DNA of 33,318 nucleotides. Origin: Anaerotruncus sp. G3(2012) (GTDB lineage Bacteria > Bacillota > Clostridia > Oscillospirales > Ruminococcaceae). Shown here in pieces: positions 1 to 33,318 of the stretch. Numbering within the stretch: position 1 is the first letter of the stretch; every line of letters begins with the position of its first letter. Where the stretch lies: NCBI RefSeq assembly GCF_000403395.2, contig NZ_KE159677.1:177272-210589 (forward strand). The letters are read 5' to 3'. Made by a program: the position numbers and the translations under genes. Under the pieces are notes generated by a model. The model was given only the letters and a program-made list of their open reading frames with translations. It was not told the DNA's origin and made no database searches.

Positions 1-102
1 TACCGGCCCCTCGCATCCCCTGTGGAACTGCCTCCCCAGACGTTCAAACCGTTTGAACGGAACGGGTTTACAGTGGTAGAATGGGGCGGTACCACGGCTT
101 AA
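1..102 (+). CDS. 3' end of a lipoprotein paralogue (partial, cut by window edge)
   Basis: An open frame enters from the left edge and stops with TAA at 100-102, giving the last 33 residues of a protein. The first 90 bases match 1246-1335, the end of the next gene, with only three differences, and the encoded residues differ at one position (K for E) over 30. The frame then diverges to a short ending, GTTA. This is therefore the end of a tandem copy of the gene at 283-1362. Its function is unknown. The high identity points to recent duplication or gene conversion. About 180 bases separate the stop from the next gene; no terminator or convincing promoter was seen there, so the two copies may be cotranscribed. 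Confidence 0.8.
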   Translation, partial: YRPLASPVELPPQTFKPFERNGFTVVEWGGTTA

Positions 103-282
103 AGCCTGCTCCCAATCCAAAATCCTACTTGACTTCTAAAAAATTATGGAGATGGTGAACAGATTTTCCGATGCTGTACACCCGCAGAGGAACGCCTTAC
201 CCAGCCGCTTTTTCCAACGACGACGCCCAAAGGACGGGCAGCTATCCCAACAGTCTTTTTTCACCAAAGGAGGACTCGGAAG

Positions 283-1362
283 ATGAAACGAATTTTAACA
301 GGTGCTTTGGCGGTTTTGATGCTGGCGGGCTGCCAAGGCAATGGGATTCAGGCAGAAGAGCCGTCCGGCTCCAATATGCAGAGCATCATAAGCGAGGGAA
401 CCCCGGAGAGCCGGGAAGATTTTGCTGGAGAGCCTGTTCCGATGTTGTCCGGGATTTCGGAACCGGAGGTAGAAAAGGTCCTCCTGCGGATTCGCCAGTC
501 CTCCAAACGCCTTCTGACCTATTCGGACGAAGGATTCTCCGACGTGTTGGCGGGTGTGCAGGCCCTACAGGTCGATCCGGACAGTATGCGGCAAGTGCCT
601 CCCCAGACAAAATTGGAGCATCCGGTACAGGTGCGCATCACCTTTCAGGATGGACAGAGATATGACCTTTCTATCAATGAGGAACAGCTTCTGATTTTTG
701 AGAAGGGGGACGACCATGCTGCCCTCTACCAAACGGCCCAACCCTTCTACAAAGAATGGGTTCTCCAACAGATTGGGGATGAGATGTGTGGGGATGACTG
801 GGAAGCAGGAAAACCGGTGATCTATCTCTATCCAGAGCAGCCAACCGACGTTTCGGTCCGCCTTGACTATCAAGGGAAATTCACCTATACCTATCCAGCC
901 TATAACGACGGCTGGCAGGTGACCGCTTACCCGGACGGGCGATTGGTCAACAAGGCAGACGGGTCCGAGCATTACTACCTCTTCTGGGAGGGCAGCGGAC
1001 AGTTCGACTGGGATTTTTCTAGTGGGTTCTGCGTCCCAGGCCCAGAGACCGAAGGCTTTCTGCGTAAAGTCCTGCCGCAAACCGGCCTGCTTCCAAGGGA
1101 ATATAACGATTTTATCACCTACTGGGTTCCCAGGATGCAGCATAACCGTTACAATCTGATCCATTTTGCAGGGGAACCGTATGAGCGGCTTGCCCCGCTT
1201 ACCGTCACCCCCTCGCCGGATGCCATCCTGCGGGTACACATGGTTTACCGGCCCCTCGCATCCCCTGTGGAACTGCCTCCCCAGACGTTCGAACCGTTTG
1301 AACGGAACGGGTTTACGGTGGTAGAGTGGGGCGGTTCCTCCATACGTGCAAAGTCGGATTGA
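283..1362 (+). CDS. Lipoprotein with a C-terminal KPVIYLYP-type domain
   Basis: A 359-residue secreted lipoprotein. The N-terminus has a short basic start, a hydrophobic stretch and the lipobox LAGC with the acylated Cys at residue 17. Residues about 18-60 are a low-complexity linker. From about residue 177 the motif KPVIYLYPEQPTDVSVRL opens a domain of about 160 residues rich in Tyr, Trp and Gly. I recognise this KPVIYLYP domain as common in gut Clostridia, often in uncharacterised surface proteins, but I know no activity for it. AAAGGAGG lies 9 bases before the ATG. The domain's last 30 residues are nearly identical to the partial gene at 1-102, so this is the second of at least two tandem copies. 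A bidirectional terminator follows. Confidence 0.85.
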   Translation: MKRILTGALAVLMLAGCQGNGIQAEEPSGSNMQSIISEGTPESREDFAGEPVPMLSGISEPEVEKVLLRIRQSSKRLLTYSDEGFSDVLAGVQALQVDPDSMRQVPPQTKLEHPVQVRITFQDGQRYDLSINEEQLLIFEKGDDHAALYQTAQPFYKEWVLQQIGDEMCGDDWEAGKPVIYLYPEQPTDVSVRLDYQGKFTYTYPAYNDGWQVTAYPDGRLVNKADGSEHYYLFWEGSGQFDWDFSSGFCVPGPETEGFLRKVLPQTGLLPREYNDFITYWVPRMQHNRYNLIHFAGEPYERLAPLTVTPSPDAILRVHMVYRPLASPVELPPQTFEPFERNGFTVVEWGGSSIRAKSD

Positions 1363-1392
1363 ACCCGTGACCGTTCTCATGCAGCAGCCAAA

Positions 1393-1431
1393 AACGGCCC
1401 CGCAGCAATCGTTCTGCGGGACCGTTTTTTT
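1393..1431. terminator. Bidirectional intrinsic terminator
   Basis: A 13-base-pair stem (AACGGCCCCGCAG against CTGCGGGACCGTT, one C-A mismatch) with an 8-base loop is followed by a T run on the plus strand and, read on the minus strand, by TTTTT. It lies between the convergent ends of the lipoprotein gene at 283-1362 and the DUF1540 gene at 1449-1616 and probably serves both. Confidence 0.85.
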
Positions 1432-1448
1432 GAGGGGTTGTCTATGGG

Positions 1449-1616
1449 TTATTTACGGACGAAGGATTTGCAGTCGGTGCACTGGTCCATCGACGGGTTG
1501 TTCTCATGGGTTCCAATTCGTACGCAGTTCAGGGAACAGTAGTCGGAGGTTGCGCAATGGTTTTTGCACTGGGATACGGTACATTCTACACTGTGGTTTG
1601 CTTTGCAGTTATCCAT
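1449..1616 (-). CDS. DUF1540 family Cys-rich small protein
   Basis: A 55-residue protein starting MDNCKANHSVECTVSQCKNH, with nine Cys residues arranged in CxxxxC-like spacings and a C-terminal CTDCKSF. The Cys spacing and length fit the DUF1540 family, small proteins of Clostridia and Bacilli thought to bind metal; their role is not established. GAAAGGAGC is placed 8 bases before the ATG, which fixes the start. The gene is convergent with the lipoprotein at 283-1362 and shares its terminator. No clear promoter was seen upstream. It is short enough to be missed by automatic gene callers. Confidence 0.82.
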   Translation of the reverse strand: MDNCKANHSVECTVSQCKNHCATSDYCSLNCVRIGTHENNPSMDQCTDCKSFVRK

Positions 1617-1805
1617 CTGAAATAGCTCCTTTCATCATTCGCGTGTTGCAAAACGGGGACGCAAAGACCGTTTTCTTTACGTCCTTTTTAGTCTGCACCA
1701 TCCGGCAGGTTTTATCATTGGAAACTTTTTCTTATTATGGCTGCACATGTTTACAAATTCGCTAAAAAATCGTTGCAAACTATTGTAGAATCCTGTATCG
1801 CAGTA

Positions 1806-1814
1806 TGCTATACT
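1806..1814 (+). promoter_or_regulatory. Possible extended -10 promoter for the lipoprotein at 1852
   Basis: TGCTATACT fits an extended -10 element (TGnTATAAT) about 38 bases before the start codon. The only -35 candidate, TTGTAG, is 20 bases away, so the assignment relies on the extended -10. Confidence 0.35.
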
Positions 1815-1851
1815 TTCTCCAGAAAATCCTGAATCGAACGGAGATGTTTTT

Positions 1852-2754
1852 ATGAGGCGCACCATCAGGCCACTTGCCGTATTGGTCTGTCTGTTCACAT
1901 CAGTGACGATGGTCGGCTGTCGGACCACAGAAGCCGCTGCTGTCAACAGCCAGCATATCCAGCAGGCTGTCCGTCCGGTCTCCAGCTCCGCTTCAGAATC
2001 CCAGCCCATTCCTCTGGGGGACCGTCTCCCGCTTGAAAATACGCAGGATCGGCTGGCTGAAATCCGCAACTTTCGTAAGATCGGCGCGCAGTTCCTGCTG
2101 GAGGACGACCGCGCCTACAAACTAGCCGCTATCATCTATTCCTACCGAGACTACCGCAATACTCTGATTTTCAACAGCGATTTTTCCTCCATCTCCGAAG
2201 CCCCGGTCTCTCTGCTGGTCGAGATCGCCGCTTCCCAAAGCCCGCATATCGACATCTATGGGGAAGCTTTCGAAGCTGCTGACCCGCAGTCCCAGCCGGT
2301 GAAACGGTTTTTTGAGGAGCAATCCAGAGCGGGACGGAGTGTGAGCCTGCTTTCCTACGGCGAGGACGTGCGCAAAATGGCCAAAGTCCTGTTTGGGGAT
2401 TCCTTTGAGCTGCCCGCCCAGGATGGTATCTCCATACGGTACAGCCAGCCGCTTGATCTTTATTATCTGGATGCGGAAGGTTCCACCCTCGCTACCGATT
2501 ACCCGGTGATCACCAGCATAGAATCGGAGCCGGACGGCGGACTGACCGCCCGGGCAGTGATTTTGAGCTATTGGGACAGCTTTAACCAGTGGTCGTTCCC
2601 GGATGGCTCGTGGGGCAGCCAAGAAAATGCCGACATCCAGGCGGTCAAGGAGTATGTCTGCCGGAACATCGACCGGCTGCCCGCACATGTCTACACCTTC
2701 ACCCCGCGTACGGATGGGGAATGGGGCATCTCCGGGTTCTCCAAAGCAGCCTGA
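1852..2754 (+). CDS. Lipoprotein of unknown function
   Basis: A 300-residue protein with a lipoprotein signal: basic start MRRTIR, hydrophobic core and lipobox VTMVGC with Cys at residue 23. Residues 24-60 form a Ser/Ala/Gln-rich linker. The rest is a mixed alpha/beta globular region with no motif I recognise; there are no repeats or membrane segments after the signal. GGAG stands about 9 bases before the ATG. The gene is monocistronic by position: a DUF1540 gene diverges upstream and a terminator at 2779-2813 follows. It may work with the lipoprotein at 283-1362 only by proximity; I see no shared domain. Confidence 0.75.
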   Translation: MRRTIRPLAVLVCLFTSVTMVGCRTTEAAAVNSQHIQQAVRPVSSSASESQPIPLGDRLPLENTQDRLAEIRNFRKIGAQFLLEDDRAYKLAAIIYSYRDYRNTLIFNSDFSSISEAPVSLLVEIAASQSPHIDIYGEAFEAADPQSQPVKRFFEEQSRAGRSVSLLSYGEDVRKMAKVLFGDSFELPAQDGISIRYSQPLDLYYLDAEGSTLATDYPVITSIESEPDGGLTARAVILSYWDSFNQWSFPDGSWGSQENADIQAVKEYVCRNIDRLPAHVYTFTPRTDGEWGISGFSKAA

Positions 2755-2778
2755 ACCTTCGCCTCGCACATCAGAACC

Positions 2779-2813
2779 AAAGCCTTCACGGTGATTTACC
2801 GCGAAGGCTTTTT
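2779..2813 (+). terminator. Intrinsic terminator of the lipoprotein at 1852-2754
   Basis: AAAGCCTTC pairs with GAAGGCTTT, extended inward by CGGT/ACCG, and ends in TTTTT. It starts 25 bases after the stop codon. Confidence 0.85.
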
Positions 2814-2842
2814 ACTGTCCGCGCCGCTCAAGAGCCAAGTGC

Positions 2843-2869
2843 AAAAAGAGGGGGCAAGTCCCCCTCTTT
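2843..2869 (-). terminator. Intrinsic terminator of the FkbM gene at 2877
   Basis: AAAGAGGGGG and CCCCCTCTTT form a 10-base-pair stem around a 5-base loop, followed on the minus strand by further T residues. It begins 8 bases past the methyltransferase stop. Confidence 0.85.
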
Positions 2870-2876
2870 CCGAATC

Positions 2877-4220
2877 CTAATTGTGCAGGCAAAACAGAAA
2901 TTTCGCCAGTTTTTCCCTTGGGACAAGAAAATAGTCCCAATACACAGAATCGCAGCATTCCTCCCACTCGGAAAGATCGAATATGGGGTTCCCGAAAATA
3001 TCTGCAACACAGTAGTTATACCTCTCACACAGGTCGAACAGGCTTCTTCTCTGCCGCCCATATGCACTATAACTGGGTCCTCCATATTCTGTGCTGACAA
3101 TCGGCCGAAACTTGGAAACCACCTGCGCGGCCCCCTCCAGAATGTCCACTTCCGCCCCCTCAGCATCCATTTTGACATAGTCCAATCTGGTAAAATCATT
3201 CAGAAAATCATCCAGCTGTTTTACCTGTACATTTACGCTCTTTAGCTTTACGTCCTCATGATTGTAAGCCCTTTGTTGCAGTCCGCTTTCCTCCGGATAG
3301 TTTTCGCACTCCCAGAATTCTGCCTCTCCATTAAAATTGGACAACGCCATATTGAACAGCTTGATGTTCTCTGCCTTGAAGGTTGCGGTAAGATAGCTGA
3401 ACTGTTTTTTGAGTGGTTCAAACCCATATAAAGAACCGGTTTCCGTGACCAGCCGCTCAAATACCTCCAAATGCCTTCCAACGTGGGCGCCAATATCAAC
3501 CACCGTATCCCCGGGATGGATGAGCTTTGAATAATTCTTTTCTAAAACCGCCTCATAATCGATCTGAAAGTCAAACTTCCTGATCAGCTCTTTGGTCGTC
3601 AGGGCATCCATCTGCAATAGCCCATTGTGCTTCAAAAGGTACTCGGGCGCACTTTCAAACGTCTGTTTTAACTCCTGATAGTCCTTTTCATTGTAAAGGA
3701 CTATGTCGGTGTTCTCCGGTTCCCTCCCCAACAGGTACCGGTAGGCATACAGAATCGCATTTTGTTTATCACTTCTGTCCGATTCGCAGTTTTGCCGGAA
3801 TTTTTCGCGGCACTCTGAGAATCCCTCCCGAACTGTTGCATCAATGCGCAAAAGGACTTCCGCCCATTTTTCTATCTCCGCGCGGTACTGTTCGATCTGA
3901 CCCTGCTGATCGTTGATCTGCCGCTGGTAACCGTCGAGCAGATTTCCCGGCTGCTCTCCGCACAGTCCATTTTGAATCCGGTACAATTCTGAAATCGCCT
4001 CCATGGTTGTATGGTTAAAAGCCGTCTGCTGTTCCCAGTAAGGAGCGATCAGCCAATAGACGCTCTTTCTGATACAGCGCTTCCAGAGTGTGACCAACCA
4101 TCCGATGAAAGGGATGGTCGTTTTGATCGGAATGCCCGAAATCTGCCATGTCTGTTCAAGCTGTTGTGTGCTGCCGCTGAGAAGCTCCAGCTCCTTAGCT
4201 ATATTTTCTTTTGATTCCAT
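2877..4220 (-). CDS. FkbM family SAM-dependent methyltransferase
   Basis: A 447-residue protein. Residues about 1-140 are helical and contain a hydrophobic patch (about 34-62) and a Gln/Glu-rich probable coiled coil. Residues about 150-200 carry AYRYLLGREPE, resembling the DUF4214 motif found in glycan-modifying enzymes. From about residue 230 the FkbM methyltransferase fold follows: HPGDTVVDIGAHVGRHLEVF is the SAM-binding loop, then GFEP, and LDYVKMDAEGAEVDIL, the FkbM signature. FkbM enzymes O-methylate sugars or other hydroxyls, so glycan methylation is a reasonable inference. AAGGAGC precedes the ATG by 8 bases. A sigma-A promoter at 4331-4359 serves this gene alone. A second, diverged FkbM gene lies at 12792-14024 beside the flagellin locus. 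Confidence 0.85.
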   Translation of the reverse strand: MESKENIAKELELLSGSTQQLEQTWQISGIPIKTTIPFIGWLVTLWKRCIRKSVYWLIAPYWEQQTAFNHTTMEAISELYRIQNGLCGEQPGNLLDGYQRQINDQQGQIEQYRAEIEKWAEVLLRIDATVREGFSECREKFRQNCESDRSDKQNAILYAYRYLLGREPENTDIVLYNEKDYQELKQTFESAPEYLLKHNGLLQMDALTTKELIRKFDFQIDYEAVLEKNYSKLIHPGDTVVDIGAHVGRHLEVFERLVTETGSLYGFEPLKKQFSYLTATFKAENIKLFNMALSNFNGEAEFWECENYPEESGLQQRAYNHEDVKLKSVNVQVKQLDDFLNDFTRLDYVKMDAEGAEVDILEGAAQVVSKFRPIVSTEYGGPSYSAYGRQRRSLFDLCERYNYCVADIFGNPIFDLSEWEECCDSVYWDYFLVPREKLAKFLFCLHN

Positions 4221-4276
4221 CTCTAAATGCTCCTTATTCTAAGCTGTCAGTTCGGGAGTTCCGCTATCAGCTATGC

Positions 4277-4318
4277 TTGTTTCTTCTCCGGAGAAGAAAC
4301 AAACGGGACGTCCCGTTT
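4277..4318. repeat. Two back-to-back perfect palindromes in the FkbM 5' leader
   Basis: 4277-4302 is a 26-base perfect palindrome with half site TTGTTTCTTCTCC. 4301-4318 is an 18-base perfect palindrome, AAACGGGACGTCCCGTTT, sharing two bases with the first. Both lie between the probable transcription start (about 4324) and the start codon of the FkbM gene (4220). They could be operator sites or, less easily because they lack loops, mRNA hairpins. Confidence 0.75.
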
Positions 4319-4330
4319 CATTTTTGGATT

Positions 4331-4359
4331 ATTTTAGCACAACTTGGACGCTCTGTCAA
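4331..4359 (-). promoter_or_regulatory. Sigma-A promoter for the FkbM gene
   Basis: On the minus strand TTGACA, 17 bases, then TAAAAT. The -35 box overlaps the hemB stop codon (4356-4358), so the promoter is embedded in the end of the upstream operon. The predicted transcript has a leader of about 100 bases that contains the paired palindromes. Confidence 0.7.
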
Positions 4360-5342
4360 CCGATCCGGCCTTCGTCGATCCAGCCCGCCAGCTCCTTGGC
4401 ATAATAGCTGATGAGGATATCCGCGCCCGCCCGGAAGATCGAAACCGCGCTTTCACAGACCGCGGAAGCCTCGTCGATCAGGCCGGACTTTGCCGCCGCT
4501 TTGATCATGGCGTATTCTCCGGATACGCTGTAAGCCGCCATAGGCATCCCGGTGGCACGCGCCACCTCGGCAAGCACATCAAGATAGGCGAGCGCGGGCT
4601 TGACCATCAGGATGTCCGCACCCTGTTCCACATCGAGCAGGGCCTCCCGCACCGCCTCACGGGAATTGTGATAATCCATCTGGTAGCCCTTGCGGTCACC
4701 GAAGCCGGGCGCACTGCCCGCCGCATCCCGGAACGGACCATAAAATGCCGATGCATATTTCACCGCGTAGGAGAGGATCGGTGTTTCGGAGAACCCGTTC
4801 CGGTCGAGGGTCTCGCGGATTGCCAGAACCCGTCCGTCCATCATGTCGGAGGGCGCCACCATATCCGCCCCTGCCTGCACATGGGAAAGCGCTGTCCTGG
4901 CGAGCACTTCAAGGGTTCGGTCGTTGTCCACCTCCTGCCCGCGGAGCAGGCCGCAGTGCCCGTGGGAGGTATACTCACAAAGGCAGACATCGGTGATGAG
5001 GTAAAGCTCCGGGAACCTGGCCCTGGCCTCCCGCAGCGCCTGCTGCACCACCCCATTTTCCGCCCATGCGCTGGTTCCCTCAGGGTCCTTCTGCGCCGGG
5101 ATTCCAAACAGCATCACTGCCGGGACTCCCGCCTCGCAGACCTGCTCGAGCGCGCGGGGCAGGGTATCCGGACTGTAGCGGAACTGCCCGTCCAGCGAGG
5201 GGATCGGCGCTGCAATCCCGGTCCCTTCCTCGACAAAGAGCGGGTAGATCAGCGAAGATTTTGAAACGCGCGTCTCCCGCACCAGCCCCCGGATCGCCGG
5301 ATTCCGGCGCAGCCTGCGCGGCCTGAATCTCAAATTATCCAT
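4356..5342 (-). CDS. hemB: Porphobilinogen synthase (delta-aminolevulinate dehydratase)
   Basis: 328 residues, full length for HemB. It condenses two 5-aminolevulinate molecules to porphobilinogen, the first common step toward heme, siroheme and corrinoids. The Zn site is visible as DVCLCEYTSHGHCG (Cys 120, 122 and 130), and the two Schiff-base lysines are in SYAVKYAS (K195) and MVKPAL (K248). The ATG at 5342 lies within the end of the preceding cobA-hemD frame and is preceded by AAGGAGG at 9 bases; a TTG one codon earlier is a possible alternative start. It is the last gene of the sirC-hemC-cobA/hemD-hemB operon. hemA and hemL, which supply aminolevulinate, are not in the window. Confidence 0.95.
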   Translation of the reverse strand: MDNLRFRPRRLRRNPAIRGLVRETRVSKSSLIYPLFVEEGTGIAAPIPSLDGQFRYSPDTLPRALEQVCEAGVPAVMLFGIPAQKDPEGTSAWAENGVVQQALREARARFPELYLITDVCLCEYTSHGHCGLLRGQEVDNDRTLEVLARTALSHVQAGADMVAPSDMMDGRVLAIRETLDRNGFSETPILSYAVKYASAFYGPFRDAAGSAPGFGDRKGYQMDYHNSREAVREALLDVEQGADILMVKPALAYLDVLAEVARATGMPMAAYSVSGEYAMIKAAAKSGLIDEASAVCESAVSIFRAGADILISYYAKELAGWIDEGRIG

Positions 5343-6852
5343 CAACAGGTTCCTCCTTATTGCCCGTTTGTTCGGTCATCAGCTGGACAAGCGACTGCAT
5401 CGTCGCCTGTTCTGCAACAACAACCTGCATTCCGCACGCCTGTGCTGCACGCGCGGTCGCCTCGCCGATACAGGCGGCACGAATCCCGCTGTAATCCCGG
5501 GCACCGATCGCGCGCACAAATCCCTGCACTGTCGAAGCGCTGGTGAACGCCACATAGTCGACCTCCCCCGCATCGAGCATCGCCGCCCCGACCATTGACT
5601 GTGCACTCTCATAGACCGTATCATAAAGCGGCAGGTCATCATAGGGAATTCCCGCCCGTTCCAGCTCGGCGGTCAAATCCGGGGAGCCTTCCCTTGCCCG
5701 GACGATCAGCACCCGTGTCCCCCCGGCGACCTGGGCGAGCGCTGTGCCAAGCGCTGCCGCACTGAACCGCTCGGGCACCAGATCGGCAAACAGGCCATGC
5801 GCTTCGATCTCCCGCGCGGTCGCCGCGCCGATTGCCGCCAGCCGGATTTCGCCCAGCATCCGCACATCCCGCTGCTGCCTGCGCAGCCGCTCAAAAAAGA
5901 TGCGTGCGCCGCTCGGGCTGGTCAGCACCAGCCACCCGTACCGCCCCACATGATCGAGCGACAGGTCGAGCGCAGGATTCTCCGGTATCTCCACCGTACG
6001 GATTGCAGGGATTTCAATGACCTCCGCCCCTGCTTCCCGGAGCATCCCGGTCAGACGGGAGGCCATCTCCCGGGGACGGGTCACAAGGATTTTCTTTCCG
6101 TGAAGCGGACGTTTTTCCGCCCAGGAAAACCGCTCGGACAACCGGCAGACCTCCCCGACCATCAGCACCGCCGGAGGGCGCACCCCGGCCTGCCTGGCCT
6201 CCTCCGGGAGCGCTGCAACGGTCGAAAGCAGCCGCCGCTGGCGGGCGGTTGTCCCGCGTTCGATCAGCGCGGCAGGGGTTTCAGGCGGCATTCCCGCCTC
6301 TGTCAGCCCGGTGCAGATCTGCTCCAGTCCCCCGACCCCCATCAGGAAAACCAGCGTCCCCCCTGCCCGGACAAGCGCCTCGAATTCCTCGGGCGGGCGG
6401 GCGGATTTCCGCTGCCCGGTGATAATATGCACCGACGAACAGAAATCCCGATGGGTGAGCGGGATTCCCGCATAAGCGGGCACCGCAGCCGCTGAACTGA
6501 CCCCCGGCACCACCTCAAACGGGATGCCGTTCTGCTCGAGCAGCTCCAGCTCTTCGCCGCCCCTGCCGAACAGGAACGGGTCCCCGCCCTTGAGCCGCAC
6601 CACCTGACTGCCGGAGAGCGCCTCCTCCAACAGGATCATATTGATCCGCTGCTGCGGGACCGGATGCTCTCCCGCGCGTTTGCCGACATCAATCCGGCGG
6701 GTGGATTCAGGGATCAGGCCCAAAACCGCCTGCCCAACCAGCGCATCATAAACCACCACATCCGCCCGTTCGATCAATTCCTTTCCACGCAGGGTCAACA
6801 GCCCCACATCAGCCGGTCCCGCTCCGACCAGATATACCTTTCCTGTTTGCAT
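5335..6852 (-). CDS. cobA-hemD: Bifunctional uroporphyrinogen-III methyltransferase / uroporphyrinogen-III synthase
   Basis: A 505-residue fusion. Residues 1 to about 240 are the CobA/SUMT domain: [20 protein letters not shown] is the N-terminal SAM loop, followed by [18 protein letters not shown] and PVMVGEVCR. It methylates uroporphyrinogen III at C2 and C7 to precorrin-2. Residues about 250-495 form the HemD domain ([15 protein letters not shown] at its start, then [13 protein letters not shown] and [10 protein letters not shown]), which closes hydroxymethylbilane to uroporphyrinogen III. The fusion is the usual clostridial arrangement and channels the intermediate into siroheme and cobalamin. 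The ATG at 6852 overlaps the hemC stop as TAATG, indicating translational coupling, and hemB overlaps its 3' end. Confidence 0.95.
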
Positions 6853-7733
6853 TATACCCCTCCTAACTGCGCGGCCAACCGTTCACCCAACTGTTCGGGC
6901 GCCCCTGCATCCCCGGTAAGGCCGCCTGTCCGCAGGATGCCCGCTTCTTCCACTGCGAAAAGCCCTGTCAGACAGAGCTCCCCGCCCCGTACCTGCGCAT
7001 ACGCCGCGATCGGTTCGGTGCATCCCCCGCCGAGCGCCCGCACAAACGACCGTTCCGCCGCAGCCGCTATCCGGGATTCCCGGCAGTCGGCCTCCTCCAG
7101 ATACCAGAGGTCGTCGCCTGCGCGCGCCTGTGTCACCAGAATCCCCTGTCCGGCCGCAGGGATCATCTCCTCCGGTCCGAATACCCGGCTGATCCGGTCC
7201 TGCATCCCCAGGCGCTCGATCCCCGCATGGGCGAGCACCAGCGCGGAAAACCCTCCCCGGTCGAGCTTCTCGATCCGGGTCTGGACATTTCCTCGCACAC
7301 TTTCGACCTGCGCCCCGGCAAACAGCCGTCCAATCTGCACCCGTCGGCGGGGGCTGGAGGTTCCGAATGGCAGGGAAAGGTCGGGGGTCTGTCTGCCCTG
7401 CGGCAGGATCAGCACATCCCGCGCGTCCGCGCGCGGCGAAAACGCCGCCAGCGGCAGACGCGGATCGGTCTCCATCGGCAGGTCCTTAAGGCTGTGCACC
7501 GCAAGGTCGATCCGCCCTTCGAGCAGCGCCTGGTCCAGCTCCCGGACAAAAAGCCCCTTTCCCCCGATTTTATCGAGCGGGCGGTCGAGGATACGGTCGC
7601 CGGTCGTTTTCATCGTGACAAGCTCGACTTCGAGTTCCGGGTGGGCACGCCGGATCTGCCCGATCACCAGCATACTCTGGGCAATTGCCAGCCTGCTGTC
7701 CCGGCTTCCCACCCGAACCTTATGCTTCTCCAT
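6852..7733 (-). CDS. hemC: Hydroxymethylbilane synthase (porphobilinogen deaminase)
   Basis: 293 residues. It polymerises four porphobilinogens into the linear tetrapyrrole hydroxymethylbilane. VRVGSRDSRLAIAQS is at the N-terminus, the catalytic Asp is in HSLKDLP (D84), GTSSPRRRVQ follows, and the dipyrromethane cofactor Cys is in GGGCTEPIAAY (C238). The ATG at 7733 is preceded by AGGAGG at 6 bases; an upstream TTG at 7754 would add seven basic residues but lacks a ribosome site. The gene lies 45 bases after the sirC-like gene and overlaps cobA-hemD, so it is part of one operon. Confidence 0.95.
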   Translation of the reverse strand: MEKHKVRVGSRDSRLAIAQSMLVIGQIRRAHPELEVELVTMKTTGDRILDRPLDKIGGKGLFVRELDQALLEGRIDLAVHSLKDLPMETDPRLPLAAFSPRADARDVLILPQGRQTPDLSLPFGTSSPRRRVQIGRLFAGAQVESVRGNVQTRIEKLDRGGFSALVLAHAGIERLGMQDRISRVFGPEEMIPAAGQGILVTQARAGDDLWYLEEADCRESRIAAAAERSFVRALGGGCTEPIAAYAQVRGGELCLTGLFAVEEAGILRTGGLTGDAGAPEQLGERLAAQLGGV

Positions 7734-7778
7734 CCACTTCCTCCTCTTTCTCAAACAGGCCCTGTGCGCAGGAACCCA

Positions 7779-8237
7779 TTACAGCTCCGCCTGTTCGATC
7801 CGGTCGAGCAGCTCCCGGATCTGCCTTGCAGCCTGTGCGGCGAGACGGTGCCCTGTATTACTGGCGGTCACACCGGCAACCAGGCTGCCGCGCCGCGCAA
7901 TCGCAGGGAAATAGAAGTCGCATTCCCCGGGCGCATCCGCCGCATTGACCGGTATCCCCAGTGCGCGGCATTCCTCGACAACCGCCCGGTTGACCGTCCG
8001 GCTGTCGGTAGCGGCGATCACAAGCGCATATCCCGCGCAATCCCCCGGACTATAGGCGCGGCAGAGCAGCTGCACGCCATCCGGCTGCCCGGCAAACGCG
8101 GGGGAAATCACCGTCACCTGTGCGCCGAACCCGCTGAGGACCTGCGCACGCCGCAGCCCGACCGTTCCACCGCCGAATACCGCCACCCGTTTCCCCGAAA
8201 GGTTGACAAACAGCGGGAAATATGCTGGCTGATCCAC
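7779..8237 (-). CDS. Precorrin-2 dehydrogenase-type protein (siroheme synthase N-terminal domain)
   Basis: 152 residues from a GTG start. YFPLFVNLSGKRVAVFGGGT opens the protein, with the NAD-binding loop GGGTVG; ATDSRTVNRAV and NAADAPGECDFYFPAIARRG are diagnostic of the SirC/CysG-N/Met8 family. It oxidises precorrin-2 to sirohydrochlorin; some members also insert iron, and which applies here cannot be told. GGAGGGG is 5 bases before the GTG. An in-frame ATG at 8333 would give a 184-residue form but would translate through the terminator hairpin of the leader, so I reject it. This is the first gene of the tetrapyrrole operon, and its presence with cobA points to siroheme or corrinoids as products. 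Confidence 0.85.
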   Translation of the reverse strand: MDQPAYFPLFVNLSGKRVAVFGGGTVGLRRAQVLSGFGAQVTVISPAFAGQPDGVQLLCRAYSPGDCAGYALVIAATDSRTVNRAVVEECRALGIPVNAADAPGECDFYFPAIARRGSLVAGVTASNTGHRLAAQAARQIRELLDRIEQAEL

Positions 8238-8272
8238 CGAATCCCCTCCGCCTCTTTTTGCAGGACTGCCCG

Positions 8273-8304
8273 AAAAAACAGCCACAAAGCGGACGCTTTG
8301 CGGC
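8273..8304 (-). terminator. Intrinsic terminator in the tetrapyrrole operon leader (possible attenuator)
   Basis: On the minus strand GCCGCAAAGCG and CGCTTTGTGGC pair (11 base pairs with one G-T) across a 2-base turn and are followed by TGTTTTTT. It lies between the operon promoter (8372-8400) and the first start codon (8237), where a terminator makes sense only as a regulatory element. A second hairpin, AGAGCG/CGCTCT, lies just upstream at 8310-8325. I could not match the leader to a riboswitch class that I know. Confidence 0.65.
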
Positions 8305-8371
8305 TTTCGAGAGCGATTACGCTCTGGTATCATCGTTGCCTTTCCACCTATTCTGGGCTGATCTGCTAAAC

Positions 8372-8400
8372 ATTATACCAAAAATCCCCCGGCAATTCAA
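8372..8400 (-). promoter_or_regulatory. Sigma-A promoter of the tetrapyrrole operon
   Basis: TTGAAT, 17 bases, TATAAT on the minus strand. The predicted start near 8364 leaves a leader of about 125 bases that contains the terminator hairpin at 8273-8304. Confidence 0.8.
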
Positions 8401-8811
8401 GATTGGAACGGTTTGGTTTCGACCGAATCCCCAGATTTTTTTCAGCCGGCCGGCTGCTGTCATTCGGAACATATTTTATGCTTTTGGGAACATTTCGCAG
8501 GCTGGAACCCATTATTTCTGCTAGAATCAAACTAACGGGTTCGCCGTTTTCAGAATTGGCAATCGCTTTGTTCATTAACCAGTCGGTCGTTCCCTTTCGA
8601 TCTGTCAGGTTCTGTCCAAAGTTCAAAAAAGAAGTGCTTCGTCCGGATAGCGAAGCACTTCTTTTTTTGTTTTTGCAAAGGGATCTGTCTCCTGTCTTTT
8701 GGCTCCCGCTCCCCTCTTGCAGCCCTTTGGGCTTCGCTCAAAAAGCCGCAGCGGCCTGCGCCGATCGTCGGGAAGCGGTTGCGGCCAAAAACAGGGAAAC
8801 GTTTGGAAGAG
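8401..8811. other. Non-coding stretch between divergent operons
   Basis: No frame here has a ribosome site or a recognisable protein. It holds a 14-base GC palindrome at 8443-8456 (CAGCCGGCCGGCTG) and the orphan terminator at 8627-8669. It may be the remains of a deleted gene. The segment CTGCTAGAATCAAACT (8518-8533) recurs with one change at 12038-12053. Confidence 0.6.
8627..8669. terminator. Orphan bidirectional intrinsic terminator
   Basis: AAGAAGTGCTTCG and CGAAGCACTTCTT form a perfect 13-base-pair stem with a 9-base loop; T runs flank it on both strands. No gene ends next to it on either strand. Confidence 0.8.
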
Positions 8812-8841
8812 TTGATTTGTCCCCCCTTTCAATGTTATAAT
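8812..8841 (+). promoter_or_regulatory. Sigma-A promoter for the VOC / TPR-SUFU / DUF5662 operon
   Basis: TTGATT, 18 bases, TATAAT, ending 46 bases before the ATG of the VOC gene. Confidence 0.75.
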
Positions 8842-8887
8842 CGAATCACTTGGAGCAGGCAGCATACCACCGGCTGGAGGGCAGGCA

Positions 8888-9271
8888 ATGAAGATCGAAC
8901 ATGTCGCAATGTATGTAAACGATCTGGAAGGCGCCAGAAACTTTTTTGAAACCTATTTCGGGGCGGTCTCAAACAGCGGATACCACAATCAAAAGACAGA
9001 TTTCCGCTCCTATTTTCTGTCTTTTGGGGACGGGGCAAGGCTGGAACTCATGAGCAGGCCGGCCCTGGAAGACCCTGAAAAAGCACTGGCGCGGACCGGG
9101 TTTATCCATCTGGCATTTTGCGCCGGCAGCAGAGAGGCGGTCGACAGCCTGACCGCGCGGCTGATGCAGGACGGTTATGAGGTCATCAGCGGACCGCGCA
9201 CAACCGGGGATGGATATTATGAAAGCTGCATCGTCGGGGTGGAAGGCAACCAGATTGAAATTACCGTTTAG
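8888..9271 (+). CDS. VOC (glyoxalase/bleomycin-resistance) superfamily protein
   Basis: 127 residues forming two beta-alpha-beta-beta-beta modules. The possible metal ligands of the vicinal-oxygen-chelate fold are H5 (MKIEHVAMYV), E53 (ARLELMS), H74 (GFIHLAF) and E124 (QIEITV), all present, so it may be a metalloenzyme rather than a binding protein. The substrate cannot be inferred. GGAGGG precedes the ATG by about 6 bases. The gene is first in a three-gene plus-strand run; the next gene starts 39 bases later. Confidence 0.85.
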   Translation: MKIEHVAMYVNDLEGARNFFETYFGAVSNSGYHNQKTDFRSYFLSFGDGARLELMSRPALEDPEKALARTGFIHLAFCAGSREAVDSLTARLMQDGYEVISGPRTTGDGYYESCIVGVEGNQIEITV

Positions 9272-9310
9272 GGCATGACAAACAGCCCACCGGAAAGGCA
9301 GGAAAAAGCG

Positions 9311-10735
9311 ATGAATGAACAACTGCGCGCACAGTTTGAGGCGTGGCACGAGCAGGACGAACATCAGAAGATCGTGGACGCGGTTCTGGCGCTCCCGCCA
9401 GAGGAACGCGGCTACGAGGAAACCGGACAGCTCGCGCGCGCCTATAACAATCTGGGGGAACTGGAGGCCGCGCTCGAGCTGCTGCTCTCGATTGCGGAGC
9501 AGGGCAGGGAGGATTTCCGCTGGCACTACCGGGTTGGCTATTCCTACTTCTATCTGCACCAGAACGAGCGGGCCGCAGCCGCATTCGACCGCGCGGTCGC
9601 ACTCAATCCGGAGGACGCCCATAGCTGGTTTTTTGTCGCGCTGGTGAGCCGCACGCTGGGCAATCGGGGCCGGTTCGAGCTGGCAAAGGAGCGGGTGCAG
9701 GCGCTCGACCCCGAACTGTTTGAACAGGAGTTCCCGCCCGACCAGGAGGAAAGTTATTGTCCCGAACAGTATACGCAGGAGGCGTTCGACGCGGTTGAAG
9801 CGCATATCCGGCAGTATTTTGGGGTGTATCCTCTGGTCTTTCACGAAAAGCTCTCCCCCGACATCCATGTGGACATCTGCCTGATCGAGCCTACCCCCGA
9901 ACGGGATTACTACACGCTGGTTACACTGGGGATGGGTGCGCACCGGATGAACGTCCCCGAGGAGCTGCGCGACAGCAGGCTCGACCGCGCCGAACTTCTC
10001 ATCTGCCTGCCTGCCCGCTGGAATATCCGCGGGCAGGCGGAAAAATGGTATTGGCCTCTGCGCTGGCTCAAAATCCTTGCGCGCCTGCCCGGCAGCGAGG
10101 ATACCTGGCTGGGCTGGGGTCATACAGTCCCCAAAGGCGCTCCTTTCTCTTACAACACCAACCTTTCTTCTGTGATTCTCACCGAGCCTGCCCTCTTCGA
10201 TGCCGAAGCGGCGGTCTGCCATCTCCCGGACGGTGACGCGATCAACTTTTACCAGGTCGTGCCCATCTACCAGAATGAGCTGGACTGCAAACTCCACCGG
10301 GGAGCCAAGTCCCTGCTCCGCCTGTTCGGGCAGGACGCTTATGTAGTGGACATCGACCGTCCGAGCGTCTGCCGCAACTGGAAGCTGGAACCGGAGGACG
10401 ATCTGCCCGATCCCCAAATCGAGCCCGCGGTCCCCCGCTGGGATGGGCCGGCCGGCTGTCTGGCGACCCGTAAGATCACCCGGGAAAAACTGCCGGTGGG
10501 TTACTTCTACCGGGAAGCGCCGGTTGAGGGCGCGCCGGACAGCGGCTGGCGTTTCCTCGAAGGAAACGAGGACGAATCTTATATGTCCGACCCGGCAAAC
10601 ACCGAGGTCTGTCACCTCGATACCATCTGCGCCTCCAACCCCGGGATAGCGCCTCTGCTCACCTCCCCGCAGGGCACTGCTTATTTCCGGGGTGAGGACG
10701 GTCGTTTTTACTATGAGGAACCGATGGAGGGCTGA
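9311..10735 (+). CDS. TPR - suppressor of fused (SUFU) - DUF2185 fusion protein
   Basis: 474 residues. Residues about 1-150 contain TPR-like helices (YNNLGELEAALELLLSIAEQ; AAAAFDRAVALNPEDAHSWF). Residues about 155-370 resemble the suppressor-of-fused domain (DYYTLVTLGMGAHRMNVPEE, RAELLICLPARW, WLGWGHTVPKGAPF). Residues about 380-470 resemble DUF2185 (GYFYREAP, DSGWRFLEGNEDESYMSDP, LLTSPQGTAYFR). In bacteria, both SUFU and DUF2185 domains occur in immunity proteins of polymorphic toxin systems; that is known of the families, while a role here is inference. No toxin gene is nearby. I chose the ATG at 9311 over 9275 because an AGGAAAAAG-type site lies just ahead. It is followed 8 bases later by the DUF5662 gene. 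Confidence 0.8.
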   Translation: MNEQLRAQFEAWHEQDEHQKIVDAVLALPPEERGYEETGQLARAYNNLGELEAALELLLSIAEQGREDFRWHYRVGYSYFYLHQNERAAAAFDRAVALNPEDAHSWFFVALVSRTLGNRGRFELAKERVQALDPELFEQEFPPDQEESYCPEQYTQEAFDAVEAHIRQYFGVYPLVFHEKLSPDIHVDICLIEPTPERDYYTLVTLGMGAHRMNVPEELRDSRLDRAELLICLPARWNIRGQAEKWYWPLRWLKILARLPGSEDTWLGWGHTVPKGAPFSYNTNLSSVILTEPALFDAEAAVCHLPDGDAINFYQVVPIYQNELDCKLHRGAKSLLRLFGQDAYVVDIDRPSVCRNWKLEPEDDLPDPQIEPAVPRWDGPAGCLATRKITREKLPVGYFYREAPVEGAPDSGWRFLEGNEDESYMSDPANTEVCHLDTICASNPGIAPLLTSPQGTAYFRGEDGRFYYEEPMEG

Positions 10736-10743
10736 CATCCGCA

Positions 10744-11277
10744 ATGAATAAATGGTATGCGCATCTGAAAACGATCACCCGCCACAAACTGCTGGTCATG
10801 CGGCACTGCTTCCGGATCGGGCTTTATTGGCAGGGGCTGACCCATGACCTCTCCAAGTATTCCCCGGCGGAATTCCTGGTGGGGGCGAAATATTATCAGG
10901 GCGACCGCAGCCCCAACGACGCTGAACGCCGGGAAAAGGGGTACAGCAGCGCATGGCTGCACCACAAGGGGCGGAATAAGCACCACCTTGAATATTGGAT
11001 CGACTATACGCCAGGCGGGGACCATCATATGGGCGGGGTTGAGATGCCGGTACAGTATGTAGCAGAGATGTTCTGTGACCGGATCGCCGCCTGCAAAATT
11101 TACCACGGGGCCGCCTATCAGGATGCTGACCCATACGATTATTTCATGCGCGGCCGGAGCCACACCATCCTGCATCAGAACTCTGCTGCTCTGCTCGAAC
11201 AGATGCTGCGGATGCTCAAGGAGCGCGGGGAGACCGAGACCTTCCTCTGGGTGCGCAGAGAGCTGCTGCACCGTTGA
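10744..11277 (+). CDS. DUF5662 family protein
   Basis: 177 residues rich in His: THDLSKYSPAEF (residues 33-44) and WLHHKGRNKHHLEYW, with further His in GGDHHMGG. These fit DUF5662, a family seen in Firmicutes chromosomes and phages; the His/Asp pattern looks like a metal site, possibly HD-hydrolase-like, but no activity is established. The gene starts 8 bases after the SUFU fusion, with the GGAGGG of its ribosome site inside that gene, so the two are probably coupled. Its last 62 bases overlap the antisense end of the lipoprotein gene at 11216-11659. Confidence 0.8.
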   Translation: MNKWYAHLKTITRHKLLVMRHCFRIGLYWQGLTHDLSKYSPAEFLVGAKYYQGDRSPNDAERREKGYSSAWLHHKGRNKHHLEYWIDYTPGGDHHMGGVEMPVQYVAEMFCDRIAACKIYHGAAYQDADPYDYFMRGRSHTILHQNSAALLEQMLRMLKERGETETFLWVRRELLHR

Positions 11278-11659
11278 GCAGTGTTTTGGGGTCGGCCTGA
11301 AGCTCAGGCGCCAGGCCCACAGACGTCCGAACCGGAAGTGCGACAAGCAGTTCTTTGGTCTCGGGGAACAGGTCGGGCATCTCTTCAAACCCATCGGAGG
11401 TCGCGGCGATTGCACTCAGCGTCCTTCCGGTTTCCCTGCGGTAGGTTTCGGAAATCTTCCGGTAGATTTCCGCATCCTCAAGGAACATCTCCCGGTTTTG
11501 GAGCGGGTCCCCTTCTGCGGGAACCGGTGGTTTATAGGAACTGGCTTCGCCCTGCCGCGCCGCTTCCTCGGACGAAGCGGTCGGCGGGGCCTTTCTGCTG
11601 CACGCTCCAAGCGCCGCCATCAACAAAAGTGCAAGCCACAGTGCAAACAATCTCTTCAT
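11216..11659 (-). CDS. Small lipoprotein of unknown function
   Basis: 147 residues with a clear lipoprotein signal (MKRLFALWLALLLMAALGAC, Cys at residue 20) and GGAGGAG upstream of the ATG. After a Ser/Glu/Ala/Pro-rich linker there is a helical segment (EIYRKISETYRRETGRTLSA) and a short domain. The last 20 residues, NGAAALCAPRGRSRSPRAP, look like antisense of the convergent DUF5662 gene, with which it overlaps by 62 bases. The original stop may have been lost and the frame extended. No homologue is recognised. Confidence 0.6.
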   Translation of the reverse strand: MKRLFALWLALLLMAALGACSRKAPPTASSEEAARQGEASSYKPPVPAEGDPLQNREMFLEDAEIYRKISETYRRETGRTLSAIAATSDGFEEMPDLFPETKELLVALPVRTSVGLAPELQADPKTLLNGAAALCAPRGRSRSPRAP

Positions 11660-12053
11660 TTTTGTTTCTCCTCCCGTACTTTCACCTGTGGGGACAAGCC
11701 CCTTCTGTAGCTCTTATTCTAGCGGAAAGGCAAAGCGGAATTTGTCGGTTTCGCAAGGCTTGGAAAATTCTTTTCCGGGCCTTGTGCGTATTGGATTATC
11801 GCAATCAAAAATCCCCTTTCCATGCCCCTCTGCCGCCGTACCGTAGGATGTGTTGCGCGTTTCGGAGCGCAGCGGCTCTCTTGATGCGCCAACCGGATGC
11901 CGGCTGGTGGAATGCCTGTCTGGGCACCGGACACCCCTCCTGGGAAGCGCTTTTTTCGGGTGGATTGCCGTCTGCCCCCCAAAGGCGGCAACAGGGGGCT
12001 TTTTCATCCGCAAAAAGCCCCCTGTTATCCTTTTGTCTGCCAGAATCAAACTT
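11660..12053. other. Intergenic stretch with a hairpin repeat
   Basis: No gene is supported in these 394 bases; the frames lack ribosome sites and recognisable proteins. The right part (11948-12026) is a hairpin-rich repeat also found at 28216-28289, described separately. Confidence 0.6.
11948..12026 (+). repeat. Hairpin repeat type 2, copy 1, ending in the rubrerythrin 3' hairpin
   Basis: The segment runs GCGCTTTTTTCGGGTG, ATTGCCG, a variable part, then a strong hairpin AACAGGGGGCTTTTT / AAAAAGCCCCCTGTT at 11990-12026. The same series occurs reverse-complemented at 28216-28289. The hairpin lies 28 bases past the rubrerythrin stop and may terminate that gene, although the T tract is inside the stem. 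Confidence 0.7.
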
Positions 12054-12596
12054 TTAATAATTGTTCGCCCTGACCTGGAACCATGCCTGCGGCTTTTTGC
12101 AGACCGGGCAGACCTTCGGCGGCTCGGTGCCCTCATGAATATGCCCGCAATTGAGACAGATCCAGGTCGCCTGCTGGGACTTTTTGAACACGGTCTGCCC
12201 TTCGACGTTGGAAAGCAGGGTATCATACCGTTCCATATGCTCCTTTTCGATTTTCGCAACCAGCTCAAACAGGATCGCGATATTATCGAATCCTTCTTCC
12301 CGGGCCTCCTTCGCAAAATTGGCATACATCTCCTGCCACTCGTACTTCTCCCCGGCCGCTGCATCCTTGAGGTTTTCGGGGGTGGCGGGCATCTCGCTGT
12401 TGTGGAGAATCCGGAACCAGATTTCCGCATGTTCCTTTTCATTGTTTGCGGTCTCATCGAAGATATTGCCAATCTGCTCGTAACCGTCCTCCCGCGCTTT
12501 CGCTGCGAAATAGGTGTACTTGTTGCGCGCCTGCGATTCCCCCGCAAACGCAGCCATCAGATTGGCTTCGGTTTTAGACCCTTTGAGAATTTTCAT
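12054..12596 (-). CDS. rbr: Rubrerythrin
   Basis: 180 residues, normal length. The N-terminal ferritin-like diiron domain (about 1-140) shows GESQARNKY (E20), ANNEKEHAEIWF, EAREEGFDNIA and IEKEHMERY, giving the expected E and ExxH ligands. The C-terminal rubredoxin domain has CLNCGH and CPVCKKP. It is an NADH-linked peroxidase that protects anaerobes from hydrogen peroxide, acting in the cytoplasm. AGGGAGG precedes the ATG by 8 bases, but that site is one arm of a 10-base inverted repeat (12601-12650). It is monocistronic, with a strong hairpin downstream. Confidence 0.95.
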   Translation of the reverse strand: MKILKGSKTEANLMAAFAGESQARNKYTYFAAKAREDGYEQIGNIFDETANNEKEHAEIWFRILHNSEMPATPENLKDAAAGEKYEWQEMYANFAKEAREEGFDNIAILFELVAKIEKEHMERYDTLLSNVEGQTVFKKSQQATWICLNCGHIHEGTEPPKVCPVCKKPQAWFQVRANNY

Positions 12597-12600
12597 AAAA

Positions 12601-12650
12601 ACAGCCTCCCTTTTGCAGTTCTGGAATTAGTCTGCACGCGGGGAGGCTGT
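12601..12650 (-). promoter_or_regulatory. Inverted repeat that can sequester the rubrerythrin ribosome site
   Basis: ACAGCCTCCC at 12601-12610 and GGGAGGCTGT at 12641-12650 are perfect complements; in the minus-strand transcript the promoter-proximal arm pairs with the arm that contains the AGGGAGG Shine-Dalgarno sequence. An inner TGCAG/CTGCA pair can extend the stem. A possible -10, TATAAG, touches the outer arm (12651-12656), so whether the whole arm is transcribed is uncertain. Confidence 0.55.
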
Positions 12651-12733
12651 CTTATACCAGTCTTTGTTATTTTTCCGATACAAGTATTGATTCTTCTATA
12701 CAGTGGCGGTCGAAAAGAGCGGGCATCAAAATA

Positions 12734-12777
12734 CGAAACAGCCCATGCATCGTTTGAACCGCGCATGGGCTGTTTCG
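12734..12777 (-). terminator. Intrinsic terminator of the flagellin-modification genes
   Basis: CGAAACAGCCCATGC and GCATGGGCTGTTTCG form a 15-base-pair stem, followed on the minus strand by TATTTTG. It begins 15 bases past the FkbM stop at 12792. Confidence 0.8.
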
Positions 12778-12791
12778 TTTCGGGGCCGGGA

Positions 12792-14024
12792 TCAGATCGT
12801 CTGACCGTAAACCGCCAACAGGGATATCTCGGTGGGGTAGCGGTTGCCGCCGTGATAGCGCAGCCAAAACCGGTACCCCGGGCAGATCTCGTCGATCATC
12901 CGGGGAATTTTCCAGATGTCCTCGTTGTTGTGATAGACCGAAATCGCCAGTTTGGGATGCTCCCGCTGGATATGGCGGGAGCATCCGAGCAGAGCGCTCT
13001 GCTCGGCGCCTTCGATATCCATCTTGATAAAGGTGATGGGTTCGGCAATATCCTCGTCGATCGAGACCACCTCAACCGGGATATTCCCCTGACCAGTCAA
13101 CACGTTGGCGGAGGTACTGGCCGGATTCGCGGAAATAAACATCTGTCCGCGCTCTTTTCCAGCGCCTTTCATACGGCATTCGATCTGGGGGAATTTCTGT
13201 GTGACCTGCCGCAGCAGCCGGAAGGTTGCCGGGGTGATCTCATAACAGTAGATTTTTTTATAACGGCCGTAGACCTTCATATATTCCAAAACAGTATCCC
13301 CGTTATAAGCCCCGAGATCAACCAGCACCTCATTTTCGTCACAGGGCATCAGGTCTGGATCGAAATAGTCCGGCCAGGCGTTTTCGACTGCGAGGGACAG
13401 CGTGAGATAGTCCTGCCGGTACCAGTTATTCACGATGCCGAACAGAAGCTGGCGGGACCGGTAGTCCTCCAGCCGCTGGTAGAGCCAGAGATAATCCCTC
13501 CAATGCGCGTAGAACGATTCCGCCTTGTTCTGCCAGATGGTGAAATCCCCGGCTTCCCGGTCGAGCGATCCCCAGAAAGTAAACGTTTTGAAATAGACTT
13601 CTAAAGCCTGTTGATCCTCCGGACTTTGGGCGAGAAAATGTTTCTGAATCCGGGAAAACAGCTTCTCCTGCGGCAGCACGCGGATTTCTTCGATCCAGCT
13701 GAGAAACTGCCGGTCAAGCGCACAGCGCGGCTTTAACGAGGCGGGCTGCTCGATCCGCAGATTTTCGGCGTACCACAAGGCGTGCCACAGCCAGTGTCCC
13801 AGCTGGTCCAACCAGCCGCCCAGGCCGGATGCATCCGCCGGGATGGATTCAGGCAGGCTGGGCAGGGACGCCCGCCTGGCGAGCCGCTCGGCGACTGTCT
13901 GGATAGCTGGCGGCAATTCCCCTGCAAGGGTGCCTGCCGACGCGAGATCCCCCCGCTCCAGATGGGCACGCAGACAACCGTCCGCCTGTGCAATACTCTC
14001 CAAAAGTGCGATGGTTTGCTCCAT
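12792..14024 (-). CDS. FkbM family methyltransferase, probably flagellin-glycan related
   Basis: 410 residues. The first 210 or so are helical with no recognised domain (many Trp, Leu and Gln). The C-terminal half is an FkbM methyltransferase: NEVLVDLGAYNGDTVLEYMK is the SAM loop, YEITPATF follows, and TFIKMDIEGAEQSAL is the family signature, ending with LRYHGGNRYPTEISLLAVY. It is 12 bases downstream of the glycosyltransferase gene and preceded by AGGGAGG, so the two are an operon, and that pair follows flagellin directly. Sugar O-methylation on a flagellin glycan is the likeliest role by context; this is inference. Confidence 0.85.
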   Translation of the reverse strand: MEQTIALLESIAQADGCLRAHLERGDLASAGTLAGELPPAIQTVAERLARRASLPSLPESIPADASGLGGWLDQLGHWLWHALWYAENLRIEQPASLKPRCALDRQFLSWIEEIRVLPQEKLFSRIQKHFLAQSPEDQQALEVYFKTFTFWGSLDREAGDFTIWQNKAESFYAHWRDYLWLYQRLEDYRSRQLLFGIVNNWYRQDYLTLSLAVENAWPDYFDPDLMPCDENEVLVDLGAYNGDTVLEYMKVYGRYKKIYCYEITPATFRLLRQVTQKFPQIECRMKGAGKERGQMFISANPASTSANVLTGQGNIPVEVVSIDEDIAEPITFIKMDIEGAEQSALLGCSRHIQREHPKLAISVYHNNEDIWKIPRMIDEICPGYRFWLRYHGGNRYPTEISLLAVYGQTI

Positions 14025-14036
14025 GTTTTTCCTCCC

Positions 14037-16241
14037 TCAGCTTTCCAGTGTATACCGTGGCCCGTCCAGCTGGCTCTGCATCAGCAGCAGTTCAGGGTCA
14101 TCAGGGCAAAGTGCGCGGTAGGATTCCAGTATCTGGGCTGCATGTGCAATCTGCCCGTCACTGGCAAGCCGGTAAAACTGCTGCTTGACATTCTCCGCCA
14201 ACGCTTCAAATTCCTCTCGCTGTTGTTTCTGCGCCTCCAAACGCTGGCGGGTGCGCGCGGTGAACAACCCAATCAGCCGGTTCATCAAGGGGAATTCCTG
14301 GAGCATCTCCCCGAGCCGTTGCAGACAGGCACTGTCCCCCTGCTCCTTTTGCAGGGCTTCTGCCTCCTGCCAGCCTATGACAAACCGGTATTCCGCTGGC
14401 AGCGCCACCCGGTTTTCGGGCAGGAGCATGGCAGGCTGGTAAACCATCCGGCAGTAGTGGGTCATTGCATCCAGATAGCGCTGCGCGAGGCTGGCAAAGC
14501 GTTCCTCATCCAGCCACGGCTGCTGGAACAGGACTTTGGTATCCGGCTCCGGGCTTAACAGCAGCGACAGCATAAGACGGGTCTGCCAGAACCAGCAGAC
14601 CGGCGGGTCGCTTTCCTGCAAGGGGTGTTCCATCAGGTAGGTGTCGAGCAGTTCCGGCCAGTCGGGACGCTGCTTGGCCAGCGTTTCCCAGTACCGTTCC
14701 ACCAGGCTGCTGTCGAGCGCGGAAAGGGTGTGCTGCAAATCGAACTGGTAGAAGACGGTCGCATACAGAAGATCGGCGAACAGCGGCGTTTTCACCGCGT
14801 CCGGATCATCCAGAAGCTGCTCCAGCAGTTCCTGCGCCTGTTCGCGGGTCTGGGCGGTGCGCAGCCGGCAGAGCTGTGCAAACGGGTTTTGCAGATCGGT
14901 CTGGGCAATCGTCAGGCAGGCGTCTTTCTTGCGCTCTTCAAACTGCTCAAACCGCTTTTCAAACCATTCCGCAAATACTTTCCAGCCTTCACCATTCTGT
15001 AGAAAAGAGGCTTCTCCGAGCAGCCCTGCCAATCGGGAAAAGTCCTCGGCCTCGTAGGCATAAAGGAACTCGGTCATCAGGCTCGCGTCCGCACGTTCCA
15101 GTGTCTTTTCGGTCAGTGCCCCGGCGCGTTCAAGTGAACCTTTCATCTCCGGATAGTTTCCTTCGTTCTGCCAGCATATGGCAGTTGCATAGCAGGAAAG
15201 GGCGTGGGGATAGGGATGAAGCTGCGGGAGAGTCATACTGTATACATCTGGCGTATTCAGTTTCCCATCCCAATAGAGCGCGCATAGCCGCTGATAGTCC
15301 AGATATGCCTTTTTTGCAGCTGAATAATCGTGGTTATCAAAGGAAACCATTCCCTTGAAGAAGCTCATATTGATGTCTGCTGCGAACTCTTCTTCCCCTT
15401 TTTTGTCATAATACTCCTGCAAAAGCTGCTGTGCGGCTGCGTATTCGCGGCGGTTCACGGCGGAAAGCACCAGAGCATAGTAGGCATACAGCCATTCTGT
15501 GTTTATGCCATCGCTTTCCTCCGAAATCCGGATGATCTTTCTTGCAATCCGGTTCTGTTCCACAATATCAGGAAGCGTTTCCATCCCGTAGGTGTCCAGC
15601 AGATGTCGCAGTGTCCGTAGATCATCTGGATCCTTTTCCAGATCGAGCAGCAGTAGCTTCCGATTGCGCCGCCGCTTGCTTTCATGTATCCCTTCGATAT
15701 ACCCGGTATGGTGTACGATAATGGGAAGATCCTTTGTCGGGACATTATAAGCAGCAATCCGCTCGTGAATCGCACCTTCAAACCTAGTTTGGGGCGTCCT
15801 CCGGTGCAGGCGGATCATCCGGAAATCCGAATAAACTGTCCGCGCCTCATCCCCATAATTGCGGCAGAGCAGGCTGGCGCTTTTATATGGGTTGTTGGGC
15901 GTCTTCAAAAATTCAATCAGAGGGGTGCAGTTTTCCTCCAGCACCTCATCCCCATCCAAATACAGATACCACTTCCCCGAAGCGGCTTCCAGCGAGACGT
16001 TGCGTGCAGCGGCAAAATCATTGCACCATTCAAAATGCAGGACCTTGTCGGCATATCGTTCCGCGATTTCCACTGTACGGTCGGTGGAACCAGTATCTAC
16101 AACGATCAGCTCGCTGGGAACTGCTTCGCGGATGGGGGACATTGCTTTCAGGCAGTCCTCCAGAGTTTTTTCCTCGTTCTTCACGATCATCCCGATAGAA
16201 ATCAATGGTTTTTGAGCCGGTTTTTTTACCTGGGCTTTCAT
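14037..16241 (-). CDS. Family 2 glycosyltransferase with TPR-like C-terminal region
   Basis: 734 residues. Residues about 10-240 are a GT2 (GT-A fold) domain: ISIGMIVKNEEKTLEDCLKA, VVDTGSTDRTVEIAERYAD, NDFAAARN and the metal-binding LYLDGDEVLEEN, then FEGAIHERI. This type with a long helical tail is related to SunS-like and flagellin-associated transferases. Residues about 250-734 are helical repeats, probably TPR-like protein-binding units. The ATG at 16241 has only a weak GGGGG site; a TTG two codons earlier is possible. It lies 90 bases after flagellin and its terminator, ahead of an FkbM gene. Flagellin O-glycosylation is a reasonable inference. Confidence 0.88.
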   Translation of the reverse strand: MKAQVKKPAQKPLISIGMIVKNEEKTLEDCLKAMSPIREAVPSELIVVDTGSTDRTVEIAERYADKVLHFEWCNDFAAARNVSLEAASGKWYLYLDGDEVLEENCTPLIEFLKTPNNPYKSASLLCRNYGDEARTVYSDFRMIRLHRRTPQTRFEGAIHERIAAYNVPTKDLPIIVHHTGYIEGIHESKRRRNRKLLLLDLEKDPDDLRTLRHLLDTYGMETLPDIVEQNRIARKIIRISEESDGINTEWLYAYYALVLSAVNRREYAAAQQLLQEYYDKKGEEEFAADINMSFFKGMVSFDNHDYSAAKKAYLDYQRLCALYWDGKLNTPDVYSMTLPQLHPYPHALSCYATAICWQNEGNYPEMKGSLERAGALTEKTLERADASLMTEFLYAYEAEDFSRLAGLLGEASFLQNGEGWKVFAEWFEKRFEQFEERKKDACLTIAQTDLQNPFAQLCRLRTAQTREQAQELLEQLLDDPDAVKTPLFADLLYATVFYQFDLQHTLSALDSSLVERYWETLAKQRPDWPELLDTYLMEHPLQESDPPVCWFWQTRLMLSLLLSPEPDTKVLFQQPWLDEERFASLAQRYLDAMTHYCRMVYQPAMLLPENRVALPAEYRFVIGWQEAEALQKEQGDSACLQRLGEMLQEFPLMNRLIGLFTARTRQRLEAQKQQREEFEALAENVKQQFYRLASDGQIAHAAQILESYRALCPDDPELLLMQSQLDGPRYTLES

Positions 16242-16263
16242 GGTCAACCCCCAATCGAAATAG

Positions 16264-16296
16264 AAAGGGCAGACAGCAGAATGCTGCCTGCCCTTT
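16264..16296 (-). terminator. Intrinsic terminator of flagellin
   Basis: AAAGGGCAG-CAGCA and TGCTG-CTGCCCTTT pair with one internal mismatch and a 3-base loop, 36 bases past the flagellin stop. There is no long T run, so read-through into the glycosyltransferase is possible. Confidence 0.7.
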
Positions 16297-16331
16297 GTAG
16301 CCGTTCAAGCTCCGCGCAAGAATTCAATCCA

Positions 16332-18047
16332 TTACTGGAGGAGCTGGAGCACGCTCTGCGGCTGCTGGTTAGCCTGCGCGAGCATTGCCTGTGCAGACTG
16401 GGTCAGCACGTTGACTTTGGTGTACTCCATCATCATCTTGGCCATATCGGTATCACGGATACGGCTGTTCGCGGACTGGAGGTTCTCGGACGCGGTGTCC
16501 AGGTTGTTGATGGTGTATTCCAGACGGTTCTGGGTAGCACCGAGGACCGCGCGCTGCTCGGAAACCTTGTCGATCGCGCTGCGGATGGTGTCGATCGCGG
16601 AAGCTGCGCCCTCACGCTTGGAGATATCCACATCTGCAACACCGATACCCAGCGAGCTCATGTTCGCAACCGAAACAGCAATCTGGTTGAAGGTATCCGC
16701 AGTGTCACCGATCTGGAGAATCAGGCCGCGATTGCCGCCCGCCATGCTCGAGCCGTTGGCCAGGCCGAGTGCCGACGCGATGTCTTTATCGCCGATGTCG
16801 CTGAAGCTGAACTTAACATCCTCGACATCCCCGTTGTACTTGATGAGGAAGCCGCCGTCGTCCGCCGCCTCGACAGTGAAGTCGTTTTTGTCCAGAGAGG
16901 TCAGACCGGAAGCCTTATCAAAAACACCACCGGTGGCGCTTAGGCCGTTCTGCTTGTTGTACTCATCAACCGCAATCTTAATCGCAGCGTCCAGTACCCC
17001 TGCGGCCGCAGACATCGTAGTCGCAGTCTGAGACGAAGTCTTGGTGATCTGGGTTGCAACAGTCACAACGACCTTGGTCCCGTTGATGTTCATCTGGAAG
17101 GTGGAATTTGCCGCGATGGTATCGCCGTTGTATTCGTTTCCGGCTTTGCTGACAACCGCCTCACCGGCTGCCGAACCGAACAGGAGGGCGCCCATCGCTG
17201 TTGCCGGGGCGGCTGCGGTGCTGCCAGCATAGGAGAACTCAGAAGACGAACCCTTGTTCAGGCTCTCAAATGTCAGCTTGCCACCTGCGCTCGAGCTGAT
17301 CTTCACGCCGCCCTTCAGGCCCTGCGCCTGCATCTCATTGTTGAACAGCTCAGTGAGTTTATCCGCATAATCCTTCATCTGATCGGTATCTGTTACAGTG
17401 TCCAGACCCGTTCCGCTAAGGGTCGCAAAGAGTTTCGCCGCATCGCTTCCAGCTTTGCTCCAGTCGATCTCCAGCTTCTGCCCATCAATGATGAACGTAT
17501 CCTTCGCAGCGACAGCAGATGTGGTATCGCCCACTGTTACTGACGTCGAAGCAGCCGAGAACTTGGAAATGTCGTTCGCGCCGGTGAAGGTGGTGCCGTT
17601 TGCGCTCACGTTGCCGCCGCCCAGCGAACCATCCAGCAGCTTGATGCCGTTGAAGTTGGTCGACTGCGAGATACGGTCGATTTCTTCCTGGAGTTTGTCA
17701 ACCTCGAGCTGGAGGGACTCGCGGTTCAGGTCCTCGTTGATGCCGTTCGCCGAACGGGTTGCCAGCTCGGTCATACGGTTGAGCATGTTGTGGACCTCGG
17801 TCAGCGCGCCTTCAGCGGTCTGTACCAGCGAGATACCATCCTGTGCGTTGAGCGAAGCGGTGTCCAGACCTTTGATCTGGGATTTCATCTTCTCCGAGAT
17901 CGCCAGACCGGAAGCGTCGTCGCCCGCGCGGTTGATGCGGTAACCGGAGGACAGCTTTTCCAGCGCCTTGGAAACCTGCGAGTTGTTCATGCCCAGCTGA
18001 CGCTGAGAGTTGACTGCCATAATGTTGCTTCTTACTACCATTCCCAT
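16332..18047 (-). CDS. fliC: Flagellin
   Basis: 571 residues. The N-terminal D0/D1 region is typical (MAVNSQRQLGMNNSQVSKAL, LSSGYRINRAGDDASGLAIS, QEEIDRISQSTNFNGIKLLDG), as is the C-terminal region (RAVLGATQNRLEYTINNLDT, RDTDMAKMMMEYTKVNVL, ending SVLQLLQ). Between about 150 and 470 is a long Ser/Thr/Ala/Gly-rich variable domain, a good target for O-glycosylation. It is the filament subunit, exported through the flagellar secretion system. AAGGAGG is 7 bases before the ATG. csrA lies upstream in the same direction, separated by a 300-base repeat. The leader carries CsrA-like sites (18048-18093). I found no sigma-28 promoter directly ahead. Confidence 0.97.
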   Translation of the reverse strand: MGMVVRSNIMAVNSQRQLGMNNSQVSKALEKLSSGYRINRAGDDASGLAISEKMKSQIKGLDTASLNAQDGISLVQTAEGALTEVHNMLNRMTELATRSANGINEDLNRESLQLEVDKLQEEIDRISQSTNFNGIKLLDGSLGGGNVSANGTTFTGANDISKFSAASTSVTVGDTTSAVAAKDTFIIDGQKLEIDWSKAGSDAAKLFATLSGTGLDTVTDTDQMKDYADKLTELFNNEMQAQGLKGGVKISSSAGGKLTFESLNKGSSSEFSYAGSTAAAPATAMGALLFGSAAGEAVVSKAGNEYNGDTIAANSTFQMNINGTKVVVTVATQITKTSSQTATTMSAAAGVLDAAIKIAVDEYNKQNGLSATGGVFDKASGLTSLDKNDFTVEAADDGGFLIKYNGDVEDVKFSFSDIGDKDIASALGLANGSSMAGGNRGLILQIGDTADTFNQIAVSVANMSSLGIGVADVDISKREGAASAIDTIRSAIDKVSEQRAVLGATQNRLEYTINNLDTASENLQSANSRIRDTDMAKMMMEYTKVNVLTQSAQAMLAQANQQPQSVLQLLQ

Positions 18048-18093
18048 GGTGAAACCTCCTTAAAAATTCTGCGGGTGATGTCCCTTCCACCCG
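18048..18093 (-). promoter_or_regulatory. Probable CsrA-binding leader of flagellin
   Basis: On the minus strand CGGGTG and CACCCG (18088-18093 and 18072-18077) form a hairpin with loop GAAGGGACAT, exposing a GGA like the CsrA consensus. A second GGA is in the AAGGAGG ribosome site (18055-18061). One hairpin site plus one SD site is how Bacillus hag is repressed by CsrA, and csrA is the next gene upstream. Binding is inferred. Confidence 0.6.
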
Positions 18094-18160
18094 TTTTTAT
18101 ATTTTTCAAGCCTGCCCGCTCCGCGGCGGCGGACAGACCGGAAAACAAAATCATCTGCGC

Positions 18161-18463
18161 GTCGGGGGCTCCGCCCCTCGACCCCGCAATTTTTTGAAAA
18201 AAATTGAGTAAAACTTTAATTTGTGAAAAGAAGAGAGCCGCCCAGCCTGCCGGGGTGGGGCCTACGGGGAGGGGTCGCCGACCCCTCGCCCGTAAGGCAA
18301 ACTGAGGGGGCGTCGCGGCGTATGCCGCGCTTCGGGCTGAAAGCCCGAGAAGTCCCCCGAAGAAGGGCGCTTGCGCCCCGGAAGTTTGGTCTGGAACCCA
18401 AACTTCCGTTGCCTCACTGCCCCTCGACCCCGCCACCTTTGAAAAGGTGGACGAAACTTTTGG
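18161..18463 (-). repeat. Modular GC-rich repeat, copy A (between csrA and flagellin)
   Basis: Read on the minus strand the order is: AAAGTTT and stem CCACCTTT/AAAGGTGG (18433-18450); GGGGTCGAGGGGC; arm-variable hairpin GGAAGTTTGG/CCAAACTTCC (18380-18407); GGGCGC/GCGCCC; CGGGCT/AGCCCG; GCGGC/GCCGC; AGGGGTC/GACCCCT; CCCCACCCCGGC; then a second end module with the alternative stem made of CAATTTTT arms (18187-18206), GGGGTCGAGGGGC and GGGGCGGAGCCCC. The same order occurs at 20011-20640 and, partly, at 28321-28499 and 33040-33318. It contains no gene with a ribosome site. Confidence 0.85.
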
Positions 18464-18465
18464 TT

Positions 18466-18708
18466 TCAGCGTGACGCTGATTTCGGGCCTGCTGCATAGT
18501 TTTTGCGCGGCTGGCTGTAACGCCGGCGGTCGTTTTCGATCACCGCCGGACGCGGGTGGGTACGTTCATACACTTCCCCGCGCACGATCGGGATTTCCCT
18601 CGGCGCGTCGATCGCGAGCTTGATGTCGCCATTCAGGCGGATCACCCGCACGACTACCCGGTCGTCGATCACCACATATTCTCCAACATTTGTCCCAAGA
18701 ACCAGCAT
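18466..18708 (-). CDS. csrA: Carbon storage regulator CsrA
   Basis: 80 residues. MLVLGTNVGEYVVIDDRVVV, then LAIDAPREIPIVRGEVYER, match CsrA, a dimeric RNA-binding repressor that blocks ribosome sites; in Firmicutes its main target is flagellin mRNA, with FliW as antagonist (fliW is not in the window). R43 matches the conserved RNA-contacting Arg, but the usual R6-K7 of region 1 is T6-N7 here, so RNA binding may differ. AAGGAGG lies 7 bases before the ATG at 18708. The tail beyond about residue 60 (ENDRRRYSQPRKNYAAGPKSASR) is longer than in most CsrA and runs up to the edge of repeat A, whose insertion may have changed the C-terminus. Confidence 0.88.
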   Translation of the reverse strand: MLVLGTNVGEYVVIDDRVVVRVIRLNGDIKLAIDAPREIPIVRGEVYERTHPRPAVIENDRRRYSQPRKNYAAGPKSASR

Positions 18709-18729
18709 ACGATTACCTCCTTGTAACGC

Positions 18730-18786
18730 AAAAAAGCCTTCCGGGGGTGTGACAAAAGGTATAGCCAATGTCACACCTCGGAAGGC
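18730..18786 (-). terminator. Terminator-like hairpin immediately ahead of csrA
   Basis: On the minus strand GCCTTCC..GGTGTGACA pairs with TGTCACACC..GGAAGGC and is followed by TTTTTT (18730-18735). The T run ends about 8 bases before the csrA ribosome site, leaving no room for a promoter, so csrA transcripts must read through it. It shares the TGTGACA/TGTCACA core with the hairpin at 18896-18937. The rest of 18787-19186 is AT-rich and has no supported gene. Confidence 0.7.
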
Positions 18787-18895
18787 GCGGATTTCTCCTA
18801 AAATATGAGATATTATTCCTATATCAGGGAAAATATTTATACGAAAGGTAAAATCTTCGTCTTATATACGGAAAATTTCCAGAAAAAACAAAAAG

Positions 18896-18937
18896 AGAGA
18901 CCTGTGACAAAAACTATACTTTTTGTCACAGGTCTCT
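18896..18937 (-). terminator. Long perfect hairpin upstream of csrA
   Basis: Arms of 18 bases (AGAGACCTGTGACAAAAA and its complement) flank a 6-base loop; on the minus strand a CTTTTTGTTTTTT tract follows. Weak sigma-A-like boxes (TTGGTT, 18 bases, TATAAA) lie at 18942-18971, placing a possible transcription start at the hairpin edge, and TTGTTT, 17 bases, TATATA lies just downstream of the hairpin. Confidence 0.7.
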
Positions 18938-19186
18938 ACTCTTTATATTCGTACGTCCCAACAGAAACCAAAGCAGTTTTGCAAAAAAAATTCAGAAACT
19001 TTTTAAAATCCATAAACCCGCATAAAAAGCGGCTTTCAGCGTATATCACCGTCCGTTTCACCCTGAAAAGCGGTCCAAAAAGAGGAGGTATCTCAGCCGG
19101 TATACCACCCCTTTTTCAGCAAGCCAGCGGCACAGGATTTCCTGTCCTAATCCGCTGATTTTGGGGGATTTTTGCCAGTTTCCGAC

Positions 19187-19861
19187 TCAATCCCTGATTT
19201 TTGCGAGGATTGTGACCGGTGCGCTGTCAATTCCCTCTATAAACAGAGGCAGTGCAAACACGGTTTCAAGTGTATCCGGATCAAGCCCGGAAAGGTCGAT
19301 ATCCTCAATAATCAGCACCGGTTCTGCCCCGGTTTTTCCAAGCATGATCTGATGTGCCCGGATCCCATCCTCAAGATGCAGCGGAGAAGACAGGGAAATC
19401 CAGTCCATGCCCACCGCTTTCAGATTCTGATACCGCTCGACAATCAGTTCTGCCGCCCGCGCGGAGATGGCAGGCCCCTCTTCCGAGTAGGCCCGGTTAT
19501 CCGAAGCACGCATAGCCGAGGATCCGCTGCGGACCAGCAGCAGGTCTGCGGCGCGGATCGCCTCGTCAAACCGCATCAGTTCCTCCGGCTCCACCAACTC
19601 CCCCCTGCCCTTGGGGATATCCACCAGAAGAGGCTTTTCAAAAATGAAGGTCGAAAGCTCCAGCTCATAGAGCTGTCTGCCCTGCCCGTTAAAATGGTTC
19701 GGTCCATCCATGTGGGTGCCGAAATGGTTGAACAGGGTCACATTGTAGGTATTGAGCCGGTCGCCCTTCTGCATCGACTCAAACGGTTCGATCCGCATGG
19801 TGGGCGCGCCGGGAAACGCATGGTCCCGGACATTCAGCGTGTAAGATAGACGCCTGTACAT
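19187..19861 (-). CDS. Cyclase family protein (kynurenine formamidase-like)
   Basis: 224 residues of the PF04199 cyclase/formamidase type. The metal-binding signature is NHFGTHMDGPNHF (HxGTHxDxPxH). LLLVRSGSS, YSEEGPAISARAAEL and GMDWISLSSPLH continue the fold, and a Glu-rich end follows. Members hydrolyse amides or cyclic esters such as N-formylkynurenine with a divalent metal; the substrate here is unknown, and no tryptophan-degradation gene is near. GGAGGG stands 7 bases before the ATG. Downstream is an imperfect hairpin near 19129-19159. It appears to be a single-gene unit between csrA and repeat B. Confidence 0.88.
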   Translation of the reverse strand: MYRRLSYTLNVRDHAFPGAPTMRIEPFESMQKGDRLNTYNVTLFNHFGTHMDGPNHFNGQGRQLYELELSTFIFEKPLLVDIPKGRGELVEPEELMRFDEAIRAADLLLVRSGSSAMRASDNRAYSEEGPAISARAAELIVERYQNLKAVGMDWISLSSPLHLEDGIRAHQIMLGKTGAEPVLIIEDIDLSGLDPDTLETVFALPLFIEGIDSAPVTILAKIRD

Positions 19862-20010
19862 TCCAATCCCTCCTGATTAAAGTTTTGCCCAATTTTTTCA
19901 CTGCCGCTGTATAGCATCACAGGCCAGCCGACGCGGAAAAGCGGCTCTGGGGGGCGTTTGTGTCCCCCAGTCCGTCGGAGAAATTCTGAAAACCTGTTTT
20001 CTATCGCATC
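19862..20010. other. Intergenic DNA before repeat B
   Basis: Apart from the ribosome site of the cyclase gene at its left end, nothing recognisable was seen. CCGACGCGG and GGGGGCG/TGTCCCCC-type short inverted pairs near 19928-19975 may be a degenerate repeat module. Confidence 0.4.
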
Positions 20011-20640
20011 AAAAGTTTCATCCACTTTTCCAGCGGAAGTCTGGTTCCAGACCAGACTTCCAGTCGCAAAGCGCATTCCTCGGGGCTTCTCGGGCTTTCA
20101 GCCCGAAGCGCGGCATACGCCGCGACGCCCCTGCGGGCTGTCTTGCGGGTTAGGGGTCACCGGGCGCATGTTGTTTTGGATTCCAGACCAAAACAACGCC
20201 CGTCGCTTCTCGGGCTTTCAGCCCGGAGCGCGTTTCACGCGACGCTCGGGCAGGATGCGCCTTGCGGGCGAGGGGTCAGCGACCCCTCCCCGCAGGCCCC
20301 ACCCCGACAAGCTGGGAGAAGTTCTCTTCTCTCTCATAACGAAAAGTTTCGTCCACCTTTTCAAAGGTGGCGGGGTCGAGGGGCAGTGAGACAGCGTCAG
20401 TTTGGTTCCAGACCAAACTGACAGGCGCAAAGCGCCTTCCTCGGGGCTTCTCGGGCTTTCAGCCCGAAGCGCGGCATACGCCGCGACGCCCCTGCGGGCT
20501 GTCTTGCGGGTTAGGGGTCAGCGACCCCTCCCCGCAGGCCCCACCCCGGCAAGCTGGGAGAAGTTCTCTTCTCTCTCATAACGAAAAGTTTCGTCCACCT
20601 TTTCAAAGGTGGCGGGGTCGAGGGGCGGAGCCCCCGTCGG
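20011..20640 (+). repeat. Modular GC-rich repeat, copy B (about three units in tandem)
   Basis: Three units, each with an arm-variable hairpin: 20035-20061 (arms GGAAGTCTGGT), 20161-20202 (GTTGTTTTGG inside CGGGCG) and 20396-20422 (GTCAGTTTGGT). Internal duplications are almost exact: 20271-20384 equals 20513-20626 with one mismatch, and 20076-20159 equals 20437-20520. End modules with CCACCTTT/AAAGGTGG stems are at 20353-20370 and 20595-20612, and the block closes with GGGGTCGAGGGGC and GGGGCGGAGCCCC. Open frames across it code for Pro/Arg-rich strings without ribosome sites. It lies between the 3' end of the membrane hydrolase gene (stop 6 bases away) and the cyclase gene. Confidence 0.9.
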
Positions 20641-20645
20641 AATGC

Positions 20646-22610
20646 TCAGAGCCGCATGATGGTGTTGGCGTTTGCCACCATGATAAGGGTGGACACGAGC
20701 GCCATTAAAAATGCACCGAAATAGATGGTACCAGTATGCTTAAACGACTTGCGCACGATCACTGTCCCGGCAATCATCATCGGGACGAACGGGATAATCA
20801 GACAGATGTTGACCCACGACCGGTTGGCATTCCACATCGCCACACCGGTGGAGAAGAGCACTGCAAACTGAATCGCGATCAATCCGAGCAGCCCGGCCAC
20901 ATTGACCGCCACGCAAAGCGCAGTATTTTGCCACTCTTTTTTCGTCTCGGTGCGGGCGCTGGCATTCACCATAAACGAAGTGACCAGCCAGAACACAAGC
21001 ATAAACGGCAGATAGTGCGGGACCAGCGCAAGGATGTTGCCGTCAGCGGCGCGGATCGCGAAACTCCAGAACCGGAAGTCCACGATGAAAAACCGGTCGG
21101 CAAGCAGGACAAAACTGTACGCCACCGAGGTGACCAGGAACGCCAGCAGGGCGGATTTGCCTACATTGGTCCATGTGGTCCGGACGCCCCACCGATCCGG
21201 GTTATCTCCATGCTCCCTGCCATAGAGGAAATATCCCGCTGCAAAGATCGCGATAGCGGCAGCCGCGTTGACCAGTGCCCAGACGATAATCGCGTTAGGG
21301 CCGGGCTGCGGGAAGAAGGGGGTGCTGTTATTCGCCACGCCATCGGTAAAAATTTTCCCGTAAGCGAGACCGGAGAAGGTCGGCATTACCGTTGCGCCCG
21401 GAATGACCGCCAGCAGCACCAGGCTGATGATCGAGATCAGACGGCCTCTGGAATCGGCCGGCTGCGGCTTGGCCGCAGGGACTTCCTCCCGGATTCCCGA
21501 GAAGAACGCCGTTTTCATCAGCAGACAGGCGAACGGCAGCAGGAAGAGGAAAAATCCGATCAGACCGAGCGCGTTGAAGCATTCTTTGAGGAACCAGAGC
21601 TGGCTGCCTGCCGCGATGGGGTTCGGCGCGCCCAGTGTATCCATAAAATACTGATTGGTGATGGTCGCATTCTGCGCGGAGAAGAACTGCCACTGATGGC
21701 TGGTGGGCGGGTTGTAGACCACTCGCATCGAACCATCCGCAATGTCGCCATAGTAGCGCCCGATCTCGACCTTCTCATGATTGTCAAAGCCGGACAGTTC
21801 CACCACATCTTTTCCGGTTTCGGGACTGGTCGAGATGCTGGTATCCATTGTGAAGGTGCCGGGGACGGCCTGGTTGATGAAGAATTTCGCCTCCGGGGAT
21901 ACAGTCATATCCGGCCACTGGTAACCATCCACCTTGCTCACCTGCACAGGAGCGCCCTCGTCATATCGGGCGAAGTTGATCCCCACGTTTACGCCGCTGG
22001 GCAGGTTGCTCAACAGGTAACGGTCGGGGAAAAACGCGAGAATCAGAGCCGAGCGAACCTTGGTGGAATAGTCGCCGCCGTCCGCAGGCTGGTCGGCGTA
22101 GACCTTCCCATGCTCATTGCGCCCGTAGGCGTCCAGCGTAAATGACACGTTTCGTCCGCCGGTCGAATGTCCGGTAATGCCGATCCGGTCCCTGTCGATA
22201 TAGTCAATATTCTGGTAGACATACTCCACCAGTTGGAGCATACCCAACCCGTAGTAGCTGCGGTTATAAGCGTACTCTTCCACCGTACCGGAGGAATCGC
22301 CTGCACTGTAGGTGTCCATATTGAATACCACAAACCCGCGCCGCGCAAGCTCGATCGAGGTGATGTCCTGCGTCTCAAGGGTGGCGTGGTAGCCATGGCT
22401 GGTGATAACACAGGGCGCTGGATTTTCCCTGCTGGCGGTTTCGGGCTTATGGATCAGAACCCGCAGCGTTTCCCCCTGCGGCATGGGAATTTTAACATCC
22501 ATAATCTGTATCCTGCCCATATCCGTCTGAATCAGGCTCGCGCCGATGCAGCTGACCAACATCAGCACGAGAGCGACTGCCAACAATCGGAGCATGGTTT
22601 TCTGTTTCAC
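20646..22610 (-). CDS. Alpha/beta hydrolase domain fused to a polytopic membrane domain
   Basis: 654 residues. One membrane anchor at about 7-25 is followed by an extracytoplasmic alpha/beta hydrolase domain (about 35-330): VITSHGYHATLETQ, FNMDTYSAGDSSG and the nucleophile elbow GHSTGG, with RDRIGITGHS just before it. From about 335 there are seven or so membrane segments (LIGFFLFLLPFACLLM, LISIISLVLLAVIPGA, ALVNAAAAIAIFAAGYFL and others). The family is seen in gut Clostridia; substrate and role are unknown, perhaps lipid or envelope esters. The GTG at 22610 has AAAGGGG at 8 bases; a GTG at 22640 is an alternative without a ribosome site. Its stop abuts repeat B. Confidence 0.8.
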   Translation of the reverse strand: MKQKTMLRLLAVALVLMLVSCIGASLIQTDMGRIQIMDVKIPMPQGETLRVLIHKPETASRENPAPCVITSHGYHATLETQDITSIELARRGFVVFNMDTYSAGDSSGTVEEYAYNRSYYGLGMLQLVEYVYQNIDYIDRDRIGITGHSTGGRNVSFTLDAYGRNEHGKVYADQPADGGDYSTKVRSALILAFFPDRYLLSNLPSGVNVGINFARYDEGAPVQVSKVDGYQWPDMTVSPEAKFFINQAVPGTFTMDTSISTSPETGKDVVELSGFDNHEKVEIGRYYGDIADGSMRVVYNPPTSHQWQFFSAQNATITNQYFMDTLGAPNPIAAGSQLWFLKECFNALGLIGFFLFLLPFACLLMKTAFFSGIREEVPAAKPQPADSRGRLISIISLVLLAVIPGATVMPTFSGLAYGKIFTDGVANNSTPFFPQPGPNAIIVWALVNAAAAIAIFAAGYFLYGREHGDNPDRWGVRTTWTNVGKSALLAFLVTSVAYSFVLLADRFFIVDFRFWSFAIRAADGNILALVPHYLPFMLVFWLVTSFMVNASARTETKKEWQNTALCVAVNVAGLLGLIAIQFAVLFSTGVAMWNANRSWVNICLIIPFVPMMIAGTVIVRKSFKHTGTIYFGAFLMALVSTLIMVANANTIMRL

Positions 22611-22669
22611 AGCGATTCCCCTTTCTCCCCGCGCAATCACGCGGATTCCATCTTTCGTTTTTTCTCTTC

Positions 22670-22738
22670 TCAGGACCTCTTTTCTGTCTGTCTTTTTCTC
22701 GTCTGTCGTAAATGCCGTTTCCTAATTTTATTCCGCAT
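22670..22738 (-). CDS. Possible 22-residue Arg/Lys-rich peptide
   Basis: ATG with GGAGGG at 6 bases opens MRNKIRKRHLRQTRKRQTEK, then RS and TGA. Eleven of 22 residues are basic. It sits between the DUF1537 kinase gene and the membrane hydrolase gene, in the same direction as both. It may be a leader peptide (runs of Arg codons suggest attenuation), a tiny basic protein, or chance. Confidence 0.25.
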   Translation of the reverse strand: MRNKIRKRHLRQTRKRQTEKRS

Positions 22739-22786
22739 ACGCCGCCCTCCGCAGTACACGGGCTGGTTTTACAGACGGCGCTTGGG

Positions 22787-24229
22787 TCAGGCGTCTCCCA
22801 TCAGGAGTTCCACCACTTCCCGCAGCGTTTCCCGTTCCCCGACATTTCCTGGAAAGATCACATATGGCATCCCTGGGAATTTGCTTTCGGGACCGGTCAT
22901 CCAGACCGGAATCCCGGGTTTGATCTGTCCCATCACCTCGGCGCGATGCACCCGGAGCGCCTTGGTTCCCACGTCGCTCGAGGTAATCCCGCCTTTGGCG
23001 ATGATGAAGTTGGGGCGCACCTCCAGCAAACCGATGATACTGGTCACAGCGTCCGAAATCCGCACCGAAACTTCTAGCTGCTTGTCGGGGTCCCCGGTGG
23101 GCAGGTCAAACCGGTCCCGCCGGGTATAGACTGCCACACTCTGTCCGGCGCGGATTTTGTCCTGTGCCAGCGCCACCACCCGTTTGACCTCCCCTTCCAA
23201 TCCGCCGGGCTGCAGCACGAGATGCTGGTCAAATTGGATGAACGCGATGGGATACCGGCAGCTGCGCAGTTCTTCCATCTGCTGGGTGGTTTTGTTGACG
23301 TGCGAACCGATCAGGACCACACCGCCGTTGCGGTTCTCCTGCGGAACCAGCTCGGCGCGGGTGAGCAGGGGCCGTTCCGGGACGCCGCCCAGCACCCTGG
23401 TGACAGCGGCGGCACTGCGGAACAGGAACCGTTTCCCGGTGCGCAGCGCCCGCAGAAACGCGACTGCAAACACCTCGACATCCTGATAATCCGCGCTGTT
23501 GACGATCACCTTTCCAAAGTTTTTGACCGACAGGAGCTGCTGGGTAATCTTGTCGTAGTCCATTGCACGCAGGTCCTCGAGCGAGATGCAGACAACCTCT
23601 TCCGCCCGCACCGCGCCGCCGGACTTCTCCGCGCACCAGTCGGGCAGCGCTGAGGCGGTATACCCGAACGAGCGGTCTTTGGCAAACTCGGTCTGTCCCG
23701 CTGGGATCAGCTGGTCCCCCTCTTTCACATAATGTATATTGTTGAGGGTAAACCGTCCGCCTTCCAGAAAAAATGGATAGAGGATTTCCCCGTCAAACGG
23801 CGCCGCGCCGCAGGACTCGAGCGTCTCGCGCAACACTGCGGTTTCCAGCGGATAGTGCCCCCTCAGGGTGGAATCGCTGCGGCTGATGAGGATATAGTCT
23901 TTTCCGGCTGCGCGCGCCGCAAGGTTGACCGCTTCCGCAATCTCCCGATGTGCGGCAGTCGTCTGCGGGACGGTCATGCTCCGTGAATTGGTGAGGATGA
24001 AAAACATCCTGCCCGGCTCTTCAAACGCCTGCCGCACCGTTTGAGGCGTCCAGTCGGTATAGACCGGCACTCCATGCACCGTCTGGACGCCGGTAGGATC
24101 ATCATCCAGTACGACCACCTTTTGCGCACTCTGTGCAAGCTCCTCCGACAGCAGCGCTCCAACCCCGCTCCTGTCTGTGGCGGGCAGCTGCGCAAGTATC
24201 GAGATTTCCACCGGCTGAACCTGTTCCAT
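22787..24229 (-). CDS. Four-carbon acid sugar kinase family protein (DUF1537)
   Basis: 480 residues. N-terminal substrate domain: VVVLDDDPTGVQTVHGVPVY (the DDxPTG motif), FFILTNSRSM and YILISRSDSTLRGHYPLE. C-terminal nucleotide domain: VVLIGSHVNKTTQQ and IIAKGGITSSDVGTKAL, ending VWMTGPESKFPGMPYVIFPG. Known members phosphorylate 3-oxo-tetronates or D-threonate (OtnK, DtnK); the next gene upstream is a matching dehydrogenase, so a four-carbon acid pathway is likely. The start ATG directly follows the dehydrogenase stop (TAAATG), with GAGGGGGC upstream. The aldolase-type decarboxylase OtnC expected for the full pathway is not in the window. Confidence 0.88.
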   Translation of the reverse strand: MEQVQPVEISILAQLPATDRSGVGALLSEELAQSAQKVVVLDDDPTGVQTVHGVPVYTDWTPQTVRQAFEEPGRMFFILTNSRSMTVPQTTAAHREIAEAVNLAARAAGKDYILISRSDSTLRGHYPLETAVLRETLESCGAAPFDGEILYPFFLEGGRFTLNNIHYVKEGDQLIPAGQTEFAKDRSFGYTASALPDWCAEKSGGAVRAEEVVCISLEDLRAMDYDKITQQLLSVKNFGKVIVNSADYQDVEVFAVAFLRALRTGKRFLFRSAAAVTRVLGGVPERPLLTRAELVPQENRNGGVVLIGSHVNKTTQQMEELRSCRYPIAFIQFDQHLVLQPGGLEGEVKRVVALAQDKIRAGQSVAVYTRRDRFDLPTGDPDKQLEVSVRISDAVTSIIGLLEVRPNFIIAKGGITSSDVGTKALRVHRAEVMGQIKPGIPVWMTGPESKFPGMPYVIFPGNVGERETLREVVELLMGDA

Positions 24230-25135
24230 TTAGGATGCCCCCTCTCTATAGCTGGATTCGACGACCACACCCGCGAGCCGCTCAAAATACTGCACAATCC
24301 CGCTGTGATCCTCGTCCATGTGTCCGCCCACCTTGAGCGCCTGCATGATCTCGAAGAGCTGCGCAGTCAGCGGAAGCGGCACGTCCAGTTCATGGGCGGT
24401 CGCAATCACATTTTTGACATCCTTATGATTGATGGAGATTTTGCCGCCCGGCTTAAAATCCCGCCGGAGCATCATGGGCGCCTTGGCTTCCAGGACCGCA
24501 CTTCCTGCCAGGCCACCCCGGATTGCCTGAAATACCCGCCCCGGATCGGCCCCGGCCCTGGTTGCAAGCACCATCGCCTCGGATACCGCAGCGATCCCCA
24601 TGTTTACAATGATCTGGTTCGCGAGCTTGGTCACCGACCCGCTCCCGACAGGGCCGACCAGCGTGGCGGAAGCGCCCATCACCTCAAAACAGGGTTTTGC
24701 GCGTTCAAAATCCGCGGAATCCCCGCCCACCATAAATGCCAGCGTACCATTGACCGCGCCGGGTTCCCCACCGCTGACCGGGCTGTCCAGGAACCGGCAC
24801 CCGAGCGCCCCCAGTTTTTCAGCACATATCTTGGAGTCGCCGGGGGTGACACTGCTCATATCCACCACCAGGCTGCCGGGCGCAAGAGATCCGGCCACCC
24901 CATCCGGGGCAAACAGGACCCGCTGGACAATGCTTCCATTGGGCAGAATGGTGAATACCAGACCGCACTCCTGCCCGATCTGCGAACACGCAGCGGAACG
25001 GGCGCCGAGCCTGGTCAGGATCTCCACTCGCTCCTGGCTGACATCGTTTACCAGAAGTTTACAGCCTGCTTCCAAAAGCCGCTTGGCCATGGGAAGCCCC
25101 ATGATTCCCAATCCGATAAATCCAATCTGTTCCAT
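24230..25135 (-). CDS. Beta-hydroxyacid dehydrogenase (L-threonate / tartronate-semialdehyde type)
   Basis: 301 residues of the 3-hydroxyisobutyrate dehydrogenase family. GFIGLGIMGLPMAKRLLEAG is the NAD(P) loop, DSPVSGGEPGAVNGTLAFMV the substrate loop, GSVTKLANQI holds the catalytic Lys (K170) and HKDVKNV follows. With the DUF1537 kinase next to it the best guess is an L-threonate dehydrogenase (LtnD-like), oxidising at C2 to give the 3-oxo/2-oxo-tetronate that the kinase phosphorylates; tartronate semialdehyde reductase is an alternative. The ATG at 25135 has AGAGGAGG at 5 bases. A near-consensus promoter with an embedded palindrome lies upstream and a GntR gene is divergent. Confidence 0.88.
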   Translation of the reverse strand: MEQIGFIGLGIMGLPMAKRLLEAGCKLLVNDVSQERVEILTRLGARSAACSQIGQECGLVFTILPNGSIVQRVLFAPDGVAGSLAPGSLVVDMSSVTPGDSKICAEKLGALGCRFLDSPVSGGEPGAVNGTLAFMVGGDSADFERAKPCFEVMGASATLVGPVGSGSVTKLANQIIVNMGIAAVSEAMVLATRAGADPGRVFQAIRGGLAGSAVLEAKAPMMLRRDFKPGGKISINHKDVKNVIATAHELDVPLPLTAQLFEIMQALKVGGHMDEDHSGIVQYFERLAGVVVESSYREGAS

Positions 25136-25166
25136 AGAATCCTCCTCTGGTCTGTTTGTTGTCTTT

Positions 25167-25195
25167 ATTATACAGTATTCCGGTATACCGGTCAA
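25167..25195 (-). promoter_or_regulatory. Sigma-A promoter with internal operator palindrome, sugar-acid operon
   Basis: TTGACC, 17 bases, TATAAT on the minus strand. The spacer contains the perfect 12-base palindrome CCGGTATACCGG (25180-25191), which overlaps the -35 box by two bases. GTATAC-centred palindromes are typical of FCD-type GntR operators, and the GntR gene is divergent, so repression by steric block is likely. Confidence 0.8.
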
Positions 25196-25316
25196 CCGGT
25201 TTTGGTGCTGTTGCAAGAAAACTTTCCGGTAAAAAATCAGTATTTTTGCACAATGCCGGTTTCTTCTCTGTAAAACCGGCAAAGAAAATACCCTCTGGCA
25301 AAAAGACGGAAAAAAC

Positions 25317-25346
25317 CTGTCACAAAACCGGAGAGTATGTTATAAT
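25317..25346 (+). promoter_or_regulatory. Probable promoter of the GntR regulator gene
   Basis: CTGTCA, 18 bases, TATAAT. The -10 is exact and the -35 matches four of six. The start would lie near 25353, giving a leader of about 245 bases. Confidence 0.55.
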
Positions 25347-25357
25347 ATAGCCAACAC

Positions 25358-25597
25358 CCTGAAAAATGAGGATTTGTTTTTCAGGCGCGGGCAGAAATCC
25401 GTCCGTATGCAGAGCATGTTCGGCGACCATACAACCCCAAGCAGACATCTGTGGCAGAACCGCTGTAGGTCTGCTTGCAGAGAGGAAACCGGGCAGATGC
25501 AGGAAAAACGTGCAGGAATGCCGGGGGTATTCCTGGCAGCTTTGGCGCAGCTATGAAACGGAAAAATTCCCGCGAAAAACCGAGGAGGGGATCGCCT
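25358..25597 (+). other. Long structured leader of the GntR gene
   Basis: Between promoter and start are a 9-base-pair hairpin (CCTGAAAAA/TTTTTCAGG, 25358-25385), AGCAGAC pairing with GTCTGCT about 30 bases later (near 25440-25474), and GGAAT/ATTCC near 25513-25533. An in-frame ATG at 25553 exists without a ribosome site. I do not recognise a riboswitch class. Confidence 0.45.
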
Positions 25598-26260
25598 TTG
25601 CTGAAAACGGCGCCTTTGCAGATCAGGGCTTATGAGCATTTGCGGGAGATGATCGAGGAAAACCAGCTGGAGGACGGGGTGATCTATTCCGAAACCAGGC
25701 TGGCAAAGGAGATCGGCGTATCGCGCACCCCCATGCGGGACGCGCTGCAAAAGCTGGAACAGGAGGGGCTGATTGAGATTCTGCCCAGCCGCGGATTCCA
25801 GCTTCAGGCGATCACCCCGGAGCGGATTCAAAAAAACAACCAGGTGCGCAGCGCATTGGAATGTTATAGCGCGGTGGTTCTGACCCGGAATTTCCGCACC
25901 CCCAAGGCGCAGGAGTCGATCCGCAGGCTGGGGGAGCTGCTCGGCCTGCAGCGGAAAGTGTTCGAGGAGGATGGGGAGATTTCCGAATTTGTGCGCTACG
26001 ATCTGCAATTCCACCGGACGGTGGTGGAGTCGCTCGAAAACGAAGAACTGTCCAAGCTGTTCTGCAACCACGTCTACTGCATCCAGAAGCTCGCGAGTAA
26101 GTCGCTGCTGCATACCGGTCGTCTGGAAGCGACCCTGCGGGAACACACCGCCATCTATGACGCCATCCGCACAGGGGACCTGCTCAACATCTACGACATC
26201 ACGATGCAGCACATGGAAATTACGACCGAGATCAACCTGATTGATCTGAAAGAAGGCTGA
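25598..26260 (+). CDS. GntR family regulator, FCD subfamily
   Basis: 220 residues from a TTG start. Residues about 5-75 are the winged helix (AYEHLREMIEENQLEDGVIY, RLAKEIGVSRTPMRDALQKL, LEQEGLIEILPSRGF). Residues about 85-215 are the helical FCD ligand domain, with metal or ligand-binding candidates in RYDLQFHRTVVES, NHVYC and REHTAIYDAI. It is probably the repressor of the divergent sugar-acid operon through CCGGTATACCGG. GAGGAGGGG lies 7 bases before the TTG; the upstream ATG at 25553 would add 15 basic residues but has no ribosome site. Confidence 0.88.
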   Translation: MLKTAPLQIRAYEHLREMIEENQLEDGVIYSETRLAKEIGVSRTPMRDALQKLEQEGLIEILPSRGFQLQAITPERIQKNNQVRSALECYSAVVLTRNFRTPKAQESIRRLGELLGLQRKVFEEDGEISEFVRYDLQFHRTVVESLENEELSKLFCNHVYCIQKLASKSLLHTGRLEATLREHTAIYDAIRTGDLLNIYDITMQHMEITTEINLIDLKEG

Positions 26261-26275
26261 AATAACTGCTGCAAA

Positions 26276-26309
26276 ATGCGCCTGTCCGGTTTTATCCGGA
26301 CAGGCGCAT
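26276..26309 (-). terminator. Intrinsic terminator of gpsA
   Basis: ATGCGCCTGTCCGG pairs perfectly with CCGGACAGGCGCAT around a 6-base loop; TTTTGC follows on the minus strand, 19 bases past the gpsA stop. It also lies after the convergent GntR gene and may block transcription from both sides. Confidence 0.85.
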
Positions 26310-26327
26310 CCCTGTTAGAAACCAGTT

Positions 26328-27347
26328 TTATCTTTTGCCGCTCAACAGCCAGATAACCTCCGATTCATGCCGCGCCGGACGCCCCATCAGGTCGCGGATC
26401 GCGTCGGAGGGCTTTTTATTCTCATAAAGCACCCGGTAGACCTGCTCGATAATCGGCATCTCCACCCCCGTACGCTGTGCGAGCTGGTACGCACATTTTG
26501 CGGCGGTGTATCCCTCGACCGTCATGCCGACCTCTTCGATCGCCTGTGTGGCGGTGCGGCCCTTCCCGATCAGTTCGCCCGCGCGATGGTTGCGGGAATG
26601 TACGCTCGTACAGGTGACGATCAGGTCACCGATCCCCGAAAGGCCGGCAAACGTCTCGGTCGAGGCTCCCATCGCGACCCCCAGCCGCGCAATCTCAGTG
26701 ATCCCGCGGGTCATCAGGGCCGCTTTGGGGTTATCCCCCAGCTGAAGGCCGTCCACAATCCCGGCGGCCAGAGCAATCACGTTTTTGAGTGCGCCGCCCA
26801 GCTCCACTCCGGCCACATCGTCACTGACATAAATCCGGAACCATCTGTTCATCAGCATGTCCTGCACACGCTCGGCAGTGGCGCGGCTCCGGCTCGCCGC
26901 AACCACTGTAGTCGGCACCCCGCGCGCGATCTCCTCCGCATGGGACGGGCCTGAAAGCATGACGCTCTGATGGGTGGGCAGCTCCTCCTGCATCACGTCT
27001 GAAAGGGTCTTGAGACTGCCCTTTTCAAACCCTTTGGAGACACAGGCTGTCACCGTATCCGGGCGTATCCGCCCCTTCAGCTCGCCGCAGATCCCCCGCA
27101 CCGCAAACGACGGGGTCGCAACGATCGCGAGATCGGCGTCGATCCGCTCCGGCAGCGTACAAGTCATGGAGACTCCGTCGGGGATGCGGATGCCGGGCAG
27201 CAGTTTTTTGTGCTCCCGCTCGGTCAAAAGAGTCTCGATCTCCTGTTCGAACGGGGAATACAGATTCACCTGATGCCCATTGTTCGCGCACATGACGGCC
27301 ATCGAGACACCCATACCGCCCGCGCCCAAAATCCAGATTTTTGCCAT
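26328..27347 (-). CDS. gpsA: NAD(P)H-dependent glycerol-3-phosphate dehydrogenase
   Basis: 339 residues. It reduces dihydroxyacetone phosphate to sn-glycerol 3-phosphate for phospholipid synthesis. The nucleotide loop is ILGAGGMGVSMAVMCANNGH (the family usually has GxGxWG; Met replaces Trp), and LSGPSHAEEIARGVPTTVV, ELGGALKNVIALAAGIVDGL (with the catalytic Lys), FAGLSGIGDLIVTCTS and SRNHRAGELIGKG follow. GGAGGG precedes the ATG. In related genomes it directly follows plsY; here a low-GC gene and repeats separate the two, and gpsA has its own promoter-like boxes at 27396-27426. Confidence 0.95.
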   Translation of the reverse strand: MAKIWILGAGGMGVSMAVMCANNGHQVNLYSPFEQEIETLLTEREHKKLLPGIRIPDGVSMTCTLPERIDADLAIVATPSFAVRGICGELKGRIRPDTVTACVSKGFEKGSLKTLSDVMQEELPTHQSVMLSGPSHAEEIARGVPTTVVAASRSRATAERVQDMLMNRWFRIYVSDDVAGVELGGALKNVIALAAGIVDGLQLGDNPKAALMTRGITEIARLGVAMGASTETFAGLSGIGDLIVTCTSVHSRNHRAGELIGKGRTATQAIEEVGMTVEGYTAAKCAYQLAQRTGVEMPIIEQVYRVLYENKKPSDAIRDLMGRPARHESEVIWLLSGKR

Positions 27348-27395
27348 TCGCAGTCCCTCCTGTATTTGTTATGACAACCATACCGTTTTCTTTCA

Positions 27396-27426
27396 ATTAT
27401 AGGGACACTGGTTTAGCCTTAATCAA
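27396..27426 (-). promoter_or_regulatory. Possible gpsA promoter
   Basis: TTGATT, 19 bases, TATAAT on the minus strand, 49 bases ahead of the gpsA start. The spacing is at the long end for sigma-A. Confidence 0.5.
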
Positions 27427-27556
27427 TGTCGTGTAGATTCAAGCAATTCCAGCCTTCTGCTGTTTTTGCAGATACAAATTCACACAGATTAAAACAGGTT
27501 CGCTTGTGTACTAAGTTGTGTACCCTATTTCTTTCATTATGGAAGAAATTTTGATT

Positions 27557-28015
27557 TCACAAACTCCTCAACAAATTGGAATCTGTCAACTTCTTTTCTG
27601 TTTCAGCAATATCCTTTTCAATCAGTGGACGCATACTATCCTTATACTTCGATAAATCGGCACTCCGCAAACACGATAATATTTCTGGAATATATTGCGG
27701 CTTTGCTGAACCAACCTGTGTGAGAGCCTTTATGCATTGTCTGGCTGTAATCGGCTTTTCATCCGTTATATGTGCAAGAAAATCAGTAATTATCAAATCG
27801 AAACGGTTTTCCTCATCCCACTGAGCATTTGCCGCAAGAATATACAACACCCGATTTCTCACGAACGATTTTGGATGATTGAGCAGAGACGCAAAGTCAT
27901 CAAAATAATCATACCATTCATCTGTTTCTTGACTTTCTGCTATAATTTTATCAGCAAGAGCGCAAGCATATTTATCGTCTTTCACCGTCAACTTAGTCAC
28001 AATATTTTCTTTCAT
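27557..28015 (-). CDS. HEAT-repeat-like protein (often annotated as SufBD protein)
   Basis: 152 residues, all-helical, with HEAT-like units: DDFASLLNHPKSFVRNRVLY, ITARQCIKALTQVGSAKPQY and IPEILSCLRSADLSKYKDSM. I recognise it as a family common in gut Firmicutes; its function is unknown, probably protein binding. GGAG is 9 bases before the ATG. GC content is clearly below the neighbours (about 40%), and TTGTGTAC motifs flank it at 27504, 27516 and 28068, so horizontal acquisition is likely. It separates gpsA from plsY. Confidence 0.8.
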   Translation of the reverse strand: MKENIVTKLTVKDDKYACALADKIIAESQETDEWYDYFDDFASLLNHPKSFVRNRVLYILAANAQWDEENRFDLIITDFLAHITDEKPITARQCIKALTQVGSAKPQYIPEILSCLRSADLSKYKDSMRPLIEKDIAETEKKLTDSNLLRSL

Positions 28016-28050
28016 GACGTTCCATCTCCAAAACTCGATTTGTCATCTGC

Positions 28051-28078
28051 ATTCTAATATTTTAGACTTGTGTACCAA
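28051..28078 (-). promoter_or_regulatory. Possible promoter of the HEAT-repeat gene
   Basis: TTGGTA, 16 bases, TAGAAT on the minus strand, 36 bases before the start codon. The -35 region overlaps one of the TTGTGTACC copies. A GCCGCCC/GGGCGGC inverted pair lies further upstream at 28081-28127. Confidence 0.4.
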
Positions 28079-28215
28079 ACGCCGCCCAAACCCATGAAAC
28101 CGTTGCAGCGCAATGGATTCGGGCGGCTGATACCTTTAACTGTCAAAAAAGGCCATAAGCCTAGGTCTTGTTTGAAAATAGAGAAATAGACGGATAGAGG
28201 CTGTTTGGTATCTTT

Positions 28216-28289
28216 GGCAAGGGGGCTTTTTCTCTTGCAAAAAGCCCCCTCTTGCCGCTTTGCGGCAATTCACCCGAAAAAAGCGCTTC
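28216..28289 (-). repeat. Hairpin repeat type 2, copy 2
   Basis: GGCAAG with GGGGGCTTTTT and AAAAAGCCCCC with CTTGCC form a strong hairpin, followed by GCCGC/GCGGC, then CAATTCACCCGAAAAAAGCG. The reverse complement matches 11948-12026 in order and sequence except for the variable central part. It directly adjoins modular repeat copy C. Confidence 0.7.
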
Positions 28290-28320
28290 ATAGGAGAAAG
28301 AGTTCCGCGCTCTGCGGAGC

Positions 28321-28499
28321 GCGTCGGGGGCTCTGCCCCTCGACCCCGCAATTTTTCGAGAAAAATTGAGTAAAGCTTTAGATACTGAACAACCCCTAAG
28401 CCCCACCCTGGCAAGCTGGGAGAAATTCTTTCCTCTTCCATAATCAAAAATTTCGTCCACCTTTTCAAAGGTGGCGGGGTCGAGGGGCGGAGCCCCCGC
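28321..28499. repeat. Modular GC-rich repeat, copy C (two end modules facing outward)
   Basis: Left part, on the minus strand: AAAGC, a stem of CAATTTTT/AAAAATTG type (28349-28368), GGGGTCGAGGGGC, GAGCCCCC. Right part, on the plus strand: CCCCACCCTGGCAAGCTGGG, CCACCTTT/AAAGGTGG (28457-28474), GGGGTCGAGGGGCGGAGCCC. The central hairpins of the full unit are absent, so this is an internally deleted or minimal form with inverted ends. It lies just past the plsY stop. Confidence 0.8.
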
Positions 28500-28505
28500 C
28501 GCTCC

Positions 28506-29174
28506 TCAGCGCTTGTTATTCTGTCCGAATTTATATTCGGTGCCCGCACGCAGCCGCTGGATGTTGCTGCGGTGCTTCCAGATGCCCAGACTGCTGACAA
28601 TCAGCGAAAAGAGCAGCTCCCCCCAGAGCGGCTTGTCGAGCAGCAGGTCGACAGCGACCACGACAAATGGGTAGAGGGCAAAGCCAATAACCGAGATCAG
28701 CGAAACAATCTTGACCGCAAAGACCGTTGGAATTGCGATACCCGCGATCACCAGAAACGGAATCGGACTTACGATAACCGCCGCGCCCAGGCTGGTGAGG
28801 ACCCCCTTGCCACCCTTAAAGCCAAAAAAGAGGGGGTAGAGATGCCCGAGGATGACAAACAGGCCCGCAATATAACCGGCGTCGATCCCCTGAATCCCTG
28901 CCAGGGAAAAGATGATCCTCCCAAGCGCGACCGCAATTACCCCCTTGCCAAAGTCGCCGATGGCGGTGAATGCCGCCATCTTTTTTCCATAGCTGCGCAG
29001 GATGTTGGTCATGCCCGCGTTTCCGCTGCCATGGTTGCGCACATCGTCTTTGGCGCCAATCCGCGAGACGATCACCGCAAAACTGACACTCCCCAACAGA
29101 TAGGAAACCAGTGCCACAACCGCTGCAAACAGGCAGAGTTTCCAGTTGACAGATGCAAAAGCCACTGTCTGCAT
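28506..29174 (-). CDS. plsY: Glycerol-3-phosphate acyltransferase PlsY
   Basis: 222 residues with five to six membrane segments (VVALVSYLLGSVSFAVIVSR at the start). Family motifs: GSGNAGMTNILRSYG and GHLYPLFFGFKGGKGV, then KHRSNIQRLRAGTEYKFG. It transfers acyl from acyl phosphate to glycerol 3-phosphate, giving lysophosphatidate at the inner membrane; gpsA makes its substrate. The ATG at 29174 is preceded by GAGAGG; a GTG three codons earlier falls inside that site and is rejected. It lies 228 bases after der with nothing recognised in the gap; repeat C begins right after its stop. Confidence 0.93.
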   Translation of the reverse strand: MQTVAFASVNWKLCLFAAVVALVSYLLGSVSFAVIVSRIGAKDDVRNHGSGNAGMTNILRSYGKKMAAFTAIGDFGKGVIAVALGRIIFSLAGIQGIDAGYIAGLFVILGHLYPLFFGFKGGKGVLTSLGAAVIVSPIPFLVIAGIAIPTVFAVKIVSLISVIGFALYPFVVVAVDLLLDKPLWGELLFSLIVSSLGIWKHRSNIQRLRAGTEYKFGQNNKR

Positions 29175-29402
29175 AAAAAACACCTCTCTTCTGCGCGCCC
29201 GTATCTATCCTATGCGGCACGCGCCGGGATATGCGGAGTTCTACCCCCGCGTCAGGAACCCTCTGCGGCGGCGCTCCGAAACGCTTCACCGCGGCTTACG
29301 GGAAAGCCCGCAGCAGTGTCCCGGGTCAGCCAGCGTGAACCAGCGGCTCTCGGTCCGGGACAAAGGCCGGCGGAACTTTCCGCATAGCTTCTCAAACCGT
29401 CC

Positions 29403-30731
29403 TCAGTCCTTCCCATCCCCGCGCTCCCGCACGACGATCCGCACCGGTGTCCCCTCCAGCCCAAATGTTTCCCGGATCTGGTTTTCGAGGTAGCGCTGGT
29501 AGGAAAAATGGAACAGCTCCTTGTTGTTGCAGAAAAAGACAAACGTTGGCGGACGGGTGCTCGCCTGTGTACAGTAGAAGATGCGCAGGCGTTTGCCCTT
29601 GTCGGTCGGGGGCTGGACGCGCGCAGTCGCATAGGCGAGCAGATCGTTCAGTTTTCCGGTCGAAATCCGCATGGCATTCTGCTCGTTGACAAAGTTAATC
29701 AGCCCATACAGCTTGTCAACCCGCTGTCCGGTTTTGGCCGAGATAAACAGGAACGGCACATAGGACATAAACGAAAAATCGCTCTCGAGCTTCCTGCGGT
29801 ACTCCTGCATCGTGCGCCCGTCCTTCTCGACCGCATCCCACTTGTTGACCGCGACAATACATCCCTTGCCCTGCTCGTGCGCATACCCCGCAACCTTGCT
29901 GTCCTGCTCGGTAAAACCGACCGTCGCATCAATCATGATGACGCAGACCTCGCTCCGGTCGACCGCCATATACGCCCGCAGGACGCTGTATTTTTCGATC
30001 TCTTCATCGACCCGGGATTTGCGGCGGATGCCTGCCGTATCAATGAACACATACTTTCCGTACTCGTTTTCAACCGCCGTATCGGTCGCGTCGCGGGTGG
30101 TCCCGGCGATGTTCGAAACGATCACCCGCTCTTCCCCCGCAATCCGGTTGATGAGCGAGGACTTCCCGACATTCGGCTTGCCGATCACCGCGACCCGGAC
30201 GACCTCATCCTCCTCATCTTCCTGCTGGTCAAAGTCGATCTGTTCATAGCAGGCGTCGAGCAGGTCCCCGGTCCCATGTCCGTGGGTCGAAGATACCGCG
30301 ATCGGGTCGCCGAGCCCGAGGTTGTAAAACTCGTAAAACTCCGGCTGCGGTTCCCCCAGCCGGTCGCACTTGTTGACACAAAGGACGATCGGCTTGCCGC
30401 TCTTCTGGAGCATCGCCGCGACCTCCTGATCGGTGGCTGTCACACCGGTTTGCAGGTCGGTGACCAGCACGATCACATCCGCGCTGTCGATCGCCAGCTG
30501 TGCCTGCCTGCGCATCTGCGAAAGGATCACATCGTCCGAATACGGCTCGATCCCGCCGGTGTCCACCAGCATGACCTGCCGGCTGCGCCACTCGCACGCA
30601 CAATAGACCCGGTCGCGGGTGACGCCGGGGGTATCCTGCACAATACTGATCCGCGCACCGGCCAGTTTATTAAACAGGGTCGACTTGCCCACATTCGGGC
30701 GGCCGACAATTGCAATCAATGGTTTTGCCAT
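29403..30731 (-). CDS. der: Ribosome assembly GTPase Der (EngA)
   Basis: 442 residues with two GTPase domains and a KH-like end, the Der layout. Domain 1: GRPNVGKSTLFNKL, DTPGVTRDR, DTGG and NKCD. Domain 2: GKPNVGKSSLINRI, AGTTRDATD, DTAGIRR and NKWD. The C-terminus has RPPTFVFFCNNKELFHFSYQ, typical of the KH domain. It acts in 50S subunit maturation. The ATG at 30731 follows an AAAGGAAG site; a GTG at 30752 is the longer alternative. It starts 4 bases after the DUF512 gene stop, so the two are coupled. Confidence 0.97.
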   Translation of the reverse strand: MAKPLIAIVGRPNVGKSTLFNKLAGARISIVQDTPGVTRDRVYCACEWRSRQVMLVDTGGIEPYSDDVILSQMRRQAQLAIDSADVIVLVTDLQTGVTATDQEVAAMLQKSGKPIVLCVNKCDRLGEPQPEFYEFYNLGLGDPIAVSSTHGHGTGDLLDACYEQIDFDQQEDEEDEVVRVAVIGKPNVGKSSLINRIAGEERVIVSNIAGTTRDATDTAVENEYGKYVFIDTAGIRRKSRVDEEIEKYSVLRAYMAVDRSEVCVIMIDATVGFTEQDSKVAGYAHEQGKGCIVAVNKWDAVEKDGRTMQEYRRKLESDFSFMSYVPFLFISAKTGQRVDKLYGLINFVNEQNAMRISTGKLNDLLAYATARVQPPTDKGKRLRIFYCTQASTRPPTFVFFCNNKELFHFSYQRYLENQIRETFGLEGTPVRIVVRERGDGKD

Positions 30732-30735
30732 GGGT

Positions 30736-32067
30736 TCACTTCCTTTCACCAAAGGTACCTTCGGGCAGGCACCCGGTCATTGCGCCATAGAGCTGCGCGC
30801 CATCGTTATCCACCGGGACGGCAGGCACCCCGAGCCGTTCCTCCAGCTCATTGAGGGTCAGATCGTCGAGGAACCGGTCCCGCTCGTGCCGCAGCATCAC
30901 CGAAGGCAGCAACAGCCGCTCCCCAAGCGTGATCCCCCCGAGCTGTTCCAGAATGTCCCTCCCGGTGACCAGCCCCGCAACCGTGATCTGCTCCCCGAAA
31001 AACCGGTTTTCGATCCGGTGCACCCGAATCTGCATCCCGGGGTGTTTGCGCATCACCTGCTCTGCCAGCTCGCGGATCAGCGGATAGGCAGCCTCCCCGG
31101 TGACAGTGCTCAGGACGCCGGACGCACTGGTTTCCGGATCGTCCGCGAGCGCATCCTCGAACTCCTCCCGCAACAGCGCAAGGGTGCCCACCCCATCCTC
31201 GAGCTGGTCAAATGCGCCGTAATACCGCGGCTCCGGAACCGGCAGTTCCGCCTTGAGGAAAAACTCGTCGGACGGGTACGCCACCCGTTCCCCATGGGTT
31301 TCCCACATCCGGCCGGCGAACCGGTGGATGATCTCAATGGTCTCCCGCGCCCGTTCCCGGTCGTAGGGGCGCAGCGGCTCCAGGCCCTCCCGGAACCGGG
31401 TCAGTCCGACCGGCACACAGGCAATGCTTTGCAGATTGGGGTAGAGCGCGCCGAGATCGTTGAGCGTGCGCTCCAACGCAGGCCCATCGTTGTAGCCTGG
31501 GCAGAGTACCAGCTGGCTGTTGACCCGGATGTCCGCATCGCACAGCCGCCGGATATAGGCTAGGCTGGAAGCGGCGCGGGGATTCTTCATCATCCGGACC
31601 CGCAGTTCCGGGTCGGTGGTATGCACCGAGATATTGACCGGCGAAATCCGCATCTGGATGATCCGGTCGATGTCCCCGTCGGTGAGGTTGGTCAGGGTGA
31701 TATAGTTGCCAAACAGAAAGGACATCCGGCTGTCGTCATCCTTAAAATAGAGGGTTTCCCGCATCCCCGGGGGCATCTGGTCTACAAAACAGAACACGCA
31801 TTTGTTCTTGCAGGAGCGCTGCTTATCCATCAGGTAGGTTTCAAACTCCAGCCCGATGTCATCATACTCCCCCTTGCGGATCTGTACCGAACGCGTTTTG
31901 CCAGCCCGCAGCAGATCCAGAACGATCCGCCGGCTGGTCACATAAAAGCGGTAATCGAGCAGGTCGTTAACCGGGTGCCCGTCGATCGCCGCCAGCGTGT
32001 CACCCGGCTGTATCCCGGCCCGCGCGGCGTAGGAACCCGGCTGGACACTCTGAATCAATACCGGCAT
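30736..32067 (-). CDS. DUF512 family protein (PDZ + radical SAM-like)
   Basis: 443 residues. Residues 1-70 are a PDZ-like domain (SYAARAGIQPGDTLAAIDGH). CKNKCVFC (C86, C90 and C93) is a CxxxCxxC cluster of radical SAM type, followed by DDSRMSFLFGNYITLTN, and the C-terminal DUF512 domain includes PVGLTRFREGL and YPSDEFFL. Genes of this family sit beside der in many Clostridia; the reaction is unknown. AAGGAGG is before the ATG. der follows with a 4-base gap. Confidence 0.9.
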   Translation of the reverse strand: MPVLIQSVQPGSYAARAGIQPGDTLAAIDGHPVNDLLDYRFYVTSRRIVLDLLRAGKTRSVQIRKGEYDDIGLEFETYLMDKQRSCKNKCVFCFVDQMPPGMRETLYFKDDDSRMSFLFGNYITLTNLTDGDIDRIIQMRISPVNISVHTTDPELRVRMMKNPRAASSLAYIRRLCDADIRVNSQLVLCPGYNDGPALERTLNDLGALYPNLQSIACVPVGLTRFREGLEPLRPYDRERARETIEIIHRFAGRMWETHGERVAYPSDEFFLKAELPVPEPRYYGAFDQLEDGVGTLALLREEFEDALADDPETSASGVLSTVTGEAAYPLIRELAEQVMRKHPGMQIRVHRIENRFFGEQITVAGLVTGRDILEQLGGITLGERLLLPSVMLRHERDRFLDDLTLNELEERLGVPAVPVDNDGAQLYGAMTGCLPEGTFGERK

Positions 32068-32091
32068 GGCAGAACCTCCTTCGGATACAAA

Positions 32092-32121
32092 AACGGAGGC
32101 GGAAAACCATCCGCCTCCGTT
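32092..32121 (-). terminator. Intrinsic terminator of yceD-rpmF
   Basis: AACGGAGGCGG pairs with CCGCCTCCGTT around an 8-base loop, then TTTTTG on the minus strand. It sits between rpmF and the DUF512 gene. Confidence 0.85.
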
Positions 32122-32136
32122 GCCCGCATGATCGCG

Positions 32137-32319
32137 TTACGCTTCCATCTTGATGACTTCACGGTCCTTGTAATAGCCGCAGTTGCCGCAGACCCGATGG
32201 GGAACTTTCAGTTCTCCGCAGTGTGTGCATTTGGAAAATGCAGGGGCTTCCAGCTTCCATACATTCGAACGTCTTTTATTTTTGCGCGCTTTTGAGGATT
32301 TTCTCTTTGGTACTGCCAT
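32137..32319 (-). CDS. rpmF: Ribosomal protein bL32
   Basis: 60 residues: MAVPKRKSSKARKNKRRSN and the zinc ribbon C31-x2-C34 ... C44-x2-C47, the form with all four Cys. Component of the 50S subunit. AAAGGGG is 8 bases before the ATG at 32319. It follows the DUF177 gene by 70 bases, the usual yceD-rpmF pairing, and ends at a terminator. Confidence 0.97.
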   Translation of the reverse strand: MAVPKRKSSKARKNKRRSNVWKLEAPAFSKCTHCGELKVPHRVCGNCGYYKDREVIKMEA

Positions 32320-32389
32320 GATTGGTACCCCTTTCCAGATTTTATCGTCGTCACGGTACGCTGTGCCTGCTGCACAGGCACCCATTTTG

Positions 32390-32887
32390 TTATTCGCCGA
32401 GCAGTTCCCGCAGCTTGGCAAGACGCGGATCGCCCGCTGACGGGCGGCAGCCGCAGTCCCCCTCGTTGAGGTTGGCTCCGCATTCAGGACAAAGCCCCTT
32501 ACAGCCTTCATCACACACCATCGAGGTGGGGAGTTCGAGGAGAATATCGGCCCCGGCAAGCTCTGCCAAATCAAGCTGCCCGTCCGGTATTACTATAAGC
32601 TCATCGTTGTCCTCACGGTTCAGGGATAAAACCAGGATGTGTGAGAACTCCATCCGTTCCGTACGGCTGAGCGACGTAAGACACCGATCGCACACCGCAT
32701 CCAGAATGAAGTCCGCCTGATAGCTCACGCTGACGATCCCCGAGCGGTTCTGCGCGCGCCCGCTGACCCGGACCGGTCCGGCAAACAGCCTGTGGCCCCA
32801 CCGCTTTACATCCTCCAGCACAAGCGAACAGTCAAACGCCTGCTCCGCGCCGGGATTGTCAAACAGTTTGGAAAGGTCCAGTTTCAT
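32390..32887 (-). CDS. yceD: DUF177 family protein (YceD)
   Basis: 165 residues. DAVCDRCLTSLSRTERMEF, then DLAELAGADILLELPTSMVC and CKGLCPECGANLNEGDCGC match DUF177/YceD, which in other bacteria affects 23S rRNA levels. The Cys pairs suggest zinc binding. GGAGAAG precedes the ATG. A consensus promoter lies 84 bases upstream, and rpmF follows. Confidence 0.92.
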   Translation of the reverse strand: MKLDLSKLFDNPGAEQAFDCSLVLEDVKRWGHRLFAGPVRVSGRAQNRSGIVSVSYQADFILDAVCDRCLTSLSRTERMEFSHILVLSLNREDNDELIVIPDGQLDLAELAGADILLELPTSMVCDEGCKGLCPECGANLNEGDCGCRPSAGDPRLAKLRELLGE

Positions 32888-32970
32888 GCGCTCTTCTCCA
32901 TTCGGTATCGCACTTCAGGGTTTTGCATCCGCGTTTTTGGGCGCAGTGCCCCACGGACGTTACGCAGATT

Positions 32971-32999
32971 ATTATAAACTTTTTCCATTGCCTTGTCAA
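32971..32999 (-). promoter_or_regulatory. Consensus sigma-A promoter for yceD-rpmF
   Basis: TTGACA, 17 bases, TATAAT on the minus strand, a perfect match to consensus, as expected for a ribosomal protein operon. Confidence 0.9.
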
Positions 33000-33039
33000 G
33001 GGAAAACGGACAACTCCCGCACGAAGCCGCAAAAGATTC

Positions 33040-33318
33040 TGAATCGGGGGCTCCGCAGATATCCCGTATCTTTTGAGGCAACGGAAGTTTGGGTTCCAGA
33101 CCAAACTTCCGGGGCGCAAGCGCCCTTCTTCGGGGGACTTCTCGAACCTGCGGTCCGGACTGCGAGCCGCAGCGAGCGTTTCGAGGCCAACCGCCACAGG
33201 CGGCTCTTAGGCCGAGATCGCGGCGTACGCCGCGACGCCCCCTCAGTTTGCCTTGCGGGCTAGGGGTCGGTGACCCCTCCCCGCAGGCCCCACCCCGATG
33301 GGGCAAAGTGCGCTTTTT
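33040..33318 (+). repeat. Modular GC-rich repeat, copy D (cut by window edge)
   Basis: Contains the arm-variable hairpin GGAAGTTTGG/CCAAACTTCC at 33083-33110, identical to copy A, then GGGCGC/GCGCCC, a replaced central part (33146-33222) with new inverted pairs, GCGGC/GCCGC, AGGGGTC/GACCCCT and CCCCACCCCG. The CGGGCT/AGCCCG hairpin of the other copies is missing, replaced by about 75 bases not seen elsewhere. Confidence 0.8.

What the first reader, a model, noticed from the sequence alone, without database searches (positions are those of the whole stretch)
18161..20640. Modular intergenic repeat family with ordered hairpin modules
Four loci (18161-18463, 20011-20640, 28321-28499, 33040-33318) share a fixed order of hairpin modules ending in GGGGTCGAGGGGC and GGGGCGGAGCCCC. 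Copy B is a tandem of about three units with nearly exact internal duplications (114 bases with one mismatch; 84 identical bases), copy C keeps only the two ends facing outward, and copy D has its centre replaced. All are intergenic and none carries a plausible gene. This looks like a non-autonomous mobile or recombining element, or an RNA-structured extragenic repeat; I know no named family that fits.
Basis: partly seen in the sequence, partly recalled or inferred. Interest (0 to 1): 0.78.

Follow-up and report, generated by a model that had tools for sequence, protein, structure and literature searches.

The report
Mobile hairpin repeats in Clostridia
The four matching stretches are broken and rearranged copies of a small jumping DNA element made of five hairpins, with no gene of its own, which is present in dozens of copies in this bacterium and in several to many copies in a minority of its relatives across a whole bacterial order, where the hairpins keep their shape while their letters change.

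Summary
The repeats are real: the 20-nt module occurs 56 times in the 3.6-Mb genome (reversed control 0). Relatives show that the unit is a ~200-bp element, here called E: inverted ends, a 3-bp TWA target duplication, five hairpins in fixed order, no gene. At three orthologous sites E is present in a near relative and absent from the host; one site is the reverse. A congener carries an IS5-type insertion sequence with the same outer end sequence and a TAA duplication, so E is best read as a non-autonomous, MITE-like element moved in trans; the transposase link is inferred. Window copies A, B and D carry an extra ~200-nt block (M). Copy B's array stands where the relative has a ~75-bp piece of E, and at one nearly identical site the two genomes differ by one M unit and by a swapped pair of hairpins. 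D's replaced centre is a second, ~60-nt hairpin module (Z) that inserts into loops of E's hairpins. An E model matches 39 of 295 genomes of the order (28 of 149 genera), 32 of them in two or more copies, with compensated changes in most stem pairs. Rfam has no match. Closest kinds: pneumococcal BOX elements and REPINs. Function is open.

The parts
18161..18463 (-). Copy A: S module, M block, S module, H2 tip; tail and inverted ends not recognised. Lies between csrA (stop at 18466) and the flagellin gene
   Evidence: relative G197 has a complete E core without M at the same place
18433..18450 (-). Hairpin H1 of the first S (CCACCTTTTCAAAGGTGG)
18187..18206 (-). Hairpin H1 of the second S, other sequence type (CAATTTTTTTCAAAAAATTG)
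20011..20640 (+). Copy B: array of M and S modules ending in the H2 tip
   Evidence: relative G197 has only an ~75-bp end-plus-S piece here
20353..20384 (+). Internal S of copy B (H1 plus GCGGGGTCGAGGGGC)
20595..20637 (+). Terminal S of copy B (H1, GGGGTCGAGGGGC, H2 GGGGCGGAGCCCC)
28197..28396 (-). Copy C, left part: E element with both inverted ends and hairpins H1-H5; no target duplication at this copy
28381..28396 (-). 5' inverted end of that E (GGGGTTGTTCAGTATC)
28197..28212 (+). 3' inverted end of that E (GAGGCTGTTTGGTATC)
28397..28499 (+). Copy C, right part: end of an M block, S and H2 of a second element
33074..33318 (+). Copy D: M block, cut by the window end
33160..33218 (-). Module Z (59 nt) inserted in the M block of copy D
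11937..12024 (+). E tail relic (linker, H4, H5), ends approximate
   Evidence: (D7, I13)

Best explanation
The repeats are copies and debris of a small non-autonomous mobile DNA element (E, ~200 bp). Shown: complete copies have inverted ends (about GARCCTRTTYNRNATC) and often a 3-bp duplication TTA or TAA; no gene was seen in it; it has five hairpins in fixed order (H1-H2-H3, a linker with GGGTGAA, H4-H5); it is present or absent at orthologous sites of a close relative; copies favour gaps between convergent genes and avoid divergent ones. Inferred: an IS5-type transposase acting in trans moves it, because an IS5-type element with the same outer end GAGCCTRT and a TAA duplication exists in a congener. 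Larger versions carry an extra M block between two S modules. Because S modules are direct repeats, unequal recombination can multiply or delete M in place, and whole hairpin blocks are exchanged between copies. A second tiny module, Z, inserts into hairpin loops of E, into M and into itself. Stems keep pairing while their letters change, because E must fold as single-stranded DNA or RNA at some step, or because one arm templates the other during replication, with block exchange spreading the results; these cannot be told apart here.
For: Ends: TNAGAGCCTGTTYNRANTC (up to 2 mismatches) occurs 152 times in relative G197 against 3 reversed controls, 37 against 2 in G000, and 17 against 4 in G157. 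Of 63 end pairs found in the fetched loci, 32 have TNA on both sides and 24 of these 32 have identical 3-mers. E inside Z copies (L134, L137) shows the duplicated TTA/TAA, uninterrupted Z giving the empty site. Orthologous sites filled in G197 and empty in G000: C1:773123 (clean), C18:280272 (less clean) and L136/L026; filled in G000 and empty in G197: L148/L093. Copy B: ~640 bp in G000 where G197 has ~75 bp. L124 (G197) and L027 (G000), nearly identical on both sides, differ by one M unit and by the H2-H3 block. An M-bearing unit of 444 bp has both ends and TAA on both sides (L012). IS L167 of G157: 917 bp, ends AGAGCCTATCCCRAAAT, TAA on both sides, Pfam DUF4096 and DDE_Tnp_1. Copies: 58 matching pieces in G000, 6 in G157, 0 in G064. 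Patchy spread: 39 of 295 genomes of the order, 13 of 291 of the class. Context: convergent gaps 19 of 53 against 49 of 270, divergent 5 of 53 against 71 of 270, Fisher p 0.006 and 0.007.
Against: In one search only 10 of 75 core copies had both ends recognisable (28 right only, 1 left only, 36 none), and 5 of the 10 had identical 3-mers. Window copy C has both ends but no duplication. As targets are mostly TTA or TAA, about half of random pairs would agree, so 24 of 32 is moderate evidence, and some of the 63 pairs share an end. No element with exactly E's ends around a transposase was found: of 31 IS or Y1 loci scanned, five had weak matches to the end pattern (L175 one on each strand, 2.8 kb apart, with unlike flanks), none at the ends of its IS. 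The G157 copies show no such ends by eye. In other genera the sequence outside the core differs, so these ends cannot be the vehicle everywhere. In the structure counts one control was not beaten: further pair types were reached by 49 of 500 shuffles and 26 of 500.
Confidence: 0.75

Rival explanations
1. The three 5' hairpins form a conserved structured RNA with a cellular role, for example in 3' untranslated regions, carried to new places by mobile ends. Selection on the RNA keeps the fold.
For: 96.7% of cells paired and 37 of 42 pairs with double changes in 35 CM matches; loops and linkers conserved while stems change. G-T exceeds A-C in stems once one misregistered pair is left out: 36 to 15, 26 to 11 and 16 to 11 cells. 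Same core with different flanking sequence in different lineages. Gene 3' ends favoured. Four promoter-like sites in L194 against 0.3 expected, two overlapping ones at E's 5' end pointing into E (consensus matches only).
Against: Patchy, multicopy distribution and presence/absence between relatives; with all pairs kept, G-T to A-C was 36 to 43, 29 to 20 and 19 to 28; rows are not independent and whole hairpin blocks are exchanged; no Rfam match; no expression data.
Confidence: 0.2
2. E is a REP/REPIN-type element moved as single-stranded DNA by a Y1 (RAYT-like) transposase.
For: Hairpins, extragenic position and compensatory stem changes also occur in REPINs (PMC3116915, passages seen). One Y1_Tnp gene exists in G000; its locus has one weak match to the H1-H3 model (13.7 bits, E 0.022).
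Against: E copies show a 3-bp target duplication, which REPINs are not known to make (recalled). The Y1 locus had no E end pattern, and true G000 copies score about 90 bits, not 13.7.
Confidence: 0.05
3. The covariation is mutational: template switching between arms corrects imperfect palindromes, and recombination between copies swaps whole hairpins, so stems stay perfect without selection; the element is ordinary parasitic DNA.
For: At one site with nearly identical surroundings H2 and H3 have changed as a block; only a modest G-T excess over A-C, or none with all pairs kept; H4 differs in length between copies and is still paired. Palindrome correction by template switching is an established process (recalled).
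Against: Loop and linker sequences are conserved across genera while stems turn over, which neither process alone explains.
Confidence: 0.3

Closest known systems
BOX elements of Streptococcus pneumoniae (PMC3049150, passages seen)
   Same: Small, highly folded, modular with a variable number of central modules; inverted ends and target duplications; over-represented between convergent genes; repeats inserted into one another
   Different: Reported there from streptococci, with other modules; E has five hairpins with extensive compensated stem change and a core found in 28 genera of its order. Sequences were not compared
REP/REPIN elements with RAYT transposases (PMC3116915, passages seen)
   Same: Extragenic hairpins, non-autonomous, compensatory changes in stems, tandem clusters
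   Different: E has end sequences with a 3-bp duplication; no convincing Y1 association
MITEs of IS5-family insertion sequences (family properties recalled)
   Same: Ends beginning GAGCC, short TWA target duplication, size, no gene; an IS5-type element with similar outer ends in a congener
   Different: Match limited to about the outer 8 bases; rich conserved secondary structure; other ends in other lineages
Insertion sequences that target REP palindromes (Tobes and Pareja 2006, seen only as a reference; content recalled)
   Same: Z, like those elements, inserts into hairpins of another repeat

Membership tests
MITE (non-autonomous inverted-repeat element) | Terminal inverted repeats | tested here: met
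   only 10 of 75 core copies kept both recognisable ends
MITE (non-autonomous inverted-repeat element) | Target site duplication on insertion | tested here: met
   24 of 32 TNA-flanked pairs identical; empty site with TTA duplication; absent at window copy C
MITE (non-autonomous inverted-repeat element) | No transposase gene, small, many copies | tested here: met
MITE (non-autonomous inverted-repeat element) | Ends shared with an autonomous element | tested here: inconclusive
   L167 shares the outer GAGCCTRT and a TAA duplication but not the inner end; no full match in the loci scanned
IS5-family derivative | Mobilised by an IS5-family transposase | not testable with these tools
   needs an assay
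BOX element | boxA, boxB and boxC sequences | not tested
   no BOX sequence was compared
REP/REPIN | Associated RAYT gene flanked by the repeat | tested here: not met
   one Y1_Tnp in G000; no E end pattern in its locus and one weak model match, 13.7 bits, E 0.022; other genomes not searched for Y1_Tnp
Known Rfam RNA family | Covariance-model match | tested here: not met
   0 at gathering score in the window; in L194, L205 and L012 only BSnc120, 23.2 bits against a cut-off of 114

The most novel reading that the evidence does not exclude
The H1-H2-H3 core is an ancient structured nucleic acid, kept by selection for its fold and loop sequences, that has been carried by different mobile vehicles in different lineages of Clostridia and serves a shared purpose (as RNA or single-stranded DNA), while a second ~60-nt hairpin parasite, Z, specialises in inserting into the loops of such hairpins without target duplication: nested parasites of DNA shape rather than of sequence.
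Probability: 0.2. Interest if true: 0.85.

Novelty: new variant of a known kind. Interest (0 to 1): 0.62.

Why it matters
Small folded mobile elements shape bacterial intergenic DNA, but a family whose fold can be followed through 28 genera of an order while its letters change is unusual. It offers a direct test of whether such folds are kept by selection, by the transposition step, or by replication errors and exchange between copies. The Z module gives a clean case of insertion into hairpin loops.

Tried and rejected
Rejected: H5 as an intrinsic terminator. The hairpin AGGGGGCTTTTT...AAAAAGCCCCCT has its T-run inside the stem, and the scan called no terminator within E of L194. In the window scan the only call inside the E of copy C was the H3 stem 28304-28318, among 17 found for 13.7 expected.

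Rejected: Y1/RAYT mobilisation of E. Not found: an autonomous IS with exactly E's ends in the loci scanned; the 851-bp G000 IS with ends TAGGGCTTGTTTGAAAA goes with another set of small repeats.

Led nowhere: Rfam at a permissive threshold; viral contigs with an exact core, 3 and 2, not followed; paper searches for a named repeat in these bacteria, none of whose listed papers names it by title or abstract.

Caveats: gene context used longest-ORF calls (90 aa for E, 100 aa for the background), not curated annotation, with copies of three related genomes pooled; 10 of 59 and 5 of 30 E copies fell inside such an ORF, unchecked. Gaps of the background loci that held a repeat motif gave 27 of 96 convergent and 14 of 96 divergent. 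A1 (59 rows) is 56 of the 81 candidates plus three from L194, L197 and L199; the rest, mostly Z-bearing copies and false pickups, were left out. A2 kept two doubtful reversed matches. A3 used 51 of the 55 stretches. G157 has E copies but is not among the matched genomes; whether it was drawn is not shown. Parts of G197 are about 99% identical to G000 while most is 77-92%: recent transfer or a binning error cannot be excluded. The Z pattern itself required a T after the right end.
Full report
What is in the window. The four loci carry one repeat family. The 21-nt end module is found 4 times in the window at up to 3 mismatches, with none expected from shuffles. In the whole genome (G000, 3,618,922 bases in 24 contigs) the 20-nt module is found 56 times with up to 2 mismatches and its reversed control never. 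A 301-base piece of copy B has 57 matches.

The host. No name is given for G000. An exact 23-nt pattern hit contigs titled Anaerotruncus sp. S30_Bin7 and an uncultured Ruminococcus. S30_Bin7 (handle G197) is syntenic with G000, mostly at 77-92% nucleotide identity with some stretches near 99%, so I treat it as a near relative; the tool told no kinship for it. G157 and G064 are told as same genus. NCBI places Anaerotruncus in Oscillospiraceae, Clostridia.

The real unit. Aligning copies from G000, G197 and G157 shows a core of about 160 nt with five hairpins in fixed order. The two S types are alternative H1 stems. An M-bearing unit of 444 bp still has both ends and a TAA duplication (L012). 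Window copies A, B and D are M-bearing fragments; copy C is one E with both ends next to a fragment of another.

Mobility. The end pattern is found 152 times in G197 against 3 reversed controls, 37 against 2 in G000 and 17 against 4 in G157. Among 63 end pairs in the fetched loci (every pair the script found, some without E inside and some sharing an end), 32 have TNA on both sides, and 24 of the 32 have the same three bases. A stricter earlier look is less favourable: of 75 core copies, 10 had both ends, 28 only the right, 1 only the left, 36 none, and 5 of the 10 had identical 3-mers. Two G197 copies sit inside the Z repeat, whose uninterrupted copies show the empty site. Orthologous sites: G197 filled and G000 empty at C1:773123 (clean, TTA duplicated), at C18:280272 (less clean) and at L136/L026; G000 filled and G197 empty at L148/L093.

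What might move it. G000 has 30 matches to DDE_Tnp_1. Of 31 IS or Y1 loci scanned with E's end pattern, five had weak matches, none at the ends of its IS. In G157, locus L167 is a 917-bp IS with two overlapping frames (DUF4096; DDE_Tnp_1), inverted ends AGAGCCTATCCCRAAAT and, read by me, TAA on both sides. The outer bases and the target agree with E; the inner end does not. I infer an IS5-type transposase acting in trans. That IS5 groups make TNA-type duplications is recalled; the passages seen in PMC12730594 only list the groups.

Arrays and module exchange. At copy B the relative has about 75 bp, one end plus S, where G000 has about 640 bp. At copy A the relative has a complete E core without M, and what looks like a duplicated csrA-flagellin locus in G000 (C1:295278) has S plus tail without M. 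The clearest case is L124 (G197) against L027 (G000): the 50-column windows of both flanks are mostly 48-50 identical out to about 1.2 kb on either side, yet between them G000 has one extra S-M unit, and the H2-H3 block is of a different type, both types paired. So modules are gained or lost and hairpins exchanged as blocks. The direction of change and unequal recombination as its cause are inference.

The Z module. A script for [stem]-TAAGAG-[hairpin]-TT-[stem] found 35 matches (33 distinct) against 2 in reversed sequence. A boundary pattern then collected 46 copies, distinct with their flanks, of 57-65 nt. By flanks, 13 lie in the loop of H3, 10 in the loop of H1, 2 in H2, 2 in the linker, 4 in another Z, and 15 were not classified (several of these lie in M). 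Many H3 cases are one E subfamily and not independent. Compared by eye with empty copies, the H1, H2 and H3 insertions are exact and without duplication. A T follows the right end; one search required it, but, which did not, 28 of 33 distinct copies show it by eye, two do not and three could not be judged. Copy D's replaced centre is such an insertion.

Structure. On 59 E copies of three related genomes, 96.6% of cells pair and 15 of 43 pairs show double changes; shuffles never reached the covariation score (0 of 500), but 49 of 500 reached the number of further pair types. On 35 covariance-model matches, 34 of them from other genomes, 96.7% of cells pair and 37 of 42 pairs have double changes (that alignment was fitted to the model, and two rows are doubtful). 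On a MAFFT alignment of 51 H1-H3 blocks, 94.8% pair and 20 of 25 pairs have double changes, with 26 of 500 shuffles reaching the number of pair types. Stem letters turn over while loops and linkers stay. G-T against A-C in stems is 36:43, 29:20 and 19:28 over all cells, and 36:15, 26:11 and 16:11 after leaving out the one pair that is out of register; this leans to RNA only weakly. The block swap shows that rows are not independent.

Spread. The E model matches 39 of 295 genomes of the order, 28 of 149 genera and eight family labels; 32 of the 39 have two or more matches, and three of the 39 have a best E-value of only about 1e-4 to 1e-3. About nine candidates per genome were scored, so copy numbers are lower bounds. 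Several distant matches cover only the H1-H3 part. The H1-H3 model matches 13 of 291 genomes of the class, seven of them outside the order. In three other genomes the copies have different sequences outside the core, so the core is older than any one set of ends, or the ends evolve fast.

Position. By simple ORF calls, gaps holding E are convergent in 19 of 53 cases with both neighbours, against 49 of 270 gaps without motif, and divergent in 5 of 53 against 71 of 270. In other genera 13 of 26 are convergent and 3 of 26 divergent. PMC3049150 (passages) reads the same bias in BOX and RUP as tolerance of mobile DNA away from promoters.

Known kinds. BOX elements share modularity, folding, inverted ends, duplications, position bias and mutual insertion. 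REPINs share compensatory stem changes and clusters. Rfam has no match. A survey of structured RNAs in human microbiomes (PMC8040213, passages) lists 250 palindromic candidates, 230 of them predicted terminators; their sequences were not compared with E. I therefore rate this a new variant of a known kind: a folded, modular, MITE-like repeat, unusual in breadth, in stem turnover and in hosting a loop-inserting parasite.

Noticed in passing
window 33160-33218; L058, L100, L163, L198 and others: Module Z, ~60 nt, a hairpin repeat found inserted in loops of other hairpins and in itself, without duplication in the cases compared.
   Followed up: partly
L124 and L027: Two genomes nearly identical on both sides of an E copy differ there by one S-M unit and by a swapped H2-H3 block; the near identity itself, far above the rest, suggests recent transfer or a binning error.
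   Followed up: partly
L179-L185, L189; near E in L195, L202, L035: A second set of repeats with ends TAGGGGCTGTTTGAAAAATCG / TTTTCAAACAAGCCCTA, apparently small relatives of an 851-bp IS of G000 with ends TAGGGCTTGTTTGAAAA.
   Followed up: partly
flanks of E in L035, L038, L040, L049: A further repeat (GTATTCACAACCATTTGATRCCGTCTG ... CTTGCAATACACAAAG ... TGATTATGAATACAGG) abuts or lies near E in G000.
   Followed up: no
window 16332-18774 and G000 C1 near 295278: The csrA-flagellin locus appears duplicated in the genome, and the two copies carry differently rearranged E derivatives.
   Followed up: partly
window 1-93 and 1246-1338: 93-base direct repeat, 96% identical.
   Followed up: no
L244-L248: Five stretches of viral contigs hold an exact E core; whether these are prophage edges or true phage copies was not examined.
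   Followed up: no
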